Positions 1 through 64,000 of a stretch of DNA of 64,000 bases are shown here, piece after piece. Where the stretch lies: positions 62,001 to 126,000 of the forward strand of contig NZ_JAFKRG010000019.1 of assembly GCF_019038415.1 (NCBI RefSeq), written 5' to 3'. The position numbers and the translations under genes were made by a program. This DNA comes from Synechococcus sp. CCY 9618 (lineage in GTDB: Bacteria; Cyanobacteriota; Cyanobacteriia; PCC-6307; Cyanobiaceae). The notes beneath the pieces are model-generated. The model did no database searches, was not told the origin of the DNA, and saw only the letters and a list, made by a program, of their open reading frames with translations. Position 1 is the stretch's first letter. The number at the start of each line of letters is the position of its first letter.

Positions 1-314
1 TGTTCGCCCTGCCTTCGCGCTACGAGGGGTTTCCCAACGTGCTGCTCGAGGCGATGGCCGCCGGCTGTGCCTGTGTGGCGTCCGACTGCCCCACCGGGCC
101 GGCTGAACTCATCCGTCCCGGCGTCGACGGGGTGCTGCTCGGTGTGGATGCCGATGCGCAGGACTGGGCCGATGCAATGGTCCGGCTGCTCAGGGACCCT
201 GACGAGCGCCGGCGCCTCGGCAGCAGGGCCAGGGAGGTGCGGCGGCGTTTCGATGCGTCAGCATTGCGGCTCCGTTTTCTGGGCCGGATGGAGGAACTGC
301 TTGCCGATGGATGA
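1..314 (+). CDS. GT4 glycosyltransferase, C-terminal fragment (cut by window edge)
   Basis: This is the last part of a retaining GT-B fold glycosyltransferase; its start lies outside the window. The reading frame is open from base 3 and ends at TGA 312-314. The visible piece begins with the donor-binding signature of GT4 enzymes, in which two glutamates are separated by seven residues (EGFPNVLLE), followed by the typical AAGCACVASD and GPAELI stretches that position the nucleotide-sugar. The next GT4 gene overlaps its end by 8 bases, so the two are probably translated from one message. Substrate cannot be told from this fragment. Confidence 0.85.
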   Translation, partial: FALPSRYEGFPNVLLEAMAAGCACVASDCPTGPAELIRPGVDGVLLGVDADAQDWADAMVRLLRDPDERRRLGSRAREVRRRFDASALRLRFLGRMEELLADG

Positions 315-1584
315 CCTCTGGGTGGTGTTGCCCCACCTCGGTGCCGGCGGCGCCCAGAAGGTGGCTCTGCTGGCGGCCGACCACTTCGCGTCCCAGGGCT
401 ACAGGGTGCGGGTGCTGACGCTGACGCACGGCCACCCCGTCGCCCATCGGCTGCCCCCCGGAGTGGAGCATATGGACATCGGTCCGGATCTGCTCCACCC
501 GTGGCTCGGCGACTACTGGAACCGTTCGCTGCCGGCCCGTGGCCGCCGCTTCTGCATTGCCCAGCTGATCAAGCTCCGCCGCTGGGTGATCAAGGGGCTT
601 CTCTGGCTGCTCTGGCCATGGATCGAGCGCCGCGCCTGGCCTGGGGAGACGGGGCTGCCGCTGCGGCTCCTCCACGCCGGCATGGCCAGGATCGGAGGCC
701 ACAAGCTCCTGCGCCTGAGGGAGCTGTTCGTCCAGGAGCGGCCGCGCCGCGTGCTGGCGCTGCTCACCCGCACGAACATCCTCTGCTGCAACGCCGCCTG
801 GGACCTGCCGATTCACCTGGTGGTGTCCGAGCGCAATGATCCGAGCCGCCAGAAGCTCGAGGGCCTCTGGGCGCGGCTGCGGCTCGTTCACTACCGCCGT
901 GCCGACGTGGTGACCGCCAACACCGAGGGGGTGCTGCGGGCGCTGCAGGCGATGGGGCACTGGCGGCGCCTCGAACTCCTGCCCAATCCACTGCCGGCGG
1001 GTGTCGGTCGGGGCGGGGCGATCGAGGCGGTGCCGCAACAGCGCGAGCTTCTGGCGGTGGCCCGCCTCGTGCACCAGAAGGGGCTGGATCTGCTGATCCG
1101 CGCCCTGGCCAGCCTGGGGGGGGATTCGACCTGCGCTGACTGGCGGCTGGTGCTGGTGGGGGATGGGCCGGAGCGGGCCGCCCTGGCGGCCCTGGCCGCA
1201 CGGGAGGGCGTGGCCGATCGGGTGCTGTTCGAGGGATTCAAGAGCGATCCGGTCCGGTACATGGCCCGGGCTTCCGTGTTCGTGCTGCCCTCCCGCTTCG
1301 AGGGGATGCCCAACGCCCTGCTGGAGGCGATGGCATCGGGACTGGCTGTGGTGGTGAGCGATGCCTCGCCGGGCCCGCTGGAGATGGTGGACCCTGGCGT
1401 CAACGGGCTGGTGGTGCCCAGCGAGGATGTGGAGGCCCTCGCCGATGCCCTGGGCCGGCTGATGGCGGATCAGGCGCTGCGTGAGCGGCTCGGGGCGGCG
1501 GCCCGGCAGCGCCTGCGGTCCCTCGACTGGGACGTGGTCGAACCCCACTGGCGCTCGGTGCTGGCGTTGCCGGCGCTGCCATGA
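307..1584 (+). CDS. GT4 family glycosyltransferase
   Basis: A 425-residue GT-B glycosyltransferase that would transfer a sugar from a nucleotide donor during surface polysaccharide synthesis. The open frame extends upstream into the preceding gene, but the ATG at 307 is chosen because the protein then starts directly with the first Rossmann strand (LWVVLPHLGAGGAQK, residues 3-17), and the 8-base overlap with the preceding gene fits translational coupling. Further marks are the ERNDPSRQK acceptor-side loop near residue 176, VARLVHQKGLDLL near 250 at the start of the donor domain, and EGMPNALLE near 335 (E-x7-E). Glycine-rich GGAQ at the N-terminus recalls enzymes transferring N-acetylhexosamines, but the exact sugar is unknown. 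It overlaps the following gene by 4 bases (ATGA). Confidence 0.9.
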   Translation: MDDLWVVLPHLGAGGAQKVALLAADHFASQGYRVRVLTLTHGHPVAHRLPPGVEHMDIGPDLLHPWLGDYWNRSLPARGRRFCIAQLIKLRRWVIKGLLWLLWPWIERRAWPGETGLPLRLLHAGMARIGGHKLLRLRELFVQERPRRVLALLTRTNILCCNAAWDLPIHLVVSERNDPSRQKLEGLWARLRLVHYRRADVVTANTEGVLRALQAMGHWRRLELLPNPLPAGVGRGGAIEAVPQQRELLAVARLVHQKGLDLLIRALASLGGDSTCADWRLVLVGDGPERAALAALAAREGVADRVLFEGFKSDPVRYMARASVFVLPSRFEGMPNALLEAMASGLAVVVSDASPGPLEMVDPGVNGLVVPSEDVEALADALGRLMADQALRERLGAAARQRLRSLDWDVVEPHWRSVLALPALP

Positions 1585-2771
1585 CGGCCTCCGGCGGTGG
1601 AGCTGCCGGCCACCTGCGGCTGCTAGTGCTGGCACCCAGCCGGCGGGCCGCCACCGAGACCTTCGTGCGTGCCAACCTGCAGCGCCTTCCCTTCGACACG
1701 ATCGCCTGCTTCGGAGACGAGCGCCCCTGGCGGCAGCCGCTGCGGCTGGCCTACGGCCTCGCCATCCTCCTGAGCAAGGCCCTCACCCGCCTCGGCCTGC
1801 TGCGCCTGGCGACGCTGCCCGGCTCGCTGGTGGCCTGGCTGCTGATCCGCCGTCACCGCCCCGATGTGGTGATGGTGGAGTTCGGCTTCCATGCCGTGCG
1901 GGTGATGGAGGCCGCCGCCTGGAGCGGGGTGCCGCTGGTGGTGCACTTCCGTGGCTCGGATGCCTCCGCCGACCGCCGGGTCAGGGTGCTGAGGGAGCGC
2001 TACCGGCGCCTGATGCGCCTCATCTCAGGGGTGATCGTCAAGAGCGAGCCGATGCGCCGCGTGCTGCTTGACCTCGGGGCGCCGGTGGATCGGCTGATCG
2101 TGAGTCCCTCGGGGGCGGATGAGCGGCTCTTCCACGGAGCCCAGCCCGCCGAGGCCCCCCCGCTGTTCGTGGCGGTCGGGCGGTTCGTGGCGAAGAAGGG
2201 GCCGCTGCACACGATCCGGGCCTTTGCCCGGATGCGGAGCGATCTTCCCGGGGCCCTTGCGGCCGGTTGCCGTCTGGTGATGGTGGGCGACGGCCCCCTG
2301 GTCGGCGAGGCCCGCCATCTCGTGGATGCTCTCGATCTCCAGGATGCGGTCACCCTGGCCGGCACCCGTTCCCAGCAGGAGGTGGCGGAGCTGATGCGTC
2401 AGGCACGGGCCTTCCTGCAGCACTCGCTTGTGGCGCCCGATGGCGACAGCGAAGGCAGTCCCGTGGCGGTGATGGAGGCGCAGCTGAGTGGTTTGCCCGT
2501 GGTGGCCACCCTGCACGGCGGCATTCCCGAGGTGGTGGTGGAGGGGGGCACCGGCTTCCTGGTGGAGGAGGGGAACATCAAAGCCATGGCCGCGGCGATC
2601 GGTCGGTTGGCGGTGGACCAGGCTCTGGCCGGGCGGATGGGGGCCGCGGCACGGGATCGCATCACCGCCAGCTTCACGGTGCGCCATCACCTGGAGCAGG
2701 TGGCAGGGCTGCTGGAGAGGGTGGCGAAGGATCGTTCGGCCCTTCGACGGCTGCCGAAGGAAGGGAGCTGA
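1581..2771 (+). CDS. GT4 family glycosyltransferase
   Basis: A 396-residue GT-B glycosyltransferase, third in a row with coupled starts (ATGA junction at 1581-1584). The donor half is clear: VGRFVAKKGPLHTIRAF near residue 195, VGDGPL near 235, then EGSPVAVMEA near 295 followed by GLPVVATLHGGIPEVV. The last two phrases resemble the WcaL/AmsK group of exopolysaccharide glycosyltransferases; that assignment is from memory of the family and not proven. The final 98 bases are also read on the other strand as the C-terminal coding end of the O-antigen ligase-like gene. Confidence 0.9.
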   Translation: MTASGGGAAGHLRLLVLAPSRRAATETFVRANLQRLPFDTIACFGDERPWRQPLRLAYGLAILLSKALTRLGLLRLATLPGSLVAWLLIRRHRPDVVMVEFGFHAVRVMEAAAWSGVPLVVHFRGSDASADRRVRVLRERYRRLMRLISGVIVKSEPMRRVLLDLGAPVDRLIVSPSGADERLFHGAQPAEAPPLFVAVGRFVAKKGPLHTIRAFARMRSDLPGALAAGCRLVMVGDGPLVGEARHLVDALDLQDAVTLAGTRSQQEVAELMRQARAFLQHSLVAPDGDSEGSPVAVMEAQLSGLPVVATLHGGIPEVVVEGGTGFLVEEGNIKAMAAAIGRLAVDQALAGRMGAAARDRITASFTVRHHLEQVAGLLERVAKDRSALRRLPKEGS

Positions 2772-4005
2772 GCGCTGTGGCGGCGAGCAGGCCGATCAGC
2801 ACCTGGTTCACATGACTGGCGATATGGATCGTCGTGGCGATCGCATTCAGTCCGAGGGCCAGATTGATCCCCAGACTGGCCTCCGCCCATGTTGTGCCTC
2901 TGGGGCCCAGGGGCAGGATTCCACGCACGCCAGCGAACTGCTTTCGGAGGCCCAGCAGCACCATGGCCACCAGAATCAGCAGGGCAATGATCCCGAGAAT
3001 GCCATGCTGGCCGCCGATATGGGCCAGGGTGTTGTGGGCATGGCCGATGGTTCCCAGCTCGCCTCGGTAATCCGGAATGTGGCGGCAGATCTGATTGGGC
3101 TTGTCGCTGCCGTAACCGATCCCGAAGATGAAGCGGTCCTTGTTGGAGAACATGATCCCAAGCCAGCAGCGTGTCGCCGCCAACCGGTTGAAGTCGGAAA
3201 TGCGGTTCCTGGCTGCCTCGGGGGACAGCAGGAACCACCACAATCCAGATAGAAAGGGGATGGTGGCCACGAGGAGACCGACCTGCAGTTGCAGCTTCCG
3301 CGATCTCCCCTTCAGCCGCAGCGCCGCCCACGCCAGTGCGGCTGAAAGCGGTGGTGCCACCAGGGCTGTGCGCGACGCGCTGCCTGCACAGAGGATAACG
3401 CCGCAGATCACTCCGGTCAGACCCAGACTCCGTGCCAGCAGGGAGCGGCTGAGGAGCAGGAAGTACCAGGAGCTGATGGTGAGCATCATCACCAGGGTGG
3501 CGAAGCGGCTGATACCGCCATCCCCCCGCATGGTGCTGAGGTAGATCGTTGCGATCGAATCCAGGCTGAAGGGATATCCAGAGGCGGACGCTTCCTGGAT
3601 GAAGAGGACCACCAGGGGAATGGTGGAGAGGGCCAGCCAGCCCATGGTGGCTCGCCATGTCTTCGGAACGAGCAGAGTTCCGATCACGAAGCCCAGCGCG
3701 ATCAGCAGGAACTGGGTGGGCCCCTGCACATCGTCGCGGAGCGCGATCGGCCTTGCGTTCACCAGCAGCAGCCCCAGGAACAGGGCCACGTGGGGAAGCA
3801 CGGGCCCCCTGCGACCACCGTTGGCATATCGCTCGATCAGGGGAACCAGCAGGCGCCAGGCCATCCAGATGACAAGCAGGGCCAGCCCCGTCTCCCGCGT
3901 CTTTTTATAGACGTGCAGAGCGAAGATGATCGGAAGCAGCCCGTCGACAGGTTGCACCCGTGCCATCCAGGCGTGGATTCTTTGAAAACGAAGGGGAGAG
4001 TTCAT
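2674..4005 (-). CDS. O-antigen ligase-like polytopic membrane protein
   Basis: A 443-residue protein with about ten hydrophobic segments spread through most of its length and a large polar loop around residues 255-325, the arrangement of the Wzy_C/WaaL family, which joins or polymerises lipid-linked glycans at the periplasmic face. The region of residues 290-330 holds the conserved RNxxxF-like and GxGYGSD features expected before the last membrane segments. The C-terminal 40 residues are proline-rich and of low complexity; they are encoded in the 98 bases shared with the convergent GT4 gene. Ligase and polymerase (Wzy) members cannot be told apart by eye. Its neighbours are glycosyltransferases on both sides. 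Confidence 0.75.
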   Translation of the reverse strand: MNSPLRFQRIHAWMARVQPVDGLLPIIFALHVYKKTRETGLALLVIWMAWRLLVPLIERYANGGRRGPVLPHVALFLGLLLVNARPIALRDDVQGPTQFLLIALGFVIGTLLVPKTWRATMGWLALSTIPLVVLFIQEASASGYPFSLDSIATIYLSTMRGDGGISRFATLVMMLTISSWYFLLLSRSLLARSLGLTGVICGVILCAGSASRTALVAPPLSAALAWAALRLKGRSRKLQLQVGLLVATIPFLSGLWWFLLSPEAARNRISDFNRLAATRCWLGIMFSNKDRFIFGIGYGSDKPNQICRHIPDYRGELGTIGHAHNTLAHIGGQHGILGIIALLILVAMVLLGLRKQFAGVRGILPLGPRGTTWAEASLGINLALGLNAIATTIHIASHVNQVLIGLLAATALSSLPSAAVEGPNDPSPPSPAALPPAPGDGAP

Positions 4006-4071
4006 GCCCGGCTTGGCACGGTTAGCAGCGTGGGAACGATCGGCAGGGAGACTTATGTCTAGGAAAGGCGT

Positions 4072-4950
4072 TCAGGCAGTACTGCGTTTGTCGATCATAT
4101 CCGCGAGCATGGCGAAGATGAAAGTGTTGAGGCTTGACATTGCGAGAAGGATTGTCTTGTCCGTGAGGTTCCCAAGAACCAGCACGTCATAGAGTGCACT
4201 GAACACGAATAAAATGACGAGTAGAATCACGATCGGAGTCAGTAGCCTCATGGGTGCAAAATACATGCCAGTGCGACCAATTAACTGCACGAAGCGAAGT
4301 GTATCGCGAATTGGTCGGATATGGCTCTTGCCGATTCTATGGGTATAGCTGATTGGCACAAACAATACGTCATGCCGGTTGCGCATCAGACAGATCGTGA
4401 TCGTTGTAGTGAAGCTGAAGCCGTCGGGCAGAAGCTTCAGGAATTTCAGGGCGACGTCGCGGCGGAAGACGCGCAGGCCCGAGTTCATATCGGGAACATT
4501 GCCTCCGCAAAGAAAGGAGACCCAGGGGATGAGGATCATCTTCGGGATCGAACGAAGCTTCGAGTAGGTCGCGTCTTCGCCGATGCGTGCTCCCACCACC
4601 ATGTCGTGCTCTCTGGCCAGTCTGAGAAGCTCAGGAATCCGGTGGTTCGGGTAGGTGCCGTCGGCGTCGGTGATGCAGATGTATTCGGCATGAGAGCGCC
4701 TGATCCCGCTCTTCAAGGCCGCTCCGTAGCCGAGATTGCGGCGATGGTGGACGACCCGCAGGGGCTGACCGGAGTGAGCATGGGCGAGTTCCTCGAGAAC
4801 CCGATCCGAACCATCCGATGATCCATCATTGACCACGATGACTTCCACATCCTCAGACCCTTCCTGCACCAGCTGGTTCAGGATCTCCTCTACCGTGCTC
4901 ACCAAAGCGGCCCTTTCGTTGTAACAGGGTATGACAATGCTGGCCAGCAT
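4072..4950 (-). CDS. GT2 glycosyltransferase, polyprenyl-phosphate sugar transferase type
   Basis: A 292-residue inverting GT2 enzyme resembling dolichyl/undecaprenyl-phosphate hexosyltransferases. The N-terminus SIVIPCYNE, the VNDGSSDGS loop near residue 40, the NLGYGAALKSG stretch near 72 and the catalytic metal site TDADGTYP near 95 are all present, followed by DMNSGLRVFRR near 155. Two hydrophobic segments near residues 235-285 would anchor it to the membrane. Such enzymes load a lipid carrier with a sugar that PMT/ArnT-like integral membrane transferases then use, and a PMT-like gene starts divergently 232 bases away, which makes a functional pair likely. Confidence 0.88.
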   Translation of the reverse strand: MLASIVIPCYNERAALVSTVEEILNQLVQEGSEDVEVIVVNDGSSDGSDRVLEELAHAHSGQPLRVVHHRRNLGYGAALKSGIRRSHAEYICITDADGTYPNHRIPELLRLAREHDMVVGARIGEDATYSKLRSIPKMILIPWVSFLCGGNVPDMNSGLRVFRRDVALKFLKLLPDGFSFTTTITICLMRNRHDVLFVPISYTHRIGKSHIRPIRDTLRFVQLIGRTGMYFAPMRLLTPIVILLVILFVFSALYDVLVLGNLTDKTILLAMSSLNTFIFAMLADMIDKRSTA

Positions 4951-5182
4951 GGCAGGAGGGCTCTCCCTGGAATCACTTCAACATAAGCATGGGGGGATTG
5001 GCTCTGGCCGAATAGTGAAGTTTCTTTTTTTCTCTCTCAGCCCTGAGCTCTCCAGATCCGTTACTGATTCATTCATTGTCTGCTGGAGAGATGCCGCCTG
5101 CATGCTCCTGCCAGGCAGACAACCCCTCATTGTAGATTGAAATTGTTCGGGGTTTGTAGTGGGGATCCTGGGAATCTACGCC

Positions 5183-6667
5183 ATGTCTGCTCGACTGCGT
5201 CTGTCTCTGCCAAAGCCAGTCACGATCCTCTCGTTCCTCGTGCTGGCCCTGAGTGCCGCCCTCGTTTGGCAGGGCTGGTCCGCTCTGCAGGTGGATTCGA
5301 TCGGCGACGATGCCGGCCAGAATCTTCGCAGTGCCATGAACCTGTGGCAGCACGGCATTTATGGAGAGTCTGCCGACGCAGTCCGGGCTGGCTACCGCCG
5401 GGAGCCATTCCCCAACTGGATCCTGGCGGCCCATCTGAAGTGGCTGGCGGGGGTGCCGGCGGGCATCCGCTTCCAAGAGCTCGTTGCCGACCCGCAGCTG
5501 TTGAAGAGGTCGATGGCGGTGAACCTCTTCTATCTGATCGGACTGTTTCTTGCCCTTTGGGGATTGTGCATCCGGCTGATCAGCCCTCGGTGGGTGGCTC
5601 ATCTGGTCGCGATGGTTGTCATCTATTTCAGTTACAATGCCTTTGCCGTAGATGAACTGGGCTCGCTGAATACCGAATTGCCGGCGGCGTTCCTGATCGT
5701 TCTCACAAGCCTTGGGCTTCTGCTCCTTCGCCAGAAGTGCAGGATTCGTTGGGCAATTCTGGCGGGCTTGATTTTTGGATGTCTTGTTCTGACGAAGGCT
5801 TCCGGTGCCTATTTTGCGGTGTTTCTGCTTCCAGCACTACCATTATTTCTGAATCGCTGCAGAGGCAGATCTGTGGCCCTCGGCTTGTGCGTGGCTCTCG
5901 GTTTCGCTTTGGCTGTCCTCCCATGGATGGGCCGCAATCTTGTCGAGTTCGGCAAGCCTGCCATCGCCAAGGGAGGAGGTGTCGTCTTGCTCATTCGGTC
6001 AGTTTACGACGAAATGACACCCCATGAATATGCTGGCTCCTTTTACTCCTTTGCTCCTAAGCCGTTGCGCAAGGCTATCTTTGAGCCCTATCTTGGTTTT
6101 TCGCAAACGCAATTAAAATGCGGAGGTTCCCTCGAGCGCCTTCAACGGGATCTTTCCTGCGATGAAGAAGCCATGGCTGAAGGTCGATTCGACAACCTCA
6201 GGAGTTTCTATCAAGTTGGTAAACGCGGTCTGCCGCGGATGCTCCATCAGGAGGTTGCCCGTAAGAATATCGACAGCTCCAGCGAGGACTTTCTCGAGGC
6301 GGCTGCGCTGCGCCGGATTCAGTCGATGCCTCTGAAGCATGTGCTGGTGAGTGTCCCTCTGTCCTGGCGTGGGATGTGGTCGTTCGACAATCGGAGAACC
6401 TGGTTCGGTGTTTTGATCAACGGGCTTGCCATGTTCAGTCTTCTGGCCATGCCTTTTCTCGGTATCTTTATGCGAAAGTTCGACTGGGTGTTGATATCTA
6501 TCGTGGGGGTGGGTTATTTCTTGTTTTATGGGCTTTTCACGCACTTCATCACCCGCTATTCTGAGCCCCTCATCCCTCTTTCGCTGGTCTGTCTGAGTGT
6601 ACTGTTGCTGGCGATTCTTCGCAGGCTTGGCGTGTACTTTTTTGACCGTGGCGTGGTTCCCTCGTAG
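5183..6667 (+). CDS. PMT/ArnT-like integral membrane glycosyltransferase (putative)
   Basis: A 494-residue polytopic protein with roughly ten membrane segments. After the first segment comes the acidic pair in IGDDAGQNL near residue 40, which matches the catalytic first periplasmic loop of GT-C enzymes such as PMT and ArnT that use lipid-phosphate sugars. The ATG at 5183 is preferred over an in-frame GTG at 5159 because it gives a short positively charged start before the first segment. The base composition is lower in G+C than in the helicase region downstream. A decayed second copy of this gene follows at once. Family membership is by topology and the DD motif, so the acceptor and sugar are unknown. 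Confidence 0.7.
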   Translation: MSARLRLSLPKPVTILSFLVLALSAALVWQGWSALQVDSIGDDAGQNLRSAMNLWQHGIYGESADAVRAGYRREPFPNWILAAHLKWLAGVPAGIRFQELVADPQLLKRSMAVNLFYLIGLFLALWGLCIRLISPRWVAHLVAMVVIYFSYNAFAVDELGSLNTELPAAFLIVLTSLGLLLLRQKCRIRWAILAGLIFGCLVLTKASGAYFAVFLLPALPLFLNRCRGRSVALGLCVALGFALAVLPWMGRNLVEFGKPAIAKGGGVVLLIRSVYDEMTPHEYAGSFYSFAPKPLRKAIFEPYLGFSQTQLKCGGSLERLQRDLSCDEEAMAEGRFDNLRSFYQVGKRGLPRMLHQEVARKNIDSSSEDFLEAAALRRIQSMPLKHVLVSVPLSWRGMWSFDNRRTWFGVLINGLAMFSLLAMPFLGIFMRKFDWVLISIVGVGYFLFYGLFTHFITRYSEPLIPLSLVCLSVLLLAILRRLGVYFFDRGVVPS

Positions 6668-6706
6668 TGAGTCCTCTTCTCTGCAGTTCTTCTGCTGTTT
6701 TTTCCT

Positions 6707-7828
6707 GGCTGACGCGCCGATGGACGCGCTGCCTTGTCGCTCCTCTTGGCCTTCAGCGTGGGAATTCCGATCGTGGCCCCAACCATGGCGTTAGGTGAGA
6801 TCCACGCGGAAGTGGTTGATGGCGATGCATGAGCGAATCTTCAGGCTGACCTTAATCTCCCTGTGGGGGCGTCTATGGTTTCACTGCCGACTCCCATTTC
6901 TTCAGCTAAAGTAGAGTGCCAATTCCGATCTGGGTTGCTGCGGACCTGTTGTCCTTGTGAGGGTTGTCCTTGAGAGAGTTATCCTTGCGAGGTCAGGCTG
7001 ACTTGCGGATTCCTTCGATCAGTTCGTTCCCAGCCTCTCCTGAATTGTTGCTGCGCTGCTTTTCAATCTGGTTTTTGTCAGCTTCCTTCCTGTTGCTCTC
7101 TGGCTGAGCTGCAGCTTTCTGGTTGGCCTTTCTGGCTTTCGTAGATCATCGCTTCCCTGCTCGCCTTCGGAGCGTCGAAGTCCCTTCATTTCCAACAACT
7201 CGGTAGCTTCAAGGCGGAGGTTCCTTTGGGGTCTTCCTTGGCTTTGTGGTGCCGCTGCTGATCCTCCTGCGGCGCTTCACTTTGCTTCCTCACACCTTGG
7301 CGGCTGGGGGGCCTCCCTTGTCACCTTCACCAACGCATCTGGACAGGACGTTCTCCTGGTGGCCGTGCCGATTCTGCTGGAGCTGCTGTTCAGGGTGGAA
7401 GATCGTCCGCTTCGCGCCGCCGTTGCCCGGGCCGGCTCTTCACTCCTCGGTCTGTGCCTTCTTCTCCTGGCCAGGGCGATCCCCAACTACCCCCTCTTCC
7501 ACGATTTCGCCTTCGCCCGTGATGGCGCCGATAGTCTCATGATGTGCTCCTCCCCCTCTCCCAGCTGCTGGTCTCGACGACTGGAGGAAGGTTCTGTTGA
7601 TGGCCTGGCCATGATCTCCCTGCGGGTTCTTGCGGCTCTTGACTGGTGGTCGCGAGGGCCGGATTGGGTCCTGATTCCCCTGGTGGGGGCGGGCGATTTC
7701 ATCTTCCATGCCTCCCTCACCCGCTGTTCGGCCCCGCTCATCTCCCTTGCCCTGCTCTCGCTCACCCTGCTGACCTTCCTTCATCCACTGCGCCGCCTGC
7801 CAGGGGTGGTGCGCAAGACTGTTGAGCG

Positions 7829-7832
<4 letters not shown>
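6707..7832 (+). pseudogene. Decayed tandem copy of the upstream PMT-like gene
   Basis: The stretch between the PMT-like gene and the helicase has no intact gene, but its translations align piece by piece with the upstream protein. FSVGIPIVAPTMALGEIHAE runs into VDGDA, then TGA at 6830, then ANLQADLNL, matching the copy's first segment and its DDAGQNLRSAMNL loop. Near 7030, ASPELLLR matches ADPQLLKR; from 7045, LFNLVFVSFLPVALWLSC matches LFYLIGLFLALWGLC. Near 7200, QLGSFKAEVP matches ELGSLNTELP; near 7320, LVTFTNASG matches LVLTKASG; and near 7670, DWVLIPLVGAG matches DWVLISIVGVG up to LRRL at the end. At least one in-frame stop, several frame changes and a large internal deletion show loss of function. 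Its terminal TGA overlaps the helicase start. Confidence 0.75.
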
Positions 7833-10225
<2,393 letters not shown>

Positions 10226-11737
10226 ATGACGACCGGACGCCTCGAGGGAAACCGCTGGTGGTTGCTGCTGGCCATCGCGGTGGCGGTCCTCTTCGCGCTG
10301 CGCGCCCTGGCGCTCATTGATGCCACCAGCCTCTGGGGCGATGAGCTGAGCAGTGCCCGCAAGGCATTCCAGCCCTCCCTGGGCTTCCTGCTCGACTACC
10401 TGCGCGAGGACACCCATCCCCCCCTCTACTACCTGCTGCTGTGGGCCTGCGGCCGCATCGGCCCGCAGACCGCAGCAGCGCTGCGGGCGTTCTCGTGGAT
10501 CGCCTACCTGCTGGGGGGGATCACGATCACTGCCCTGGTGGCGCGCATCGCCGTTCCCCTGCCCCTTGCACGCAGGCGGCTGGCGATCGGCAGCGCCGTC
10601 CTGCTGGCCTTCTGCAGCCCCTTCCCTGTCCGCTTTTCGATCGAGGGGAAGGGGTACTCCCTGCTGGTGCTGGGCGTGGCGCTTTCGCTGCTGTGCCGCT
10701 GCCGCTGGCTGGACGGTGGGCGGCGCCTCGGTCTGCTCGCCTATGGCGGCAGCATCGCCGCGGCGTCCCTGACCCACTACTACGGCCTCTTCCACGGCCT
10801 CTGCCTGGCGGGCTGGGACCTCTGGCGGTTCCTCAGGTCCGGTGACCGGCGTCGTCCGCCCCTGGTGGCCACCGCGGTGGTGGGGGTGCTGCCCAGCCTC
10901 GGCTGGATCTGGTACAGCAGGCGATATCTCCTCTCCGGCGGCGAGGCGGGCAGCTGGATCGGCCGCCCGGACTGGGCTCTGGTGGAGGACACCCTGGCCC
11001 GGCTGCTCGGGCCCGCTCCCCTGCTGAAGCTGGCCGTGATCGCCCTCGGCTGCTGGGCCTGGCGGCGCCTGTGCCGCCGCCCCGGCGGCGAGGAGGCGCT
11101 GGCACCGCCGCCGGGCTGGCTCGATGCCGGCGGCGTCCTCCCGGCCGTCCTGCTGGTCGTGGGGGTGGTGGGAGTGTCCTTCTTCAAGCCGCTTGCCTTC
11201 GCCCGCTACTTCGTGGTGGTGCTGCCGGCGCTGGTGGTGGCTGTCTCCGTGGGGCTGGCAGTGCAGCCGGTGCCATTGCCCGGCTGGCCCCGCCGCGCCG
11301 CCGTCGCGGCAGTGGTGCTGACGGTGGTGCTGTTCTGGCATGACGCCTTTCTTACCCTGGACCCCGCCGGCGTCTTCCGCGGCTCCCGCGAGCAGAACGA
11401 CTTCCGCAGCATCGTGCTGCTCACCCGGGAGGAGCCGCTGCGGTTCTCCCCCCGTCCCCACCACTTCCGCACCGCCGAACAGCTGCTGGTGAACCGGGGA
11501 ACGCTGGCGCGGCCCGGCAGTCCCTGGCGGCACAACAGCGAACTGGAGGCGCTGCTGGCGGCAGAGGATCCGCCGGCCCACTTCGTCCTGGCTGCGACCA
11601 GCGGTCCGCGCTCGGTGCAGCGGCGTGTCGCCGCAACGCTCGAGCAGGTGGAAGCGCTGGGCTACCGCTGCCGCCGCCGCCTGCCGGACAGACCCCATAT
11701 CCGCCTGCTCGTGTGCAAGCCGGAGGGGGCCCCCTAG
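10226..11737 (+). CDS. GT39/PMT-like integral membrane glycosyltransferase
   Basis: A 503-residue polytopic protein with about nine to eleven hydrophobic segments. The first loop after the N-terminal membrane helix reads LWGDELSSARK near residue 36 and is followed by REDTHPPLYYLLL near 60; an acidic residue pair in this position followed by HPPLYY is a hallmark of GT-C enzymes of the GT39/GT83 group, which take sugars from lipid-phosphate carriers and act on the outer side of the membrane. Its ATG follows the helicase stop with no gap, and a sulfotransferase gene overlaps its end by 25 bases, suggesting a co-transcribed surface-modification pair. Confidence 0.82.
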   Translation: MTTGRLEGNRWWLLLAIAVAVLFALRALALIDATSLWGDELSSARKAFQPSLGFLLDYLREDTHPPLYYLLLWACGRIGPQTAAALRAFSWIAYLLGGITITALVARIAVPLPLARRRLAIGSAVLLAFCSPFPVRFSIEGKGYSLLVLGVALSLLCRCRWLDGGRRLGLLAYGGSIAAASLTHYYGLFHGLCLAGWDLWRFLRSGDRRRPPLVATAVVGVLPSLGWIWYSRRYLLSGGEAGSWIGRPDWALVEDTLARLLGPAPLLKLAVIALGCWAWRRLCRRPGGEEALAPPPGWLDAGGVLPAVLLVVGVVGVSFFKPLAFARYFVVVLPALVVAVSVGLAVQPVPLPGWPRRAAVAAVVLTVVLFWHDAFLTLDPAGVFRGSREQNDFRSIVLLTREEPLRFSPRPHHFRTAEQLLVNRGTLARPGSPWRHNSELEALLAAEDPPAHFVLAATSGPRSVQRRVAATLEQVEALGYRCRRRLPDRPHIRLLVCKPEGAP

Positions 11738-12606
11738 CCTCGGGCAGCCTCCTGCGCCCTGGCTTCTTGCGTGGCCTTCTGCTGATCCGCGGCCTCGGCC
11801 ACAGCGGCAGCACCATTCTCGACCTTGCCCTGGGATCCCATCCCGCCGTGATCGGTCTGGGGGAGGCGGTGCGCCTGCTGCGCCGGCCGGCCCCGGGCGA
11901 GGAGCGGCGGGGACCGGCGCAGCTGCGCGGGGAGTTGCGCCATGAGCGTCGGTGCACCTGTGGGGAGGTGGCCGATTCCTGTCCGGTGTGGGGGCCGCTG
12001 CTGGAGTGGCTGCCGGCCCACGACGATCTGCCGCTCGAGGCGAAGGTGCTGCAGCTCGTGGAGCAGGTGAATCGGCTCCCGGAGGCCACCGGGATCGAGT
12101 GGCTGGTGGATTCCTTTCAGGACGATCTGCTGCTGCCGCGGCGGACCCTCGCCGGCCTGGAGATCCGGCTGCTCTTCCTGGTGCGGGATGCCCGCTCCTG
12201 GGTGCATTCCCGCAGCCGCGGCGCAGGCGGCCCGCTGGCCTCCTGCCGGCCCCTGGCGCGGTGGTGGCGGGTGAACCGCCGCATCGAGGCGCAGCTGCGG
12301 GGGGCGGCGAAACCCCTGTTCGTGCTCGGCTACGAGGAGCTGGCTCTGGCACCGGAGGCGGCCCTGGCGCGGCTCTGCGACTGGCTGGATCTGCCCTTCG
12401 CTCCCTCCATGCTCACTCCGGGCGAGGCGAGCCGCAGCCATGTGCTGTCCGGGAACCGCATGCGCTTCGATCCCGAGCGCCGGGCGCGCATCCGCTACGA
12501 CGGCGCCTGGCTGGCTTCGCAGGCCTGGCTGCCGCGGCTGATCCCGCTGCTGCCACCGGTGGCGGCAATGCAGCGCCGCCTGGTGTACGGCAACCGGCTG
12601 CTGTGA
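11713..12606 (+). CDS. Sulfotransferase family protein
   Basis: A 297-residue soluble protein likely to transfer sulfate from PAPS to a sugar hydroxyl. The 5'-phosphosulfate-binding loop is seen as RGLGHSGSTILDLAL near residues 25-40, and the 3'-phosphate site as VRDARSWVHSRSR near 157, both in the usual spacing for this fold. Near the C-terminus YEELALAPEAALARLCDWL is the standard closing motif of bacterial sulfotransferases. The start is uncertain: a GTG at 11713 inside the preceding gene gives the longest form, and TTG or CTG codons nearer the first strand are possible. Context points to sulfated surface polysaccharide. Confidence 0.85.
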   Translation: MQAGGGPLASGSLLRPGFLRGLLLIRGLGHSGSTILDLALGSHPAVIGLGEAVRLLRRPAPGEERRGPAQLRGELRHERRCTCGEVADSCPVWGPLLEWLPAHDDLPLEAKVLQLVEQVNRLPEATGIEWLVDSFQDDLLLPRRTLAGLEIRLLFLVRDARSWVHSRSRGAGGPLASCRPLARWWRVNRRIEAQLRGAAKPLFVLGYEELALAPEAALARLCDWLDLPFAPSMLTPGEASRSHVLSGNRMRFDPERRARIRYDGAWLASQAWLPRLIPLLPPVAAMQRRLVYGNRLL

Positions 12607-12648
12607 GGCCCACCCCGTACTGAAGGCGCCGCGCGGTGGCGCGACCGA

Positions 12649-13458
12649 TCAGAGGGTGCTGGGCGCCGGGGCGCCGGCGACCGCGGCCCGGATCGTGAGC
12701 AGCTGCTCCAGCAGGGGTTCGAGCCGGTGCAGGGGCACCATGTTGGGGCCGTCGCTGAGGGCGTGATCGGGGTCGGGATGCACCTCCATGAACAGTCCGT
12801 CCACCCCAACCGCCATGGCGGCCCTGGCCAGGGGGGCCACGAACTCCCGCTGCCCACCGCTGCTGGAACCGCGCCCGCCCGGCTGCTGCACCGAATGGGT
12901 GGCATCGAAGATCACCGGGCAGCCGAGCGCGGCGAGCTGGGGCAGGCTGCGGAAATCCACCACCAGGGTGTTGTAGCCGAAGCTGCTGCCCCGTTCGGTC
13001 AGCCAGAGCCTCTCCAGCCCCGCCTCCCGGAGCTTGGTCACCACCTGGGCCATGTCCCACGGGGCCAGGAACTGACCCTTCTTCACGTTGATCGTCTTGT
13101 CGGTGCCCCGCACCGCCTCGGCGGCGGCGAGCAGCAGGTCGGTCTGGCGGCAGAGGAAGGCGGGGATCTGCAGCACGTCCACCACCTCGGCGGCGATGGC
13201 GGCCTGGGAGCTCTCGTGGATGTCGGTCAGCACCGGCACCCCCAGATCGCGCTTCACCTCGGCCAGCACGGCAAGGCCCTCCTCGAGCCCCGGTCCCCGG
13301 AAGGTCCCGCCGGAGCTGCGGTTGGCCTTGTCGAAGCTTGCCTTGAACACGTAGTCGATGCCGAGGCGGTCGCAGCAGCCCTTCACCCGCTCAGCCACCG
13401 AGAGGGCCAGGTCGCGGCTCTCGATCACGCAAGGACCGGCGATCAGGGTGAAGCTCAT
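12649..13458 (-). CDS. kdsA: 3-deoxy-8-phosphooctulonate synthase (KDO-8-phosphate synthase)
   Basis: A 269-residue TIM-barrel enzyme that condenses arabinose-5-phosphate with phosphoenolpyruvate. Signature stretches are [11 protein letters not shown] near residue 40, RGPGLEEGL near 54, VPVLTDIHE near 73, [10 protein letters not shown] near 98, INVKKGQF near 123, and the closing [15 protein letters not shown] near 230. The N-terminal strand carries cysteine in AGPCVIES; the E. coli type has asparagine here, whereas the metal-dependent type (as in Aquifex) has cysteine, so this looks like the metal-dependent class. Length agrees with the family (about 265-285 residues). It belongs to a scattered kds set in this region. 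Confidence 0.96.
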
Positions 13459-13523
13459 GGGCGTGCTGGTGGGCGAAGATCCGGGCAGCTGCCAGCATGC
13501 CTGAGCCGTTGCGGTCGCGCCTG

Positions 13524-14228
13524 ATGACGCAGCTCATCCCCATCTTCATCGGGTACGACCCACGGGAACGGGCGGCCACCAATGTGCTCATTGACAGCCT
13601 GTACCAGCACAGCAGCCAGCCGATCGCCGTGACGCCGATCGTGGCGGAACAGCTCACAGGAACCTTCACCCGCCAGCGCGATCCCCGCCAGAGCACCGCC
13701 TTCTCCTTCACCCGGTTTCTGGTTCCTTATCTGATGGGATATCAGGGCTGGGCGATGTTCATGGACTGCGACATGCTCTGCCGCGGCGACATCGCCGCCC
13801 TCTGGGCGCTGCGTGACGATCGCTTCGCCGTGATGTGCACCCAGCATGAACACGTGCCCGGCGAGCAGGTGAAATTCCTCGGGGAAGTGCAGAGCGCCTA
13901 TCCCAAGAAGAACTGGAGCTCGCTGATGCTGCTCAACTGCAGCCGCTGCACCGCCCTCACCCCCGAGTACGTCAACACGGCCTCAGGGCTCGATCTGCAC
14001 CGTTTCCACTGGTTGTCCGGTGATGAGGAGATCGGTGCGGTCCCCGACCGCTGGAATCATCTGGTCGACGTGCAGCCGGCGCCGCAGGCCCCGGCCTCGG
14101 AAGGCGGCCCCGCGCTGCTGCACTGGACCCTGGGCGGGCCGTGGTTCCGGGATCTGCGCACCATGGGCGGGCCACTGGCGGCGGAATGGTTCGGTGCCCG
14201 CGACGATGCCATGCGGCTCTGGGACTGA
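13524..14228 (+). CDS. GT8-like glycosyltransferase (putative)
   Basis: A 234-residue GT-A type protein. It opens with [14 protein letters not shown], a pattern seen in GT8-like and related nucleotide-sugar transferases, and has the metal-binding DXD motif in FMDCDML near residue 80 after a [11 protein letters not shown] strand. The ending HWTLGGPWF near residue 205 matches the closing HxxG-like loop that binds the donor phosphates. ATG 13524 is preferred because conserved sequence begins there; an in-frame ATG at 13497 would add nine residues. It lies between kdsA and kdsC, so action on lipopolysaccharide or capsule is plausible; substrate is unknown. Confidence 0.7.
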
Positions 14229-14259
14229 GGGCGCTTCGGCCTCGGCGTCCTTCCCGGCC

Positions 14260-14832
14260 TCAGTCGTTCCGGTCGCGCCAGCCATGGGTGCTGAGGTCGT
14301 GCCACAGCGGGGTGGGTCGCAGCAGGTGCTCGGCCAGCTCGCGCACGGCCCCCCGGCCCCCCGGGTGTCCCAGCACCAGATCGGCCCGGCGCCGCAGTGG
14401 TGGTGCCGCATCGGCCGTCGCGATCAGCAGGCCGACCTCGGGGCGGACCGCCAGATCGTTGACGTCATCCCCAACAAAGGCGGTGGCCGAGGCCGGCAGT
14501 CCCACCGTCGCCTGCAGGGCGGCGAGAGCCACCGGCTTGTCGGCGGCCCCCACCAGGCAGTGGCGGATGCCCAGATGGGCGGCGCGCTGCTCGGTGGCAC
14601 CGCCGCGGCCGCCGCTCAGCAGGGCCACCTCGAGCCCCGCCTGCTGCATCAGGCGGATGCCGAGACCGTCACGCACATCGAAGCGTTTGATCAGTTCGCC
14701 CTGGGGGCCGTACCAGAGGCCGCCATCGGTGAGGACTCCGTCCACATCGAGCACCACCAGCCGGACCTCGGCCAGGCGGTGGCGCTGGCTCCACCAGCGC
14801 AGCCGCCGGGGCAGGGAACGGAGGGGGTCCAT
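14260..14832 (-). CDS. kdsC: KDO-8-phosphate phosphatase, HAD family
   Basis: A 190-residue HAD superfamily C0-type phosphatase that removes phosphate from KDO-8-phosphate. Motif I is VLDVDGVLTDG near residue 27 with both catalytic aspartates, motif II is the serine in ALLSGG near 70, motif III the lysine in AADKPVAL near 97, and motif IV is FVGDDVNDLAV near 117. Proteins of this subfamily are short and tetrameric, and the length fits. The open frame continues far upstream, but ATG 14832 gives the family length and leaves a 74-base divergent gap to the HIT gene. The closest alternative is the YrbI part of a fused enzyme, not seen here. Confidence 0.92.
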   Translation of the reverse strand: MDPLRSLPRRLRWWSQRHRLAEVRLVVLDVDGVLTDGGLWYGPQGELIKRFDVRDGLGIRLMQQAGLEVALLSGGRGGATEQRAAHLGIRHCLVGAADKPVALAALQATVGLPASATAFVGDDVNDLAVRPEVGLLIATADAAPPLRRRADLVLGHPGGRGAVRELAEHLLRPTPLWHDLSTHGWRDRND

Positions 14833-14906
14833 GCGCCCATCCTCCCCGACGGCTTCTTCCCGTGGCTCGAGCGGGGGCAGGGTGGTGCCGAGCGATCCAC
14901 GCCGCC

Positions 14907-15398
14907 ATGACGTCCCCCTCCCCCGCCGTCGAGCCGGACTGCCCGGTCTGTGCCCTCCATGCCAGCGACCCCCTCCGGGAGGCCTATCAGATCGTGCGCC
15001 ATGGACCCTGGCTGCTGCGGCACCATCCCGATCCCGCTCCGCTGGCCGGCTGGCTGCTGCTGGACAGCCGGCGGCACATCGGTGGGGCCGCCGATTTCGA
15101 CGCGCTCGAGTGTGCCGGCTTCGGCTCGATGCTCCAGCGCAGCTCGGCACTGGTGCGCGCGCTGGCGGGCTGCGAGCGGGTGTACGCCATCGCTTTCGGG
15201 GAAGGGGCCCGCCACTTCCATCTGCATCTGATTCCCCGGGCCGCGGCGGAACCGGCCAGCGAGAGCTGGCGCATCGCCGATCTCTACCGATCCGTGGCCG
15301 CCGGTGAGCGGGCGCCGGCCGATCCGGCCCTGGTGGGCGACCTCGTGCGGCGCGCCAGACCCCTGGCGGCAGCCTGGCTGGCCGCTGACCAGTCCTGA
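14907..15398 (+). CDS. HIT domain protein
   Basis: A 163-residue histidine-triad protein, likely a nucleotide-phosphate hydrolase or transferase. The active-site triad is seen as HFHLHLIPR near residue 108. The N-terminal CPVCALH recalls zinc-binding cysteines of HIT proteins. ATG 14907 is chosen because upstream in-frame sequence is arginine/alanine junk lying in the divergent promoter gap. It is followed 42 bases later by kdsB on the same strand and may share its transcript. The preferred substrate cannot be told. Confidence 0.82.
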   Translation: MTSPSPAVEPDCPVCALHASDPLREAYQIVRHGPWLLRHHPDPAPLAGWLLLDSRRHIGGAADFDALECAGFGSMLQRSSALVRALAGCERVYAIAFGEGARHFHLHLIPRAAAEPASESWRIADLYRSVAAGERAPADPALVGDLVRRARPLAAAWLAADQS

Positions 15399-15440
15399 GC
15401 GGCAGACGCCTTAGGCTCCCTCACCGGTGAAGTGGTCCCC

Positions 15441-16217
15441 ATGCACGTCGTCGTGGCGGTGCCGGCACGGCTGGAATCCTCGCGGCTGCCAGGCAAGGTG
15501 ATGGCCGACATCGGCGGCCGGCCGATGCTGCGGCGGGTGCTGGAGCGCTGCCGCCTGGCCCGGACCGCCCGGGTGGTGGTGCTCTGCACCGACGGTGAGG
15601 CACTGCGGCAGGCCGCGACGGGCTGGGGATTTCCGGTTCTGATGACGGCGGCCGACTGCAGCTCCGGCAGTGACCGGCTGGCCTCGGTGGCGGACCAGCT
15701 GGTGCGCCTGGCGGGCGATGGGGCTGTGGCTCAGGACACGCTGATCATCAACGTTCAGGGAGATCAGCCGTTCATCGATCCCGCCGTGATCGACGCGATG
15801 GCGGCCGAATTCGAACGGCGCCGGCCGCCGCCGGAGGTGCTCACTCCCGTCTACCGGATGGGGGCGGAGAACGTGCACGACCCGAACGTCGTCAAGACCC
15901 TGCTGGCGGCCGATGGCCGGGCGCTCTACTTCTCTCGCTCGGCGCTGCCCCATGTGCGCGGCGAGGATCCTGACGACTGGCATCGCCACGCGCCCTACTG
16001 GGGGCATGTGGGCATCTACGGCTATCGGGCCGACGTCCTGGCCCGTTGGGCCAGCCTGCCCCACTCGCCGCTGGAGCACACCGAGAAACTGGAACAGCTG
16101 CGGCTGATCGAGGCCGGGATCACCATGGGCACCTTCCCGGTGGAGGGGGAATCGCTGTCAGTGGACACACCCGAGCAGCTGGAGGAGGCCCGTCGCATCG
16201 CCGCTGCCCAGGGCTGA
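15441..16217 (+). CDS. kdsB: 3-deoxy-manno-octulosonate cytidylyltransferase
   Basis: A 258-residue enzyme that activates KDO with CTP to give CMP-KDO. It starts with the nucleotide-binding signature VVAVPARLESSRLPGK, carries SGSDRLASV near residue 72, the metal-binding NVQGDQPFIDP near 103, and YFSRSALPH near 160. Near the C-terminus SPLEHTEKLEQLRLIEAG and the VDTPEQLEEAR ending are both standard for KdsB. ATG 15441 is chosen over the in-frame GTG at 15432 because family members begin at this strand. Length matches the usual 245-260 residues. Confidence 0.96.
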   Translation: MHVVVAVPARLESSRLPGKVMADIGGRPMLRRVLERCRLARTARVVVLCTDGEALRQAATGWGFPVLMTAADCSSGSDRLASVADQLVRLAGDGAVAQDTLIINVQGDQPFIDPAVIDAMAAEFERRRPPPEVLTPVYRMGAENVHDPNVVKTLLAADGRALYFSRSALPHVRGEDPDDWHRHAPYWGHVGIYGYRADVLARWASLPHSPLEHTEKLEQLRLIEAGITMGTFPVEGESLSVDTPEQLEEARRIAAAQG

Positions 16218-16317
16218 AGAGAACACGGACCCAGAGATCACGCTGGATCCCTCCAGCGGCTGGCATCGCCTGCGGCCAGCACCCCGGCGGGAACGGGCCT
16301 GTCCCGCCGGTGCCCGC

Positions 16318-17316
16318 TCATGGCTTCGCCGTGGTGAGCCCGGCCTGGACCAGGTCGTGCAGTCGCAGCAGACCGAGCATGCGCTGGTTGAGGTCCACCA
16401 CCGGAAGCACGGCGATGGCCTTGCGGCGGTTGCGCTCCATCTGCTCCAGGGCATGGATCGCCAGGGTTTCGGCGCCCACCGTGATCGGATCGGCCGTCAT
16501 CAGATCGGCGGCCGTCAGCAGGTTCCACTCCTGTGCTCCGTGCTGCTGCAGGGCACGGCGCAGATCACCATCGGTGATCAGGCCATGGATGCGCTCGCCC
16601 GCCATCCGATCCGCCACCCAGCAGGCCCCCACCCCATCGGCGGTGAGATGGGCGATCACCTCCGGCAGAGGGGCCTCGGCCCTCAGGGGGGCCAGGCGTG
16701 CCACCGGCACCATCAGCTCGGCGGCGGTGAGGGTGAGCTGTTTCCCCAGGGAGCCGGCAGGGTGGTTGAGGGCAAAATCCTGGGGTGAGATGCCGCGCCG
16801 CTCCATCCACACCGTGGCCAGGGCGTCCCCGATCGCCATCGCCACGGCCGTGCTGGCGGTGGGGGCCAGGTTGAGGGGACACACCTCCCGGTCCACCGAA
16901 CCGTCCAGCACCACGTCGCTGCCCCTGGCGAGGGTGGACTCGGCGCGGCCCACCAGGGCGATGCGGGCGGTGCCCCGGCGACGCAGATGGGGCAGGATCG
17001 CCAGCAGTTCATCCGTCTCGCCGCTGTTCGAGAGCAGCAGGGCCACGTCGTCGGCCGCCACCACGCCCAGGTCGCCATGCAGGGCATCGAGGGGGTTGAG
17101 GTAGATCGCCATCAGGCCGATGGAGGAGAAGGTGGCGGCGATCTTGCGGGCCACGATGCCGCTCTTGCCCACGCCTGTGATGACGAGTTTGGCGCGGCGA
17201 TCGGCACAGTCCTCCAGGAGCTGCAGCGCGGCCTCGACCTGGCCATGGTCCAGCCGAAGGGCACTGGCGGCGATGGCGGCGGCTTCCTCGACGAGGCAGC
17301 GCGTGAGGGCAGACAC
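16318..17316 (-). CDS. kdsD: Arabinose-5-phosphate isomerase, SIS plus two CBS domains
   Basis: A 332-residue protein that converts ribulose-5-phosphate to arabinose-5-phosphate, the first committed step toward KDO. The SIS domain covers about residues 40-175, with VITGVGKSGIVARKIAATFSS (given in part) near 44-62, LLSNSGETDE near 93 and the HPAGSLGK motif near 187 that is diagnostic of KdsD/KpsF. Two CBS domains occupy the C-terminal 125 residues (LITDGDLRRAL near 247; DLNQRMLGLL near 308). KdsD and KpsF are the same family, so the symbol is given by pathway context. Confidence 0.94.
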   Translation of the reverse strand: MSALTRCLVEEAAAIAASALRLDHGQVEAALQLLEDCADRRAKLVITGVGKSGIVARKIAATFSSIGLMAIYLNPLDALHGDLGVVAADDVALLLSNSGETDELLAILPHLRRRGTARIALVGRAESTLARGSDVVLDGSVDREVCPLNLAPTASTAVAMAIGDALATVWMERRGISPQDFALNHPAGSLGKQLTLTAAELMVPVARLAPLRAEAPLPEVIAHLTADGVGACWVADRMAGERIHGLITDGDLRRALQQHGAQEWNLLTAADLMTADPITVGAETLAIHALEQMERNRRKAIAVLPVVDLNQRMLGLLRLHDLVQAGLTTAKP

Positions 17317-17361
17317 GGAGTGGATTCAGGATGATGCGGCCATTCTCCCCATCCCCTTCCG

Positions 17362-18690
17362 TTGGGCCCGCCCTCCGCTGCCGCACTGCCCGGCATTCCT
17401 GCTTCGCTTCTGGAGCGGCTCCAGCTTGTGGCCGCCGGCCATCGGCTGGCGCTGGTGGGGGGGGCGGTGCGCGACCTGCTGCTGCACCGGGTCCACAACG
17501 ACCCCTGGCGAGGTGTGCCCGATCTTGACCTGGTGGTGGAACCCATCGGGCCTTTGCCGATGCCCCCCGGTGCCACCCCTCCAGTGGTGGCACCGGCCCA
17601 TGGGGTGGCCCGCCGGCTGCGCCGCCTGGTGGGGCCGGGCAGTGTGACGGTCTATCTGGAGCATGGCCAGTACGGCACGGTGGAGCTGGAGTTGCAGCTG
17701 GAGGAGGGTCCGCTGCTGCTCGATCTGGCCAGTGCACGTCGGGAGTCGTACCCGGTGGCGGGGGAGAATCCCGTGGTGAGCCCCGGTTCACTCCAGGACG
17801 ATCTTGCCCGCCGGGACTTCACGATCAACGCGATGGCGGTGCTGCTCGATGGCGATCCCGGCGCTGACATGGCGTCCGGCGGACTCGGGCCGACGCTCCT
17901 GGATCCCCATGGCGGCCAGGCGGACCTGGCCCTGCGCCAGCTGCGTTTCCTCCATCCCTGCAGCGTCCGGGATGACCCCACCCGCGTCCTGCGGGCATCC
18001 CGCTATGCCGCGCGGCTGGGGTTCCGGCTCGCGCCTGCGAGCCTGGATCAGATCAGGGAGACGCTGGCCCGCTGGCCCTGGGGTTGGCGAGCCGGCGACC
18101 CCCCCGGCCAGGCGCCCTCGGCTCTGGGCACCCGCCTGCGCATGGAACTGGAGCTCATGCTTCAGCGGGAGAACTGGACGGTGGCCCTGGGGGAATTGCA
18201 GCGCTGGGGGGCGCTGACGCTGCTGGACCCCGTGCTGCAGGCCGACGGGTGCTGGCGGCGGCGCCTGCTGTGGGCCCGGCGCCTGGGACTCGATCTGCTG
18301 CCTGCCCTCGTGGCCGGGGCTGCCGATCCGATGGCCCTGGCCGTCCGTCTGCAGCTGCCCCATCGCCAGCAGCGCCACCTGGTGCAGTTCCTGTCCCTTC
18401 GTGACCGATTGGATGCGGTGGGTCGCGAGGAGGATCTCCGCCGCTGGCCCCCCTCACGCTGGTGTGCCCTGCTGGAGGCACCCGGCATCTCCCCGGAGGC
18501 GGTGGCCCTGACCCTGGCGTCCTGTGGCGGCCCCCGGCGCCCGCTGTTGCGCTGGTGGCTGCGCTGGCGCCATCTGCGCTCAGCCGTCAGTGCCCAGAGC
18601 CTGATCGCGGCCGGGCAGCCTCCTGGTCCTGACCTGGGGCAGCGGTTGCGGCAGCTGCGGGCCGAGCGGCTGGACCGTGAACGGGCCTGA
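17362..18690 (+). CDS. cca: CCA tRNA nucleotidyltransferase / poly(A) polymerase family
   Basis: A 442-residue class II nucleotidyltransferase. The head domain has VGGAVRDLLL near residue 32, the catalytic aspartates in VPDLDLVVE near 52, DLASARRESYP near 122 and RRDFTINAMAV near 150; then RQLRFLHPCSVRDDPTRVLRASRYAARLGF-type sequence near 195-220 binds the tRNA end. Cyanobacteria often split the A-adding and CC-adding tasks between two such proteins, so this could be only one of them. The tRNA gene at the right edge of this window has no encoded CCA, so such an enzyme is needed. The initial residues are of low complexity and the start is not certain. Confidence 0.9.
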   Translation: MGPPSAAALPGIPASLLERLQLVAAGHRLALVGGAVRDLLLHRVHNDPWRGVPDLDLVVEPIGPLPMPPGATPPVVAPAHGVARRLRRLVGPGSVTVYLEHGQYGTVELELQLEEGPLLLDLASARRESYPVAGENPVVSPGSLQDDLARRDFTINAMAVLLDGDPGADMASGGLGPTLLDPHGGQADLALRQLRFLHPCSVRDDPTRVLRASRYAARLGFRLAPASLDQIRETLARWPWGWRAGDPPGQAPSALGTRLRMELELMLQRENWTVALGELQRWGALTLLDPVLQADGCWRRRLLWARRLGLDLLPALVAGAADPMALAVRLQLPHRQQRHLVQFLSLRDRLDAVGREEDLRRWPPSRWCALLEAPGISPEAVALTLASCGGPRRPLLRWWLRWRHLRSAVSAQSLIAAGQPPGPDLGQRLRQLRAERLDRERA

Positions 18691-18698
18691 GGGCCGCC

Positions 18699-19793
18699 TC
18701 AACCGTCCAGGGAGGATTCCCCTTCGCCGAAGCCGCCGGGATTGGCGCTCTGCCACGCCCAGCCGTCACGGCAGATGTCGGCCAGGGAGCGGCGGGTGCG
18801 CCAGCCCATGCGCCGTTCCGCCTCCTGGGGATCGGCGATGCTCACGGCGGAATCCCCGGGCCGGCGGCCCACCACGCTGAAGGGAACCGCCAGACCGTTG
18901 GTGGTCTCGAAGGCCCGCACCAGATCGAGCACCGAGTGACCGGAGCCGCTGCCGAGGTTGAGGGTGAGCAGCTGGGGGGGCTCGGCCTCGAGCACCGCCA
19001 GGGCGCGGCGATGGCCCTCGGCCAGATCCATCACGTGCAGGTAGTCGCGGACGCCGGTGCCGTCCGGGGTGGGCCAGTCACCGCCGAAGACATCGAGGCG
19101 GGGACGGCGACCGGCGGCCACCTGGCAGAGGTAAGGGAAGAGGTTGTTGGGACTGCCGCTGGGATCCTCGCCGAGCCGTCCGCTCGGATGGGCTCCCACG
19201 GGGTTGAAGTAGCGCAGCCGCGCGATTCGCCACCCCGGCGAGCTGGCGGCCACATCGGCCAGCATCCGCTCCACGGCCGCCTTGGTGTAGCCATAGGGAT
19301 TGATCGGTTGCAGCGGGGCCGTTTCCGGGATCGGCACCCGGTCGGTGCTGCCGTAGAGGGTGGCGCTGCTGCTGAACACCAGGGTCCGGCAGCCGTGGCG
19401 GCCCATGGCTTCGAGCAGCCGCAGGCTGCCGGTGACGTTCACGTCCCAGTAGCGCAGGGGCTGGGCCACCGACTCGCCGACGGCCTTGAGGCCGGCGAAA
19501 TGGAGCACGGCGCCGATGCCGTCTGCAAAGGCGCGATCCAGATCGCCGGGGCAGCGCACATCTCCCCGGAGCAGGGTGAGATCGGCCGGCCCGCTGTCCC
19601 CCGTCGACCAGCGGCCCGGGGACTCCTGCCGCAGCGCCCCCAGCCCGGCCAGTTCGGCGACGCGGCGAAGGGCTTCGGGACTGCCGTTGCTGAAGTCGTC
19701 CAGCACCCCCACGCTGAGGCCCTCCTCCAGCAGGGCCAGGCAGGTGTGGCTGCCGATGAACCCGGCACCCCCAGTCAGCAGGACCTTGGTCAA
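18699..19793 (-). CDS. galE: UDP-glucose 4-epimerase
   Basis: A 364-residue extended short-chain dehydrogenase that interconverts UDP-glucose and UDP-galactose with bound NAD. The N-terminal LLTGGAGFIGSHTC is the NAD-binding glycine motif, LDDFSNGSPEAL near residue 30 matches GalE, the serine/tyrosine/lysine site is FSSSATLYGS near 140 with NPYGYTKAAVE near 165, and RYFNPVGAHPSG near 195 is a GalE signature. The insertion around residues 48-70 is longer than in E. coli (338 residues). It is transcribed divergently from ugd across a 140-base gap. Confidence 0.95.
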   Translation of the reverse strand: MTKVLLTGGAGFIGSHTCLALLEEGLSVGVLDDFSNGSPEALRRVAELAGLGALRQESPGRWSTGDSGPADLTLLRGDVRCPGDLDRAFADGIGAVLHFAGLKAVGESVAQPLRYWDVNVTGSLRLLEAMGRHGCRTLVFSSSATLYGSTDRVPIPETAPLQPINPYGYTKAAVERMLADVAASSPGWRIARLRYFNPVGAHPSGRLGEDPSGSPNNLFPYLCQVAAGRRPRLDVFGGDWPTPDGTGVRDYLHVMDLAEGHRRALAVLEAEPPQLLTLNLGSGSGHSVLDLVRAFETTNGLAVPFSVVGRRPGDSAVSIADPQEAERRMGWRTRRSLADICRDGWAWQSANPGGFGEGESSLDG

Positions 19794-19933
19794 GAAACGG
19801 GTCCGACAGGTGGGCGGGATCCAAATTACCTGCCCTCGCTATTGATGATCGGCCCGCTTCTTGCCTCTCTGCTCACCGGGCGGCGGACAAATTCTTCAAG
19901 GGGGGTAACCTCCCGACAGCAGCCTTCAGCCCC

Positions 19934-21346
19934 ATGGATTCGGCCCGTTCGCCGATTCGCACCATCTGTTGCATCGGAGCGGGTTACGTGGGCGGCCCCA
20001 CCATGGCGGTGATCGCCGATCGCTGTCCCCACATCCAGGTCACGGTGGTGGATCTCAATGTCGAGCGGATCGACGCCTGGAACGACCCTGACCTGGCTCG
20101 TCTGCCGGTCTATGAGCCCGGTCTGGATGCGGTGGTGGGCAGGGCCCGGGGCCGCAATCTGCACTTCACCACCGAAGTGGATGGCGCCATCGCCGCCGCC
20201 GACATGGTGTTCCTCTCGGTGAACACCCCCACCAAGACCCGCGGGGTGGGGGCCGGTCAGGCCAGCGACCTGCGCTGGATCGAGGCCTCGGCCCGCCAGG
20301 TGGCCGCCGTGGCCCGGGGCCACACGATCGTGGTGGAGAAGAGCACCCTGCCGGTGCGCACCGCCGAGGCGGTGAAGGCGATCCTGGGGGCCGCCCAGCA
20401 GAACGGCTCAGGCCCCGCGAATGGCGAGACCAAGACCTTTTCGGTGCTCTCCAACCCCGAGTTCCTCGCCGAGGGCACGGCCATCGGCGACCTGGAGTCG
20501 CCGGACCGGGTGCTGATCGGCGGGGAGGACGCCTCAGCGATCGAATGCCTGGCGGGGATCTACGCCACCTGGGTACCGGATGAGCGGATCCTGCGCACCA
20601 ATCTCTGGAGCAGCGAGCTCTCCAAGCTCACCGCCAACGCCTACCTGGCCCAGCGGATCTCCTCGATCAACAGCATCGCGGCCCTGTGTGAGGCCACCGG
20701 CGCCGATGTGCGGGAGGTGGGCCGGGCGATCGGCACCGATTCCAGGATCGGCTCGCGGTTTCTGCAGGCCGGCCCAGGCTTCGGTGGCAGCTGCTTCCAG
20801 AAGGACATCCTCAACCTGGTCTACCTCTGCCGCCACTACGGGCTGGAGGAGGTGGCGGCCTACTGGGAGCAGGTGGTGACCCTGAACACCTGGCAGCAGG
20901 ACCGCATCGCCCGGATGGTGGTGCAGCGGCTGTTCGGCACCATCACCGGCAAGCGGCTGGCGGTGCTGGGTTTCGCCTTCAAGGCCGATACCAACGACAC
21001 CCGGGAGGCCCCGGCGATCCGCATCTGCCGGGAGCTGATCGAGGAGGGGGCCCGGCTGGTGATCGTCGATCCCAAGGTGTCTTCCGCCCAGATCGCCGCC
21101 GATCTGGGCCAGCCTCCTTCCGCGGCCGAAGGCGGCTGGCAGGTGGCGGCGTCGCCGCTGGAGGCGGCCACCGGTGCCGATGCCGTGCTGATCCTCACCG
21201 AATGGCGCGAATATGCCCGGCTCGACTGGGACGCGATCGGCGCGGTGATGCGACGCCCCGCCTGGCTGTTCGATGCCCGGGCCATCGCCGATGCCGACGC
21301 AGCCCGGGCTGCGGGCCTTAACGTCTGGCGTGTCGGTGAGGGCTGA
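19934..21346 (+). CDS. ugd: UDP-glucose 6-dehydrogenase
   Basis: A 470-residue NAD-dependent enzyme that oxidises UDP-glucose to UDP-glucuronate. The first domain has ICCIGAGYVGGPTM near residue 11 and LSVNTPTKTRG near 95; the catalytic cysteine lies in GFGGSCFQKD near residue 285; the third domain has VLGFAFKADTNDTREAPA near 345. Its length and the PTKTRGVGAG loop are nearer to the animal/plant-like UGDH branch (about 465-495 residues) than to the short bacterial Ugd (about 390). It begins the UDP-sugar operon: the UDP-xylose synthase gene starts at the base after its stop. Confidence 0.95.
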   Translation: MDSARSPIRTICCIGAGYVGGPTMAVIADRCPHIQVTVVDLNVERIDAWNDPDLARLPVYEPGLDAVVGRARGRNLHFTTEVDGAIAAADMVFLSVNTPTKTRGVGAGQASDLRWIEASARQVAAVARGHTIVVEKSTLPVRTAEAVKAILGAAQQNGSGPANGETKTFSVLSNPEFLAEGTAIGDLESPDRVLIGGEDASAIECLAGIYATWVPDERILRTNLWSSELSKLTANAYLAQRISSINSIAALCEATGADVREVGRAIGTDSRIGSRFLQAGPGFGGSCFQKDILNLVYLCRHYGLEEVAAYWEQVVTLNTWQQDRIARMVVQRLFGTITGKRLAVLGFAFKADTNDTREAPAIRICRELIEEGARLVIVDPKVSSAQIAADLGQPPSAAEGGWQVAASPLEAATGADAVLILTEWREYARLDWDAIGAVMRRPAWLFDARAIADADAARAAGLNVWRVGEG

Positions 21347-22288
21347 GTGGCACGGCGCAACCTGATCACCGGCGGGGCCGGTTTCCTGGGATCCCATCTG
21401 GTGGACCGGCTGATGGAGGCCGATGAAGAAGTCATCTGCCTTGACAACTACTACACGGGTCGCAAGGAAAACATCCGTCAGTGGCTGGGTCATCCCAACT
21501 TCGAACTGATCCGCCATGACGTCACCGATCCGATCCGGCTGGAGGTGGATCGCATCTGGCATCTGGCCTGTCCTGCCTCGCCGGTGCACTACCAGTTCAA
21601 CCCGATCAAGACGGCCAAGACGAGCTTCCTCGGCACCTACAACATGCTCGGCCTGGCACGGCGGGTGGGGGCCCGGCTGCTGCTTGCCAGCACCAGCGAG
21701 GTGTACGGCGACCCTGAGGTCCATCCCCAGCCGGAGAGCTACCGGGGCTGTGTGAACACCATCGGCATCCGCTCCTGCTACGACGAGGGAAAGCGGATCG
21801 CCGAAACCCTCTGCTTCGACTACCAGCGGATGCACAGCACGGAGATCCGCGTGATGCGGATCTTCAACACCTACGGCCCCCGCATGCTCCCCGATGACGG
21901 CCGGGTGGTGAGCAACTTCATCGTGCAGGCCCTGCAGGGGCACCCCCTCACCCTCTACGGCGACGGCAGCCAGACCCGCTCCTTCTGCTACGTGGATGAT
22001 CTGATCGAGGGCATGATCCGGCTGATGAACGGCGATCACACCGGCCCGATCAACATCGGCAATCCCGGGGAGTTCACCATCCGCCAGCTGGCCGAACGGG
22101 TGCGGGACCGCATCCAGCCCGACCTGGCGCTCACCACCCAGCCCCTGCCCCAGGACGACCCCCTGCAGCGCCAGCCGGTGATCGATCTCGCCAGGGACGT
22201 GCTGGGCTGGGAACCGAAGGTGAGCCTGGAGGAGGGCCTGGAGCCCACCATCGCTTACTTCCGCGAGCGCCTTCAGGCCGGTCGATGA
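21347..22288 (+). CDS. UDP-glucuronate decarboxylase (UDP-xylose synthase)
   Basis: A 313-residue extended short-chain dehydrogenase that decarboxylates UDP-glucuronate to UDP-xylose. Diagnostic stretches are [12 protein letters not shown] at the start, [12 protein letters not shown] near 32, [19 protein letters not shown]-type sequence near 60-75, the [16 protein letters not shown] block near 118, the catalytic YDEGKR near 148, and [15 protein letters not shown] near 180. It starts with GTG right after the ugd stop. Its product and that of the next gene both derive from the Ugd product, so the operon order follows the pathway. Confidence 0.93.
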
Positions 22289-23307
22289 GCGCCGCCATCC
22301 TCGTCACCGGCGCCGCCGGCTTCATCGGCGCGGCCGTGGCCGAACAGCTCCTCGCCCGTGGCGAACGGGTGATCGGCCTCGACAACCTCAACGCCTACTA
22401 CGACCCGGCCCTGAAGCGGGCACGGCTGGAGCGGCTGGAGGGCCTGGCGCCGCCGGGGGCCTTCCGGTTCCACCGCCTTGATCTGGTGGAGGGCGAAGCG
22501 GTGGCGGCCCTGTTCGCCGCCGAACGGCCTGCGGGGGTGATTCACCTCGCCGCGCAGGCCGGTGTGCGCTACTCGATCGAGAACCCCTCGGCCTACATCC
22601 AGAGCAACCTGGTGGGCTTCGGCCACATCCTTGAGGGCTGCCGCCACGGGGCCGTGCAGCATCTCGTCTATGCGTCGAGCAGTTCGGTCTACGGCGGCAA
22701 CCGCCACATGCCGTTCTCGGAGCAGGATCCGGTGAACCACCCGGTGAGCCTGTACGCGGCCACCAAGAAGGCCAACGAACTGATGGCCCACACCTACAGC
22801 CACCTCTACGGGCTGCCGGCCACGGGACTGCGCTTCTTCACCGTCTACGGGCCCTGGGGCCGGCCCGACATGGCGCCGATGCTGTTCGCCCGGGCGATCC
22901 TGGCCGGTGAACCGATCCGGGTGTTCAACCAGGGCCACATGGAGCGGGACTTCACCTACATCGACGACATCGTGGAGGGGGTGATCCGCTGCCTCGACAA
23001 ACCGGCCACGGCCGATCCCGCGTTCGATCCCCTCCATCCCGATCCCGCCACGGCGGCGGTGCCCCACCGGCTCTTCAACATCGGCAATTCCCAGCCGGTG
23101 CCCCTGCTGCACTTCATCGAACTGATGGAGCAGGCCCTCGGACGGCCGGCGATCCGCGACCTGCAGCCGATGCAGCCGGGCGACGTGCCCGCCACCGCCG
23201 CTGACACCACGGCCCTGGAGGCCTGGGTGGGCTTCCGGCCCTCCACCCCCATCGAGGTGGGCATCGGCCGCTTCGCTGCCTGGTACCGCACCTTCCACGG
23301 CGTCTGA
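22285..23307 (+). CDS. UDP-glucuronate 4-epimerase
   Basis: A 340-residue extended short-chain dehydrogenase of the GAE/LpsL/CapI group, which turns UDP-glucuronate into UDP-galacturonate. It has [17 protein letters not shown] at the start, the family mark [17 protein letters not shown] near 33, [15 protein letters not shown] near 90, [11 protein letters not shown] near 130, the catalytic [11 protein letters not shown] near 155 and [14 protein letters not shown] near 188, which is highly characteristic. It overlaps the preceding gene by 4 bases (ATGA). Together with ugd and UXS it completes a three-gene uronic-acid operon. Confidence 0.93.
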
Positions 23308-23375
23308 ACCGGGGCGCCACGCCTGCCGCGTCACTTCGCCATGCACACTGGGGAACCTGTGCGCGCCCGACCGCC

Positions 23376-24656
23376 TTGAAACCGCTCCAGAGCCTGCGGG
23401 GCATGGTTGACCTGCTGCCCGGTCAGACCCCCTTCTGGCAGCGGATCGAAGCCACCGCCAGGGATCACTTCCGCCGGGCCGCCGTCGAGGAGATCCGCAC
23501 ACCGCTGCTGGAGGCCACCGAGCTGTTCGCCCGCGGCATCGGCGAGGCCACCGATGTGGTGGGCAAGGAGATGTACAGCTTCGACGACCGGGGCGCCCGC
23601 AGCTGCACCCTGCGGCCCGAAGGCACGGCCTCGGTGGTGCGGGCCGCCATCCAGCACGGGCTCGTGGCCCAGGGGCCCCAGCGGCTCTGGTACGGCGGGC
23701 CGATGTTCCGCTACGAGCGGCCCCAGGCCGGGCGGCAGCGGCAGTTTCACCAGATCGGCCTGGAGTTCCTCGGCCACGCTGATCCCCGCAGCGATGTGGA
23801 GGCCATCGCCATCGCCTGGGATCTGCTGATGGATCTGGGGCTGGGGGGCCTGCGCCTTGAGCTCAATTCCCTCGGCAGCCCCGACGACCGGCTGCGCTAT
23901 CGGGCCGAACTGGTGGCCTGGCTGGAGGCCCACCGGGAACGGCTGGATCCCGATTCCCAGCAGCGCATCGCCACCAACCCCCTGCGGGTGCTCGATTCCA
24001 AGAATCCCGACACCCAGGAGCTGCTGGCCGGAGCTCCCACCCTGGCCGACGCCCTGGACGGGGCCAGCCACGAGCGTTTCCTGCGGGTGCGCCAGGGCCT
24101 CGAGGCCCTGGCCATTCCCTTCGAGCTCAACCCCAGGCTGGTGCGCGGCCTCGATTACTACGGCCACACCGCCTTCGAGATCACCAGCAGCCAGCTGGGG
24201 GCGCAGGCGACGGTGTGCGGCGGTGGCCGCTACGACGGCCTGGTGGAGCAGCTGGGTGGCCCGCCCACCCCGGCGGTCGGCTGGGCCCTGGGCATGGAGC
24301 GGCTGGTGCTGCTGGTGCAGGCCAGCGGTGGCGAGCAGGGCAGCGCTCCACCGCCGGATCTCTATCTGGTCAGCCGCGGCGAAACGGCCGAAGCCCAGGC
24401 CCTCGCGCTGGCCCGCGGCTGGCGGAGGCAGGGTCTGGCGGTGGAGCTCGATCTCAGCGGCGCCGCCTATGGCAAGCAGTTCAAGCGGGCCGACCGCAGC
24501 GGCGCCCGCTGGGCGGCGGTGCTGGGGGAGGCGGAAACCAGCGAAGGGGTGGTGATCCTCAGGGATCTGCGCAGTGGCGACGCCGCGGCGGAGCAGCGCC
24601 TGGCCCCCGGGGCTGTCGCGGATGTGCTGGGGGCCGCCGATCGTCTCAATGGCTAG
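23376..24656 (+). CDS. hisS: Histidyl-tRNA synthetase
   Basis: A 426-residue class II aminoacyl-tRNA synthetase. Motif 1 is [20 protein letters not shown]-like sequence near residue 38-55, motif 2 is [18 protein letters not shown] near 112, the histidine-A signatures [14 protein letters not shown] near 260 and CGGGRYDGL near 288 are clear, and motif 3 is [13 protein letters not shown] near 305. The C-terminal anticodon-binding domain covers about residues 330-420. The start is TTG at 23376; it keeps the conserved [13 protein letters not shown] opening, which an ATG at 23403 would remove. Confidence 0.96.
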
Positions 24657-24771
24657 CCTCGACCTGCTCGATCTCTCGAACTGTGGGCGACGTGCAGGCC
24701 ATGATCGAGCTGAGCAACCCGTGCCAGCCCGAACTCAAGCCACTGGAGGTGACGGCCCGGGCAGAGGGTGC

Positions 24772-24972
24772 TCAGGCCGAACCGACGCCCACATAGGCGC
24801 CGTAGAAGAACAGGCCGACCACGAAGATGACGGCCATGCCACCGGCGGTGGCGACCATCCAGAGGGGCAGAACCCCTTCGGTCCAGCGGCTCTTCCAGGC
24901 CACGGCCGGGCGGCCATCGGGCAGACGGTCGGGGATCCGGCCGTCGGGCATGGTGGATTTCTTGCCGCTCAT
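24772..24972 (-). CDS. psbJ: Photosystem II reaction centre protein J
   Basis: A 66-residue thylakoid protein with one membrane helix near residues 37-60 ([20 protein letters not shown]) and the conserved end [10 protein letters not shown]. It aids electron flow from QA to the plastoquinone pool and assembly of photosystem II. The usual length is about 40 residues; this one carries a longer polar N-terminal extension, as picocyanobacterial PsbJ proteins do. It is the last gene of psbE-psbF-psbL-psbJ. Confidence 0.95.
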
Positions 24973-24987
24973 GGGTGGGTCCTCCCG

Positions 24988-25107
24988 TCAGTTGAAGAAG
25001 TAGCTGGAAAACAGGATGCCGATGACGAACACGAACAGCAGACCCAGGTAGAGGCTGGTGCGGTTCAGTTCGACCGGCAGGTTGTTGGGGTTGGGATTGC
25101 GCTGCAT
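24988..25107 (-). CDS. psbL: Photosystem II reaction centre protein L
   Basis: A 39-residue protein too short for routine gene calling. It reads [18 protein letters not shown], then one membrane helix ([17 protein letters not shown]), and ends with the invariant YFFN. PsbL sits at the dimer interface of photosystem II and is needed for normal QA function. It lies 7 bases after psbF and 15 bases before psbJ, in the universal psbEFLJ order. Confidence 0.96.
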
Positions 25108-25114
25108 GGAGGGT

Positions 25115-25252
25115 TCAGCGGCGGACGAACTGCATGGCGGCCAGGGCACCCAGGAAGAAGACCGTGGGGATGCCGAGGGCGTGAACGGAGAGCCAGCGCA
25201 CCGTGAAGATCGGGTAGTTGCGCGGCGTGGTGGGGGCGGTGGACTGGGTCAT
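25115..25252 (-). CDS. psbF: Cytochrome b559 subunit beta
   Basis: A 45-residue protein with the sequence [20 protein letters not shown], in which the histidine near residue 24 is an axial haem ligand shared with PsbE. One membrane helix follows and the end MQFVRR is typical. Its ATG overlaps the psbE stop by 4 bases (ATGA), as often seen for this pair, ensuring equal synthesis of the two haem-binding subunits. Confidence 0.97.
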
Positions 25253-25503
25253 GGTTCCTGGAGGCGCAGGTCGAGGCTGCTCTTGCCCTCGTACCGCTGG
25301 CTCACGACCGGAGCCTTGGTTTCCTGGGCCTGGAAGTAGGCATCCGGACGGGGCGTGCCGAAGGCGTCGTAGGCGAGGCCGGTGGACACGAACAGGAAGC
25401 CCGCCAGGAAGATGGCTGGCAGGGTCACCGCATGGATGACCCAGTAGCGGATGCTTGTGATGATTTCGAAGAACGGACGTTCCCCTGTGGAGCCGGCAGC
25501 CAT
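25249..25503 (-). CDS. psbE: Cytochrome b559 subunit alpha
   Basis: An 84-residue thylakoid protein. [20 protein letters not shown] near residue 7-26 holds the axial haem histidine; the single membrane helix [21 protein letters not shown] follows, then the conserved lumenal part GTPRPDAYF and the [10 protein letters not shown] stretch. Length is the normal 80-84 residues. It starts the psbEFLJ unit, 105 bases after the end of ycf48 on the same strand. Confidence 0.97.
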
Positions 25504-25526
25504 AGCAACAAGCGTTCAGCCCGGCA

Positions 25527-25532
25527 ATCCTA
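25527..25532 (-). promoter_or_regulatory. Possible -10 element for psbEFLJ
   Basis: On the minus strand the hexamer TAGGAT lies about 24 bases ahead of the psbE ATG. It resembles a cyanobacterial -10 box; I see no convincing -35 partner. If real it gives a leader of roughly 15-20 bases. This is a visual match only. Confidence 0.3.
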
Positions 25533-25536
25533 GGGG

Positions 25537-25551
25537 TCGGCCTGCGGCCGA
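25537..25551. other. Short perfect hairpin between ycf48 and psbE
   Basis: The two arms TCGGCC and GGCCGA pair perfectly around a three-base loop. It lies between the end of ycf48 and the start of psbE. No U-run follows on the minus strand, so it is not a classical terminator; it could protect a processed RNA end or partly separate the two transcription units. Confidence 0.4.
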
Positions 25552-25608
25552 TGGGAGCGGTGCGGGGGGTTGGTTACAGAGGGATGCAGTTGGACCGGGC
25601 CCCGGGGC

Positions 25609-26640
25609 TCAGCCCACCCAGCGCAGCAGCACGCCCCGCTCGCCGAGCACGAAACCCTTGCCGTCCTGGGAGAAGACGATGCGGGAGAAGTTGGTGGGCT
25701 GCTCGCTGCCCACCGGATCCCTCTTCCAGCTGGCGCCGGCGTCGTCGCTCACCAGCAGGGTGCCGTTGCCGCCACCGGTCCAGATGGTGCCGCGGGGATC
25801 CCAGGCCATGTCGAGGTAGCCGTAGCCGTTGGTGATCGGGATCACGGGCTTGCTCCAGTCGCCGCTCTCTGTGCTTTCGGCGATGCTGAGATCGCCGTCG
25901 AAGCGCAGCTGGGCGCCGCGGGCCACCATCCAGAGGTGGCCGTCGGGCTGGAAGCCCATCGACTGGAGCCGCTGGCTGCTCACCCTCTGGTGCACGGCCC
26001 AGGCACTCTGGCCGGGCTCCCAGGTGGCGAAGAAATTGCCCAGGCTGCTGACGCTCACGTAGTCGCCTTCGGGGCTGCGGCGCAGGTCGCGGATGGCGCC
26101 GGCCGCATCGCCCACCAGGGCCTGCCAGTCGGAGCCGGCGTCGGTGGTGCGGTAAACAGCGCCCACGTTGGTGGCCAGCTCGGCGCTCTTCGGCCCCAGG
26201 GCCGTGACCAGGTAAGGCTCACCGGGCAGTTTGGTGTCGAGCAGCAGCCGGCTCCAGCTCTTGCCGGCGTCGTCGCTGTGAAGCAGCAGGCCGGGCTGGC
26301 CGACGATCCAGCCCTCGTTGCCCTGGAAGTCGATGCTGATCAGGCGGAAGTTCTCCTCCTCGGGCAGATCCAGGGAGCGGGCCTCCCAGCTGGCGCCGCC
26401 GTCGTCGGTTTCCATGATCAGCCGGTTGCTGCCCACCAGGAAGCCGTGGGTGGCACTGGTGAAGGCCACATCGAGGGGGTTGGAGCGGGTGTCCAGGGGG
26501 ACCTCCTGCCAGGGGCTGGCCGCCGCCGTGGGCAGGCCGGTGGTGACGCAGCCCGAGAGCCCGAGGGCGAGCACCAGGGAGAGCGCCAGGGTGAGCAGGG
26601 GGCGCAGGAAGGCCGGCAGGGCAGGGCGGGGCGCAGACAT
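25609..26640 (-). CDS. ycf48: Photosystem II assembly factor Ycf48 (HCF136 homologue)
   Basis: A 343-residue assembly factor that binds early D1 intermediates. It begins with a lipoprotein signal: a hydrophobic stretch ending LALGLSGC, whose cysteine near residue 31 would be lipidated. The rest is a beta-propeller built of repeats such as MRETDDGGASW-like, LHSDDAGKSW near 110, RTTDAGSDWQ near 160 and VSDDAGASWKR near 300; the repeated D(D/A)G-x-SW turn is the mark of this family. Its ATG shares one base with the rubredoxin stop (TGATG). The order rub-ycf48-psbEFLJ is conserved in cyanobacteria. Confidence 0.96.
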   Translation of the reverse strand: MSAPRPALPAFLRPLLTLALSLVLALGLSGCVTTGLPTAAASPWQEVPLDTRSNPLDVAFTSATHGFLVGSNRLIMETDDGGASWEARSLDLPEEENFRLISIDFQGNEGWIVGQPGLLLHSDDAGKSWSRLLLDTKLPGEPYLVTALGPKSAELATNVGAVYRTTDAGSDWQALVGDAAGAIRDLRRSPEGDYVSVSSLGNFFATWEPGQSAWAVHQRVSSQRLQSMGFQPDGHLWMVARGAQLRFDGDLSIAESTESGDWSKPVIPITNGYGYLDMAWDPRGTIWTGGGNGTLLVSDDAGASWKRDPVGSEQPTNFSRIVFSQDGKGFVLGERGVLLRWVG

Positions 26641-27041
26641 CAACGCAGGGAGTAGAGGGAGAGGAAGAAGGCGAACGCCAGGGCGAAACCGCCGAAGATC
26701 AGCACGTTCTTCTGGCCGGGGGTGAGGCGGTTCACCCCCAGACCGAAGTTGAGGTTCTCCTCGAAGCCGCTGGGCTTGTTGCGGGGGCCGATGTCCTTGA
26801 AGGCCCCCACCCGGCTGCGGCAGACGGGGCAGCGGAAGCCCACCGGATCCAGTTCCACGAAGGGGGTGCCGGGCGGGATCGCCAGCTTCTTCACCCCCTC
26901 GCCCGGGTCGTAGACGAAGCCGCAGCTGCGGCACTCGAAGCGGTGGCTGGCCGGGTCGTCCTCGACGGCGGCTGCCGCAGGGGGCTCAGGGGTTTCCTTG
27001 GGCTCCTCGATGAGCGGTTCACTGGGCGGTTCCGTGCTCAT
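26640..27041 (-). CDS. rub: Membrane-anchored rubredoxin
   Basis: A 133-residue protein with a flexible acidic/proline N-terminus, a rubredoxin domain and one C-terminal membrane helix. Iron is bound by two cysteine pairs, [12 protein letters not shown] near residue 36 and FRCPVCRS near 69; the helix is near 110-128 ([17 protein letters not shown]). The family is required for photosystem assembly in cyanobacteria and chloroplasts (RubA/RBD1). It starts the leftward rub-ycf48-psb set and is divergent from ndhC across a 113-base gap that probably holds both promoters. Confidence 0.95.
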
Positions 27042-27154
27042 CCCTTGCCTCGCCGTGCCAGGGAACTCTATCGACGGCGGTGCCGCCGGTCGTCGCGGCC
27101 ACCCCCTGCGCCCGGAGACAGGTGGCAGAATGCGCGCCTGGTTGGCTCTGCCGC

Positions 27155-27517
27155 ATGTTCGTGCTCTCCGGCTACGACTCCTTTCTGGGGTTCCTGCTGA
27201 TTTCGGCGGCGGTGCCGGTGCTGGCGCTGGTGGCCAACAAGCTGCTGGCCCCCAAGAGCCGTGCAGGGGAGCGCCAGCTCACCTATGAGTCGGGGATGGA
27301 GCCGATCGGCGGCGCCTGGATCCAGTTCAACATCCGCTATTACATGTTTGCGCTGGTCTTCGTCATCTTCGACGTCGAGACCGTGTTCCTCTACCCCTGG
27401 GCGGTGGCGTTCCACCGACTGGGGCTGCTGGCCTTCATCGAGGCCCTGATCTTCATCTCCATCCTGGTGCTGGCCCTGGCGTATGCCTGGCGCAAGGGCG
27501 CCCTCGAGTGGAGCTGA
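27155..27517 (+). CDS. ndhC: NAD(P)H-quinone oxidoreductase subunit 3
   Basis: A 120-residue membrane subunit of the cyanobacterial NDH-1 complex. It has three hydrophobic segments and the conserved loop [15 protein letters not shown] near residues 42-56, followed by [25 protein letters not shown]-type sequence, which is diagnostic. The ATG at 27155 gives the normal length (about 120 residues) and the expected [13 protein letters not shown] opening. It leads the ndhC-ndhK-ndhJ operon. Confidence 0.97.
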
Positions 27518-27530
27518 CCGGACCCCCACC

Positions 27531-28286
27531 ATGACCCTCACCCCCACCCCTGACTCGCTGTCCGCCGCCGCCCTGCGCGACCTGCGCGAGGCCAGCTGCG
27601 GCCCCGTGGGCGCCCCCGGCGTCACGGCTGATCTCTCTGAGAACATCATTCTCACCAGCCTCGACGACCTGCACAACTGGGCGCGGCTGAGCAGCCTCTG
27701 GCCCCTGCTCTACGGCACGGCCTGCTGCTTCATCGAGTTCGCAGCGTTGATCGGCTCCCGCTTCGACTTCGACCGCTTCGGCCTGGTGCCCCGTTCCAGC
27801 CCGCGGCAGGCCGACCTGATCATCGTGGCCGGCACCGTCACGATGAAGATGGCGCCGGCCCTGGTGCGGCTCTATGAGCAGATGCCTGAGCCGAAGTACG
27901 TGATCGCCATGGGAGCCTGCACCATCACCGGCGGCATGTTCTCCGCCGACTCCACCACGGCGGTGCGGGGTGTCGACAAGCTGATCCCGGTGGATCTCTA
28001 CCTGCCCGGCTGCCCGCCGCGGCCGGAAGCGATCTTCGACGCGGTGATCAAGCTGCGCAAGAAGGTGGGCAACGAAACCTTCGCCGAGCGCGGCAATCTG
28101 CGTCCCACCCACCGCTACTGCACGATCCCGCACCAGATGAAGCGGGTGGAGCCGATCGTCACCGGCGCCTACCTGCGCGCTGAAACCCAGCAGGCCGCTC
28201 TGGCCGCCGCCGCCGGCCTGCCGATGGCTGCCGGCACCCAGGCCGAAGCCGTTTCCGCCCCCACCGCCCCCAGCACCGATGCCTGA
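27531..28286 (+). CDS. ndhK: NAD(P)H-quinone oxidoreductase subunit K
   Basis: A 251-residue peripheral-arm subunit that holds the N2-type iron-sulfur cluster. The tandem cysteines in [13 protein letters not shown] near residue 62, then [10 protein letters not shown] near 125 and [11 protein letters not shown] near 158 supply the four ligands. The alanine-rich tail after residue 215 is variable in the family. ATG 27531 is chosen because an upstream in-frame ATG lies inside ndhC; the gap to ndhC is 13 bases. It overlaps ndhJ by 8 bases. Confidence 0.97.
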
Positions 28287-28857
28287 GGAGACTCCCGCCA
28301 CCACGGCCGCCGGCGCCATCGAAGGGCCTGCGCCCGGCCCCGTGGCCACCTGGCTCACCGGCCAGGGTTTCGATGCCACCGATCTCGGCCCCGACCATGA
28401 GGGCGTGGAGATGCTGGGGGTCGAAGCGGCCGCCCTGCCCCTTGTCGCCACGGCCCTCAAGGCCGCCGGCTTCGACTACCTCCAGTGCCAGGGCGGCTAC
28501 GACGAAGGTCCCGGCGGCCGGCTGGTGAGCTTCTACCACCTGGTGAAGATGGCCACGATGGTGGATCAGCTGGCGGCCCTGGCCGACGGCAACGGTCCCC
28601 TGCCGGCGGAGGCTCATCCGGAGGAGGTGCGCCTGAAGGTGTTCCTGCCTCGCGACGGGGCCCTCAGCATCCCCAGCCTCTACGGTCTGTTCCGTGGCGC
28701 TGACTGGCAGGAGCGGGAAACCTTCGACATGTTCGGCATCAGCTTCGAGGGCCATCCCCATCCCAAGCGGCTGCTGATGCCGGAGGACTGGAAGGGGTAT
28801 CCGCTGCGGAAGGATTATGTGCAGCCGGACTTTTATGAGATGCAGGATGCGTATTAA
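28279..28857 (+). CDS. ndhJ: NAD(P)H-quinone oxidoreductase subunit J
   Basis: A 192-residue peripheral subunit of NDH-1 (complex I 30-kDa type). The conserved C-terminal signature is [20 protein letters not shown] (residues about 145-165) followed by [15 protein letters not shown]. It closes the ndhC-ndhK-ndhJ operon. Its stop codon overlaps by 4 bases the stop of a convergent glycosyltransferase that begins the A+T-rich island, so the island meets the core genome exactly at the end of this gene. Confidence 0.97.
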
Positions 28858-29699
28858 AGGCCTGATTTGCGGTATTCCTGTATCATTTCTCTCAGGCTAT
28901 TGAGAACGGAAGCCGCCAGCCTGAAGCAATGCGGATTCCAGCCAGTCTTTGTCAGCAGGGCCAACCTGCACTCAAGAATGGCATGAAGTCTGATCAAACG
29001 ATTGGCATCAATAGCTGATGTTGTATTCGCTGAGTGCACTCTGTAACCCGTGAGGGCAAGATCAAGATAAAGAAACCGTCCTTTTCCAGCCAGCAGACAC
29101 CAGCACAACAAGTCCTCGTATTGATGGGGACGATAGGGAATCGCAAAGTTGATGCATTTGATGACTCGCGCCCTCACCATCACTGATGAGGTATTGATGT
29201 AGTTGTTGACGAGATATTCCTTGTGCCTCCTTAGTGAATAAGGGCCTCTTGGATTGTGGCGGAAGTAGCCTTCGAAGCTCTCTGCCCGGTTCCGATCACC
29301 GATCACGGTGATGGCTGAGTGGCACAGCACCACATCGGGGTGGGCGTTCAATGCCCTGACCTGGGTTTCAAGCTTTTCGGGATAGAAGGTGTCATCCCCG
29401 TCGAGAAAAGCCACATGGTCTCCGGTCGCAGCGCGTACGCCCCTTTGTCTGGTGGCACTGGGGCCGAGGTTGGCATGGTGCGGATGGCTGAGGAGTTCAA
29501 GGGATGGGAAGTGATCGGCTTTCAGCCTTTGCAGCTCTTTCCATGTTCCATCCGTGGAACCATCATCAACGGCGATCACCTGGTGAGGAGCAAGGGTCTG
29601 GTGGAAGGCCGATGTGATCGTCTCTTCAATGAACGGTCTGCAGTTGAAACAGGGGATCACGATGCTGACGCGATCGCCTCTGGTGGGATGATCAGCCAT
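28854..29699 (-). CDS. GT2 family glycosyltransferase
   Basis: A 281-residue inverting GT-A glycosyltransferase. It shows [18 protein letters not shown] near residue 11, [10 protein letters not shown] near 44, the region [22 protein letters not shown] near 80-101 whose last residues are the metal-binding DXD, and the [10 protein letters not shown] stretch near 195. There is no membrane segment. It is the last gene of a five-gene leftward glycan set, and overlaps the preceding gene by 8 bases. Sugar and acceptor are unknown. Confidence 0.88.
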
Positions 29700-30990
29700 C
29701 GGCCAGCAGTTCGATCAATGCCGAACGCAGTCGCTCAGGGGTGTGTTGCTCCGCGAAGGCCTGCCAGCCGCTGTTTGTTTCGGCCTGATCGAGATAGGGA
29801 TCCTGGATCATCCGGTGCAGTGTTCCGGCAATGGTATCCACATCGCCTTCCGGAGCGACTTCCCCGAGAGAATACTGTTTGGCGAGATCAGCCATCAGAT
29901 GGCCATCGCTCACGAGGATGGGCTTCTTCAGCAGAGCAGCCTTGGTCATGATGTTGCTGGTGTTGGGGAAATCGCTGTAGGCCGCATAGATCACATCTGA
30001 AATCTGAATCATCTGATTCAGGCAGGCTTCACTGGAGAGGCGCTGGAGGTGACAGTAGAGGTTCGGTGCATCTTCCCAGGAACGTTGCAGTGCCATTCGG
30101 GTCGGTGTGTCGATCTCTCCCCAGTAGATTTCTCCACCCAGAAAGAAGAAGGCCTCCTTCAGTTCAGAGCGCTGCAGGGCGGCGGTGAACTCCACCAGTC
30201 CCTTGGTCCGCTGCAGGTGCCCCACCAGGGAGATGATGCGCCGATTTCCGGCCATGGCTTTCACCTTGGCGGGCAGGCCACTGGGGGGCTCCAGCTGAAG
30301 ATCAGTGAAATCCGGGAAAGCCACCACCCGCTTGTCGGGGCCTGCGAGGGACTGAAGCGCGGGGATGATCCACGGGTCGGCAACGGCGATTCCCCTGCAG
30401 GAAGGAAGGGGCACGAAACGCTCCGGACAGGAGAGGCCCCCCGTGTAGGGGATGGCTTTGCCTGGCATTCGGAAGGGGCGGGAGTTGTAGTACAGGCCGG
30501 TCCAGGGGAATCCGAACTGGTGCTGGGCGTGGCGGAAATCGCGGAAGTCGTCGTCGTACATCCAGGCGAAGAACACCTGATCGATCTTCTTTCCATGCTG
30601 CTTCTGCCAGCGGCGGAGCTGTTTGCCGATGATGCCGAAGTGTCGGTTCGCCCTGACGAGTCGGTTGACTCGCCTGTTCGGGCCGCGCCCAATGGGCACC
30701 AGGTGGACGGGTTGGGGTTGGCAAATCCTTTCTCTATAGCCCCTCCCTTTGGCCGGCTCAGCTAGGTTCAACGTCTCGTTAAGTCTTTCCTGGAAATCCT
30801 TTGGCTGGTTGCAGAGAGGTATAACGCGAGCTCCCAACTCAGCTAGGGCGAGAGCGAGGCGAATGGCATACATGGGGTGGTGACCCATCCAATGCCATTC
30901 GATCAAGGCTATGGTTTTTCCGTCGAGAGCTTCTGAATGCTGATGAGAAGAGATGAATGTTGAGGGTTTAGGTCTTAGAGTGTTATCCAC
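29692..30990 (-). CDS. GT4-like glycosyltransferase (putative)
   Basis: A 432-residue protein with a divergent GT-B pattern. The N-terminal WHWMGHHPMYAIRLALALAELGA near residue 35 fits the first Rossmann strand and helix of GT-B enzymes; ISLVGHLQRTKGLVEFTAAL near 255 and the later DVIYAAYSDFPNTSNIMTKAA near 330, followed by KKPILVSD, take the place of the usual E-x7-E donor site. The missing glutamates make this a distant member. It overlaps the next gene by 8 bases and lies 3 bases after the previous one. Confidence 0.65.
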   Translation of the reverse strand: MDNTLRPKPSTFISSHQHSEALDGKTIALIEWHWMGHHPMYAIRLALALAELGARVIPLCNQPKDFQERLNETLNLAEPAKGRGYRERICQPQPVHLVPIGRGPNRRVNRLVRANRHFGIIGKQLRRWQKQHGKKIDQVFFAWMYDDDFRDFRHAQHQFGFPWTGLYYNSRPFRMPGKAIPYTGGLSCPERFVPLPSCRGIAVADPWIIPALQSLAGPDKRVVAFPDFTDLQLEPPSGLPAKVKAMAGNRRIISLVGHLQRTKGLVEFTAALQRSELKEAFFFLGGEIYWGEIDTPTRMALQRSWEDAPNLYCHLQRLSSEACLNQMIQISDVIYAAYSDFPNTSNIMTKAALLKKPILVSDGHLMADLAKQYSLGEVAPEGDVDTIAGTLHRMIQDPYLDQAETNSGWQAFAEQHTPERLRSALIELLADG

Positions 30991-30993
30991 GAG

Positions 30994-31899
30994 CTAAGAA
31001 TGAAAGGGAGATCGCATTCTTTGCCACTGATGAACTTCATCATTCCATCGTATTTCTCGATAGCCTGCAGCGTTGATCAGGTTTTTCACAGATGGAAAAG
31101 AGATCAAAAGATTTGCAAGACATAGCATTCTGGTGAGTGTGTTATTTCGCAGAAGCGATAGCAGTCGGAACGTTTTCGCACATCTCAATGTTTTTCGGTC
31201 AATTCGATCCTCCATTGTTGCTATGGCCTTGAGCGCTTCGATATGACACTCTTCCTTGTTCATCAAAGCCCTGTTCTCGCCTGTGTTCCTCCATCCACCT
31301 AGGAGTGCATCTACATGGTAAAGGTCTGCATAAAGAAAGAATCGTGACCAAAGCTCCACGTCTACCATTAGCTTATAGTCGGGGTTGATCTGAGAGCCTG
31401 CTTTCCTCCAAAGATTTCTGCTCCAGAAAACTGATTCCTGTTGTATCCAATGGTAGTTCCATGTGAGATAACTATAGATATTCTTTGGGTTTCTCATGGG
31501 ATGAACCATCACGCCGCCCTTTGTCCAGAAGCCATTCCATCCCTGGATCCATTCGACATCCTCAAATTCCATGAAGATATCAGCCACGGTGCTAAGAGTC
31601 CACGGTGTCTGCATATCGTCACTATTGAGCCAGCAGAGAATATCTCCAGAGCAACGACTGAATCCCTTGTTGAGAGCATCGGCGTGGCCAGAGTCTGGTT
31701 CGCTGATCCAGTAAGAAAGACTTGACTGGTGAGCTTGGATAATCTCCACTGACCCATCTGTGCTGCCTCCATCAATTACGATGTATTCCAGATTTGGATA
31801 CTTCTGATTGAGGACTGAGGAAAGACACGCTTCTAGATAGGGTGCTTGGTTGAAGGAAGGAGTGACAACCGATATCTTTGGGACGTTTGTGAGTCTCAT
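30994..31899 (-). CDS. GT2 family glycosyltransferase
   Basis: A 301-residue GT-A enzyme. It has ISVVTPSFNQAPYLEACLSS near residue 9, VIDGGSTDGSVEII near 41, the stretch ISEPDSGHADALNKGFSRC-like near 66 and the metal-binding LNSDD near 92, which together mark the WcaA-like subgroup of GT2. Codon use is much less G+C-rich than in the flanking housekeeping genes. Its start shares one base with the preceding gene's stop. Confidence 0.87.
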   Translation of the reverse strand: MRLTNVPKISVVTPSFNQAPYLEACLSSVLNQKYPNLEYIVIDGGSTDGSVEIIQAHQSSLSYWISEPDSGHADALNKGFSRCSGDILCWLNSDDMQTPWTLSTVADIFMEFEDVEWIQGWNGFWTKGGVMVHPMRNPKNIYSYLTWNYHWIQQESVFWSRNLWRKAGSQINPDYKLMVDVELWSRFFLYADLYHVDALLGGWRNTGENRALMNKEECHIEALKAIATMEDRIDRKTLRCAKTFRLLSLLRNNTLTRMLCLANLLISFPSVKNLINAAGYREIRWNDEVHQWQRMRSPFHS

Positions 31900-33212
31900 T
31901 AACTACCTCTCATGTTTGATGCCAAGGTCATTCGGTAGACATTGGCATAGAGGGACGCAATTCTTGCAGGGGCCCAGAGCAACTCGGCACGGCTCCTTGC
32001 CTGTTCACCAAGTCTACGGGTGCGATCGGGATCGGCAAGAACCCAGGCGATTTCCTGGCGGAGTGAGGCCACTTCAAAGGGCTTCGCAAAGGCGCCAGTG
32101 ATGCGATCATCAATGATGTCCTGGAGGCCGGATGTGCGAAAGGCCACCACCGGAGTGCCGCAGGCGTGAGCTTCGATAGCAATATTAGGAAGATTGTCCA
32201 ATCTTGAAGGCACCACAACGGCATCGGCAGCCGAATAGTACATACTGAGTTTTGCATCATTGCTAATGTGCCCGGGATTATGAATAGGAAAGCCGAGCTT
32301 CATGGCTTCCCCAGCTTGACCCTCCTCACCCAGCACGATCAGCTGCAATTCTGACAGGTCGTGGAGTTCGGAATCGCTTCTGCGGTAAGCCAGCGCAGCC
32401 AGCAACAAATCAAATCCTTTGCGCGAATCTGAGATACCCCCGACGGCACCGAAGAGTAGCAGCGGGACATTCTGTGGCAGCCCAAGCTGATCCCGGGCAT
32501 ACTTTGGATCAAAGGGTTTGAACGTGTTGAGATCAATGGGGGTTGGAATGACTTCAACTGGCCATTCCTGCATCAGTGCACTGCGCCGCACACAATCGGC
32601 CATCCAGTGGCTTGGGCAAACGATCTGGAGTGGCTGTTGCCATGCTTTGCGCTTGCGATTCCAGGTTCTGCGATTCAAGTCTGCCCCCCGTTCATGGGAG
32701 AGCCGATTGAAATTTGTGTACCCGAATATGAATCGTTCATCCACAGCCGGTGGAGGCATCACATAGTGCTCAGCTCCGCAGAAGGCCCATTGGTCGTGCA
32801 GGGTCCACACGATGGGCTTGCGAAGACAGCCGATCTCCTCCACGGAAAGGGTAGGAACGTGACCTTGCCACTGCCCAACCCACTGCAGGTGTAGCAAGTC
32901 AGCATCGGAGGCGTTGAGTTCTTCAGCCCATCCGCTTCTGCGCAGGGCTGGCGAGTGGAGCACCGGGTTATTAGTGCGGAAGCTACTGTTCCGCATTCTG
33001 GCAATACCCAGTCGGATGCGATCATTGAAGCGATCCCATTCCCTTATAGGGCTTACTAACACCGTCGGGTCGTTTGAGTGTTTTACAAACACTTGCATGC
33101 GCGACTTGATGTCATGGTCTTTACTGTGATCGACCAAGCATCGGTGAATGCGGTAAGCGGCCCTTGCTGCTCCTCCCGAGGTGTCGTAGGGATTAACGAC
33201 GAGTATGTTCAA
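31899..33212 (-). CDS. GT4 family glycosyltransferase
   Basis: A 437-residue GT-B enzyme. It begins NILVVNPYDTSGGAARAAYR, holds LHDQWAFCGAEHY near residue 140, LLFGAVGGISDSRKGFDLLL near 252 and a donor site around PSRLDNLPNIAIEAHACGTPVVAF near 335-358, where D-x7-E stands for the more common E-x7-E. The only usable start in frame is TTG at 33212; an ATG ten bases upstream is out of frame, which may mean a small indel at the 5' end. It lies just downstream of a broken methyltransferase gene. Confidence 0.83.
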   Translation of the reverse strand: MNILVVNPYDTSGGAARAAYRIHRCLVDHSKDHDIKSRMQVFVKHSNDPTVLVSPIREWDRFNDRIRLGIARMRNSSFRTNNPVLHSPALRRSGWAEELNASDADLLHLQWVGQWQGHVPTLSVEEIGCLRKPIVWTLHDQWAFCGAEHYVMPPPAVDERFIFGYTNFNRLSHERGADLNRRTWNRKRKAWQQPLQIVCPSHWMADCVRRSALMQEWPVEVIPTPIDLNTFKPFDPKYARDQLGLPQNVPLLLFGAVGGISDSRKGFDLLLAALAYRRSDSELHDLSELQLIVLGEEGQAGEAMKLGFPIHNPGHISNDAKLSMYYSAADAVVVPSRLDNLPNIAIEAHACGTPVVAFRTSGLQDIIDDRITGAFAKPFEVASLRQEIAWVLADPDRTRRLGEQARSRAELLWAPARIASLYANVYRMTLASNMRGS

Positions 33213-33286
33213 GAATCCTCATGAAGTTTGGGCCTCGTCCTGCAGGGTGGGCGAATGTCGGCTGTTGCCGTTCTTGAAGCGACAAC

Positions 33287-34171
33287 TCATACCCTATCAT
33301 CTCTGCTGGTTTGCACATACATCGATTAAAGGCCTTTTTGAGGTCTTCCGTTGCCGTCTCGATATCCAGAGAGGTGAGAAAGGAAGCCCAGCCTTTCGGC
33401 TTGATTGGAAGGTTTCTCTTTTTACATCTACGAAGCCACAGATCTCTAGAATAGGAGTGCAATTGCTCGAAATCCCAGAGCCGGTGATGCAGTGCTCCCA
33501 CGGTGGAAAGGCTGACATTCTGGTTGACGGATGGGTGGGGCAGCGTGCGGAGAAGCCATGAGTGCCAAGCCTTCTGCAGGCTGTATCGCCATGCCATGCG
33601 GCTATTTCTGTGTTTCAAAACCCAGCGTAACCAATGGAATACTGATGAACTCTCAGTCACCTTTTCATACATGCCGACGAATTCAGCGTAGTGAGAAAAA
33701 GATGAAAGTTCTTTCCGACTTCTCTCTTAAAGAAAGGCCCGCCTCTTTTCATGGTTGGTCGGATCCTTGTTGTACTTTTCATGGACTTTGCCAAGCTCGC
33801 CTCCAGGTTCTCTACGCACACACTGGTCGATACTCTCAAGTACGAGAAGCTCTGCCTTCTCGCTCTCTCTCTGAACGGTGGCGTAGGTATTCCCAGCAAA
33901 TATTTTCAAAGTTTGGCAGAACTAGCCGAGGGGTTTCCCCCGGTTTCAGATCGAGATGGCACTCTCTCAAGAATGCCGGCACCTTCGGGCCTGGTACGTG
34001 CTCAAGCAGGTGAGATGATTATCCCAAGTCTGCTGATTGGTCAGCACAGGGAAGCCTCTTCAGCAAGTCTGCCCTGATTAGCGCGGGATCATCCGAGTTG
34101 TAGTCCACGTTCAACCAGCCTGGCTGATTGACATATACAGCTCCACAACCAAGATTGATACTGATTGTCAT
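33287..34171 (-). pseudogene. Class I SAM-dependent methyltransferase, frameshifted remnant
   Basis: Reading the minus strand from ATG 34171 gives NLGCGAVYVNQPGWLNVDYN and RADLLKRLPCADQSADL, then an in-frame TAA (34021-34019, codon 51), then SSHLLEHVPGPKVPAFLREC and LKPGETPRLVLPNFENICWE, all typical of this methyltransferase family. The frame then shifts near 33880 to ELLVLESIDQCVRREPGGELG, meets another stop at 33729-33727, continues to NVSLSTVGALHHRLWDFEQL, shifts again to GFVDVKRETFQSSRKAGLPF near 33400, and ends in a third frame with GRPQKGL and SMYVQTSRDD. Two stops and three frame changes leave no working product. Its ATG overlaps the upstream stop (ATGA), so it was once an operon member. 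Confidence 0.8.
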
Positions 34172-35184
34172 CGATCTTCTATGCTATGGGGGGTTCTCTC
34201 GAGAGACTTTCTAGCTAGCGTTCTGAATCTCTTCGGGATGGTGGAGAGCAGCCGTGCACGAACTGTTGCCCGCCAATGGTTTCGATGGCTTTGCTCCTGC
34301 GGAGGCCTATTTTCATCAGCATCCTGATAACAAAAAACTGTCTTAAAAGTTGAGCGATCCGCCATCGAATTACGCAGGATCCAGCATGGGTGGACGATTT
34401 CACCGAGACTCCTATCGATCTTGGTTGAATACTGCTCTGTTTTGGTGTGGGTGGCATCAGCTCCGTAGCCTATATTCTCGACCAGATTCTGGTTGGGAAG
34501 AGCTATCAAGCCACCATTAGCGAAGACGGTGTAGCACCACTGGTAATCCCATGTGTCGGGCTCTCCCTCATTCCGGAGCAGGTCCCACGTGTTGCTCCAA
34601 AACGCTTTCTCAGTTGGGTCAGTAAAAATGGTTTCCATGAGGTCGGACTTCTTCAGAGCGGGCCAGCTTTTCAGCTCACTGTCGTAATGCTTCCAGCACC
34701 TTCGCCATGAAGCCCAACCCCAGCAGTGCGGGTAGCGGCTGAAATAGTAACTCCCGTCTCCCCGCCACGTTCCACCTTGGAAATTGCTTCCGGCGATTCC
34801 CCAAATTCTGCTATCATCTCGATATCGTTCAAGAAGTTCAGAACAAAAAGGAAGAAATTCTTGGCTGGGTCGGCAGTCGTCTTCTAGGATGATCCCCTCT
34901 TCCACATTGCTAAAAAACCAACTTACAGCATCACTCACTCCGATTCTGCAGCCTTGATTGGCTTTGCTATATCTCTTCTCGATCGTACATGGCCAATTGA
35001 TTTCAGATCTGCAAACCTCTTTAACTGCTTCAACAAGTTCAATGTCTTCGGCGTGATCTGGCCGCGGCCCGTCACAAGCAACAAAGACGTGGCTAGGTCT
35101 CATCGGCCTGATTGATTCAATTACTCGTTGGGTCTGTTGAGGCCTGCGCCAGGCGATTAACAGGATTGGCGTGTTGAAAGACAT
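34168..35184 (-). CDS. Nucleotide-diphospho-sugar transferase-like glycosyltransferase
   Basis: A 338-residue protein of the group often labelled HlpA-like or GT2-related. It starts TPILLIAWRRPQQTQRVIESI, has FVACDGPRPD near residue 34, the phrase SKANQGCRIGVSDAVSWFF near 73 and the acidic ILEDDCRPS near 98 that takes the DXD place, then the aromatic run YPHCWGWASWRRCW near 150. DTWDYQWCY near 220 is also conserved in this group. It is the first gene of the leftward glycan set; the broken methyltransferase follows it with a 4-base overlap. Confidence 0.72.
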   Translation of the reverse strand: MSFNTPILLIAWRRPQQTQRVIESIRPMRPSHVFVACDGPRPDHAEDIELVEAVKEVCRSEINWPCTIEKRYSKANQGCRIGVSDAVSWFFSNVEEGIILEDDCRPSQEFLPFCSELLERYRDDSRIWGIAGSNFQGGTWRGDGSYYFSRYPHCWGWASWRRCWKHYDSELKSWPALKKSDLMETIFTDPTEKAFWSNTWDLLRNEGEPDTWDYQWCYTVFANGGLIALPNQNLVENIGYGADATHTKTEQYSTKIDRSLGEIVHPCWILRNSMADRSTFKTVFCYQDADENRPPQEQSHRNHWRATVRARLLSTIPKRFRTLARKSLERTPHSIEDR

Positions 35185-35889
35185 GTTAGTGGGCCACCGT
35201 TATATCAGGATGGTAGCAGGTTTCTCGGAATATGCTTGCTTCGATCTTATCTCCTTGTTCTTCTTTCGACCTCTGCATTGAGTTGGGTGCCCCATTGGTA
35301 TTGCGAGGAATTCTGGATCTGCTGGCACATTCGCTTTTTCTAGCCCACCTTACTCATTATCCCACTATTGCTGCTTTGCCTCCATGTGGCTTAATGACCT
35401 CTGTCTGACCCCTATGCAAAACTTGTCCAGACTATGGCAAGAAGTCCCTGCAGTCGGATCTAACCCTTTGCCGCTTTACCCCCGAATTGCTTCCGTACGG
35501 ATTACCTGCTGGTTGAATCTCGTCAATGACCTTTAAGATTCTATTGCTCTCCTCGGCGCTGTGCTAATTATCTTTCTTGTCTGAATTTCTTGGAGTGCAG
35601 GGTCTACAGCTGTGGATAGCTTCCCATTAGCCTTCTGCCTGCAACCTCTCAACAGCATTGTAGTTCCCATCCAACGGTAACTTCCTGCTCTAGGGCAATC
35701 AACCAATTCTCCCAGCTCTGGATTGGCTGTGGATGAGGGCTTGGCCTCTGATGATCTGTGAAATACCCATCGGCGTGTTTTAAGTGGCGTAGCAGTTTCG
35801 AAAGGTTTGGCTCCAAAGGCATCTAGCTGTATGATAATGCGGCGAACGTATTCTCAGCCTTTGTCCAAAGTGGCCTTACTCTACGGCGT
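35185..35889. other. Gene-poor stretch inside the glycan island
   Basis: About 700 A+T-rich bases separate the leftward glycosyltransferase from a rightward methyltransferase, with no intact gene of convincing quality. On the minus strand an open frame of 57 codons (35822-35649) reads MPLEPNLSKLLRHLKHADGY at its start and later SWENWLIALEQEVTVGWEL; after the stop the frame goes on with EVAGRRLMGSYPQL before a further stop. On the plus strand 35232-35405 is open for 57 codons without a recognisable motif. This looks like eroded coding sequence, but I cannot name a parent. Divergent promoters of the flanking genes must also lie here. Confidence 0.45.
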
Positions 35890-36813
35890 ATGTTGAGCCC
35901 TCTTTCCGGATCAGCTGATGTTGAGCTCTTACATGAAGTAGATGCGGCTTTAATCTCCAAGCGATGGAGAGATGAGCTTGGTATTCACTGGGAGCCTGCT
36001 GACAACATGGATCGCATTCAATATTGGCGGGATCATACAACAGGTTTACTATTCTACTCGCCGCCTGAAGCGGCTGGCGAGGCCGATATCTATCTTCAGC
36101 TGCAGAGACTGCCTTGGTATTATATGTCTGAAAAATGGGAGTTCACGAGCGCGTTGAGAATTCTTGCTGGTCATCAAAGCCAGCAACAGCTGCTTGAAGT
36201 TGGTATCGGTAAAGGTAGTTTCTTGCAAAAAGCGAAACTTCAAGGCTTGGACGTTTCTGGCGTGGAGCTCAACCCAGATGCGGCTGCTTCTGCGAGGCGG
36301 CTCGGCTTTACCATCCATGAGATGAGTCTTCATGATTTAGCTACAGCATACCCATCATGTTGGGATGTCGTCTGCGCGTTTCAAGTCATTGAGCATCTTC
36401 CAAGCCCAAGAGAGTTCCTCGAAGATGCCGTCAGATTGCTGAGACCCGGAGGCTTGCTCCTTCTTTCAGTTCCTAATGCTGAAATTTCTTGCCAGCTTGA
36501 CCCTTGCCGTGAGGTACTGCTGGATCAGCCCCCTCATCATATGAGTCACTGGGACAACGCAGTTTTTCAAAGCCTGGAGAAACTCTTTCCCCTTAAGATC
36601 CTCGAAAGTGCTTACGAACCCCTGGCCCCATATCATGTTGACTGGTTTGTAGACTCTTGGGCGAAGCTGCCTCGGCCTCGTACTCCCAGGATGTTCATAA
36701 AAGTGATGCTGAGTCGCCATTTCTCATCTTCCTTTCGGTTTGCACTATCCGCAGGAATGAGGCGCTTTGTCCGAGGGCATACTTTGCTTGCCTGCCTCGA
36801 GAAGCAGGCCTAA
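35890..36813 (+). CDS. Class I SAM-dependent methyltransferase
   Basis: A 307-residue protein with a Rossmann methyltransferase core. The SAM-binding glycine motif is LLEVGIGKGSFLQKA near residue 100, followed by the acidic residue in VELNPDAAASARRLG near 122, DVVCAFQVIEHLPSPREFL near 158 (motif with the H-L-P of this group) and LLRPGGLLLLSVPN near 180. The residues before the core may bind the sugar or lipid substrate. Context suggests methylation of a glycan or its precursor. It is followed on the same strand by an FkbM-type methyltransferase. Confidence 0.85.
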   Translation: MLSPLSGSADVELLHEVDAALISKRWRDELGIHWEPADNMDRIQYWRDHTTGLLFYSPPEAAGEADIYLQLQRLPWYYMSEKWEFTSALRILAGHQSQQQLLEVGIGKGSFLQKAKLQGLDVSGVELNPDAAASARRLGFTIHEMSLHDLATAYPSCWDVVCAFQVIEHLPSPREFLEDAVRLLRPGGLLLLSVPNAEISCQLDPCREVLLDQPPHHMSHWDNAVFQSLEKLFPLKILESAYEPLAPYHVDWFVDSWAKLPRPRTPRMFIKVMLSRHFSSSFRFALSAGMRRFVRGHTLLACLEKQA

Positions 36814-36845
36814 AATCTCTATCCGCAAACTGCCAATCTTCTGTC

Positions 36846-37886
36846 ATGAGAATATGTGACGGTAAGCCAACGTCACCTCGTTTCAGCTGCTTAAGTGCTG
36901 GTTCTGATCTTGCTCATACTATATTCTTCTCTTATCCTGCCGCTTGGGCTAAGAAAATGAATTCTTGCCGAAAGAGACTGTTTGGTCCTCGCATCATTAC
37001 ACGGCTACGAGTATTGACGGCGGTGTTGCGTATGATGCCATTCTTTCTTAGGCTTGCCATTCTGAAGGCCCAAGAAAGCGAGTATCACATTGATGATTAT
37101 GCTCGTACCTATGGAAGCCTTAAAAATCGAGACTATCATCAGTTTCTTCTTCGTGTAGGACTGCGGGGCCTTGGCATTCTTAATTATAAAAACCCAATTG
37201 ATTCTGGTGAGCTGGGCTTTCTTTCTGGATTCTTGAGAGAATACGATAGTGACGGCTGGCTGGTTGTTGACGTTGGCGCAAATGCTGGTGACTTTGCCTC
37301 CTGGGTATTATGTTCCTCCAGGTCCATTAGAGTCATTTCGTATGAGCCTAGCCCATCGTCATGCGCTAAGTGCAAGATAAACCTGACACCATATTCTGAT
37401 AGATGGTCGTTGGTTGAAAAAGCCATTGGTGATAGCGTGGAGGCAGCAACTCTGTGGGATTATTCGATAGATGCAGGAAGTGTCCATGCAAGCATGTATA
37501 GAGATGTCATTGAGAAGATACATGGTTCTGCGGCCGCTCCCATTGCCATCCAGCAATCCACACTTGACCAGGAGCTAATCACGACGGGAATGAAGATCTG
37601 CTTGTTGAAGTATGACATCGAGGGCCATGAGCTTAAGGCGCTTCAGGGGTCAAGGAAATTAATTGGCCTTCACAAGCCCCCGGCTATTCTGATTGAATTC
37701 AATGAGATGAATGCATTGTCGGGCTCATCTTTCTTTATGATCTCAAAAGAAATCGGCCCCAACTATCTTCCGTATCGATTGCTTCCGGGTGGAGAGCTCC
37801 TGCCTCTCGCCGGCTTGCCATTGGTAATGACTGAACTATACGCTTTTCAGAATATTGTCTTTTTGCTTCATCGCGACTTCGCGTGA
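36846..37886 (+). CDS. FkbM family methyltransferase
   Basis: A protein of 346 residues (309 if the ATG at 36957 is used). The FkbM domain covers its C-terminal two thirds: WLVVDVGANAGDFASWVL near residue 138, VISYEPSPSSCAKCKINL near 162, LKYDIEGHELKALQGS near 257, and PPAILIEFNEMN near 280. These are the SAM-binding glycines and the characteristic (K/D)-x-DIEG and E-F-N motifs. FkbM enzymes methylate hydroxyls, often on sugars of surface glycans, which fits the island. The frame is open further upstream into the previous gene, so the start is uncertain. Confidence 0.82.
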   Translation: MRICDGKPTSPRFSCLSAGSDLAHTIFFSYPAAWAKKMNSCRKRLFGPRIITRLRVLTAVLRMMPFFLRLAILKAQESEYHIDDYARTYGSLKNRDYHQFLLRVGLRGLGILNYKNPIDSGELGFLSGFLREYDSDGWLVVDVGANAGDFASWVLCSSRSIRVISYEPSPSSCAKCKINLTPYSDRWSLVEKAIGDSVEAATLWDYSIDAGSVHASMYRDVIEKIHGSAAAPIAIQQSTLDQELITTGMKICLLKYDIEGHELKALQGSRKLIGLHKPPAILIEFNEMNALSGSSFFMISKEIGPNYLPYRLLPGGELLPLAGLPLVMTELYAFQNIVFLLHRDFA

Positions 37887-37973
37887 AACTCTTATCTCGT
37901 TTGGTTCCCTAAGAAGGAGGTTGGAGTTGTCGGTGTCGAATCCGTCACGGATGACTGAGCCAGCCCCGTCGGC

Positions 37974-39290
37974 TCAATCCCTCTTGTGCCTCCGAAAGTA
38001 CCGAATCACCTCCTTCGCCACACTCCGCGGCTCATGCCGCAGGGTGGCACTGGGCCGGGCCCCCTGCAGCGGCGCCAGGATCACCTCATAGCCCTGCTGG
38101 CGCAGCTGGACGGTGTCGCAGGTGACGGGTTCGGCGCCGCGCATTCGGTAGAGGTCCAGCAGGCTGGAATCGGCCAGGTCTTCCTGGGCCAGCACGGCAG
38201 TGAACAGGCGTTGCTCGATGCCGAGGCTGGCGAGCTGGGCTTCGATCGCCCGCAGGTGGCCGCCCACGTCGAGGCCGTCGGTTTCGCCGGGCTGGGTCAT
38301 CAGGTTGCAGATGTAGAGCCGCGGCGCCTTGCTGGCGCTGATGGCGCTCACCAGTTCTGGCACCAGCAGATTCGGCAGCAGGGAGGTGTAGAGGCTCCCG
38401 GGGCCCAGCACGATCAGATCCGCATGGGCGATCGCCTCCAGCGCGCGTGGCAGCGCCGGCGGTCGCTCCGGCGTGCAGCCCAGGCGCACGATCGGGCAGG
38501 GGGCGTGGCCGATCTGGGATTCCCCTTCGATCCGTTCGCCGTTCTCCAGTTCGGCCCATAGCCGCACGTCGGCGTTGGTGGCGGGCACCACCTGGCCCTG
38601 CACCGCCAGCACCCGGCTGCTGGCGATGATCGCCGATTCCAGGCTGCCGGTGATGGCGGTGAGGGCGCTCAGAAACAGGTTGCCGAAGCTGTGACCCTCC
38701 AGCCCGCTGCCGGCCTTGAATCGGTACTGGAACAGGCGGGTGAGCAGGGGCTCCTCGCGGGCCAGGGCCGCCAGGCAGTTGCGGATGTCGCCCGGGGGCT
38801 GCACCCCCAGCTCCCGCCGCAGCACGCCGCTGCTGCCGCCGTCGTCGGCCACGGTCACGATGGCGGTGAGGTTGCTGCTGTAGCGCTTCAGGCCGCTCAG
38901 CAGCGTCGCCAGGCCCGTGCCGCCGCCGATGGCCACGACGTTGGGCCCCCGGTTCAGGCGCCGCTGGGCCAGCAGGGCATCCACCAGGAGCGTGTCCTTC
39001 TCCGGCGCCAGGGCCTGCTGGATCGCCCCGAAGCTGCGGCTCTGGCCCAGCCAGACCAGGCCGGCGCCGATCAGCAGCACCAACGGTCCGGTGATGCCCC
39101 GGGGCATCACCTGGGTGAGGCGGTTCAGGCCCCAGCGGATCGTCTCCAGGGTCCAGTAGATCGGCTGCAGGTCGGCCCACACCGCTGCCCCCAGCAGGGC
39201 GATCACCAGCCCCAGGCCCGAGGTGATCATCCAGCGCTTCACCACCAGCCCCGGCTGCAGCCAGCGGGCCGCCCGCCGCGAGCGGCTCAT
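37974..39290 (-). CDS. YvcK/CofD-like gluconeogenesis factor family protein
   Basis: A 438-residue protein. Two hydrophobic segments near residues 22-40 and 65-85 anchor the N-terminus, as in the cyanobacterial form. The YvcK domain starts with VVAIGGGTGLATLLSGLK near residue 115 and shows IVTVADDGGSSGVLRRE near 140, GDIRNCL near 165, GHSFGNLFLSALT near 200 and VLGPGSLYTSLLPNLLV near 315. In Bacillus the family binds UDP-sugars and influences cell shape and peptidoglycan supply. ATG 39290 is preferred; upstream open sequence is arginine-rich and enters the divergent gap. Confidence 0.9.
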   Translation of the reverse strand: MSRSRRAARWLQPGLVVKRWMITSGLGLVIALLGAAVWADLQPIYWTLETIRWGLNRLTQVMPRGITGPLVLLIGAGLVWLGQSRSFGAIQQALAPEKDTLLVDALLAQRRLNRGPNVVAIGGGTGLATLLSGLKRYSSNLTAIVTVADDGGSSGVLRRELGVQPPGDIRNCLAALAREEPLLTRLFQYRFKAGSGLEGHSFGNLFLSALTAITGSLESAIIASSRVLAVQGQVVPATNADVRLWAELENGERIEGESQIGHAPCPIVRLGCTPERPPALPRALEAIAHADLIVLGPGSLYTSLLPNLLVPELVSAISASKAPRLYICNLMTQPGETDGLDVGGHLRAIEAQLASLGIEQRLFTAVLAQEDLADSSLLDLYRMRGAEPVTCDTVQLRQQGYEVILAPLQGARPSATLRHEPRSVAKEVIRYFRRHKRD

Positions 39291-39466
39291 CAGATCCTGC
39301 TGACGCAGATCCCCCCGGCCCACCCAGCGGGGGCGGCCGGGGCGGGGGACGCCTCGGCGACGCCGTGCGTTCGCAGCGGGGCCTCGAACGGTCAAGGGCA
39401 GGGCGTCGCGACGCGGCAGATACCACCCGAACTGTACGGATGAAAAGTCCGCCCTGACCCGCCAGG

Positions 39467-40321
39467 ATGGGCGCCCGGCCCCCGGGGCCTGTTCGCGACG
39501 CTTCCTTGGCTTCCAGCCCCTCCACCCTGCCGGCCCCTGTCTCCGCAACCCCGGTGGCCGAGATGGAGAACGTCGGTATGCGCTGGGGATCCAACCGGGT
39601 TCTTGACGGCATCGATCTCAGCCTTCGCCCCGGCGAGCGACTGGTGGTGGTGGGGCCGTCCGGGTCGGGAAAGTCCACCGTGCTGCGCCTGCTGGCGGGC
39701 CTGCAGCTGCCCACCTCCGGCCTGGTGCGCATCCACGGCGAAGCCCAGACCTACCTGCGCCTGGATCAGCGTCACCCCCCGGACGTGCGCATGGTGTTCC
39801 AGAACCCCGCCCTGCTGGCCTCCCTCACCGTGCGGGAGAACGTGGGCTTCCTGCTCTACCGCTTCAGCCGCCTGGGGGAGCGGGAGATCGCCGAGCGGGT
39901 GGATCAGGCCCTGCAGGCCGTGGGCCTGGCGGGCATCGAGGAGCAGATGCCCGGCGAGCTCAGCGGCGGCATGCAGAAGCGGGTCAGCTTCGCCCGCGCC
40001 CTGATCGAAGACCCCACCGCCCCACCCTCCCGCAAGCCCCTGCTGCTGTTCGATGAGCCCACCGCCGGCCTGGATCCGGTGGCCTGCACCCGCATCGAAG
40101 ACCTGATCGTGCGCACCTCCGAGCTGGTGCAGGCCTCCTCCCTGGTGGTGAGCCACGTGATGAGCACGATCGACCGCTGCGCCGAGCAGGTGGCCCTCCT
40201 CTACGACGGCCGTTTCCAGTGGACCGGCTCGGTGGAGGACTTCCGCGCCAGCGACAATCCCTATGTGGTTCAGTTCCGGAGCGGTAGTCTGCACGGACCG
40301 ATGCAGCCGGCCGAGAACTGA
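39467..40321 (+). CDS. ABC transporter ATP-binding protein, lipid (Mla/TGD3-like) type
   Basis: A 284-residue ATPase. Walker A is VVGPSGSGKSTVLRLL near residue 64, the Q-loop is MVFQNPALL near 108, the ABC signature ELSGGMQKRVSFARAL near 164, and Walker B LLLFDEPTAGLDPVA near 190. The MQKR wording of the signature and the neighbour gene with an MCE domain place it with MlaF/TGD3, which drive phospholipid movement between membranes. The permease (MlaE-like) is not in the window; in cyanobacteria it is commonly elsewhere. Four bases separate it from the MCE gene. Confidence 0.88.
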   Translation: MGARPPGPVRDASLASSPSTLPAPVSATPVAEMENVGMRWGSNRVLDGIDLSLRPGERLVVVGPSGSGKSTVLRLLAGLQLPTSGLVRIHGEAQTYLRLDQRHPPDVRMVFQNPALLASLTVRENVGFLLYRFSRLGEREIAERVDQALQAVGLAGIEEQMPGELSGGMQKRVSFARALIEDPTAPPSRKPLLLFDEPTAGLDPVACTRIEDLIVRTSELVQASSLVVSHVMSTIDRCAEQVALLYDGRFQWTGSVEDFRASDNPYVVQFRSGSLHGPMQPAEN

Positions 40322-40325
40322 GCCC

Positions 40326-41348
40326 ATGCGCCGGAGTGTTCGTGAAGCCCTGGTTGGATTCTCCCTGCTCGCCGCCATCGCCAGCGGCCTGGGCCTGTGG
40401 TTCTGGCTGCGCGGCATCTCCCTGAGCCGCAACACCTGGACCATCCGGGCCTCCTTCGCCGATGCCGCCGGCCTGGCGGAGCGCTCGCCGGTCAGCTATC
40501 GCGGCGTGCTGGTGGGCAATGTACGCAAGATCAGGGTCACCGACTCCGCGGTTGTCGCCGATCTCGAGATCACCGACCCGCGCCTGCGCCTGGCCCGGCC
40601 CCTGGTGGCCAGGGTCGCTGCCGCCTCCCTGCTGGGGGGTGATGCCCAGGTGTCGCTGCTGGCCGGCGGCGGCCCCCTGCCGGCCAGCCTGCCCGGCCCC
40701 CGGGAGCCGGGCTGCAACGACAGCCGCATGGTCTGCGACGGCGGCAAGGTGAGCGGCATCGCCGCCGCCAACCTCGACACCGTCACCCAGACGGTGCAGA
40801 ACCTGCTTGAACAGGCCGAACGCGAACAGCTGGTGACCCAGATGGTGGCGGCCACCGCCGCCTTCGCCAAGACGGCCAAGGAAACCGAGAAGCTCACCAA
40901 GAGCGGCGAGGTGTTCCTGAGCGACGCCCAGAAGCTGGTGCTCAATCTGAACCGCTCGGTGGGCAAGGTGGATCCCATCCTCAGCAACCTCAACCTCGCC
41001 AGCGCTGACGCGGCCAAGGCCAGCAAGCACGTCAGCAACCTCGCCGCGGCCCTCGACAACCCCAGGACCCTCGCCGACCTTCAGGCCACCCTGGCCAACG
41101 CCAAGCAGCTCACCGATCGCTGGTCGGCCGTAGGCGGGGATATGAGCAAGCTCACCGGCGACCCGAAGTTCCTCGACGGCATCCGCAGCGTCTCGATCGG
41201 CCTCGGCAAGTTCTTCGAGGAGCTCTACCCCGCCAGGGTCGACGCTGCCCGCGATCGGCAGGCCCGCCAGGAGGCGCGGCGGAAGGAGGCCGAGGCGGCC
41301 CGCCAGGCGGCCCAGGACCGGCTCGCCCCCACCGTCAGAAACCGTTGA
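40326..41348 (+). CDS. MCE (MlaD-like) domain lipid transport protein
   Basis: A 340-residue protein with an N-terminal membrane helix (residues about 10-27) followed by an MCE domain: [30 protein letters not shown]-type sequence near 40-70 holds the hallmark G-L-x-x-x-x-V-x-Y-R-G-V-x-V-G. After residue 130 it is mostly helical and would form the coiled part that spans the periplasm; the end is rich in arginine, alanine and glutamine. With the ATPase just upstream it would act as the substrate-binding part of a lipid transporter. It overlaps the convergent chlD gene by 14 bases. Confidence 0.87.
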
Positions 41349-43413
41349 TCGCCTCCATGGCGATGGCGGCGATGGCCTGGTCGCTCGCCTTCGGCAACTG
41401 CACATAACGGCCGCCGGCCGCCTCGGCCAGCTCCTTGCCCATGCCGCTGCCGATGAACTTGCGCTCGGTGTCGATCACCAGCAGCTTCAGGCCCAGGGCC
41501 CGGTACCGGCCTGCCACCTGGCGCAGCTCCTCCTTGAGATCCACCGGCTCCTCCCCCTCCAGCACCGGCTGGCCCAGGGATCGGCTCAGGGGCACGTTGC
41601 CGCGGCCATCGGTGATCGCCACCACCACCACCTGGCCCAGGTCGCCGGTGGCCAGGGCGTTGGCCCCCACCCGGGCGGCCTGGGTGAGGCCGTGGGCCAG
41701 GGGCGATCCGCCGCCGCAGGGCATCGATTCCAGCCGCCGGCGGGCGGCGGTGATCGAGCGGGTGGGGGGCAGCAGCACTTCGGCCTGCTCGCCGCGGAAG
41801 GGGATCAGGGCCACCTCGTCGCGGTTTTCGTAGGCCTCGGTGAGCAGCCGGATCACGGCCCCCTTGGCGCTCTGCATGCGGTTGAGGGCCATTGAGCCGC
41901 TGGCATCCACCAGGAAGATCACCAGGGCCCCCGCCTTGCGCTGCAGCTGCTTGGCCCGCAGGTCGCCCTCCTCCACGATCACCCGCCGGTGGGGCTCCCG
42001 GGCCCGCCGGGCCTTCTGATACGGCGCCGCGGCCCGCAGGGTGGCATCCACGGCGATGCGGCGCACGGGACCGCGGGGCAGCATCGGTTTCACGTAGCGG
42101 CCGCGGCTGTCGCTGAACACCACCGCCCGGCTGCCGCTGCCGCCGCTCTTGGCCTTGGCCGAGGCGAACAGCAGCAGGTCCGGGTCGATGGCGGTGGCCT
42201 CCGGATCGAGCAGGAACTCCTCCGGAATCTGGGGCGGGGCCTGGTCTTCGGGGTTGTCGTCCTCTTCGGGCGGCTCCTCCTCTTCGGGGGACTCGTCTTC
42301 GGGGGACTCGTTCTCGTCGGGCTCCGGCTCTTCGGGGGGCTGCTCCCCCTGGGGCGGCGGCGGCGGTGGGGGCTCCATCGGCTGGTCCGGGTCCGGCGGG
42401 GGCAGCTGCAGGGCCCGCGGGGCGATCACCAGCCGCACCGCCACCTGCAGATCGTCGGCCTCCACCCGGTCGCGGCCGCACAGGGCCGCATGGGCCCGGG
42501 CCACCCGCACCGCGTAGAGCTCGGCCCGGTGCCCCTCCACGCCGCCGCGCAGGGCCTCGAGCACCAGGTAGCGGATCTGCTCCCGCTCGATGGCCACGTC
42601 GGGCAGCCACTGGCGGGCCAGCAGCAGCTGGGTCGCCAGGGCCTCGGTCTCCTCCTGCCAGCGGGCCCGGAAGGCGCCGCTGGATTCGCCGTGGTCGAGG
42701 GCCGAACGGGTGATCGCCACCCGCTGCTCGGTGGCCAGGAGCTGGTTGGCCGACAGGGCGATGGCGAAGCGATCCAGCAGGTGGTCGCGCACCGCCCCCT
42801 CCTCCGGGTTGTAGGTGGCGATCAGCAGGCAGCGGCAGGGGTGGGCCAGGCTCAGCCCCTCCCGCTCGATCCGGTTCTCCCCCGAGCCCACCGCCGCCAG
42901 CAGCAGGTTGGTGATGCCGTCGTCGAGCAGGTTGAGCTCATCGACATAGAGCACCCCCCGGTGGGCCTCCGCCAGCAGCCCCGGCTGGAACACCGGCGCC
43001 CCGGCGTTCAGGGAGGCGGCCACGTCCACCGAGCCGATCAGCCGGTCTTCGGTGACCCCCAGGGGCACCTGGATGAAGGGGGCCGGGATCACCTTGGTGG
43101 GCAGCAGGGCGGCCGGATCGGCGCCGCTGGGATCGCCGCCCAACTCGGTGATGCGGCTTCGGGTGGCCGCGTCCCATTCGTCGGGCCGGGTGGGGTCGGC
43201 CTGCAGCAGGCCGGGGCCGTCCGCCAGGTCGATCACGTCGATCGGCGGCAGCAGCGCATGCAGCCCCCTCGCCAGCACCGACTTGCCCGTGCCGCGCCCC
43301 CCCGCGATCACCACCCCGCCCAGACCCGGATCCACCGCCGCCAGCAGCAGCGCCAGCTTCAGGGTGCCGTGGCCGGTGATGGCCGCCAGGGGAAAGCTGC
43401 CGCTGACGACCAT
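41335..43413 (-). CDS. chlD: Magnesium chelatase ATPase subunit D
   Basis: A 692-residue subunit of magnesium-protoporphyrin chelatase, the first step special to chlorophyll. The N-terminal AAA+ part has [20 protein letters not shown] near residue 36 and [12 protein letters not shown] near 155. A strongly acidic, proline-rich linker spans about residues 345-405. The C-terminal integrin-I-like domain carries the MIDAS metal motif DASGSM near 500 and later TDGRGN near 605. Length is the usual 660-700 residues. Upstream is a methyltransferase on the same strand. Confidence 0.96.
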
Positions 43414-43458
43414 GGGGGCGGAGGCAGGGTGGGGGCAGGTCAGTCTCGCCGATGGGGG

Positions 43459-44193
43459 TCAGGCCTTCCGCATCAGTGTCAGCAGGTCGTGGAGGCTGTG
43501 GCCCTGGGCCATCAGTTCAAAGGTTCCGGAGAAGCCGTACATCCGGGCCCAGGGGTGCTCCTGCCCCTTCCGGCAGAAGTAGAGCGGCAGGGTGTTCTCC
43601 GTGATCGGGTTCACATGGGTGGGATCCTGAAACACTTCCTGGGAGGGAAAGGCCGGTGTCTTGGAGAAGAAGATGCCGCCCGGTTTGAGCACGCGGTGAA
43701 TCTCATCCATCAGCGCCACGAAGGGGAAGCGGGTGCTCCCGGCGGTACAGACCACCCGGGGAACGTGTTCGATGAAGTCGAAGGCCGTCACGAAGTCGAA
43801 GCAGGAATCGGGAAAGGGAATCGGTCCATTGCTGAGATCGGCCGAAACCACCCCATGCTCCGGGATGTTGCGGATGTCGATCCCGTGGGACCGCCCCGCC
43901 TTGAAGGGGTTGCGGGGCACCGTCCCGCAACCCAGATCCAGCGTGCTGGCCTCGGCCAGTGGCTCCTGTGCCTGCTGATGCTGCTGCAGAAAATCGTCGC
44001 TCGTCTGGTCATGCTTCGCACCGACCAGGGGAGATCCCAGGGGCCTCGGTATCCCCATGGCCAGCCGGATGTGCGGGGCCAGAAGCTGGGGGAGGCTCTC
44101 CGGCATCTCTTCCGCCAGCTGCCAGAGGATCTGATCGACAAGGGATCGCATCAGAGAGTTCTTGACCCGCCGCAGGCTGTTTCTCAGTCTCAC
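43459..44193 (-). CDS. Class I SAM-dependent methyltransferase
   Basis: A 244-residue methyltransferase. The glycine motif is TLDLGCGTVPRNPF near residue 87, GIDIRNI near 104 supplies the ribose-binding acidic residue, FDFIEHVPRVV near 138 and VLKPGGIFFSKTP near 168 complete the core. Its N-terminal 75 residues are helical. Related proteins in this group act in glycan or lipid modification, but no specific substrate can be read. It is less G+C-rich than chlD but more so than the island genes. Confidence 0.83.
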   Translation of the reverse strand: MRLRNSLRRVKNSLMRSLVDQILWQLAEEMPESLPQLLAPHIRLAMGIPRPLGSPLVGAKHDQTSDDFLQQHQQAQEPLAEASTLDLGCGTVPRNPFKAGRSHGIDIRNIPEHGVVSADLSNGPIPFPDSCFDFVTAFDFIEHVPRVVCTAGSTRFPFVALMDEIHRVLKPGGIFFSKTPAFPSQEVFQDPTHVNPITENTLPLYFCRKGQEHPWARMYGFSGTFELMAQGHSLHDLLTLMRKA

Positions 44194-44438
44194 CAGATGG
44201 CTTCCCCGTCAGACGGAATCAGTCTGCACACCCGTTTGGGGGTCGCTCTGATCGCGTCCTCGCCGCCCGCGAAGGCCCGCGATATCTGGAAACCAACCGT
44301 GGAGGGCAACGCGTGCGGCGAAAGAGTGCAGCCCATTGATCTCGGCCCGATCAGGGAGGCCGGTGGCCGGCACCCTCGTCCGGCTGATCAGCGACCCGCC
44401 GGGATCCCCGTCGGCGCCAGTCTCCGGCTGCTTCGCTG

Positions 44439-45032
44439 ATGCCATCCATTGCCATCGGTCTGGGGGCCAACCTCGGCGATTCGCTCGCCATCCTGCTGGC
44501 CGTGCGGCCCCTGCTGAGCGCCCGGCTGGGCGCCTGGGCGGAGGCCTGGGCCGATGCGCCGCGGCGCGGCAGCGCCATGAGCCTCCGATGGTCGCCTCTG
44601 TTTCGCACGGTTCCGGTCGGCGGTCCGCCGGGGCAGCCCCCCTTTCTCAATGGGGCACTGCTGCTCACCCTTCCCACTCTCCCCAGCAGCGCGGCGGTGG
44701 CCTCGGCCCCTGCCGCGCTGCTGGAGGAGCTGTTGCGGCTGGAAGCCCGCTTCGGCCGGGTGCGCCGCGAGCGCTGGGGACCGCGCAGCCTCGATCTCGA
44801 CCTGCTCTGGTGCGGCGACCTCACCTGTGCCGGCCCGGAGCTGGTGCTGCCCCACCCGCGCCTGGGCGAGCGCACCTTCGTGCTCGCTCCCCTGGCGGCG
44901 ATCGATCCCACTCTCCGGCTGCCGGGGGAGGAGGTCAACGCGGACGATCGGCTGGCGGCCCTGCTGGCCCGGCCGGGCGAGATCCCCCCGCGGCCCCTGC
45001 CGGGCCGCCCCGGCTGGCCCGAGGGGCCCTGA
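44439..45032 (+). CDS. folK: 2-amino-4-hydroxy-6-hydroxymethyldihydropteridine diphosphokinase
   Basis: A 197-residue folate-pathway kinase that pyrophosphorylates hydroxymethyl-dihydropterin. It begins AIGLGANLGDS and has the HPPK signature RRERWGPRSLDLDLLW near residue 110, with the metal-binding D-x-D; LPHPRLGERTFVLAPL near 137 is also standard. It is a little longer than the E. coli enzyme (159 residues) because of loops around residues 40-55 and 80-90. A NUDIX gene follows after 52 bases. Confidence 0.94.
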   Translation: MPSIAIGLGANLGDSLAILLAVRPLLSARLGAWAEAWADAPRRGSAMSLRWSPLFRTVPVGGPPGQPPFLNGALLLTLPTLPSSAAVASAPAALLEELLRLEARFGRVRRERWGPRSLDLDLLWCGDLTCAGPELVLPHPRLGERTFVLAPLAAIDPTLRLPGEEVNADDRLAALLARPGEIPPRPLPGRPGWPEGP

Positions 45033-45084
45033 ACCGCGCCGGCGGCGCATGCCGGGCACACTGGGGGCCCGAACCGCCTGCCCC

Positions 45085-45645
45085 ATGGCTCCCCTGCCGC
45101 CCCCCGAGCCCCCCACCCACCTGGAAACCACCGCCGCTCTCCAGGCCCGCAAGGTGCGCTTCGAGCTCAACCGGGTGGTGCTGCCCATCGGCATCGAGGG
45201 CACCTACGGGGTGATCCGCCATCCCGGCGCCTCCCTGGCGGTGCCCGTGCTCGCCGATGGCCGGGTGGTGATCCTGCGCCAGTACCGCTTCGCCGTGGCG
45301 GGCAGGCTGCTGGAGTTTCCGGCCGGCACCCTGGAGGAGGGGGAGCAGCCCCTGGGCTCGATGCAGCGGGAGCTGGAGGAGGAGACGGGCTACAGCGCCA
45401 GCCGCTGGGATCCCCTGGGCGCCATGCACCCCTGCCCCGGCTACTCCGACGAGCTGATCCACCTGTTCCTGGCCCGGGATCTCACCCTCCTCCAGGACCG
45501 CCCCCCCGGGGACGACGACGAGGACATGGAGGTGCTGCTGCTGGAGCCGGCCGCCCTGGATGCGGCCATCGCCAGCGGCGATGAGGCCCTCGACGGCAAG
45601 ACCGTGACCGCCTGGTTCCGCGCCCGCCAGCTGCTGGCCCTCTGA
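45085..45645 (+). CDS. NUDIX hydrolase, ADP-ribose pyrophosphatase type
   Basis: A 186-residue hydrolase of nucleotides linked to another moiety. The NUDIX box is seen as GTLEEGEQPLGSMQRELEEETGY (shortened: G-x5-E-x7-REL-x2-E-x-G) from about residue 82. The preceding VVILRQYRFAVAGRLLEFPAG and the following LGAMHPCPGYSDELIHLFLA are typical of ADP-ribose/sugar-nucleotide pyrophosphatases. ATG 45085 is preferred to an in-frame ATG at 45049. The photolyase gene starts at the last base of its stop (TGATG), so the two are coupled. Confidence 0.9.
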   Translation: MAPLPPPEPPTHLETTAALQARKVRFELNRVVLPIGIEGTYGVIRHPGASLAVPVLADGRVVILRQYRFAVAGRLLEFPAGTLEEGEQPLGSMQRELEEETGYSASRWDPLGAMHPCPGYSDELIHLFLARDLTLLQDRPPGDDDEDMEVLLLEPAALDAAIASGDEALDGKTVTAWFRARQLLAL

Positions 45646-47159
45646 TGGCCGCTCCGGGGTCCTTGGAGCGCTGGCTGTTCTGGCACCGGCGCGACCTGCG
45701 CCTGGCCGACAACCTGGGCCTGGCCGCCGCCGCCGCCGCCACCCCCGCCGTCACCGGCCTGTTCGTGCTCGACCCGGCGCTCCTGGCCGATCCGGCCATG
45801 GCGCCGGCCCGGATCTGGTTCCTCTGCCAGAGCCTGCAGGAACTGGCGGCCCGCTGGCAGGCGGCCGGCAGCCGGTTGCTGCTGCTGCGGGGCGACCCGG
45901 AGGCTTTAGTGCCCCTGGCGGCCCGGGCCACCGGAGCCGCCGTGGTGGCCTGGAACCGGGATGTGGAGCCCTACGGCCGCGAGCGCGACCGGCGGGTGGC
46001 GGCGGCCCTGCGCGGCCAGGCCACCCGGGTGCTGGTCGACTGGGACCAGCTGCTGGTGGCGCCGGAGGCGATCCGCACCGGAGCCGGCGAGCCCTACCGC
46101 GTCTATGGCCCGTTCCTGCGCAACTGGCGCGGCCAGCTGGAGGGGCGCGCGGGGCTCGGCTCGGCGGCGGCCGGGGGGCTGGAGCCGGTGGCGGCCCCCA
46201 CCGGCCTGCAGGATCTGGATCCCGCCGCCTTCCCTGCGGAACGGGCGGCCCTCTGGAACGAGCTGCCCCGGCTGGAGGCCGTGCCCACGGCCGAGGCCCT
46301 GGGTTTCACCTTCGGCGGCGCCGACCTCTGCCCCTGCCGCCCCGGGGAGGCGGCCGCCGCCGCCCAGCTGGCGGCCTTCGCCGATGGCGGCGTCAACGGC
46401 GGGGCCCTGGCCGCCTACGAGCCCGGGCGGAATCTCCCCGGTGAGGCCGGCACCTCCGGACTCTCGGCCGCCCTCAAGTTCGGCACCCTCAGCCCCCGCC
46501 AGGCCTGGGCTGCCGCCCAGGCCGCCCGCCAGCTCGCCCGCAGCGAGGAGGCCCTCACCTCCATCGGCGTGTGGGAGCAGGAGCTGGCCTGGCGCGAGTT
46601 CTACCAGCAGGCCCTGTTCCATTTCCCCGAGCTGGCCGACGGCCCTTACCGGCCCCAGTGGCGCCACTTCCCCTGGGAGAACGACCCGGCGCGGCTGGCT
46701 GCGTGGGAGCAGGGGCTCACCGGCCTGCCGATCATCGACGCCGCCATGCGCCAGCTGAATGAAAGCGGCTGGATGCACAACCGCTGCCGCATGGTGGTGG
46801 CCTCCTATCTGGTCAAGGATCTGATCGTCGACTGGCGCCACGGCGAGCGGGCCTTCATGGCCCGCCTGGTGGACGGCGATCTGGCCGCCAACAACGGCGG
46901 CTGGCAGTGGAGTGCCAGCAGCGGCATGGATCCCAAGCCCCTGCGCATCTTCAACCCCTCCACCCAGGCGGCCCGCTTTGATCCGGAGGCCGTCTACATC
47001 CGCCGCTGGCTGCCGGAACTGGCCCATGTGGCCACCGCCGATCTGATCAGCGGGGAGATCGCCCCCCTGGAACGGCGCGGTTACCCCGAGGTCATCGTCA
47101 GCCACAAGTTGCAGCAGGCCCGCTTCAAGGCCCTCCACGCCGGCTTGCCGAAGGGCTAG
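45645..47159 (+). CDS. phr: Deoxyribodipyrimidine photolyase, class I CPD type
   Basis: A 504-residue light-dependent repair enzyme for pyrimidine dimers, in the normal domain order. The alpha/beta antenna domain comes first (WHRRDLRLADN near residue 13, WNRDVEPYGRERDRRV near 105). The FAD-binding helical domain follows with GTSGLSAALKFGTLSPR near 273, the ELAWREFYQ motif near 311, the W-x-x-G-x-TGLPIIDAAMRQLNESGWMHNR run near 350-380, and SYLVKDLIVDWRHGE near 389 with NNGGWQWSASSG near 418. Tryptophans of the electron chain are in the expected places. Confidence 0.96.
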   Translation: MAAPGSLERWLFWHRRDLRLADNLGLAAAAAATPAVTGLFVLDPALLADPAMAPARIWFLCQSLQELAARWQAAGSRLLLLRGDPEALVPLAARATGAAVVAWNRDVEPYGRERDRRVAAALRGQATRVLVDWDQLLVAPEAIRTGAGEPYRVYGPFLRNWRGQLEGRAGLGSAAAGGLEPVAAPTGLQDLDPAAFPAERAALWNELPRLEAVPTAEALGFTFGGADLCPCRPGEAAAAAQLAAFADGGVNGGALAAYEPGRNLPGEAGTSGLSAALKFGTLSPRQAWAAAQAARQLARSEEALTSIGVWEQELAWREFYQQALFHFPELADGPYRPQWRHFPWENDPARLAAWEQGLTGLPIIDAAMRQLNESGWMHNRCRMVVASYLVKDLIVDWRHGERAFMARLVDGDLAANNGGWQWSASSGMDPKPLRIFNPSTQAARFDPEAVYIRRWLPELAHVATADLISGEIAPLERRGYPEVIVSHKLQQARFKALHAGLPKG

Positions 47160-47181
47160 TCGGGCGGGGCCGCCGAACCGT

Positions 47182-48384
47182 TCAGGCGGCGACCGCCTCA
47201 GCCCCCACCAGCTGCCGCACCGCGGCGATGACGCTGTCCTGCTGCTCGGCGCTGAGTTCGGGGAAGATCGGCAGGCTGAGCACCTCAGCGCAGAGCCGCT
47301 CGGTGACCGGCAGGCTGCCGGGGCCATAGCCCAGGTCGGCGTAGGCCGGCTGGCGGTGGATGGGAATCGGGTAGTAGATGATCGTGGTCACGCCCACGTC
47401 CTGGAGCTGCTGCTTGAGCCAGTCGCGGCAGCAGGCTTCGGGCAGGCCGTAGCTGGCGCTGTCGGCAGCGGGGATGCAGCCCCCCGCGCAGGCGCTGCCG
47501 GCCGCCGGGCAGCGGGGCACCCGCACCACGAACTGGTTCCAGCTGTGACCTTCCGGGCCAGGAGCCGCAGGCACCAGGCCCGGCAGCCCCGCCAGGTCCC
47601 GCTGGTAGCGCTCGGCGATGGCCCGGCGGCGCTCCACCCAGCCGGCAAGGTGGGGCAGTTTCACCGAGAGAACGGCCGCCTGCAGGGCATCGAGTCGGCT
47701 GTTGTAGCCCAGCTCGGTGTGCAGGTAGCGGCGGGGCATGCCGTGCACCGCCAGCTCCCGGATCCGCTGGGCCAGCTCCGGGTCGCGGCAGACCACCATG
47801 CCGCCGTCGCCGGCGGCGCCGAGGTTCTTGGTGGGGAAGAAGCTGAAGCAGCCGGCATCCCCCCAGCCCCCCACCGGCCGGCCGGCCCAGCTGGCGCCAC
47901 TGGCCTGGGCGCAGTCTTCGATCACCCGCAGGTTGTGGGTGGCGGCGATGGCGCCGATCCGCTCCATGTCCACCGGCCGGCCGAACAGATGCACCGGCAT
48001 CAGGGCCCGGGTGGCGGGGGTGATGGCGGCATCGATCGCCTCCGGATCGATCAGGTAGGTGTCCGGGTCCACGTCCACGAACACCGGCGTCGCCCCCACG
48101 GCGCTGATCGCCTCGGCGGTGGCGAAGAAGCTGAACGAACTGGTGATCACCTCATCGCCGGCCCCGATCCCCAGGCCCCGCAGGGCCAGCACCAGGGCAT
48201 CGGTGCCGCTGTTGCAGCCGATGGCATGGGGCACGGCGCAGGCGGCGGCAAAGGCGGCCTCGAAGCCGCTGATGGTGGTGCCCCCGATGTACTGGCCGCT
48301 GCGCAACACCTCCAGAACGGCCTGATCGAGGGCGTCTCCGAGCTGCCGCAGTTGCTCGCTGAGACTGAAGGGGGGCACATGCAT
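47182..48384 (-). CDS. DegT/DnrJ/EryC1/StrS family aminotransferase
   Basis: A 400-residue PLP-dependent aminotransferase of nucleotide-linked keto-sugars. Marks are GCNSGTDALVLALRGLGIG near residue 56, VITSSFSFFATAEAI near 79, VHLFGRPVDME near 130, the aspartate pair in VIEDCAQASGA near 154, and the PLP-binding lysine in CFSFFPTKNLGAAGDGG near 186. The end carries YYPIPIHRQPAY near 345. It would make an amino sugar for a surface glycan. A cysteine-rich insertion (residues about 297-315) is unusual for the family. Confidence 0.92.
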   Translation of the reverse strand: MHVPPFSLSEQLRQLGDALDQAVLEVLRSGQYIGGTTISGFEAAFAAACAVPHAIGCNSGTDALVLALRGLGIGAGDEVITSSFSFFATAEAISAVGATPVFVDVDPDTYLIDPEAIDAAITPATRALMPVHLFGRPVDMERIGAIAATHNLRVIEDCAQASGASWAGRPVGGWGDAGCFSFFPTKNLGAAGDGGMVVCRDPELAQRIRELAVHGMPRRYLHTELGYNSRLDALQAAVLSVKLPHLAGWVERRRAIAERYQRDLAGLPGLVPAAPGPEGHSWNQFVVRVPRCPAAGSACAGGCIPAADSASYGLPEACCRDWLKQQLQDVGVTTIIYYPIPIHRQPAYADLGYGPGSLPVTERLCAEVLSLPIFPELSAEQQDSVIAAVRQLVGAEAVAA

Positions 48385-48436
48385 GGCGGCAACATTAAGC
48401 CTGCGGATTCGGTCTGGGGAGCCCGCCGCCCGCCGT

Positions 48437-49021
48437 TCAGGCGCCGAACCAGGGGGGCTCGGCCCCGGGATGCCATTTGATGTTGCAGCCGATCGCCGGA
48501 CGCTGGGGTTCCGGCACCGGTCGCCCCGCCAGCACGGCCCCCAGGGCGGCCCGCAGATCCCTGCCGTCGCAGGGGCTGCCGCCGGGACGGCTGCTGTCCA
48601 GCTGGCCCCGGTAGGCGAGCCGGTGGGCGGCGTCGAACAGGAAGGGGTCCGGGGTGCAGGCGGCCCGGAAGGTCCGGGCCACGCTCTGCTCCGGATCGTG
48701 AAGGTAGGGGAAGGTCCAGCCGTGGGTCCGGGCCTGGGCAGCCATGCCCTCGGGGCCGTCCTGGGGATGGCTGGCGGTGCTGTTGCTGCAGATGGCGATC
48801 AGGCTCAGCTTGCCGGCCAGATCGGCCTGCAGCCGCGTCAGTTCCGCCTCCACGTGCTTCACGAAGGGGCAGTGGGGGCAGAGGAACAGCACCAGCACCG
48901 GCCGTCCGGCCAGGCTGGCGCCCTCGATCCCGCCACCGATGACCGGCCGCAGTCCCTCCTCCATCGCCGCCAGCGGCAACGGGGTGCCCAGGGGCAGCAT
49001 GGTGGAAGCGGTGAGGACCAT
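48437..49021 (-). CDS. Thioredoxin-like redoxin (AhpC/TSA type)
   Basis: A 194-residue protein with a thioredoxin fold. VLVLFLCPHCPFVKHVEAELTR near residue 43 has the redox site C-P-H-C; AICSNSTASHPQDGPEGM near 75 and WTFPYLHDPEQSVARTFRAACTPDPFLFD near 102-130 are typical of the group found widely in cyanobacteria. The ending GCNIKWHPG matches the conserved tail of that group. It is likely a thiol peroxidase or a general redox protein; the partner is unknown. Confidence 0.87.
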   Translation of the reverse strand: MVLTASTMLPLGTPLPLAAMEEGLRPVIGGGIEGASLAGRPVLVLFLCPHCPFVKHVEAELTRLQADLAGKLSLIAICSNSTASHPQDGPEGMAAQARTHGWTFPYLHDPEQSVARTFRAACTPDPFLFDAAHRLAYRGQLDSSRPGGSPCDGRDLRAALGAVLAGRPVPEPQRPAIGCNIKWHPGAEPPWFGA

Positions 49022-49055
49022 GGGATCTGCCTCCCTTGCTGCAGAGCGCAGGCGA

Positions 49056-49688
49056 ATGCCGGGTAAGGATGATCCTCGCCGACGCTCGCCCCGCTCTGTG
49101 CCCTTCTCGGGACTGCCGGCCCCGCGCCTGCCGGCTGCAGCCCTGGTGGCCGTTCTGCTCGCCGTTGCGATCGGTGGCTGTGTGCCCGCCGAGCAGCGCC
49201 CGAGCGGTTGGGTCTACCCCCTGCCGCGGCACCAGCCCGATGACGGCCTGGCGGTGGTGAACCGGCCCGGCGGGGAGGGGTTGCACATCTGGATCGAAAC
49301 CGACACCAGCCAACCCGGCCTGTGCCGGCCCCGCTGGATTCCCGATCCGGCCCGGCTGCGGGGCGGCAACGGCCCCCACCCCAGCAGCTTCGGTCTCGCC
49401 CCGCGGGAGGAGTTCTTCCAGGCCCAGGAGCGGGGGCCGGTGCGGCTGGCCCTGCGGCGCCAGGCGGAGGGCCTCTGCCGCCGGCGGGCCCCCCGCAGCG
49501 TCTTCGTCTGGGAGCCGCCGCCCCGCAGCGCGGCCGACTATCGCCCCCCGGTCCTGCCCCTGCTGGAGGAACCCGAGCTGCTCAGCACCCCCCGGGCGAT
49601 CCGGCGGGCGGAAAAGAAGCTGCTGGGTCTGCCCCTCACCCCGGACGATCTCGAGGAGCCCCTGGAGGCCCACCCCGGCGGCCTCTGA
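49056..49688 (+). CDS. Hypothetical lipoprotein
   Basis: A 210-residue protein of unknown function. The N-terminus has basic residues, a hydrophobic stretch (LPAAALVAVLLAVAIGG) and a cysteine near residue 44 in VAIGGC, which would be the lipid attachment site. The remainder is rich in proline and arginine and has no motif I recognise; it does include VWEPPPRSAADYRPPVLPLL near 150. ATG 49056 starts the signal region. It lies between a redoxin and a phosphopantetheinyl transferase on the opposite strand. Confidence 0.6.
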   Translation: MPGKDDPRRRSPRSVPFSGLPAPRLPAAALVAVLLAVAIGGCVPAEQRPSGWVYPLPRHQPDDGLAVVNRPGGEGLHIWIETDTSQPGLCRPRWIPDPARLRGGNGPHPSSFGLAPREEFFQAQERGPVRLALRRQAEGLCRRRAPRSVFVWEPPPRSAADYRPPVLPLLEEPELLSTPRAIRRAEKKLLGLPLTPDDLEEPLEAHPGGL

Positions 49689-49729
49689 GGGGCCCCAGGA
49701 GGCTTCGTGTCAGGCGCCTCCAGTCGTCC

Positions 49730-50428
49730 TCAGGCCAGGGCCGCGGCGCCCACATAGCCCAGCGGGAGGGCCAGGGGCCAGACCTCCCCCGTGCTGCCGG
49801 CCCGCTGCGGTTCGATGCCGAACAGCCCCAGGCCCCTGGCTTTCAGCTGTGCCTCCAGCCGGCACCAGGCCGCCAGGAAGGCATCCCCCCGGTCGCGCTC
49901 CGGCAGGGCCCGGATCGCTTCCCGCTCCGCCGCCGCCAGGCAGCGCCGGGCGATCCCCTCCCACTCCGGCACCGGGCGCAGCCGCTCCACATCCACCCCC
50001 ACCTCCCGGCTGGGATGGAAGCCCAGCAGGATCAGATCCCCCGAGTGGGACACATTGAAACGGGGTGGGGGGGCCTCCCCTTCCGGCCCTGAGCTGCTTC
50101 GCGTCATCAGCTCCGGCTTTCCGTACGGTCCGTTCCCGATGGCGACGGCAGCCGGTTCCCGGCCCAGCCAGGACCCCAGCATCAGGCGCAGCAGGCCACG
50201 CCCCAGCAGGAAGCGTTCGCGATCCTCCTGCCGTCGCAGTTTCTCCAGCCGGAGCGCCTCCGCCGGATCCAGCAGGCCCTGCAGGGGTCCGGCCAGCGCC
50301 CGGGTGCCGGGCGCACGCCGATCGATCAGCAGCAGTCTGGGAGGCGATTCCGGCCCCGGCCATGCTCCCGGCGGTGCCGCCATCCCGGGGGCATCCGCTC
50401 CGGGCCAGGGCTCGGGAACGAGGCCCAT
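49730..50428 (-). CDS. 4'-phosphopantetheinyl transferase, Sfp/HetI type
   Basis: A 232-residue enzyme that attaches the phosphopantetheine arm to carrier proteins. LGRGLLRLMLGSWLG near residue 73, PYGKPEL near 98, FNVSHSGDLILLGF near 120, GVDVERLRPVPE near 138 (magnesium-binding D-x-E) and FLAAWCRLEAQLKARGLGL near 182 follow the family order; in the last motif the usual W-x-x-K-E-A-x-x-K shows L in the first lysine place. Its ATG shares one base with the stop of the photolyase-like gene upstream. Confidence 0.87.
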   Translation of the reverse strand: MGLVPEPWPGADAPGMAAPPGAWPGPESPPRLLLIDRRAPGTRALAGPLQGLLDPAEALRLEKLRRQEDRERFLLGRGLLRLMLGSWLGREPAAVAIGNGPYGKPELMTRSSSGPEGEAPPPRFNVSHSGDLILLGFHPSREVGVDVERLRPVPEWEGIARRCLAAAEREAIRALPERDRGDAFLAAWCRLEAQLKARGLGLFGIEPQRAGSTGEVWPLALPLGYVGAAALA

Positions 50429-51861
50429 CAACGGCCGTCCCCCCGGGGCAGGAGGCGCCAGACGGCGGGCTCGGCGGTTCCCCAGTAGCGGCTGAAACGA
50501 CGCAGATCGAGGCGAGACTCCGGGTCGTCCGGCAGGGGCACGAAGGGATCGGGCGCCAGCACCTGCACCGGCAGGGCCGCGGCGATCCGGGCCCGCACCC
50601 CCTCGAAGCGGGGGTCCACCGCCTGGCTGGTGATCACCCCATCGGCCCCCAGGCGGCGGGCGAAGCTCACCACCTGCTCGGCCACATCTCCCCAGCGGAT
50701 CGTCACCGGCAGCTCCAGCAGGCATTCGTAGAGAAACACCAGTCGCTTCCGGCTCAGGGGGCTGGCATCACCGCTCCGCCCTCCCGTGGTGGCGGTGCCC
50801 CCGGTGATCAGCTCCCTGTCGAAGACGAACAGGGCCGGCGCACCCGGGTGCTTCCGCAGGGCGGGGTTGGCGGGACCAAGGGCTTCCCCGTGGATCCAGA
50901 GCACCGGCTGTCGGGGGGTGTCGCCGCCGGGGCCGCCAGCGGATCCCTGCCAGGGCTGCGTCGGCGTGGCCCGGGCCAGATCCGTCGCCGCCGGCGGGAA
51001 CAGCCGGGCCTGGAGCGTCTCATAGCTGGCCTCGAAGGGGCAGCCGCTTGCCGCCCGCCCGCAGCTGCGGCAGAAGCGGCTGCCGCCGAAGCGCTCCAGA
51101 TTCGCCCGGTTGAACAGATAGGGCTTGCTGCCGAAGCTGCTGGCCACCCACTGCCAGCTGAGGTTGTTGCTGGCCGGATCGCCGTCCAGCAGGTGCTGCA
51201 GGAACCAGCGGGCCCCCGCCTGCCAGCGCACCCGACGCCAGTGCACCACGTAGGCCGCCAGCCACATCCGGGCGTGGTTGTGCAGCCAGCCGACGCCCAC
51301 CAGATCGGCGGCGAAGGCGTCCATGCAGGCCAGGCCGGTCCGGCCCTCGCGAATGTCGGCCGGAAGTTCGCTGGTGTAGGCCGCAGCGGCGTGGCCGGTC
51401 TTCAGCGGCTCCCGGTCGTCCCAGATGCCGTCGCCCCAGCGCCGCCAGAGGCGCTGCCAGTAGTCGCGCCAGCCCAGCTCGCTGATCAGCTTCCCTCCCT
51501 GCCGCTGGGCCTCTGCCCCCGTCAGCCCCTTCTCCCCCAGCCGCCGGAACACGGCATCCCGCACCTCCGCCAGGGTGAGCACCCCGTGGCGGATGTAGGG
51601 GGACAGGCCGGTGACGGCGCCATCGAGGTGGTTGCGGCTGGCGCCGTAGGCGGCGGGATCGATCGTCCCCAGAAGTCGCAGAGCTTGCCGGCGCCCGCCT
51701 CGGATCGGCCCCGGGGCCTGGCCGTGGCCGGCATCCGATCGCGCTCCTGCGCCAGCGATCCGCCGCTCCAGCTCCTCCACCAGCGCGCCACGGCTGACGA
51801 AGTGACGCGGCAGGTCACCCACGGCGTCTCCCCAGTCGAGGTCCTGACCCTCCAGCGCCAT
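50428..51861 (-). CDS. Photolyase/cryptochrome-like protein with reversed domain order
   Basis: A 477-residue protein containing both photolyase halves, but in swapped order. The FAD-binding helical domain is first (about residues 55-262): TGLSPYIRHG, ELGWRDYWQ, GWLHNHARMWLAAYVVHW near 190 and LLDGDPASNNLSWQWVASSFG near 228. A cysteine group C-x2-C-x6-C (FCRSCGRAASGCPF) follows near 264. Then the alpha/beta half appears at about residues 312-440: VLWIHGEALGPANPAL, ALFVFDRELITGG, SRKRLVFLYECLLEL and GADGVITSQAVDP. ATG 51861 is chosen because the longer GTG start (51942) would leave only 11 bases to the divergent fabI. Function is inferred from fold only. Confidence 0.8.
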   Translation of the reverse strand: MALEGQDLDWGDAVGDLPRHFVSRGALVEELERRIAGAGARSDAGHGQAPGPIRGGRRQALRLLGTIDPAAYGASRNHLDGAVTGLSPYIRHGVLTLAEVRDAVFRRLGEKGLTGAEAQRQGGKLISELGWRDYWQRLWRRWGDGIWDDREPLKTGHAAAAYTSELPADIREGRTGLACMDAFAADLVGVGWLHNHARMWLAAYVVHWRRVRWQAGARWFLQHLLDGDPASNNLSWQWVASSFGSKPYLFNRANLERFGGSRFCRSCGRAASGCPFEASYETLQARLFPPAATDLARATPTQPWQGSAGGPGGDTPRQPVLWIHGEALGPANPALRKHPGAPALFVFDRELITGGTATTGGRSGDASPLSRKRLVFLYECLLELPVTIRWGDVAEQVVSFARRLGADGVITSQAVDPRFEGVRARIAAALPVQVLAPDPFVPLPDDPESRLDLRRFSRYWGTAEPAVWRLLPRGDGR

Positions 51862-51953
51862 GGCATCGGAGACCGGATCGGGGCAAGGCGCCGCAGCGGG
51901 TGGGGGAGAATCGCCGGATCGCACTGCTTCGCCCTCCGGCACCCTGAACCCCC

Positions 51954-52736
51954 ATGCTCCTCGATCTGCGCGGCAAGAAGGCTCTCGTCACCGGCATCGC
52001 CAACAACCGCTCGATCGCCTGGGGCATCGCCCAGCAGCTGGCGGCGGCCGGCTGCGAGCTGGGCGTCACCTATCTGCCCGATGAGAAGGGCCGCTTCGAG
52101 GCCAAGGTGCGCGAGCTCACCGCGTCCCTGAACCCCACCCTGTTCGAGCCCCTGAACGTGCAGGATCCGGCCCAGATCGAGGCCGTGTTCCGGCGCATCG
52201 GCGAGCAGTGGGGCCAGCTCGACGTGCTGGTGCACTGCCTGGCCTTCGCGGGCAAGGAGGAACTGGTGGGTGACTACAGCGCCATCAGTCCCGAGGGGTT
52301 CGCCCGGGCCCTGGAGGTGAGCGCCTATTCCCTGGCCCCCCTCTGCCGCGGCGCCAAGCCCCTGTTCAGCGAGGGCGCCAGTGTGATCACCCTCAGCTAC
52401 CTGGGGGCCGAGCGGGCCATCCCCAACTACAACGTGATGGGCGTGGCCAAGGCGGCCCTGGAGGCCTCGGTGCGTTATCTGGCGGCTGAGCTCGGCCCCC
52501 AGAAGCAGGTGCGGGTGAACGCCATCAGCGCCGGTCCGATACGCACCCTGGCCAGCTCCGCCATCGGCGGCATCCTCGACATGATCCACAACGTGGAGGA
52601 GAAGGCCCCCCTGCGTCGCACCGTCACCCAGGACGAGGTGGGCAGCACGGCCGCCTTCCTGGCCAGTCCCCTGGCCAGCGGCATCACCGGCCAGGTGATC
52701 TATGTGGACGCGGGCTACTGCATCACCGGAATGTGA
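51954..52736 (+). CDS. fabI: Enoyl-[acyl-carrier-protein] reductase (NADH)
   Basis: A 260-residue short-chain dehydrogenase completing each round of fatty-acid elongation. It shows ALVTGIANNRSIAWGIA near residue 10, VLVHCLAFAGKEEL near 87, and the active site SYLGAERAIPNYNVMGVAK near 145-163 (tyrosine-x6-lysine with the extra upstream tyrosine special to FabI). AISAGPIRTLAS near 186 and the end ITGQVIYVDAGYCITGM agree fully. It overlaps the convergent GT61 gene by 14 bases. Confidence 0.96.
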   Translation: MLLDLRGKKALVTGIANNRSIAWGIAQQLAAAGCELGVTYLPDEKGRFEAKVRELTASLNPTLFEPLNVQDPAQIEAVFRRIGEQWGQLDVLVHCLAFAGKEELVGDYSAISPEGFARALEVSAYSLAPLCRGAKPLFSEGASVITLSYLGAERAIPNYNVMGVAKAALEASVRYLAAELGPQKQVRVNAISAGPIRTLASSAIGGILDMIHNVEEKAPLRRTVTQDEVGSTAAFLASPLASGITGQVIYVDAGYCITGM

Positions 52737-53952
52737 GCACCCGGCGCAGGAGGCGCCCCAGCCGCTGGCGGAGACGGGCGCCAGGCCAGGCCCGCCTGCG
52801 CACGGCGGCACCGGGCGCCACGAGGAGGTGGTGGATCAGCCCCCGGAGGATCCCCTTCACCTGGATGTCGCTGCAGTCATCCACGACCGCCTCGACGTAG
52901 CTGGCCAGCAGCGGCTCCATGACCTCGGGGCTCAGACCGCCGGCCGGGACCAGCTGGCGGGCGAGGCTGGCGATGTCGGCAAGGTTGTGGGATTCCCAGT
53001 CCTTCTCCGAGGTGAGTCGCTCGCCGATCAGTGCATCGAGGACACGCCAGCGCAGCCCCGGGGTCTCCGGCAGCAGCCGCCGCAGCTGCGCGCACATCCA
53101 GTGCCCCTCACGGCGCCTGAGGATCACGCTGATGCGGGTGCCGGGCCGCAGGCGGCTGAACCAGAGGAGGTAAAGGGCGCTGCCATCCATGAAGACCAGG
53201 TCGCGGGCCTGGGAGTAGCTGCGGATCTGGTCGGCGATGCTGTGGCGTTCAGGTTGATAGAGCCCGTATCCGGCATCCGTCAGCACCCGGTCCAGCACCA
53301 CGTCGCCGATCAGGCGCCCCATGGGCATGGGCAGTCCGCTGCGGCTGACGTAGAGCTTCTCTGGCGCCGGTTGTCTGCCGGCCTCGGCCTCGGCCGGGAT
53401 CCTGTAGCCGGCCAGCAGGGAGCGCATCAACCGGCGGCAGTCGCAGCCGAGATGGGCGTTCCAGGCCGGTTCGTCGTAATCAAACCCCCAGCTCTGGGCC
53501 GGGATCAGCAGCTGCTCGAAACGTACCGGTTCACGCAGGATCCGGATCCGTTCCCGGGGCAGCCCGAGGGCCACGAGCACCTCGTCCATGTAGGGGGAGA
53601 GGTCAGTGGTGGGCTCCAGCCAGCGGGAGACGAAGAAATGCACGCAGGCGTTCCCATCCCGCAGCCCGCTGATCAGCTCCCGCGCCGGTTCCCGGGCCGA
53701 TGCCGGCAGGCTGGCCGGGTCGCCGAGCCACCACAGCCGGCCCAGGCATTCGTGCAGGAAGTGACCGAAATGCTTGATCAGGTTGCCGCCGAAGATCGCC
53801 GGACCCTCAATGCACCTGCCCCCGTTCCGGGCCTCAGGCACCGCAGCGGCAAGCCGGTTGTCGTCGAGATCCGCGTCCTGGCGCCGCGGGGGTGTTCTGA
53901 CGGCATGCAGGGCCTCGACGACGATGTCGCTGGCCTGGGGATCCCACAGCAC
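52723..53952 (-). CDS. GT61 (DUF563) family glycosyltransferase
   Basis: A 409-residue protein. GPAIFGGNLIKHFGHFLHECLGRLWWL near residue 50-77 (shortened: G-N-x-x-x-F-G-H-F-L-x-E) is the family's opening block, and KLYVSRSGLPMPMGRLIGD near 198 followed by the LVFMDGSALYLLWF stretch near 258 are the nucleotide-sugar binding parts, ending with a basic tail. The start is GTG 53952; conserved-looking sequence continues a little further upstream to a TAG without a better start codon. It lies alone among housekeeping genes. Confidence 0.8.
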   Translation of the reverse strand: MLWDPQASDIVVEALHAVRTPPRRQDADLDDNRLAAAVPEARNGGRCIEGPAIFGGNLIKHFGHFLHECLGRLWWLGDPASLPASAREPARELISGLRDGNACVHFFVSRWLEPTTDLSPYMDEVLVALGLPRERIRILREPVRFEQLLIPAQSWGFDYDEPAWNAHLGCDCRRLMRSLLAGYRIPAEAEAGRQPAPEKLYVSRSGLPMPMGRLIGDVVLDRVLTDAGYGLYQPERHSIADQIRSYSQARDLVFMDGSALYLLWFSRLRPGTRISVILRRREGHWMCAQLRRLLPETPGLRWRVLDALIGERLTSEKDWESHNLADIASLARQLVPAGGLSPEVMEPLLASYVEAVVDDCSDIQVKGILRGLIHHLLVAPGAAVRRRAWPGARLRQRLGRLLRRVLTFR

Positions 53953-54095
53953 CCCATCGGTGTATCGGGTCTGGGCGGTGACCGGCAGCTCCGGCAGGGC
54001 CAGGATCCCCCGTGCGTCCCGCAGCAGTGGAGAGGCGATGGCGGGCGTCCTTTGCCTGGAGGCCCGCTCAACCTAGGTGGGGTGTGCAGCGGGGC

Positions 54096-54725
54096 TCAGG
54101 CCTGGGGCATGGGCATCAGGGCGCCCATCCACTCGATGCTGGTGGTGTGGAGGTTGTAGTAGGCGGCTTCCACCTGCAGGCGGCCGCTGCGCAGCCGGTC
54201 GGTGAGCATCACGCTGGAGTCCACCAGGTTGCGGGCCGCGTTGAGCACGTGGTGGCGGCAGGCCTGCTCCAGGTCCTCCTCGGCCCCCAGACTGAACAGC
54301 TCCATGCGCAGCTGGCCCACCACCTGGGCCAGGCTCGGGGTCAGGGTGAGGCTGCGGTCGAAGGCGGCGGAGATCGCCCCGCAGGCGGCGTGGCCCAGCA
54401 CCACGATCACCGACACCTGCAGGTGACTCACCGCGTATTCCAGCGAGGCGATGGCCGCCACCGTGCTCATGGTGCCGGCGTTGCGGACCACGAACAGGTC
54501 GCCGAAGCCGGTGTCGAACAGCAGCTCCACCGGCACCCGCGAATCGGCGCAACCCAGGATCGCCGCCACCGGGTGCTGGCCCGTCTCCACCTCCAGCATC
54601 CGGCTGCGGTCGCTGTGGGGATGGAGCAGATGCCCATCCAGGAACCGCTGGTGTCCCTCCCGCAGCTGGTCAAGGATGGCCCTGGGGTCGGGGTGCATGC
54701 AGGGGTCGTGATGGCGGCGCATCAC
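54096..54725 (-). CDS. Beta-carbonic anhydrase
   Basis: A 209-residue zinc enzyme that interconverts carbon dioxide and bicarbonate. Zinc ligands are seen in [10 protein letters not shown] near residue 57 (C-x-D-x-R) and in VLGHAACGA near 110 (H-x-x-C). [24 protein letters not shown] near 80 is also standard. It differs from the carboxysome-shell CsoSCA type and is a free beta class enzyme; whether it goes to the carboxysome cannot be told. An in-frame ATG at 54698 is an alternative start. Confidence 0.93.
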
Positions 54726-54790
54726 CCCACCACCGGAGCCGTCGTCCTGCCGTAGCGCTGCACACCAGGCGTTCCCGGAGAGGCTTTGGC

Positions 54791-55447
54791 ATGATTCGGA
54801 TTCGGTCCATCGCTTCAGCCCGCGTGTCCATCAGCCCCCCACGCACCGGCGAGGTCCATCGGGTCACCGGCGAAACCGACGTGCATGTGGCCCTCGATCT
54901 GGATGGCACCGGCCGCTGCCAGGTGGCCACCGGCGTGCCTTTCCTCGACCACATGCTCCACCAGCTGGCCAGCCACGGGTTGGTGGATCTGAAGGTGAGC
55001 GCCAGTGGCGACACCCACATCGATGATCACCACACCAATGAGGACGTGGGCATCGCCCTGGGCCAGGCCCTCGCCCAGGCCCTGGCGGATCGGCGCGGCA
55101 TCCGCCGCTTCGGCCATTTCCTGGCCCCCCTCGACGAGGCCCTGGTGCAGGTGGCCCTCGACTGCTCCGGCCGGCCTCACCTCAGTTACGACCTCACCAT
55201 TCCCGGCCAGCGGATCGGCACCTATGACACCGAGCTGGTGCGCGAGTTCTTCGTGGCGGTGGTCAACAACGCCGGGCTGACCCTGCACATCCGCCAGCTG
55301 GCGGGGGTGAACTCCCACCACATCGTCGAGGCCTGTTTCAAGGCCTTCGCCCGGGCCCTCGATCAGGCCGTGGAGATCGATCCCCGTCGCGGTGGTGCTG
55401 TTCCCAGCAGCAAGGGAGTGCTGGAGCGGGCCGGCCACGCAGGTTGA
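54791..55447 (+). CDS. hisB: Imidazoleglycerol-phosphate dehydratase
   Basis: A 218-residue enzyme of histidine synthesis, the stand-alone dehydratase form without a phosphatase half. Metal-binding histidines appear in [16 protein letters not shown] near residue 52, [14 protein letters not shown] near 78 and [17 protein letters not shown] near 174, with RPHLSYDL near 128. Length is slightly above the usual 195-205 because of N- and C-terminal tails. It is transcribed divergently from the carbonic anhydrase. Confidence 0.96.
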
Positions 55448-55516
55448 AGGTCCGGCGCGGCCGCTGAGGCCAACCGCTCGCACCGCGATTAACATCGATC
55501 CAGACGTCCGGATTCC

Positions 55517-55687
55517 ATGCGCAACCCCCTTCTGCTTGCGGCGGGCGTGGCCGCGGCCACCGTGGCCGTGATGGCCTTCGGCTCTCCGGCCCGGGCCGCC
55601 GACTGCCCCCCTGGCCAGGTTCTGGAGGCCCCCTGCGCCGCTCCCCAGCCCCCTTGCCCGGCCACAACGCCGCCCTGCGACCTCTGA
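55517..55687 (+). CDS. Small secreted cysteine/proline-rich protein (hypothetical)
   Basis: A 56-residue open frame with a clear signal peptide: basic start MRNPLLL, hydrophobic core, and a cleavage site after SPARA near residue 27. The mature part of about 29 residues has four cysteines near 30, 40, 47 and 54 and eight or more prolines (for example APQPPCPATTPPC). Nothing in it matches a family I know. It lies between hisB and a terminator-like hairpin, so it would be a monocistronic gene or the end of the hisB message. Confidence 0.55.
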   Translation: MRNPLLLAAGVAAATVAVMAFGSPARAADCPPGQVLEAPCAAPQPPCPATTPPCDL

Positions 55688-55736
55688 AAAGGGCGGGTCA
55701 CCGGCCCACGGCTTCATACTCCGTCACGTGATGATG

Positions 55737-55757
55737 GAAAAGCGCCTGGCGCTTTTT
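55737..55757 (+). terminator. Rho-independent terminator-like hairpin
   Basis: Arms AAAAGCGC (55738-55745) and GCGCTTTT (55749-55756) form a perfect 8-base-pair stem around a three-base loop, followed by a further T and a pyrimidine run. It ends transcription from the hisB/small-protein side and sits just ahead of the carotenoid oxygenase start, which supports the downstream ATG for that gene. Confidence 0.7.
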
Positions 55758-55775
55758 CTCCCGTGGGCTGATCCG

Positions 55776-57299
55776 ATGACCGTTGCTCCCTCCTCTGCCG
55801 CGGCATCCACGGCGCCCACGCCGGCCAGCCCCTACGACCGTGCCGACTGGGCCAGCGCCTTCCGCAACGTCAGCCTGGAGTTGAGTGACGAGGCCGTGGT
55901 CGCCGCATGCGGCACGGTCCCGGCCGAACTGAGCGGCACCCTCTATCGCAACGGTCCCGGCCGCCTCGAGCGCGACGGCCACTGGGTGCATCACCCTTTC
56001 GACGGCGACGGGATGATCACCGCCCTGCGCTTCGACGCCGGTGGCGTTCACCTCAGCAACCGCTTCGTCCGGACCGAGGGCTGGCAGGCAGAGGAGCAGG
56101 CCGGCCGCTTCCTCTACCGCGGTGTCTTCGGCACTCCCAAGCCAGGCGGCCCCCTGGCCAATGCCTTCGACCTGCGGCTCAAGAACATCGCCAACACCCA
56201 TGTGGTGCGCCTCGGCGACCAGCTGCTGGCCCTGTGGGAAGCCAGTTCTCCCCACGCCCTCGATCCGGTCAGCCTCGAAACCCGTGGCCTCAGCCTGCTG
56301 GATGGGGTGCTCAAGCCCGGTGAGGCGTTCAGCGCCCACCCCCGCTTCGAACCCGGCCATCACGGCGATCGCCGCATGGTCACCTTCGGCGTCAAGGCGG
56401 GACCCCGCAGCACCATCCGGTTGATGGAGTTCGCGGCCTCCGGCCCCGACGCCGGCCGCCTGATCGCCGACAGCCAGCACAGCTTCGGCGGCTTCGCCTT
56501 CCTGCACGACTTCGCCATCACCCCCAACTGGGCGGTGTTCCTGCAGAACGCCATCGACTTCAACCCGCTCCCTTATCTCCTGGGTCGCAAGGGCGCCGCC
56601 CAGTGCCTCAAATCCCGTCCCGGCGCCCGCGGTCAGTTCTGGCTCATCCCCCGTCAGGATGGGGCCTTCGCCGGCCAGGAACCGCGGATTCTGGAGGCAC
56701 CGGAAGGCTTCGTGTTCCACCACCTCAATGCCTGGGAGGACGGCGATGCGGTGGTGGTCGACAGCATCTTCTACGCCGATTTCCCTTCGATCGGACCCGA
56801 CCAGGACTTCCGCGAGGTGGACTTCGATCGCATCCCGGAGGGTCTGCTGGAGCGCTCCCGGCTTGATCTGGCCAGCGGCAGCGTCACCACCACCCGGCTG
56901 AGCGAGCGCACCTGTGAATTCGCCATGGTGCCTCCCGCCCGCGTGGGCCTGGAGAGCCGCTATGCCTGGATGGCCGTGGCCGAGCGGGAGCGGGGCAACG
57001 ACCCCCTGCAGGCCCTGATGAAGCTCGACCTGGCCAGCGGCGAGCAGCGGGTCTGGAGTGCGGCGCCCCGTGGGTTCGTGAGCGAGCCGGTGATGGTGCC
57101 GCGGCCGGGAGCCACCGCAGAGGACGACGGCTGGGTGCTGTGCCTGGTCTGGAACGGTGCCCGCTGTGCCAGTGATCTGGTCATCCTGGAGGCCGGCACG
57201 ATGGCGGAGCAGGCCGTGCTGGAGCTGCCCCTGGCCATCCCCCATGGGCTGCACGGCAGCTGGGTGGGGGCCCCGCTTCAGTCCGACTCAGCCGCGTGA
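55776..57299 (+). CDS. Carotenoid oxygenase
   Basis: A 507-residue carotenoid cleavage dioxygenase with a seven-bladed propeller. Four iron-binding histidines are expected in NIANTHVVRLG near residue 145 or the nearby block, FLHDFAIT near 248, FVFHHLNAWED near 313 and PHGLHGSW near 490. GTLYRNGPGRLERDGHWVHHPFDGDGMI-type sequence near 50-78 opens the fold. ATG 55776 is preferred because earlier in-frame starts (GTG 55728, ATG 55731) precede or fall in a terminator hairpin. It would make apocarotenoids; the cleaved bond cannot be read. Confidence 0.92.
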   Translation: MTVAPSSAAASTAPTPASPYDRADWASAFRNVSLELSDEAVVAACGTVPAELSGTLYRNGPGRLERDGHWVHHPFDGDGMITALRFDAGGVHLSNRFVRTEGWQAEEQAGRFLYRGVFGTPKPGGPLANAFDLRLKNIANTHVVRLGDQLLALWEASSPHALDPVSLETRGLSLLDGVLKPGEAFSAHPRFEPGHHGDRRMVTFGVKAGPRSTIRLMEFAASGPDAGRLIADSQHSFGGFAFLHDFAITPNWAVFLQNAIDFNPLPYLLGRKGAAQCLKSRPGARGQFWLIPRQDGAFAGQEPRILEAPEGFVFHHLNAWEDGDAVVVDSIFYADFPSIGPDQDFREVDFDRIPEGLLERSRLDLASGSVTTTRLSERTCEFAMVPPARVGLESRYAWMAVAERERGNDPLQALMKLDLASGEQRVWSAAPRGFVSEPVMVPRPGATAEDDGWVLCLVWNGARCASDLVILEAGTMAEQAVLELPLAIPHGLHGSWVGAPLQSDSAA

Positions 57300-57452
57300 G
57301 AAGCGCGTGTAGGTGGCCGGTGAGAACACATGACCTTCGCTCAGGGCGATGGCCACGACCGCGTCGGGGTCGGCGGCTGCATCCACCCGGGCCTTGAGGG
57401 CGGGATCGGCCGTGACCTTGGCAAGGAAGGCGCTGAGCTGGGATTTCGACAT
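57288..57452 (-). CDS. Nif11-like small protein
   Basis: A 54-residue protein matching the Nif11 domain: MSKSQLSAFLAKVTADPALK at the start and AAADPDAVVAIALSEGHVFS further on, that is, two short helices around a D-P-x-x-(V) turn. Nif11 domains serve as leaders of ribosomally made peptides in cyanobacteria, but here the chain stops ten residues after GHVFS with no glycine-glycine site and no core peptide. No peptide-modifying enzyme is nearby. It overlaps the convergent carotenoid oxygenase gene by 12 bases. Confidence 0.75.
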   Translation of the reverse strand: MSKSQLSAFLAKVTADPALKARVDAAADPDAVVAIALSEGHVFSPATYTRFSRG

Positions 57453-57518
57453 GGAATCTCTGAAATCGGACTGACTCCGTCCTAATGCCTGGCCTGCTGT
57501 CGGTGCATGCTGGCGTCC

Positions 57519-57815
57519 ATGGCCTGGTTCATCAAGACCGAGACGTTCCGGTGGTCCCACGCGGAACTCCTCCCCCACCTCCGTGCCCATCACCGCTGGG
57601 TGGAACGCCTGAGGCAGGAGGGGATCGCGATCAGCAGCGGCTATCTCGTCGATGACCAGGGACGGCCCGGTGGGGGCGGCCTGCTGCTGCTGCAGGCTGA
57701 GGATCACGCGGCCGCCGAGGCCCTGGTGCGTGAGGATCCCATGGTGCTGAGCGGGGGTGTCGACTGGCGCCTGCAGGGCTGGAAGCCGGCGGTGGGGGAC
57801 CTGGGGGCACTCTGA
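57519..57815 (+). CDS. YciI-like domain protein
   Basis: A 98-residue protein of the YCII/dimeric alpha-beta barrel kind. WFIKTETFRWSHAELLPHLRAHHRWVERLR at the start (in part) has the basic/histidine motif of the family, followed by SSGYLVDDQGRPGGGGLLLLQAEDHAAAEALVREDP with its G-x-G-G-x-x-L turn. Members are small enzymes of uncertain role. ATG 57519 fits the family start better than ATG 57507. It ends 3 bases before the convergent rdgB stop. Confidence 0.8.
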   Translation: MAWFIKTETFRWSHAELLPHLRAHHRWVERLRQEGIAISSGYLVDDQGRPGGGGLLLLQAEDHAAAEALVREDPMVLSGGVDWRLQGWKPAVGDLGAL

Positions 57816-57818
57816 GGG

Positions 57819-58454
57819 TCAGGGGGATCCGTCGCCGGCCTGCAGCACTGCCCTCAGCCGCGGTTCCAGCAGGGCGAAGGCCCGGCCCCGATGGCCAAGA
57901 CGGCTCTTCAGGGATCGGTCCATCTCCGCGTAGCTCAGGCCCGTTTCCGGCACCAGGAACACCGGGTCGTAGCCGAAGCCGCCGCTCCCCCGGGGAGCGT
58001 CCAGGATCAGCCCGCCGCAGTGGCCCTCCACCTCCAGCCGGATGGTGCCGGAGGGATCGGCCACCGCCAGGGCCGCCACGAAGTCCGCCCGGCGATCGGC
58101 CGGCTGGCCCCGCTCCGCCCGCTGCCGCTCGACCTCCCCCAGTTCCCGCAGCAGCCGCTCAATCCGGGCTGCGTCGCTGTCCGCGTAGCGGGCCGAATGC
58201 ACGCCGGGGGCGCCGCCGAGGGCGGCCACCGCCAGACCCGAGTCGTCGGCCAGGGCCCAGCAGCCCGTGGCGCGGGCCACGGCTTCCGCCTTCAGACGGG
58301 CGTTGGCGGCGAAGCTGCTGCCCGTTTCCTCCACCTCCATGCCCTCTGGCTGGGGGCGCACCTCCAGAGGCAGGCCGGCGAGCAGGTGGGCGAATTCCCG
58401 GATCTTGCCGGCGTTGCCGCTGGCGATCACCAGCACGGTGAGCGGCGATGTCAT
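57819..58454 (-). CDS. rdgB: dITP/XTP pyrophosphatase (HAM1/RdgB family)
   Basis: A 211-residue house-cleaning enzyme that hydrolyses deaminated purine triphosphates. ASGNAGKIREFAHLL near residue 11, SSFAANARLKAEA near 46, ALADDSGLAVAALGGAPGVHSARYA near 67-90 and GSGGFGYDPVFLVPE near 157 are the family blocks, ending with KSRLGHRGRA near 182. Its ATG shares one base with the stop of the phosphohexomutase gene (TGATG), so the two are coupled. Confidence 0.95.
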   Translation of the reverse strand: MTSPLTVLVIASGNAGKIREFAHLLAGLPLEVRPQPEGMEVEETGSSFAANARLKAEAVARATGCWALADDSGLAVAALGGAPGVHSARYADSDAARIERLLRELGEVERQRAERGQPADRRADFVAALAVADPSGTIRLEVEGHCGGLILDAPRGSGGFGYDPVFLVPETGLSYAEMDRSLKSRLGHRGRAFALLEPRLRAVLQAGDGSP

Positions 58455-59923
58455 CAGATGCTCTCCGCCAGCCAACGCGCCCAGGCCAGCACCGCCTGCA
58501 CCCGATCGCCGTCGGGGGCCTCGCAGTAGAGCCGCAGCAGCGGTTCGGTGCCCGAGAAGCGCAGCATCAGCCAGTGGCTGGCCCCCATGCGCAGCTTGAC
58601 GCCATCGGTGCGGTTCACTGCCATCACCGCTGCCCCGGCCACCTCCCGGGGTGGATCCTGGGCCAGCAGGGCCTCCAGCCGGGCCCGGCTGGCCATGTCC
58701 GGCAGGCGCAGATCCAGACGGTCGTAGACGCTGGCGCCACCGCAGCGCTCCTGCAGGGCCGCCAGGCGGGCGCCCAGGGGCAGGCCCCCCTCCACCAGCG
58801 CCTCGATCAGCAGCAGGGCGGCGAACAGGGCATCCCGTTCGGGCAGGTGGATGCCGAAGCCCACCCCTCCCGATTCCTCGCCCCCCACCAGCACCCGTCC
58901 GCTCAGCATCTCGGCGGCGATGTACTTGAAGCCCACCGGCATCTCGATCACCTGCCGGCCCAGGTCCTCGGCCACCAGGGCCATCAGGTCGGAGCCGCTG
59001 ACGGTCTTCACGACGCTGCCTTCGAGCTGCCGGGCCCGGGCCAGGTGGTCGATCAGCAGGGGCATCAGCAGCTGGGTGCTGCAGAAGCGGCCGTTCTCGT
59101 CCACGGCGGCGATGCGGTCCCCGTCGCCGTCGAAGACGATGCCCACCGTCGGCCGGCCCGCCGCCGACGCCTGACGCACCTCGGCGATCAGCTGCTCCAG
59201 ATAGGGCGCCAGCGGTTCGGGGGGATGGCCGCCGAAGAGCGGATCCCGCTCCCCCCGGATCTCGCGGATCACGCCGGCGGCGGCGCCGGCTTCCCCCAGG
59301 AGGGCTGGCAACCCACCGGCGGCGGAACCGTGCATGGGATCCACGATCACCTGCAGACCGATGGTCGCCAGGCCCTCCACCAGGGCGGCGGCGTCGATCT
59401 TGCCGCCCAGTCCCGCCAGGTAGGTGCCCATGGCATCGAAACGTTCCGTGGTCCCGGCGATCGGCACGCTGATCCCGCCCGCCTCCAGGCGCCGCTCCAC
59501 CCGGGCGGTGAAGTCGCCTTCCACCGAGCCTCCGAACGGTCCCTTGATCTTCAGCCCCAGCCATTCCGGCGGGTTGTGGCTGGCGGTGATCACCAGGGCC
59601 CCCAGGGCCCGCCGTTCCACCACCGCCCAGCTGCAGGCCGGGGTGGGCACAGGGGCGGCCGCCAGCACGGGCACCAGCTCGGCCCCCCTCACGGCGGCGG
59701 CGATCGCTTCGGCCAGCTCCGGGGCCAGGAAGCGGCGGTCGTAGCCGATCACCACCTCACGGCTGTCCAGGCCGGCGGGGGCGCTGGCGGCCAGCTCCCG
59801 GGCCGCGGCAGCCGCCACCGGCAGCAGGCGCTCCATGGTGATGTCCACGCCGAGGATGCCCCGCCAGCCATCGGTGCCGAAATGGATCGGTCCGGCCGCG
59901 AGGGGCAGGGGGGCGGAGGCCAT
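58454..59923 (-). CDS. Phosphoglucomutase/phosphomannomutase family protein
   Basis: A 489-residue alpha-D-phosphohexomutase. FGTDGWRGILG near residue 15, the phosphoserine loop ITASHNPPEWLGLK near 114, the magnesium loop FDGDGDRIAAVDE near 268, the sugar loop GGEESGGVGF near 348 and the phosphate-binding RFSGTEPLLRLY near 465 are all present. It would interconvert hexose-1- and hexose-6-phosphates, supplying glucose-1-phosphate for the UDP-sugars used in the glycan genes of this window. Glucose or mannose preference cannot be decided by eye. Confidence 0.94.
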   Translation of the reverse strand: MASAPLPLAAGPIHFGTDGWRGILGVDITMERLLPVAAAAARELAASAPAGLDSREVVIGYDRRFLAPELAEAIAAAVRGAELVPVLAAAPVPTPACSWAVVERRALGALVITASHNPPEWLGLKIKGPFGGSVEGDFTARVERRLEAGGISVPIAGTTERFDAMGTYLAGLGGKIDAAALVEGLATIGLQVIVDPMHGSAAGGLPALLGEAGAAAGVIREIRGERDPLFGGHPPEPLAPYLEQLIAEVRQASAAGRPTVGIVFDGDGDRIAAVDENGRFCSTQLLMPLLIDHLARARQLEGSVVKTVSGSDLMALVAEDLGRQVIEMPVGFKYIAAEMLSGRVLVGGEESGGVGFGIHLPERDALFAALLLIEALVEGGLPLGARLAALQERCGGASVYDRLDLRLPDMASRARLEALLAQDPPREVAGAAVMAVNRTDGVKLRMGASHWLMLRFSGTEPLLRLYCEAPDGDRVQAVLAWARWLAESI

Positions 59924-60037
59924 GGCGCGGCGCGGACGCAGGGAAGGGTCAGGCCGGTCGTAGCAGGCCGGCCCCTTCCGGTGGCCGGAGCGGGTGCCGG
60001 CCTGATGGCAGGCCACCGTCCCTCCTAGCCTGCGGCC

Positions 60038-61591
60038 ATGTCCCAGTCTTCGGACGCGCCCGTTCTCACCGACCGTCTGCTGCGCAGCTGGGTGCGCTGC
60101 CGCCGCCGCGCCTGGCTCGACCGCCATGGCCCCACCCGAGAGCGGCAGTGGAGCGCCCACCGGGCCCTGGCCCTCGACGACCAGTTGCGCAGCTTTCAGA
60201 GCCTGCTGCCCCAGCGTCCCGGCCATGGGGAGGAGGCCTGCCGGGCCGGTGAGCCCGGAGTGGTGGGTCTGCGGCTGGTGGGCACCGGCCCCCGCGGGAC
60301 CCGCCTGGAGGCCCATCCGAGCCTGCTGGAGAGGGTGGAGGGGCCCAGCTGCTGGGGGGCCCACAGCTACCGGCCCGTGCTGGCCCGCCAGGGCCGCCGC
60401 CTCACCCGGGAGCACCGTGTGCTGCTCGCCCTCTGGGGAAGGCTGCTGGCGGAACGGCAGCGGGCCCCCGTGCCCCATGGCCTGGTGGTGGCGGGTGCCG
60501 ACCGGGGGCTGGAGCGGGAGCGGCTGGCCCTGGGCACCGGCCTGCAGCGCCAGCTCTATGAGAGCCTGGAGCGGCTGGACCTCGATCTGGCACGCAGCGA
60601 GCCGCCGCCCCTGGTCAGCGACCGCAAGAAGTGCACCCTCTGCAGCTGGCGTGGCGCCTGCGATCGGGTGGCCGCCGCTGAAGGGCACCTGAGCGAAGTG
60701 AGCGGCATCGGCGGCAAGCGCCGCGAACTGCTGCTGGCGCTGGGCATCACCAGCCTCGGCCAGCTGGCGGCGGCCGATCCGGACCGCCTGGCCGAAGACC
60801 TGGCCCAGCATGGGGAACAGCACCGGGAGGTGGCCCCGAAGCTGGTGGCCCAGGCCCTGGTGCAGCGGGAGGGAGGCCCCAGGCGGTGCGAAGCCGACCC
60901 CACCCCCGCCCTGCCCGAGCTGGCCGAGGCCCCCGGCGTGCTGCTCTACGACATCGAATCCGACCCCGACGCCCGCGACGACTTCCTCCATGGCCTGGTG
61001 AGGCTGGAGCGGGGAGCCGACGGGCGCTGGCCCGAGGCCCCGGGCCCGGGGGAGAGCCTCGGCCGCTACCAGCCCCTGATGGCCCTCCAGGAGCACGGCG
61101 AGGAGCGGCTCTGGCGGCGGCTGCGCACCCTGCTGGCCCGCTACCCCGACTGGCCCGTGCTCCATTACGGCGAGACCGAGTCGATCGCCCTGCTGCGCCT
61201 GGCCGAGCGCCAGGGGGCCTCCGAGCGGGAGCGGGAACGGCTGCGGGCCCGGCTGGTGGACGTGCACCACCGCCTGCGGCGCCACTGGCTGCTGCCGGTG
61301 AACAGCTACGGGCTCAAGGCCGTGGCGGGCTGGCTCGGGTTCACCTGGAGCCAGAAAGGGGTCGACGGTGCCCGGTGCCTGCTCTGGTGGCGGCAGTGGC
61401 GGGAAGGTTCCGAAGGGCCGCGACGCCCGAGCCGGCGCGCCCTGAGCCGCAAGCTGCAGCGCATCTTCCGCTACAACCAGGACGACAGCCTGGCCACCTG
61501 GACCGTGGCCCGCTGGCTCCTGGATCAGGAGGGCGACCTGCCGCCGGCACCCACCGGCGGAGGCTCGAAGGCCGGCGGCACCGAGAGCTGA
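60038..61591 (+). CDS. TM0106-type RecB-like putative nuclease
   Basis: A 517-residue protein in the family labelled TM0106 RecB-like. Cysteines near residue 21 and at C199, C202 and C208 (KCTLCSWRGAC) look like the four ligands of the iron-sulfur cluster found in Cas4/AddB-type nucleases. The usual (D/E)-x-K active site between them is not evident; the region reads SYRPVLARQG. A helix-hairpin-helix-like SGIGGKRRELLLALGI follows near 226. The C-terminal half resembles the YprB RNase H-like fold: LLYDIESD near 305, LHYGETESIALL near 380 and YNQDDSLATW near 482. Its end overlaps ygfZ by 67 bases. Confidence 0.75.
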   Translation: MSQSSDAPVLTDRLLRSWVRCRRRAWLDRHGPTRERQWSAHRALALDDQLRSFQSLLPQRPGHGEEACRAGEPGVVGLRLVGTGPRGTRLEAHPSLLERVEGPSCWGAHSYRPVLARQGRRLTREHRVLLALWGRLLAERQRAPVPHGLVVAGADRGLERERLALGTGLQRQLYESLERLDLDLARSEPPPLVSDRKKCTLCSWRGACDRVAAAEGHLSEVSGIGGKRRELLLALGITSLGQLAAADPDRLAEDLAQHGEQHREVAPKLVAQALVQREGGPRRCEADPTPALPELAEAPGVLLYDIESDPDARDDFLHGLVRLERGADGRWPEAPGPGESLGRYQPLMALQEHGEERLWRRLRTLLARYPDWPVLHYGETESIALLRLAERQGASERERERLRARLVDVHHRLRRHWLLPVNSYGLKAVAGWLGFTWSQKGVDGARCLLWWRQWREGSEGPRRPSRRALSRKLQRIFRYNQDDSLATWTVARWLLDQEGDLPPAPTGGGSKAGGTES

Positions 61592-62496
61592 AGCTGGGGG
61601 CCAGGGCCTGCCCCGGCCACCAGTTGCGTTTCTCCCAGGCAGACCCGGCGCACCAGGGCCAGGCCGATCCAGCCGCCCCCCTCGGGGAGCTCCAGACACG
61701 AGGTGATCAGGCCCGCCCGGCCCCCCTGCCCGTCGAGCAGCGGGGTGCCGGCAGCGATGCCCCCCGGGGGAGCAGTGGCGGCGTGCCAGCGCCGCAGCTG
61801 CCGCTTGACCCCGTCATAGGTGGCGAGCTTGGCGAGGGTCTCCTGCCCCACGTAGCAGCCCTTGCTCAGGCTCACCCGGGCGGCGAGTCCCAGTTCGAAG
61901 GGGTTCGTCTCCTCGTTGATCTCCCCCGGCACTGCCGGCAGCCCCTGCTGGAGTCTCCAGCGTTCCTGCTCCTGTGGGTCCAGCGGCCGCCGCCCGTCCA
62001 GCCAGGCGGGGAGAGGGGCGTCGGCCGGTAGCAGCACGGCCTCCCCCAGCCGCCAGCCCGGTGCGCCCTCAAGGGCGCTCCAGGTGCCGGCGGCCGTCGG
62101 GTCGGGCCGCTCCGTGCCCAGGGGCTGATGCAGCACGGCCGCCGTCACGGGGCCGAGCCGCACCCGGTCGGCGGGAAACAGCACCCGGTCGAGGGCGGTG
62201 TGCACCGCCTGTGGATCCCCGGCGACGATCGCCAGCCAGGCACCGGTCCCGTCCACCAGCACCTCGGCCACCGCCCGCATGCGGGCGGTCGGGCCGATGC
62301 AGCAGGTGCCCAGCCACTGCCCGGGCCTGGCGCCCTCCAGGTCCTGGCTGGTCTGGCCGTGCAGCACCCGGAGGGTGTCAGGCCCCTCGAGCCGCACCAG
62401 CCCCACCGGGCGGGACCAGCGGCTGGCGGCCGCTGGCGCCCACGTCCATGGCCAGGACTCGGCGCTGGAGGGGGTGGGCATGGAGGAGGAGCTCAT
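61525..62496 (-). CDS. ygfZ: Folate-binding protein YgfZ (GcvT-like)
   Basis: A 323-residue protein involved in iron-sulfur cluster enzyme upkeep. It has LEGPDTLRVLHGQTSQDL near residue 35, and the YgfZ signature KGCYVGQETLAKLATYDGVKR-like stretch (K-G-C-Y-x-G-Q-E) near residue 215 that defines the family. FELGLAARVSLSKGCY precedes it. ATG 62496 is the first plausible start; the open frame goes far upstream as a by-product of high G+C. Its 3' end is antisense to the last 67 bases of the TM0106-type gene. Confidence 0.9.
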   Translation of the reverse strand: MSSSSMPTPSSAESWPWTWAPAAASRWSRPVGLVRLEGPDTLRVLHGQTSQDLEGARPGQWLGTCCIGPTARMRAVAEVLVDGTGAWLAIVAGDPQAVHTALDRVLFPADRVRLGPVTAAVLHQPLGTERPDPTAAGTWSALEGAPGWRLGEAVLLPADAPLPAWLDGRRPLDPQEQERWRLQQGLPAVPGEINEETNPFELGLAARVSLSKGCYVGQETLAKLATYDGVKRQLRRWHAATAPPGGIAAGTPLLDGQGGRAGLITSCLELPEGGGWIGLALVRRVCLGETQLVAGAGPGPQLQLSVPPAFEPPPVGAGGRSPS

Positions 62497-62516
62497 GGCG
62501 TTGCCGGGCGCGGAGA

Positions 62517-63110
62517 TCAGCCTGCCGGGCCGGCCAGGCCAGCGGCGGTGGCGGCCACCTCCTCGAGCAGGAAGAGGCTGCGCAGGTCGAGCCCGGCCTC
62601 CTCCATCGCCTCGGCCCCGCCCTCCTGGCGGTCGACAATCGCCACCACACGATCCACCCGGTAGCCCGCTTCCTGCAGCTGGCTCACCGCCTTCAGGGCC
62701 GAGCCGCCGGTGGTCACCACGTCCTCCAGCACCGTGATCCGGCTTCCGGCCGGCGGCAGGGGCCCCTCCAGCCAGGCCCCGGTGCCGTGGCCCTTGGCCT
62801 CCTTGCGCACGATCAGGGCGTCGAGGCAGCGGCCCTCGAGGGCGGCCTGCAGGGCCACCGCACTCACCAGCGGGTCGGCCCCGAGGGTCAGCCCCGCCAC
62901 CGCGACGGCTTCCGCCTCGACCTCCGCCAGCATCCGCCGCCCGAGCAGGGCCAGGCCGGTGCCGCTGAGACTCACCGGTTTGCAGTTGACGTAGTGCTCG
63001 CTGTGGCGGCCCGAGGCCAGGGTGAAGTCGCCCAGCCGGTAGGCCCGCTCGGCCAGCAGGGCGAGCAGGGTGGAGCGCTGTTGGCCGGGGGCGGCGGGCA
63101 GGGAGACCAT
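62517..63110 (-). CDS. pyrE: Orotate phosphoribosyltransferase
   Basis: A 197-residue type I phosphoribosyltransferase of pyrimidine synthesis. [21 protein letters not shown] near residue 27-47 is the orotate-side signature, [14 protein letters not shown] near 98 holds the flexible catalytic loop, and [16 protein letters not shown] near 126 is the PRPP-binding motif. Length is as usual. It lies 20 bases upstream of ygfZ on the same strand and is probably co-transcribed with it. Confidence 0.96.
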
Positions 63111-63214
63111 CGGTGGCAGCAGGTGGGCGGCAGGAGTGGGAAAAGGAATGGTTGGAAGCGTCAGAGGTCGCTAACCTGCGGGCAAATCGCCCCTGAGTCG
63201 GGGCTTGTGCCCCC

Positions 63215-63775
63215 ATGACAGCACCGATCCTGGCAGTGTCCGCGCCCCTCTCTCGCTCCACGCGGCGCCCCGCCTCCCCTCGCCTTGCGGTCTTTCTTGC
63301 GCTGGCCCCGCTTGCGGTCGCCGCACCGGTGGCTCCCGCCCTGGCCGGTCCGGTGCTCTGCACCACCACCCTCGAAGCACCTTCCCCAGTGTCGTTCGGC
63401 ACCGGTCCGGTGGAGGTCACCCGCTGCGGCGTGACCCGCTCGGTCCCCGAGCTGATGGAGCAGCGCTATTACAGCTATTCGGCTCCCTATGCCTCGGGCG
63501 TCAACCTGCTCCATCAGGTCACCGACGTTTTGGGACTCTCGATCCCTGGTCGGGACGGCGGCAGGGTGGTGGCCTTCGGGTTCCCCGATCAGAACATTGT
63601 CTGGGACGGTTCGGCCATCGAGAACACCTACGAGGTGATCCTCAGCGATCAGCACACGTTGATGCCGTTGCGCACCTCTGACATCACCAACGGCTACGGC
63701 GGCAGCCTCGGGGCCGCCGCTGCCGCCCGTCCTCCGGCCACCACCTGGACCCCGCCGATCCGGGGACTCTGGTGA
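63215..63775 (+). CDS. Secreted hypothetical protein
   Basis: A 186-residue protein with a signal peptide: basic N-terminus, hydrophobic stretch (LAVFLALAPLAVAAPVAPALA) and a cleavage site after APALA near residue 44. The mature part has VLCTTTLEAP, VTRCGVTRS, YYSYSAPYASGVNLLHQVTDVLGL and GFPDQNIVWDG, with two cysteines that could form a disulfide bond. I recognise no domain. It is divergent from pyrE, and a tRNA gene follows 22 bases later. Confidence 0.7.
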   Translation: MTAPILAVSAPLSRSTRRPASPRLAVFLALAPLAVAAPVAPALAGPVLCTTTLEAPSPVSFGTGPVEVTRCGVTRSVPELMEQRYYSYSAPYASGVNLLHQVTDVLGLSIPGRDGGRVVAFGFPDQNIVWDGSAIENTYEVILSDQHTLMPLRTSDITNGYGGSLGAAAAARPPATTWTPPIRGLW

Positions 63776-63797
63776 TCCGGCCTTTCGCGGGCGAGCC

Positions 63798-63870
63798 GGG
63801 GGTCTAGCAATCTGGTGAATGCAGCGAACTCATAATTCGCCTTAGGCGAGTTCGATCCTCGCGACCCCCA
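63798..63870 (+). tRNA. tRNA with anticodon CAU (Met, or Ile2 after lysidine modification)
   Basis: A 73-base gene folds as a full cloverleaf: acceptor arm GGGGGTC with GACCCCC plus discriminator A, a short D stem GCA/TGC, anticodon stem GCGAA/TTCGC around CTCATAA (anticodon CAT), a five-base variable region and a T arm GCGAG-TTCGATC-CTCGC. The three G-C pairs of an initiator anticodon stem are absent, so it is not the initiator. No CCA is encoded, as is common in cyanobacteria. Elongator Met and lysidine-dependent Ile2 share the loop and I cannot separate them. Confidence 0.93.
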
Positions 63871-63876
63871 TTCCCC

Positions 63877-64000
63877 TCATTCCCCCCACATCCTCAGCAG
63901 GTTGGTGTAGCTGCGGGTGATGAGGTCGAAGATCTCTTCCTTGCCCTGCTCCCGGAACAGGGCCCGGCGGGCGGTGTCGAGCTCGAAAAGCAGCGCACGC
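63877..64000 (-). CDS. Unknown protein, C-terminal fragment (cut by window edge)
   Basis: The minus strand is open from the window edge to the stop TGA (63879-63877) and encodes a final 40 residues that begin RALLFELDTARRALFREQGK and go on with EEIFDLITRSYTNLLRMWGE. It is helical and charged, with clean codon use for this genome. I do not recognise the family. It ends 6 bases from the tRNA gene. Confidence 0.6.
   Translation of the reverse strand, partial: RALLFELDTARRALFREQGKEEIFDLITRSYTNLLRMWGE

Follow-up and report, generated by a model that had tools for sequence, protein, structure and literature searches.

The gene at positions 50428..51861 on the (-) strand of the window, the whole 64,000-nucleotide stretch of Synechococcus sp. 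CCY 9618 DNA that was analysed, very likely encodes a Phr6-type photolyase. The protein would combine an N-terminal FAD and iron-sulphur half with a C-terminal alpha/beta antenna half, and would be the fused version of a two-protein enzyme, Phr4/Phr5. The points in favour from this analysis are the FAD_binding_7 match, the identity of the C-terminal half, the cysteines, the CPD-type residues at the lesion site and the co-occurrence of the two halves among genomes. The published architecture and cysteines, the presence of phr3 nearby and the UV-C defect of a phr4 mutant (PMC9426592) point the same way.

The architecture is already known, and the window gene is Phr6. In the accessible parts of Haney et al. 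2022 (PMC9426592), a study of 81 picocyanobacterial genomes, the reverse-order architecture is named Phr6 and was found in two Cyanobium strains, as a single gene in which the FAD domain precedes. The split version is named Phr4/Phr5, and phr4 and phr5 are adjacent in all marine Synechococcus and in half of the six Cyanobium strains. All Phr4 and Phr6 proteins are stated to have four Fe-S cysteines, and in Synechococcus RS9916 phr3 lies several genes from phr4/phr5 (PMC9426592). A heterodimer of the products of two adjacent genes in WH7803 was suggested in 2012 (PMC3441193). The initial annotation had described the gene as circularly permuted, which implies an internal rearrangement. That description fits less well, because in many relatives each half has a gene of its own, and the two can lie far from each other; the joining or splitting of two partners explains the order better.

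The reading frame of the window gene is uninterrupted, as had been noted. It starts with an ATG at 51861, giving 477 residues, but continues open to a GTG at 51942, which would give a protein of 504 residues (P0001, the numbering used below), and it stops with a TGA at 50430-50428 (-). Full-length relatives occur in many genomes, and a local frame error or a chimeric contig is thereby ruled out. The fabI-like enoyl-ACP reductase gene, assigned by Pfam, lies at 51954..52736 (+) and is indeed the divergent neighbour. On the other side a 4'-phosphopantetheinyl transferase gene, also assigned by Pfam, lies at 49730..50428 (-) with a possible ATG at 50428-50426. The photolyase stop shares bases with this ATG in the sequence TGATG (window 50426-50430), and the two genes may therefore be translationally coupled. 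The window genome carries three further photolyase-family genes, a phr1-like gene (G000:C46:45189), a PhrB-like gene (G000:C34:179736) and an ordinary class I photolyase gene of the phr3 type, which is located at 45645..47159 (+) in the window, 3.3 kb from the reverse-order gene. The PhrB-like gene encodes four cysteines and adjoins a uvrC-like frame.

The two halves occur in one frame, the FAD half followed by the alpha/beta half, and this order is confirmed. The FAD-binding half covers residues 41-335 (50938..51822, (-)) and the alpha/beta, antenna-type half covers residues 343-500 (50443..50916, (-)); both were placed by profile and fold matches and their borders are approximate. All the motifs quoted in the initial annotation are found in the protein, and Pfam places FAD_binding_7 at residues 153-273 (E 2.7e-21), within the N-terminal half as had been expected. 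The expected DNA_photolyase match was missed in the window protein alone. The whole protein gave no match to this family at E<=1, and its C-terminal half stays below significance, with E 0.12 when scanned alone and E 0.41 in the genome scan.

The window protein taken alone therefore lacks an alpha/beta match in its last 160 or so residues, the outcome that the initial annotation had named as evidence to the contrary, but this was overturned by the C-terminal halves of its relatives, by profiles and by the fold. Among 44 related C-terminal halves, the window's included, 39 matched PF00875 at E<=10, and 29 did so at E<=0.01, with a best E of 1.5e-5; the runner-up family, universal stress protein, matched 7 of the 44 with a best E of 0.0016. 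A profile of the C-terminal halves compared with the alpha/beta domains of ordinary photolyases gave 96.7% (E 3.3e-10). The same comparison with 100 column shuffles gave at most 2.97% (E 0.015) and with the reversed profile 0.09%, and these controls rule out a chance resemblance. In the AlphaFold2 model the C-terminal half matches R. sphaeroides CryB in its N-terminal domain (residues 1-126; Z 12.0, rmsd 2.1, 111 residues), and its scores against universal stress proteins reach Z 9.9. The model of the whole protein has a pLDDT of 92.0 and a pTM of 0.93, the latter meaning no more than that the packing of the halves is predicted with confidence.

The initial annotation also placed a cysteine group in the linker between the halves. 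The cysteines are present and they matter, but they are not a separate linker feature. C291-x2-C294-x6-C301 (51040..51072, (-)) is part of the FAD half and forms a four-cysteine motif of the Fe-S type with C206 (51325..51327, (-)), and each of the four is invariant in the 67 FAD-half rows of the alignment. The same genome encodes a PhrB-like photolyase that matches PF04244 with E 5.4e-65 and has the same four-cysteine pattern, and cysteines of this protein align with C206 and C301. The four cysteines of the window protein are predicted to hold an iron-sulphur cluster.

Relatives with the same domain order were sought, and both fused and split forms were found widely. Among the matches listed in 299 genomes of the window's order there are 105 strong matches to the FAD half, and all 105 have an adjoining alpha/beta half, fused in 30 genomes and split in 75. 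The best 80 of 420 named loci comprise 39 fused ones, of which 30 are from Cyanobacteriota, 7 from Acidobacteriota, 1 from Anaerolineae and 1 from an Eremiobacterota bin, and 41 split ones, which come from Cyanobacteriota, from Chloroflexota and from bins labelled Singulisphaera and Tatlockia. Several of these loci are metagenome bins, so that some of the taxon names may be wrong. On three Deinococcus plasmids a single uninterrupted match spans 78 to 79% of the query, with 43.8 to 45.7% identity. Two of them (L374:2357-3730 and L375:2369-3787) carry a single gene annotated as a FAD-binding domain-containing protein, and in Deinococcus sp. QL22 (L376) the halves are two overlapping genes. A search of viral contigs (viral_contigs) with the C-terminal half alignment found no viral relatives. 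A tree of 162 FAD halves built with FastTree requires at least 7 switches between fused and split, 2 of which are forced by well-supported branches. The best 80 of the 420 loci are kept in this tree, but they are biased to fused or in-frame forms and were therefore excluded from the frame counts given below. One locus counted as split, L185, has its break within the FAD half and is therefore probably a broken fused gene.

The alignments used part of the rows. A1 (90 rows) contains the window protein, 43 of 46 fused rows and 23 of 50 split pairs; the fused rows left out are the window's own copy (L001), one that is cut (L040) and one that is long (L057). The window protein is also in A2, with 43 of 50 split C-terminal halves, and in A4, with 23 of 50 split FAD halves. 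The junction census leaves out G046 and G279, whose matches were only partial.

The two halves occur together even where they are not linked. In a search of 194 cyanobacterial genomes, for which at least 90% completeness was requested, both halves were found in exactly the same 36 genomes; the weakest FAD-half match had an E of 1.9e-128 and the weakest best alpha/beta match an E of 1.1e-54. The halves lie within 400 nt of each other in 19 of these genomes, the fused gene of the window included, and within 2 kb in 3. In 7 genomes (G393, G472, G356, G469, G482, G368 and G395) they share a contig but are separated by 0.48 to 4.9 Mb, and in another 7, all draft assemblies, they are on different contigs. 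A second search covered 251 genomes of the phylum to which a Roseiflexaceae bin belongs; the FAD half was found in 14 of them (E<=1e-40), each of which also has the alpha/beta half (E<=1e-5). An alpha/beta half with no close FAD half was found once in the two phylum searches, at G567:C126:59619-60017, and it counts against the Phr6-type reading, as does the low Pfam score of the window's C-terminal half. Matches to the FAD half that have no partner are of a different kind: G336 has an intermediate match (1.8e-64) with neither the four-cysteine pattern nor a C-terminal half match, and the Phr7 proteins of Prochlorococcus match at 1e-33 to 1e-36. A naive probability of co-occurrence is meaningless since the genomes share ancestry. 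Still, the co-occurrence of the halves even when unlinked is what would be expected of an obligate two-subunit enzyme.

Frameshifting and two subunits were both left open by Haney et al., and the exactly maintained spacer between phr4 and phr5 was the reason given for proposing frameshifting (PMC9426592). If the split relatives made one polypeptide by programmed frameshifting, the enzyme would always be a single chain. The 75 split junctions are difficult to reconcile with this. The second frame relative to the first is 0 in 18, 1 in 11 and 2 in 46, and because all three relative frames are used, one conserved programmed frameshift cannot explain the splits. In 66 of the 75 junctions the second frame has an ATG in the stretch from 7 nt before the end of the stop codon to 30 nt past it, and a Shine-Dalgarno-like core is upstream of that ATG in 19 of the 66, both being counts without a chance control. 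In 14 of the 36 cyanobacterial genomes, moreover, the halves are on separate contigs or at least 0.48 Mb apart. A universal single chain made by frameshifting is thus extremely improbable.

Domain order, domain identity, the conserved cysteines and the co-occurrence of the halves were computed here, and a mode of action can be proposed for the Phr6-type enzyme. The C-terminal alpha/beta half would bind a light-harvesting chromophore and transfer energy to reduced FAD in the N-terminal half. The latter would use electron transfer to reverse a UV lesion in DNA, and the four cysteines would hold the putative iron-sulphur cluster. In many relatives the same enzyme would be built from two proteins, Phr4 and Phr5, in a complex.

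The lesion that would be reversed can be approached through six positions of E. coli photolyase, E274, W277, N341, M345, W382 and W384, which are known residues of the CPD site. All six have the same residue in the window protein: E155 (51478..51480, (-); E in 66 of 67 rows), W158 (65 of 67), N222 and M226 (51265..51279, (-); 67 and 60 of 67) and W263 and W265 (51148..51156, (-); 67 of 67 each). The PhrB-like protein of the same genome shares only W158 and differs at the other five. The substrate is probably cyclobutane dimers rather than (6-4) photoproducts; CPD repair is favoured because the lesion-site residues are of the CPD type and because SPL proteins are reported, at second hand, to repair CPDs and to contain an Fe-S cluster. 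Haney et al. suggested (6-4) repair (PMC9426592), a published guess in which the Fe-S cysteines would mark a domain-swapped relative of the Fe-S bacterial (6-4) enzymes. The four cysteines agree with this, and so does the fold of the FAD half in VIA-align, where Fe-S (6-4) photolyases of the PhrB type come first (Z 17.1, rmsd 3.9, 269 residues) and the Thermus photolyase scores Z 14.3; Foldseek, in contrast, ranks a class I CPD photolyase (1qnf) first. The RS9916 phr4 mutant survives UV-C 20 to 30 times more poorly and has no UV-B defect (PMC9426592), which is also in keeping with (6-4) repair. The five residues shared with the E. coli CPD enzyme in 60 to 67 of 67 rows, the differences at these positions in the genome's own PhrB-like protein, the fact that such a protein with four cysteines is already present, and the second-hand reports on SPL proteins all argue against it, and (6-4) repair is considered possible but unlikely.

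The CPD reading has points against it as well: the phr4 phenotype confined to UV-C, the ranking by VIA-align and the behaviour of phr4/phr5 in E. coli, where the protection that they gave against UV-C did not differ significantly between light and dark (PMC9426592), unlike that of a simple photolyase. These observations, together with the authors' (6-4) prediction, also count against the Phr6-type photolyase as the best explanation. The protection with no significant light dependence would also fit a protein that is not a repair enzyme. The photolyase family includes light sensors, and a cryptochrome-like sensor could be considered for the window gene. Yet the lesion-site residues are preserved in nearly all rows and survival under UV-C drops when phr4 is lost, and a sensor is very improbable.

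NewPHL, SPL and Phr7 proteins may be related to the Phr6-type photolyases, and the C-terminal Z-domain is of interest in this respect. A 2026 paper, citing Emmerich 2020, describes an inverted topology of NewPHL/SPL proteins, and in the accessible literature the short photolyase-like proteins are described as being without an antenna domain. The view that the Z-domain of Phr7 is the same domain as the Phr5-type alpha/beta domain is unsupported on the Prochlorococcus sequences, which gave no profile match (0.4%, L298 left out). L298:1-126, the one match of Phr7 to viral contigs, is a 126-nt piece from the end of a Phr7-like gene, at the edge of a contig that IMG/VR classifies as viral; it may be host DNA or a phage-borne copy. 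Five alpha-proteobacterial Z-domains matched the Phr5 domain weakly (11%, E 0.0027; shuffles down to 0.019), and these together with the Prochlorococcus Z-domains gave 0.8%, within the null. Three NewPHL-like proteins, two from Persicobacter and one from G336 (L372:889-2121, L383 and L384), have a C-terminal domain that matches the Phr5 domain at 91.8% (E 7.5e-7; 40 shuffles at most 3.3%, E 0.013). It is possible that they are intermediates towards the Z-domain, but they were picked after inspection, with an ordinary photolyase (L382) left out of the comparison, and the result is a lead only. The three did not match the alpha-proteobacterial Z-domain set (0.9%).

It can be speculated that the reverse-order photolyases are the tip of a separate two-protein lineage in which a FAD/Fe-S subunit is served in trans by a free antenna subunit. 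Were the lineage as old as has been proposed for the short photolyase-like proteins, the ancestral photolyase would have had two subunits, both domain orders would have arisen by independent fusions and the Z-domain of NewPHL would be a decayed antenna subunit. This scenario is rather doubtful.

The fused gene can be read as a 'Rosetta stone' for two proteins that in some cyanobacteria are encoded up to megabases apart. From the fusion it is predicted that a short photolyase-like protein forms one repair enzyme with a small protein of the alpha/beta type, each being a subunit. In the genomes examined, FAD halves of the window type always occur with a separate or fused alpha/beta half. The question of the substrate can now be posed plainly, as a published (6-4) guess versus CPD-type residues. 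New in this analysis are the finding that unlinked halves occur together, the census of split junctions, the broader distribution and the argument about the substrate. No statement on unlinked halves was found in the accessible parts of the literature searched, the supplementary tables of Haney et al. 2022 excepted, and likewise none on junction frames, CPD-type residues or fused copies outside the cyanobacteria.

Among known systems the closest are Phr6 and Phr4/Phr5 as described in the accessible text of PMC9426592. They share with the window gene the FAD half first and the alpha/beta half last, in one gene in the case of Phr6, four cysteines of the Fe-S type, a nearby phr3 and an occurrence in picocyanobacteria. 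Phr4 of RS9916 is otherwise of the same kind but in its published numbering has x5 as the third cysteine spacing (C257, C263), where the window protein has x6. Phr7, SPL and NewPHL proteins (PMC13274461, PMC9649867, PMC9426592, as far as these sources are accessible) also have the FAD half at the N-terminus, with a reported inverted topology, and Prochlorococcus Phr7 has the LHNH-RMW and SW-WV motifs in common with the window protein. Phr7 differs in having none of the Fe-S cysteines and a Z-domain that is unmatched by profile. The Fe-S bacterial (6-4) photolyases, PhrB and RsCryB, resemble the window protein in the four-cysteine pattern and as the top VIA-align match of the FAD half; however, their domain order is the opposite, five lesion-site positions differ as judged from the PhrB-like protein of the window genome, and PF04244, which in this genome matches at C34 only, has no Pfam match in the window protein. 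Class I CPD photolyases such as E. coli Phr share the lesion-site residues, and the FAD half finds its best sequence matches in the PDB among them, but they carry the alpha/beta domain before the FAD domain, and the phr3 of the window does not have the four cysteines.
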